Assembly: GCA_021817025.1 (NCBI GenBank)
Contig: JAKAWF010000139.1
Coordinates: 1 to 8,219 of the forward strand
Source of the DNA: a bacterium
Lineage (GTDB): Bacteria > Chloroflexota > Dormibacteria > UBA8260 > Bog-877
Reading direction: 5' to 3'
DNA: 8,219 bases
In this document: positions 1 through 8,219 of the stretch, in pieces
How positions within the stretch are numbered: the first letter of the stretch is position 1
Layout of the letters: every line of letters begins with the position of its first letter
Notes under the pieces: model-generated
The model's input: only the letters and a program-made list of their open reading frames with translations
Told to the model about the DNA's origin: nothing
Database searches by the model: none
Made by a program: the position numbers and the translations under genes

Positions 1-630
1 GGTTTCGGCCGGCTTGAGGATCACGCAATTGCCGGCCACCAGCGCTGCCGTCGTCATGCCGGTTGCCAGAGCCAGGGGGAAGTTCCAAGGCGAGATTACC
101 GCCCCGACTCCCAGTGGCAGATAGCGGAACTCGGAGATCTCCCCGGGCCACGTGACCATCCGGTCCCGGGAGGGCAGCTCTAGCGCCTGGCGGGCGTACC
201 ACTCCATCAGGTCGACGGCCTCGGCGGCCTCGCCGTCAGCCTCGTCCCAGGGCTTGCCGACCTCGTAGACCATCAGGGCGGCCAACTCGTGGCGACGCCG
301 CCTGATCACCTCCGCCGCCCGGAAGAGGAGCTGTGCCCTCTGGTCCACCGGCGTCCGGGACCATCCCGGGAACGCGGCCCAGCCGGCCGCGACCGCTTTC
401 TCAACATGGGTCGGCTCAGCCGCCGCATGGCGCCCGACCAGCTGCTCCGGATGGGCGGGATTGAAGGAGTCGATCACCGACTCGGTCGCCACCTCCTCAC
501 CCCCGATCAGCAGCGGATAGCTGCGTCCAAGCTGAGCCCCGATCCGCGCTAGGGCGGCCTCGAAATCGCGTCGGTTGGACGCCATTGAAAAGTCCAGACC
601 CGGCTCGTTGTGAAACCCAGGGATGCTCAT
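1..630 (-). CDS. pruA: L-glutamate gamma-semialdehyde (P5C) dehydrogenase, N-terminal 210 residues, runs off left edge
   Basis: Oxidises L-glutamate gamma-semialdehyde, the open form of pyrroline-5-carboxylate, to glutamate with NAD+; this is the second step of proline catabolism in the cytoplasm. It is recognisable by eye as the RocA/PruA-type aldehyde dehydrogenase: an N-terminal [16 protein letters not shown] segment, [10 protein letters not shown] near residue 38, [11 protein letters not shown] near 56, [26 protein letters not shown] at about 123-148, and the cofactor-site block [10 protein letters not shown] at 176-185 with the conserved aldehyde-dehydrogenase Asn183, followed by ILKPAET (Lys206) at the edge. 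The catalytic Cys and general-base Glu lie outside the window, so activity cannot be judged. The ATG at 630 has a good ribosome binding site (AGGAGA, 638-643, 7 nt away). It lies 58 bp downstream of proline dehydrogenase on the same strand and is probably cotranscribed. Family assignment is firm; the symbol follows mycobacterial usage. Confidence 0.94.
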
Positions 631-637
631 CTGCTGT

Positions 638-643
638 TCTCCT
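638..643 (-). promoter_or_regulatory. Ribosome binding site of the P5C dehydrogenase gene
   Basis: On the minus strand AGGAGA lies 7 nt before the ATG at 630. It is one of the clearest Shine-Dalgarno sequences in the window and fixes the start. The 58-bp gap to the upstream stop contains no convincing terminator. Confidence 0.7.
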
Positions 644-688
644 ACTTTGTGATTTGCCAGCCCGCCGAGGCGTCCCCCCGCCGCCGCC

Positions 689-1618
689 TCAGTGCCGAGC
701 CAGGTTGCGGGCCAGGAATAGGACGTTCGCCGGCCGCTCAGCCAGCCGCCGCATGAAGAACGGGTACCAGTGAGTGCCGTAGGACGTGGCCACCAGCACC
801 GTGTAGCCACGGGCGACTAGGGACCGCTGCAGCTGCGGTCTGACCCCATATAGCATCTGGAACTCGAAGCGCTCGCGGGGTATCCCTCGACGTGTGGTGA
901 AGTCCACGGCGTGCTCGATGATCCGTTCATCGTGGGTGGCCACGGCGGTGTACCCGGCGCTACCCAGCGCCACCTCCAGCATCCGCACATAGTTGCGATC
1001 CACGTCGCTCTTGTGGGGAAAGGCAACTTCCCGGCTCTCGAGGTAGGCGCCTTTGACCAGCCTTAGATTGGGGGCCAGCGGCAGCAGTGCCTCCAGATCG
1101 GCGGCGCTCCGATAAAGATAGGACTGCAATACCGCGCCCACGTTGTCGTAGCCGCGTTCGCGAAGTCTCCGATAGACGCGGAGCGTGGCGTCGACATGCC
1201 CCGAGTCCTCCATGTCGATCCGCATCGTGAGGCCCAGGCTGCGAGCCACGTCAAGCAGCTGGGCCAGGTTGCCCTCCGCCAAGTCCTCGCGGAGATCCAG
1301 CCCCATCAGGGTCAGCTTGACTGCCACATTGGCCGTGAGCTGCTCCGACGCGAGGCGCCTGAGCAGAGCCTCATAGTCGTGGACGGCACTGAGAGCGTCC
1401 GCCTCGCTCTGAACTGCTTCGCCAAGCTCGGTGGCGTTACACCTGAAGCCCTGTTGGTTCAGGGTGCGGATCACCTGGACGCACTGGTCCAACGTCTCTC
1501 CGGCCACGAACCGGGAGGCCCCAAGACCCATCCCGTAGCGGCTCATGAACCTCTCGATCCGACGGTTGCCCGCGGCAGCCAGAATTGCGCTCCTAGCGGC
1601 GGCGTTCACAGACGGCAA
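689..1618 (-). CDS. pruB: Proline dehydrogenase, monofunctional (PutB/PruB type)
   Basis: FAD-dependent, membrane-associated enzyme that oxidises L-proline to pyrroline-5-carboxylate and passes electrons to the quinone pool. The 309-residue product has the usual length for the single-domain family. Visible blocks, in barrel order: KLTLMGLDL (101-109), MRIDMEDSG (132-140), VLQSYLYRS (163-171), LRLVKGAYLES (185-195), ATHDERII (227-234), FEFQMLYGVR (251-260) and the C-terminal YPFFMRRLAERPANV (285-299). The last holds the paired Arg290-Arg291 that in this family grips the substrate carboxylate. The start is a TTG preceded by AGGGGGG about 6 nt upstream; an in-frame TAG at 1634-1636 rules out a longer ATG version, and a GTG three codons in is the only close alternative. 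It sits 85 bp after the DadA-like gene and 58 bp before P5C dehydrogenase, a typical degradative gene order. Confidence 0.95.
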   Translation of the reverse strand: MPSVNAAARSAILAAAGNRRIERFMSRYGMGLGASRFVAGETLDQCVQVIRTLNQQGFRCNATELGEAVQSEADALSAVHDYEALLRRLASEQLTANVAVKLTLMGLDLREDLAEGNLAQLLDVARSLGLTMRIDMEDSGHVDATLRVYRRLRERGYDNVGAVLQSYLYRSAADLEALLPLAPNLRLVKGAYLESREVAFPHKSDVDRNYVRMLEVALGSAGYTAVATHDERIIEHAVDFTTRRGIPRERFEFQMLYGVRPQLQRSLVARGYTVLVATSYGTHWYPFFMRRLAERPANVLFLARNLARH

Positions 1619-1654
1619 CTTCAGCCCCCCTATCTAAGTTCCAGAGCAATCATC

Positions 1655-1687
1655 GCGCGGCCGCAAAAGATTTCGGTGCTGCCGCGC
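1655..1687 (-). repeat. Inverted repeat in the dadA-pruB intergenic gap
   Basis: Perfect 7-bp GC-only arms, GCGCGGC (1655-1661) and GCCGCGC (1681-1687), separated by 19 nt, occupy much of the 85-bp gap between the DadA-like gene and proline dehydrogenase. In minus-strand RNA this would be a stem with a large loop. No T-run follows, so it is not a good intrinsic terminator. It could set differential expression by mRNA processing, or be chance in GC-rich DNA. Confidence 0.3.
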
Positions 1688-1703
1688 CTAGGCTGTCGCA
1701 GGC

Positions 1704-2954
1704 TCAACTCCGAAAGCGCGCGGGTGAGAAGGCGGCAGTGAAGGCGGGCAGTGGGCGTCCCTCCAGCATATCCGCGACCAGCTCGCCGGTGGCGGGGGCC
1801 AAGGTAACGCCCAGCATGGCGTGGCCGGTGGCCGCTATCACATTGGGCACAGCTGGGAGCGGCCCGATCACCGGCAAGCCATCAGGCACCATGGGGCGCA
1901 AGCCAGCCCAAGGTGGCGATGGCTCGGCCAAGGCCAGCTTGGGCAGGTAGCGCACCGACGTGCGTAGCATCGCGGCGACCCGCCCCGGGTTGACTCTGGC
2001 CGTGTCGGTGCCCAGCTCCATGGTGCCTAGTACCCGGACCCCGTCCCGGTACGGTGAGATCGCCACTCTGGCCTCGCTGCGATAGATGGCGTGGCCGAGG
2101 GGCGGACTGCTGCTCGCGAAGGTGACGCTGTACCCCTTGCCCCCCTGCAGGGGGATCCTGGAACCCAGTCCGTGGCTGAGGCTGGCACTGTCAACTCCCG
2201 CCGCCAGCACGAACTCGTCGGCGTGAAGCCTGGCGCCCTCTGCTACGACAGCCGCCACGGCTCGGCCCCCCTCCGTCTGGAACTCAACCACCCTAGCCCC
2301 GACGAGGATCCGGACCCCGGCCTGCTCCAACCAGCGGCGCAGGCCAGACGTGAGAGCCTCGGGGCGGACATGAAAGTCCCCGGGAGCGAGTACTCCAGCA
2401 GCCGGCAGCCCGCCGGTGGCCGGCTCCGCCTGGCTCAACTGACTCCGCTCCAGGAAGGTTGCCGCAGGGAGTCCTGGAATCCCGCCCAACAGGGCCATCT
2501 CGTCCTCGGCCGCCTGACGGCTGAGAAAGAGCAGGAGCAGTCCGTGATGATGGGCCTCGAAGGCAACTCCCGCCTGCTCGAGGTGGCGGAACTGCTGAGC
2601 GGCTGACGAGGCGAAAGCGGCGACCGCGCTCAAGCCCAGATCGTGGTCACGTCGGTTGCAGTGGCGGGCGAAAGCGACCATCCAAGCCCAGGAGGCCGGG
2701 TCCAATCTGGGGCGGACCAGGAGGGGGCTATTCGGATTCAGCATCCACCCCAGCGCCTTGGCCAGCACCCCCGGCCCTGGTACCGGCGCGGAGAGCGATG
2801 GGCAGACCCATCCTCCGTTGCCTGAGGAAGCGGCTCCGCCAGGCTCTCGCGCCTCCGCCAAAGTGACTTCGAATCCCCGGCGGTGAAGCGAGTAGGCACA
2901 GCAGAGTCCGATGACTCCTCCACCGATCACGAGCACCGACCCGGCGGACCTCAC
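1704..2954 (-). CDS. dadA: DadA-type FAD-dependent D-amino-acid dehydrogenase (DAO superfamily)
   Basis: Expected to oxidise a D-amino or imino acid to the corresponding 2-oxo or imino product, with electrons passed to the respiratory chain. From the chosen start it has 416 residues (E. coli DadA has about 432). An N-terminal Rossmann dinucleotide motif, VLVIGGGVIG (Gly11, Gly13, Gly16), is followed by the DadA-like SSGNGGWVCPS segment and a PGPGVLAKALGWML stretch. The C-terminal half has GGKGYSVTF, WAGLRPMVPDGLPVIG, ATGHAMLGVTLAPATGELVADML and a final FSPARF, all aligning by eye with E. coli DadA. Start choice: the frame stays open far upstream, but homology begins at SVLVIGGG. GTG at 2954 is preferred, with a purine-rich GGGGAAAG upstream; GTG at 2969 is possible. 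First gene of the minus-strand unit with pruB and pruA, so a D-proline or D-hydroxyproline-like substrate is plausible, but this is inference. Confidence 0.88.
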   Translation of the reverse strand: MRSAGSVLVIGGGVIGLCCAYSLHRRGFEVTLAEAREPGGAASSGNGGWVCPSLSAPVPGPGVLAKALGWMLNPNSPLLVRPRLDPASWAWMVAFARHCNRRDHDLGLSAVAAFASSAAQQFRHLEQAGVAFEAHHHGLLLLFLSRQAAEDEMALLGGIPGLPAATFLERSQLSQAEPATGGLPAAGVLAPGDFHVRPEALTSGLRRWLEQAGVRILVGARVVEFQTEGGRAVAAVVAEGARLHADEFVLAAGVDSASLSHGLGSRIPLQGGKGYSVTFASSSPPLGHAIYRSEARVAISPYRDGVRVLGTMELGTDTARVNPGRVAAMLRTSVRYLPKLALAEPSPPWAGLRPMVPDGLPVIGPLPAVPNVIAATGHAMLGVTLAPATGELVADMLEGRPLPAFTAAFSPARFRS

Positions 2955-3061
2955 TCCCGCTTTCCCCACCCCTACCACCCCTTTGAGACCGAACTTCCCA
3001 ATTCCGCGGGTCTTCGGACCGGACGTCGCCGATCCCCCGCAGGAGGCGCCAGCAACCATCC

Positions 3062-3074
3062 CCGGGTGACCCGG
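3062..3074. repeat. 13-bp palindrome abutting the -35 box, candidate operator
   Basis: CCGGGTGACCCGG is a perfect inverted repeat (6-bp arms, one central base) that ends exactly where the TTGACA -35 element begins. Its core GGTGACC recurs at 3122-3128, just downstream of the predicted transcription start, so the promoter is bracketed by two copies whose centres are 57 bp apart. GGT/ACC half-sites are common in operators of FCD-type GntR proteins (known for the family). The core also occurs in coding DNA near 3745, so chance cannot be excluded. Confidence 0.4.
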
Positions 3075-3104
3075 TTGACACGGGACACCCGACGGTTCTA
3101 TAGA
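3075..3104 (+). promoter_or_regulatory. Sigma70-type promoter of the SoxB-like oxidoreductase gene
   Basis: TTGACA (3075-3080, perfect -35 consensus) and TATAGA (3099-3104, one mismatch from the -10 consensus) are separated by 18 nt. Transcription would start near 3111, giving a leader of about 170 nt before the ATG at 3282. The -10 lies inside a perfect 10-bp palindrome, TTCTATAGAA (3096-3105). Spacing and flanking bases match the transporter promoter at 5254-5283. Confidence 0.7.
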
Positions 3105-3119
3105 AAGTATCACTACGGT
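3095..3119 (+). promoter_or_regulatory. Shared bipartite element GTTCTATA-N11-TACGGT, copy 1
   Basis: GTTCTATA (3095-3102) and TACGGT (3114-3119) are separated by 11 nt, covering the -10 box and the predicted transcription start. The same two blocks with identical spacing occur at 5274-5298 before the transporter operon. The TACGGT block lies beyond the core promoter, so RNA polymerase preference alone does not explain it; a repressor site is the simplest reading. In this copy CGGT is followed after 6 nt by ACCG, a small inverted repeat. Confidence 0.6.
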
Positions 3120-3175
3120 ATGGTGACCGCCCAACCGGAGCGGAGGTGGCGAATTTCCCTGGATGGAGGTAGACG

Positions 3176-3265
3176 GTGGCCAGAACTGAAATCGGAACTT
3201 CCGCACCGGTGGCGAGCCCCTCTCTCCTCCGCGCGGGGCAGCCGGGTCGAGGGGCGGACAGTTGA
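3176..3265 (+). CDS. Possible 29-residue upstream ORF (leader peptide)
   Basis: A GTG at 3176 has GGAGGT 5 nt upstream, one of the strongest Shine-Dalgarno matches in the window. The frame runs 29 codons to TGA at 3263-3265, ending 16 nt before the ATG of the SoxB-like gene, which itself lacks an obvious ribosome site. The peptide starts MARTEIGTSA and has no recognisable domain or regulatory amino-acid run. It is out of frame with the downstream gene. It might couple translation to the oxidoreductase, or be a chance ORF in a GC-rich leader. Confidence 0.25.
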   Translation: MARTEIGTSAPVASPSLLRAGQPGRGADS

Positions 3266-3281
3266 CCCGCCCAATCCCGTG

Positions 3282-4436
3282 ATGGGAGGGTCGCTGCCAG
3301 CCGGTGCTGAGATCACCATCATTGGTGGGGGCGCGATGGGCTGCAGTCTCGCCTTCCACCTCGCAGCCCGGGGCCGAAAACCCCTGGTGCTGGAGCGGGG
3401 ACGTCTCGGTGGCGGGTCCACCGGCAGGTGTGCCGGCGGCGTTCGCCAGCAGTTCTCCACCGCGGTAAACATTCGTCTGGGCCAGCGCGCGATTCAACTT
3501 CTGGAACAGTTCCAGGCGACCACTGGGACGGATCCGCAGTATCAGCCCATCGGCTACCTGCTCTTGGCCACCTCAGGGCCTCAGGCCGAGGCACTGGCCC
3601 GCGACGTCTCCCTGCAGCGCCTCCTCAAGGTGCCCGTGGAGGTTCTGGGCTCCTCCGAGGTCGCACGGCTCGTCCCTGGGTTGCGGACTGACGACGTCCT
3701 CACAGCCAGCCTTTGTCCCAGCGATGGGCTGGCCGGCCCCAGCGAGGTGACCAACGGCTACGCCGCCGCCGCCGTCCGGCTGGGAGCTCAGGTCGAGGAG
3801 GGGGTCGAGGTGGTGGGGATCGATCTCCAAGGAGAGAAAGTGGTCGGAGTTCGCACCGACTGCGGTTCAGTCTCGACCCCGGAGATCGTGGTTTGCACCG
3901 GCCCCCAGTCCCGCCGCCTCGGCGAGATGGCCGCCATCGCGATCCAGGTGGACCCCCTGAAGCGGCACGTGCTGCTAACCGAGCCGTTTCCTGGGCAACC
4001 AAGCCAGAGTCCGATGACCATTGACCTGGCCACCGGCTTCTACTTTCACCCGGAGGGTGATGGTCTGCTGATGGGGATGGGCGATCCCTCGCAGCCCTTC
4101 GGTGATGATCTAAGCGTTGACTGGGGCTTCCTGCCCAGTGTGGTCGCCGAAGGGAGCCGAAGGCTGCCGGCCCTGGAAGGAGCCGCGCTTCGGACGGCGT
4201 GGGCAGGCCTCTACGAGATGACCCCCGACCGCCAACCGCTGGTGGGCAGCGTGCCCGCGCGTCCGGGCCTCTGGCTCGCCTGTGGGTTCTCGGGCCATGG
4301 CTTCATGATGGCGCCGCCGGTGGGGGAGAGCCTGGCAGCCGTGATGTGTGGTTCGCTTCCCCGTGTGGAGCTGGACCCTTTCGCCCCACTTCGCTTTACC
4401 GGCGGCACGCTGGCCCCCGAGTCGGTGTTCATATGA
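3282..4436 (+). CDS. FAD-dependent oxidoreductase, DAO superfamily, SoxB / sarcosine-oxidase-beta-like
   Basis: Likely oxidises a secondary or tertiary amine or imino acid (sarcosine-, dimethylglycine-, proline- or N-methylproline-like). The 384-residue protein opens with the FAD Rossmann motif ITIIGGGAMG (11-20), then the family block GGVRQQFST and a central NGYAAAAVRLGAQVEEGVEV segment. The C-terminal part has FYFHPEGDGLLMGMGDP, GLYEMTPDRQPLVG (309-322) and GFSGHGFMMAP (335-345). Gly309 occupies the place of the covalent-flavin Cys of monomeric sarcosine oxidase, so FAD is probably non-covalent. ATG 3282 is chosen because homology starts within ten residues; the frame is open upstream, but that part looks non-coding, and Shine-Dalgarno support is poor. 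It has its own strong promoter, related to that of the transporter. No partner subunit (SoxA, SoxD, SoxG or a ferredoxin-like protein) lies in the window, so it may act alone. Confidence 0.86.
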   Translation: MGGSLPAGAEITIIGGGAMGCSLAFHLAARGRKPLVLERGRLGGGSTGRCAGGVRQQFSTAVNIRLGQRAIQLLEQFQATTGTDPQYQPIGYLLLATSGPQAEALARDVSLQRLLKVPVEVLGSSEVARLVPGLRTDDVLTASLCPSDGLAGPSEVTNGYAAAAVRLGAQVEEGVEVVGIDLQGEKVVGVRTDCGSVSTPEIVVCTGPQSRRLGEMAAIAIQVDPLKRHVLLTEPFPGQPSQSPMTIDLATGFYFHPEGDGLLMGMGDPSQPFGDDLSVDWGFLPSVVAEGSRRLPALEGAALRTAWAGLYEMTPDRQPLVGSVPARPGLWLACGFSGHGFMMAPPVGESLAAVMCGSLPRVELDPFAPLRFTGGTLAPESVFI

Positions 4437-4527
4437 CTAGCGCGTCGATCTCCAGTTCGCGCTCGGCAACGGCCACTGCCGCCGACAGGCTGGTGAGCTG
4501 CTCGGATCGACGGTCAACCATCCCCAT
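4429..4527 (-). CDS. Possible 32-residue small ORF overlapping the regulator's 3' end
   Basis: In the frame +1 to the GntR-family gene, an ATG at 4527 (or 4521) opens a frame through the regulator's stop to TGA at 4429-4431, overlapping the convergent oxidoreductase stop by 8 bp. It encodes MGMVDRRSEQL followed by a Leu/Ala/Glu-rich stretch that looks helical. By my count 24 of 32 third positions are G or C, as in real genes here. It could be a translationally coupled micro-protein, the natural C-terminus of the regulator displaced by a frameshift, or chance. No terminator is visible in this convergent junction. Confidence 0.25.
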   Translation of the reverse strand: MGMVDRRSEQLTSLSAAVAVAERELEIDALVI

Positions 4528-5212
4528 CACGGCCCGCCCAGAGGCCGCGAGTGTGCTGCAGATGCCGGCGCATCTGGGCCTCCACCAGAGCCACATTCCA
4601 GCTTTCCAGAGCGTCGAGCAGGTCGCCGTGTTCGGCCGCGGTGTGGACCAAATCTCCGCCTGCCGCCAGGCTCGCGATCCCGTGCAGCCGAGCCTCGTCG
4701 CGGAGCCTCGCTACCATGTCGACCAGCCGTCGGTTGCCGAGTCCGGCGAGTACTTCCAGATGGAAGGTGCGGTCAGTCCAGAGGAACGCGATGAGCTGGC
4801 GGTGCTGCGCCTGGGTCACGAGCTCGCCGGCCAGGCGTCGAAGCAGCGGAGTGTCCAAGGTGGCCCGCTCGCGGGCCACCCGGACCACGGCCGGTAGCTC
4901 AACCAGCAGGCGGAGCTCGTACAGTTCGTCGAGATCATGCTCGCTCAGCACCGGTACCCTGAAGCCGCGGTTGCGAACAACCTCGATCAGGCCTTCGCCG
5001 GCGAGGTCGAACAAGGCCTCGCGAATCGGGGTAGCTGAGACTCCCAGCTGAGTGGCGAAATAGGACACTGGGTGAAGCTCCCCGGCCCCAATCTGGCCGG
5101 CAACGATGCTGCCCCGAATGGCGCCTCTAGCCCGGTCCCTGAGGCTAGCCTTATCGAGCGCAGGAAGTCCATTGTCCGCAGCGGTGGCCCCGTCGGGCGC
5201 CACGGCCCCCAC
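4514..5212 (-). CDS. GntR-family transcriptional regulator, FadR/FCD subfamily
   Basis: Ligand-responsive DNA-binding protein, probably the local repressor. From GTG 5212 it has 232 residues. An N-terminal winged helix-turn-helix (about 20-88) contains LGVSATPIREALFDLAGEGLIEV and the wing RNRGFRV. An all-helical FCD ligand domain (about 95-223) follows. All four expected metal ligands are visible: Asp147 and His151 in WTDRTFH, His195 in AAEHGDLLDAL and His217 in MRRHLQH. The domain can therefore probably bind a metal and, through it, a carboxylate effector, which suits amino-acid sensing. GTG 5212 is preferred because AGGAGG (5221-5226) lies 8 nt upstream; ATG 5269 lacks a ribosome site and would place coding sequence inside the transporter promoter. 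The gene lies between two units whose promoters share one motif, making it the leading candidate for their regulator. Confidence 0.9.
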   Translation of the reverse strand: MGAVAPDGATAADNGLPALDKASLRDRARGAIRGSIVAGQIGAGELHPVSYFATQLGVSATPIREALFDLAGEGLIEVVRNRGFRVPVLSEHDLDELYELRLLVELPAVVRVARERATLDTPLLRRLAGELVTQAQHRQLIAFLWTDRTFHLEVLAGLGNRRLVDMVARLRDEARLHGIASLAAGGDLVHTAAEHGDLLDALESWNVALVEAQMRRHLQHTRGLWAGRDGDG

Positions 5213-5220
5213 CCCTGGGA

Positions 5221-5226
5221 CCTCCT
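5221..5226 (-). promoter_or_regulatory. Ribosome binding site fixing the GTG start of the GntR-family gene
   Basis: On the minus strand a perfect AGGAGG sits 8 nt before GTG 5212. It argues against the in-frame ATG at 5269, which has no Shine-Dalgarno sequence and would add 19 residues unlike the family N-terminus. Confidence 0.65.
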
Positions 5227-5253
5227 GGCGAGCGGCGAGCTTACGCCTGCCTA

Positions 5254-5283
5254 TTGACTCCGACCCCATTCCCGTTCTATATA
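5254..5283 (+). promoter_or_regulatory. Sigma70-type promoter of the ABC transporter operon
   Basis: TTGACT (5254-5259) and TATATA (5278-5283) are separated by 18 nt, the same spacing as in the SoxB-like gene promoter. The start point would be near 5290, giving a leader of about 60 nt. The 138-bp gap between the regulator and the binding protein must also hold the regulator's own leftward promoter; the symmetrical TATATA could serve both strands, but I see no good leftward -35. Confidence 0.65.
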
Positions 5284-5298
5284 ACACAGAGTTACGGT
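5274..5298 (+). promoter_or_regulatory. Shared bipartite element GTTCTATA-N11-TACGGT, copy 2
   Basis: GTTCTATA (5274-5281) and TACGGT (5293-5298) match copy 1 exactly in bases and spacing, over the -10 box and predicted start of the transporter promoter. A TAAC-N5-GTTA inverted repeat (5282-5294) lies across the start point in this copy only. The location suits a repressor that blocks RNA polymerase. Confidence 0.6.
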
Positions 5299-5326
5299 GG
5301 AGCACGGAGCGAGTGGACCTCCACCG
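5295..5326 (+). repeat. 8-bp inverted repeat in the transporter leader
   Basis: CGGTGGAG (5295-5302) and CTCCACCG (5319-5326) are perfect arms with a 16-nt loop, placed at the 5' end of the predicted transcript. The left arm begins inside the TACGGT block. It could be a 5' stabilising RNA stem or part of a DNA operator. It ends about 11 nt before the ribosome binding site, so it need not hide it. Confidence 0.45.
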
Positions 5327-5350
5327 ACGAAGTACGGGAGGGTCGAACCC

Positions 5351-6529
5351 ATGACCACGAACTTGGGGCACGGACTGCGATGGGCGGCGTTGGCCGCCAC
5401 CATGGGAGGGCTGGCACTGGTGGTGGCGGCCTGTGGCTCCACCGCCAACACAACCGCGCCTAAGGCGCAGTTGGTGATTGGCTTCGCCAACCCGATCACT
5501 GGCGCCGAGGCGACCTACGGGGTCAGCGACCTCAACGCGGTCAACATGGCAGCGGCTCAGCTCAACGCCAAGGGCGGTGTCGGCGGCCACAAGATCAAGA
5601 TCATCTCCTGCGACACCAAGGCCGATCCCGCCACCGGAATCGCTTGCGCGCACCTGTTCGTCTCTGACAACGTCAACGCCGTGATCGGTTTCTTCAACTC
5701 GGACATCTCAATCCCTGCCTCCGGAATCCTGAACGCCGCTGGCATTCCGATGGTCTCGGGCGCTTCCACCAACCCCCAGCTCACGCTCCAGGGATTCAAG
5801 AACGTCTTCCGCATCTGCGGTACGGACAACTTTCAGGGTCAGGTCGAGGCCGACTTCCTGTACAACGTCCTACACATCAAGACCGCGGTGGCCATCAATG
5901 ACGAGGAGACCTACGGGCAGGGCGTATCTCAATACTTTGTGTCCAACTTCCAGAAGCTCGGCGGGAAGATCCTGTCCCAGCAAGGGGTCCAGGCGACCAC
6001 CACCGACTTCAGCTCGCTCCTGACCCAGATCAAGAGCCTCAACCCGGGCGCGATTCAGTTCGGAGGGTTCAACCCCGCCGCCGGCCTGCTGGCGAAGCAA
6101 GCCAAGGGCCTGGGTATCAATGTTCCCTTTATCTCAGACGACGGGACCATCGGCCCGCTCTTCTACCAAACGGGCGGCGCGGCCACCGTGGGTGCCTACC
6201 TGTCCAGTGAGCCCGCTCCCCAGGATCTGGCCACGGCCAAGGGTTTCGTCAGCCAGTACGTGAGCAAGTTCGGCAACCAGCCGACTGAGTTCGCCGGCTA
6301 CAACTTCGACTGTGTGTACGTCATCGCGCAGGCGGTCCTGGCGTCGAACTCGATCACTCCGGCGGCCATAATCAAGGGCTTGGCCGGGATTCACACCTAC
6401 CATGGCGTCACCGGCGTGGTCAACTTCGACAGCGTCGGCAACAACGTCACTCCTCAATACCTCATCTACAAGGTTCAGCCCGGGGGCGGGAACACCGTCG
6501 ACTGGAACCCCAACACCAAGGGCGCGTGA
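5351..6529 (+). CDS. ABC transporter substrate-binding lipoprotein, branched-chain amino acid type (Peripla_BP_6)
   Basis: Membrane-anchored extracytoplasmic receptor that captures the substrate and delivers it to LivH/LivM. It has 392 residues. The signal peptide (hydrophobic core about 12-27) ends in the lipobox VVAAC with lipidated Cys28. The binding-protein fold starts at LVIGFANPITG (41-51). Blocks matching E. coli LIV-binding protein by eye are VSGASTNPQLT (135-145, ligand-carboxylate loop), ETYGQGVSQYF (186-196) and FGGFNPAAGLLAKQA (238-252). Ser117, Ala138 and Thr140 match known ligand contacts, but the ammonium-binding Glu of LIV-binding protein (Glu226 from memory) is Ala243 here. 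Cys87 and Cys99 could form a disulfide at a different place from the family's usual one. The ATG at 5351 has GGGAGGG 8 nt upstream. First gene of the transporter operon, 35 bp before livH; the shared promoter motif suggests its ligand relates to the SoxB-like enzyme. Confidence 0.93.
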   Translation: MTTNLGHGLRWAALAATMGGLALVVAACGSTANTTAPKAQLVIGFANPITGAEATYGVSDLNAVNMAAAQLNAKGGVGGHKIKIISCDTKADPATGIACAHLFVSDNVNAVIGFFNSDISIPASGILNAAGIPMVSGASTNPQLTLQGFKNVFRICGTDNFQGQVEADFLYNVLHIKTAVAINDEETYGQGVSQYFVSNFQKLGGKILSQQGVQATTTDFSSLLTQIKSLNPGAIQFGGFNPAAGLLAKQAKGLGINVPFISDDGTIGPLFYQTGGAATVGAYLSSEPAPQDLATAKGFVSQYVSKFGNQPTEFAGYNFDCVYVIAQAVLASNSITPAAIIKGLAGIHTYHGVTGVVNFDSVGNNVTPQYLIYKVQPGGGNTVDWNPNTKGA

Positions 6530-6564
6530 CGGCTCGGCGCTGAGAGCGGGGTGGGGCCGGGGCG

Positions 6565-7473
6565 ATGAGTCTGCAAGAGCTGCTCCAGCAGATCGTGAAC
6601 GGTCTGGTGGTCGGCTCGGTATACGGGCTCGTCGCCCTCGGCTACACCATGGTCTACGGGATCGTGCGCTTGATCAACTTCGCCCAGGGTGCGCTGTTTG
6701 AGGCTGGTGCCTATGTGGGCGTGGTCATCTTCAGCTTGCTTGGGGCCTTCGCCACCCGCCAACCCCTGGTCGGTCTTGTGATCGCAGTGATCGGCTCGGC
6801 GTTGCTGACCGGGGGGCTGGCGTACTTGGTAGAGCGCGTCGCCTACCGGCCGCTCAGAAACGCTCCCCCGCTGGCTCCCTTGGTCAGCTCGCTGGCAACC
6901 TTCTTTCTGATCATAAGCGTCATCCAGGTGATCACAGGCGCCCAGCCCTTGAACTATCCGCAGGTGCTCTCCGTCTCCCCCTGGGTGCTCGGGCCGATTA
7001 CGCTGGCACCGACCTCGCTGCTGATTGCGGTGGTGGCCGTCCTGCTGATGGTGGGGATCCACTTCTACGTGCAGCGCACCAAAATGGGCAAGGCCATGCG
7101 AGCGATCGCGGTCAACCGCAATGCCGCCGCCCTGATGGGGATCAACACCACATGGGTGGTCACCTTCACGTTCATTCTCGGAGGTGCCCTGGCGGCCGTC
7201 GCCGGAGTCCTCTTCGGCGTCGAATACGGGACAGTCACCTACAACATGGGGGAGTTCTACGGCCTGGTGGCCTTCACCGCAGCGGTTCTGGGCGGGATCG
7301 GCAACGTCCCGGGGGCCCTGGTGGGAGGGCTCACGGTAGGCGTCCTGTCAAGCTTTGCGACCATATTCTTGCCCAACCAATGGCAGGAGGCGATAGTGTT
7401 CGCGATCCTCATCCTGGTTCTGGCCGTGCGCCCCCAGGGAATCCTCGGCGAACGGGTCGCGGAGAGAGCATGA
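6565..7473 (+). CDS. livH: Branched-chain amino acid ABC transporter permease LivH
   Basis: Integral-membrane half of the import channel, pairing with LivM. The 302 residues are close to the E. coli length (308). The N-terminal family signature NGLVVGSVYGLVALGYTMVYGIVRLINFAQG (12-42) is intact, followed by repeated hydrophobic segments around 45-60, 67-88, 105-124, 150-168, 196-218, 230-248, 250-268 and 276-288. The cytoplasmic loop MGKAMRAIAVNRNAAALMGI (174-193) should contact the ATPase subunits. The LGGIGNVPGALVGG motif (242-255) and the VRPQGILG ending are typical. The start is ATG 6565 after a G-rich stretch. Its stop overlaps the livM start, so translation is probably coupled. Confidence 0.95.
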   Translation: MSLQELLQQIVNGLVVGSVYGLVALGYTMVYGIVRLINFAQGALFEAGAYVGVVIFSLLGAFATRQPLVGLVIAVIGSALLTGGLAYLVERVAYRPLRNAPPLAPLVSSLATFFLIISVIQVITGAQPLNYPQVLSVSPWVLGPITLAPTSLLIAVVAVLLMVGIHFYVQRTKMGKAMRAIAVNRNAAALMGINTTWVVTFTFILGGALAAVAGVLFGVEYGTVTYNMGEFYGLVAFTAAVLGGIGNVPGALVGGLTVGVLSSFATIFLPNQWQEAIVFAILILVLAVRPQGILGERVAERA

Positions 7474-8219
7474 GCGTACTTGGCCGACTCCGGTTGGGGC
7501 GGCGTCCACGGCCGCTGGCGAACGCCCGTCACGGGATGCGGGTCGCAGTGGTGCTGGCGGCGGTCGTGTTCGCCAGCGCGCCCTACTGGCTGGGCGGGAG
7601 CTACTTCCCGGACATCTGGGTCGACATGGGGCTGTGGTCCATCATCGGCGTCGGGCTCAATGTGGTGATCGGTTTCGCGGGATTGCTCGATCTCGGCTAC
7701 ATGGCCTTCTACGCGATCGGCGGCTACGTCTTCGCCAACGCGGCCCTCTACCACGGCTTCAACCTCTGGGAGACGCTGCCGATCGGCGCGGTGGTGGCCT
7801 TGGTCTCCAGCGCGATCATCGGATTCCCGACTCTGCGGGTCCACGGCGACTATCTGGCGATCATGACCCTCGGCTTCGGCGGGATTGTCTACTTCGCGGC
7901 CGAGAACCTGAGTGCGCTGACTGGAGGCGTCAACGGCCTGTATGGCTGGAAGACGCCGAGCCTGTTGGGGCACCCCTTCATCACCCCTTTGGACTTCTAC
8001 CCGTTCGTGCTGGCGCTTCTGATCGTGGCGGCGCTGGTGACCATGCATCTGCGCACCTCTCGAATCGGACGCGCCTGGGCGTGCATCAAGGATGACGAGA
8101 TCGCCGCCGCCGCATCCGGGATCGCCATCGTCCGTTACAAGCTCTACGCCTACATGCTGGGATCGGTCTGGGCGGGCTTGGCAGGTGCCCTCTTCGCGGC
8201 CAAGGAAGCTTTGATCTCC
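7470..8219 (+). CDS. livM: Branched-chain amino acid ABC transporter permease LivM, first 250 residues, runs off right edge
   Basis: Second permease subunit. The ATG at 7470 overlaps the livH stop (ATGA), the usual sign of translational coupling. A basic N-terminus (RLRLGRRPRPLANARHGMR) precedes the first membrane segment (about 24-45). Family blocks then follow: GLNVVIGFAGLLDLGYMAFY (62-81), TLRVHGDYLAIMTLGFGGIV (121-140), TGGVNGL (151-157) and the ATPase-contact loop RIGRAWACIKDDEIAAAASG (198-217), followed by another membrane segment at the edge. No frameshift or in-frame stop is seen. The rest of livM and the ATPase genes livG and livF are expected to the right. Confidence 0.94.
   Translation, partial: MSVLGRLRLGRRPRPLANARHGMRVAVVLAAVVFASAPYWLGGSYFPDIWVDMGLWSIIGVGLNVVIGFAGLLDLGYMAFYAIGGYVFANAALYHGFNLWETLPIGAVVALVSSAIIGFPTLRVHGDYLAIMTLGFGGIVYFAAENLSALTGGVNGLYGWKTPSLLGHPFITPLDFYPFVLALLIVAALVTMHLRTSRIGRAWACIKDDEIAAAASGIAIVRYKLYAYMLGSVWAGLAGALFAAKEALIS

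Follow-up and report, generated by a model that had tools for sequence, protein, structure and literature searches.

The predicted promoters of a SoxB-like oxidase gene and of a Liv-type importer in an uncultured Dormibacteria bacterium share, besides TTGAC, a palindrome TTCTATAKAA that lies over the -10 box. We consider it likely, judging from the sequence, that the GntR/FCD protein encoded between them is an autoregulated repressor with soxB and liv as its targets and with this palindrome, built into the -10, as its operator. The window is the full 8,219-nt stretch of DNA that was analysed, and coordinates below are window positions. The original prediction was that the two promoters have a common operator, most likely bound by the GntR/FCD protein. 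Comparison supports this part: the site is conserved, is confined to these promoters in the genome of one relative, and tracks with gntR. It does not support the TACGGT block that had been counted into the operator.

Genes around the two promoters

The gene for a DadA-like FAD dehydrogenase (1704..2969, minus strand; Pfam DAO 3.6e-66 for 1704-2960) and the gene for a SoxB/ThiO-like FAD amine oxidase of the DAO fold (3282..4436, plus strand; Pfam DAO 1.8e-72) are divergent. The latter protein also matches the NCBIfam models ThiO (2.2e-36) and soxB (6.4e-34), each far under its own cut-off (all its profile matches were computed on 3120-4436). The dadA start was picked by eye as the GTG at 2969, which aligns with an ATG in L001 and L004, two Dormibacteria genomes whose gene order is that of the window. 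The regulator gene (4514..5269, minus strand) encodes a GntR domain (PF00392, 1.9e-11, 43.9 bits against a cut-off of 27) and an FCD domain (PF07729, 8.9e-17, 62.1 bits against a cut-off of 24.3). Beyond it, on the plus strand, lie the first importer gene, for a Liv-type lipoprotein substrate-binding protein (5351..6529; Pfam Peripla_BP_6 3.7e-55), and genes for two Liv-type permeases (6565..8219; Pfam BPD_transp_2), one LivH-like and one LivM-like, the latter truncated by the window end. For soxB, a leaderless start at ATG 3120, directly 3' of TACGGT, was ruled out because two relatives lack this ATG and the common start is ATG 3282. A conserved soxB leader peptide was also rejected, as the peptide sequence varies although the start region is conserved.

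A palindrome over the -10 box

The segments 3075-3119 and 5254-5298 align without gaps and with 27 of 45 bases identical, and each predicted element lies where it had been placed: TTGACA (3075-3080) or TTGACT (5254-5259), 14 nt, GTTCTATA (3095-3102 or 5274-5281), 11 nt and TACGGT (3114-3119 or 5293-5298). The raw identity was discarded as evidence, since such identity is common among 45-mers of the window, in which 428 direct non-overlapping pairs score at least 27 identities and the top pair scores 30. The compound pattern GTTCTATA-N11-TACGGT, with up to three mismatches, was observed twice in the window against 0.14 expected (at least two copies in 2 of 200 shuffles), and TTGAC-N15-GTTCTATA twice against 0.32 (at least two copies in 11 of 200 shuffles); these patterns were picked after both sites had been seen, and therefore their statistics overstate the significance. 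A simple promoter scan of the window found no sigma-70 site, presumably because it requires T at the last -10 position.

Where the original prediction saw a common block past the start point, the element that the promoters share turned out to be the palindrome centred on the -10. Upstream of soxB, the -35 box TTGACA (3075..3080, plus strand) lies within a 12-base invariant run, CGGTTGACACGG, and the candidate operator TTCTATAGAA, a perfect 10-bp palindrome at 3096..3105, covers the -10 box TATAGA (3099-3104); L001 reads TCCTATAGAA at this position. The 17-base run CTATAGAAAGTATCACT (3098..3114, plus strand) is invariant in all three syntenic loci (the window, L001 and L004, the only loci that carry both sites), and a run of this length was matched in none of 3000 column shuffles. 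Its right part, beyond the -10, may belong to a divergent dadA promoter. Upstream of liv, the -35 box TTGACT (5254..5259, plus strand), which sits within the first codons of gntR (ATG 5269, minus strand), is invariant in all five aligned loci (the window, L001, L004, L002 and L003). The candidate operator GTTCTATATAAC (5274..5285), an imperfect palindrome with 5 of 6 pairs, covers the -10 box TATATA (5278-5283) directly upstream of gntR. Across the window, L001 and L004 the importer promoter contains a 20-base invariant run, GTTCTATATAACACAGAGTT, and over the five loci the longest invariant run is GTTCTATATA. Thus, the comparison with related genomes bore the prediction out in that conservation exceeds the -35 and -10 hexamers at both promoters in L001 and L004. 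In L002 the liv site is retained, but TTCTATA is missing ahead of the SoxB-like gene.

Occurrence of the site in related genomes

Genome-wide counts of TTCTATAKAA were made in the genomes of relatives and not in that of the window. In one relative (G004) the 10-mer occurs at two places only, the soxB and liv promoters, with 0.18 occurrences expected from base composition and none of the reversed control. G001 and G002 each have a single copy, at liv, the soxB site of G001 being one base off, and the single copy in G006 adjoins gntR; no exact 10-mer was found outside this locus in any of these four genomes, and no exact copy in G003 or G005. In the whole class, the 10-mer is present in 15 of 110 genomes and its reversed control also in 15 of 110 (the control was counted by eye). 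As it is no more common than the control class-wide, the case rests on its location. Of the 102 class genomes in which no GntR match reaches 1e-55, 10 contain the 10-mer, and G271 has a GntR, but its 10-mer is on a different contig. A second regulon in G434, where two copies lie 8.5 kb apart (L043 and L054), was dismissed; the eight window proteins gave no tblastn match within ~1.5 kb of either copy. The looser 13-mer GTTCTATAKAACA, with up to two mismatches, was rejected for having little or no specificity beyond its control, which it equalled in three of six genomes and slightly exceeded in three (4/3, 6/3 and 2/0).

The regulator and its homologues

When we looked for TTCTATA in the 320 nt that precede the first gntR codon matched by tblastn, it was present at all seven homologues with the recognition helix VSATPIREALFDL and at none of the 23 others (32-54% identity), a grouping that is post hoc, the helix having been noticed after the result. 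Two of the seven loci have unrelated neighbours, namely genes for a family-5 binding protein and hydantoinase in L006 and for an amidohydrolase in L005. The L005 site is not on a TATA -10 and starts 12 nt downstream of a TTGACT-N17-TACGGT pair, which is consistent with an operator that is separable from the -10. L032 (51%) and L040 (54%) lack the site, although their distance is no greater than that of L005 and L006. In the FCD domain, residues D166, H170, H214 and H236, which we take to be metal-binding, are invariant in 18 of 18 sequences and align with the D/H/H/H of TM0439 (3sxy). Ala79 of the window protein is nearly invariant among homologues, and we take it to occupy the position of the FadR recognition residue Arg-45 (mapped via the conserved motif V-S-x-T-P-x-R-E). 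A scan of viral contigs for GntR found no relative.

Alternative explanations

Could the similarity be that of core promoters only? Two vegetative promoters with consensus-like boxes would then resemble each other with the rest a coincidence, and the -10 would be bidirectional, serving gntR on the other strand. TTGAC and TATA explain much of the identity, and 27 of 45 is, as noted above, a common score in the window; moreover, TATATA is symmetric, the gntR start is 4 bases from the liv site, and the L006 site also has a -35-like TTGCAC 18 nt before TATAGA. We nevertheless regard this explanation as unlikely. In four relatives we counted 31 TTGAC-N16-19-TATA sites, six of which are these promoters, and TTC or TCC precedes TATA in 6 of these 6 but in 0 of the 25 others. 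In addition, the conserved runs continue past the -10, and the L005 site lies near gntR but downstream of the promoter-like pair. Less probable still is a genuine operator of a different, distantly encoded regulator for which gntR is just one target. In its favour, the GntR protein has Ala in place of the G-reading Arg of FadR, and the candidate operator is without the GT/AC described in PMC4494728. However, the core adjoins this GntR type in 7 of 7 loci, even where the neighbours are unrelated, and the operator of a distant regulator would be expected elsewhere, whereas G001, G002, G004 and G006 have the exact 10-mer only at this locus.

The remaining alternative, that TACGGT, past the start point, forms part of the operator, we consider very improbable. 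It draws on the identical TACGGT at a fixed spacing in the window (3114..3119 and 5293..5298, plus strand) and on CGGTGG, which is conserved at liv in L001 and L004. The first copy is unconserved, its place at the soxB promoter being taken by TCCCAC in L001 and TCGCGA in L004; the second reads TGCGGT in L001 and L004 and is absent in L002 and L003. As the block is missing at soxB in both syntenic relatives and altered at the importer, the TACGGT match is probably coincidental. By simulation, once the boxes are aligned, the probability that six or more consecutive matches turn up by chance somewhere in the other 71 positions is ~2%, and therefore TACGGT alone is weak evidence.

Proposed regulation

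We propose that a sigma-70-type promoter (TTGAC, 18-nt spacer, TATA) carries the palindromic operator inside its -10, and that a regulator dimer bound there would shield the -10 from RNA polymerase. Transcription of soxB, of the liv importer and of gntR would thereby be repressed, and plausibly that of the divergent dadA as well. Release would come from a ligand bound by the FCD domain, probably an amino acid or a carboxylic acid that these proteins import or oxidise. The dadA start at ~2969 on the minus strand puts the 3096-3105 site in the dadA-soxB spacer, and therefore the site may control both genes, which makes the earlier idea of a separate control of dadA doubtful. More tentatively, a Dormibacteria FCD group whose recognition helix has Ala for Arg, and whose wing position is Asn, might read the non-GT TTCTATAKAA, mostly within the -10. 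Promoter and operator would then be a single compact unit put in front of different targets: the importer, the FAD oxidase, perhaps dadA, and a hydantoinase cluster. In such a regulator-operator pair, the G-reading Arg of FadR would have been lost together with the operator G. For an uncultured lineage, this gives a concrete, testable candidate operator and a small putative regulon. The SoxB-like oxidase and the Liv-type importer, both orphans, would be linked by it, which narrows the search for a common substrate.

Comparison with known systems

The arrangement, a repressor site over -10 boxes near the repressor's gene, is ordinary, and the letters of the site are unusual for the family. According to PMC4494728 and PMC6608401, FadR-type regulators are often found in divergons with the site in the spacer, and autoregulation is common among GntR proteins. 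Like the FadR/FCD subfamily as described in the former, the window protein has an N-terminal GntR wHTH and a C-terminal FCD domain, and a short A/T-rich palindrome lies between the divergent regulator and target genes. Unlike the subfamily's operator consensus TKGT/ACMA, in which GT and AC are 2-3 nt apart (Suvorova et al. 2015, PMC4494728), the window site TTCTA/TAGAA has no GT/AC, and by eye no such pair at 2-3 nt spacing was found in TTCTATAGAA or GTTCTATATAAC. The same source lists exceptions to the consensus, including BioR with TTATMKATAA, likewise an A/T-rich palindrome of ten letters.

HypR of Streptomyces coelicolor, as described in PMC6608401, is an FCD autorepressor with a site over its own -10, and it controls a DAO-family dehydrogenase and genes of the hydroxyproline/proline pathway. 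Compared by description and motif, the window system, as proposed here, is alike in its FCD regulator, the autorepression from a site over a -10 and the DAO-family target, but differs in that its sites lack the 14-nt HypR motif CTNTGC(A/C)ATGTCAC (at best four mismatches in 3060-3140, soxB, and five in 5240-5310, liv). The looser one-hybrid HypR motif TATNNTNNC(AC)(TC) has one 1-mismatch match at soxB, outside the palindrome, and matches with two mismatches at liv. In the literature that was searched, we found no paper pairing Dormibacteria with GntR; among the matches listed, none was by its title a GntR operator paper for the string TTCTATAGAA, and none dealt with this regulator-oxidase-importer system. 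Profile matches to Pfam and PDB entries suffice to establish the fold. The nearest solved relatives by sequence are TM0439 (3sxy, 3fms), McbR (4p9f) and 7xp0, which, compared by protein sequence, are remote from the window protein (profile E-values 1.5e-21 to 6.8e-18) and have the same GntR/FCD architecture, with D/H/H/H aligning in TM0439 and 7xp0.

Gene organization in the window and its relatives

By Pfam, the window (66% G+C) encodes on its minus strand an incomplete aldehyde dehydrogenase (1-633), which NCBIfam matches best to glutamate-semialdehyde dehydrogenase, as well as a proline dehydrogenase (689-1618), a DadA-like protein of the FAD amine oxidase fold (DAO; 1704-about 2969) and a GntR regulator of the FCD family (4514-5269). 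A soxB-like DAO gene (start taken as ATG 3282) and genes for the binding protein and two permeases of a Liv-type importer (5351 onward) lie on the plus strand. Since both DAO proteins score under the NCBIfam cut-offs throughout (among the matches listed), 'SoxB' and 'DadA' are loose labels. The closest named relatives are Candidatus Dormibacteria.

Scanning the GntR alignment against genome contigs gave 23 loci. Loci L001 and L004 contain dadA, soxB, gntR and liv in the window's order, with identities to the window of 84% for soxB and 91-92% for the Liv binding protein. The gntR identity is 76% in L001 and, for the two pieces matched in L004, 77 and 84%. Loci L002 and L003 have gntR (60-61%) and liv in common with the window. 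In L004, gntR is split across two reading frames (two tblastn pieces, ∼6444-6546 in reverse-complement coordinates), which is a frameshift or an assembly error; both candidate operators are kept despite the split. The proline and aldehyde dehydrogenase genes (1-1618, minus strand) come after dadA in the window, and another DAO-like gene takes their place in L001 and L004; the proline genes are thus not a fixed part of the dadA unit.

Conservation of the two promoters

The original prediction read a 45-bp layout shared by the soxB (3075-3119) and liv (5254-5298) promoters, including TACGGT, as a common operator for a regulon most likely controlled by the neighbouring GntR/FCD protein. The two 45-mers do lie at these coordinates and are identical at 27 positions, but this raw match carries little weight alone, as 428 direct pairs of 45-mers within the window equal or exceed it. 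The compound layout GTTCTATA-N11-TACGGT (up to three mismatches) is rarer, with 2 matches in the window versus 0.14 expected and at least 2 in 2 of 200 shuffles, in a post hoc test.

Conservation of the promoter hexamers alone, the outcome held to speak against a common operator, was not what the relatives gave: runs of 17 and 20 bases were invariant. Across the window, L001 and L004, 141 of 327 columns of the dadA-soxB spacer were invariant; its longest run, CTATAGAAAGTATCACT (17 bases), was equalled in length by 0 of 3000 column shuffles, and the next was CGGTTGACACGG (12 bases, P 0.008). Between gntR and liv (5241-5350, a stretch that takes in the first gntR codons), invariance extended furthest in GTTCTATATAACACAGAGTT (20 bases); with five loci aligned, GTTCTATATA (10) and TTGACT (6) were the longest runs. 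TACGGT was rejected as part of the operator: the soxB promoter reads TCCCAC in L001 and TCGCGA in L004, and at liv both have TGCGGT. The invariant soxB run (3098-3114) goes on beyond the palindrome described next (AAAGTATCACT); its minus-strand reading, AGTGATACTTT, is possibly a -10 for dadA or an additional half-site.

A palindrome over the -10 and its link to gntR

A palindrome lies over the -10 with the same centre in both promoters (TTCTA-TAGAA at soxB, 5/5 pairs; GTTCTA-TATAAC at liv, 5/6 pairs). The shared 10-mer, TTCTATAKAA, shows no class-wide enrichment, because it and its reversed control each occur in 15 of 110 genomes. The GntR (E <= 1e-55) is found in eight of the 110, five of which have the 10-mer, adjoining gntR in G001, G002, G004 and G006 and on a separate contig in G271; near forms adjoin gntR in G003 (TTCTATATAG) and G005 (TTCTATATTTCATAGAA), and a search beside gntR in G425 found no site. 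The 10-mer is present in 10 of the remaining 102 genomes, where tblastn of the window proteins within ∼1.5 kb of it found no relatives except one proline dehydrogenase match, at locus L051. In G004, the genome holding L004, it occurs at two places, which are the soxB and liv promoters themselves (0.18 expected from base composition; reversed control 0).

In all seven loci with recognition helix VSATPIREALFDL (window, L001-L006), the core TTCTATA or its complement was found upstream of gntR, at most 320 nt from the first matched codon, and the same search for TTCTATA found it in 0 of 23 other homologues of 32-54% identity (L007-L023, L032, L034-L037, L040). The helix grouping was made post hoc, after the site result, and the seven loci are not independent: window, L001 and L004 are close, and L002 and L003 have liv in common. 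L005 and L006 keep TTCTATA near gntR although their neighbours are unrelated to the window's: among those window genes that have a divergent neighbour, gntR (51-52%) is the sole match beside the site, and the remaining genes are unlike the window's. L006 has a window-like layout (TTGCAC-N18-TATAGA). In L005 the site starts 12 nt past TTGACT-N17-TACGGT, off any TATA -10, which suggests that operator site and -10 are separable. There (∼5164-5221, reverse-complement coordinates) TTGACT-N17-TACGGT lies upstream of the palindrome-like TTCTATATTTCATAGAA, and TACGGT occupies the -10 position, differing from the window. In two further genomes of the phylum, loci L034 and L035 encode a GntR/FCD protein (41-45% identity) flanked by a DAO-like gene and proline dehydrogenase; the TTCTATA site is absent.

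TTGAC-N16-19-TATA occurs at 31 sites in the relatives' genomes G001-G004, six of them at these promoters. TTC or TCC precedes TATA in 6/6 of these and 0/25 others; promoters in these genomes therefore do not carry the block as a rule.

Predicted regulation

Comparison with relatives supports the proposed common regulon of soxB and the importer, without its TACGGT part, which relatives have lost at soxB. From sequence, it appears to be a local regulon of ordinary kind with an atypical candidate operator, which lacks the family's GT/AC feature. The regulator itself belongs to the FCD family by its Pfam domains. Exceptions to GT/AC operators, such as BioR, are described (PMC4494728). In FadR, Arg-45 (HTH position 38) and Arg-35 (position 28) read G; Pro at position 40 avoids G/C in correlations, and an Asn trend at position 59 is not significant (PMC4494728). 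By our own mapping the window protein has Ala79, Ser69, Pro81 and Asn100 at positions 38, 28, 40 and 59, residues that fit a non-GT operator. Non-Arg at position 38 is not rare, since 7xp0 alone of four aligned solved relatives has Arg there.

A regulator on the site over the -10 would exclude RNA polymerase and so repress. This resembles HypR, which controls genes of the hydroxyproline/proline pathway and a DAO dehydrogenase; this FCD protein sits over its own promoter's -10 and acts as an autorepressor (PMC6608401). Four bases separate the liv candidate operator from the gntR start codon (ATG), and the first codons of gntR contain the liv -35; for this reason gntR should be autoregulated. 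The soxB candidate operator lies in the divergent dadA-soxB spacer, and because a single site in a divergon usually acts in both directions (PMC4494728), dadA may, by analogy, be included; the original prediction would have found no copy before dadA because the spacer copy is shared. FCD biology (PMC4494728), together with the protein's conserved D/H/H/H residues, makes a small carboxylic or amino acid the probable ligand.

A leader ORF precedes soxB (3164-3265, plus strand), with a conserved TGGAGGT Shine-Dalgarno and then an RTGGCC start at 3176. It has 29 codons in the window and L001. The L004 version has 35, and its TGA overlaps the ATG of soxB. That the peptide sequence is not conserved, together with soxB's lack of a clear Shine-Dalgarno of its own, suggests translational coupling.
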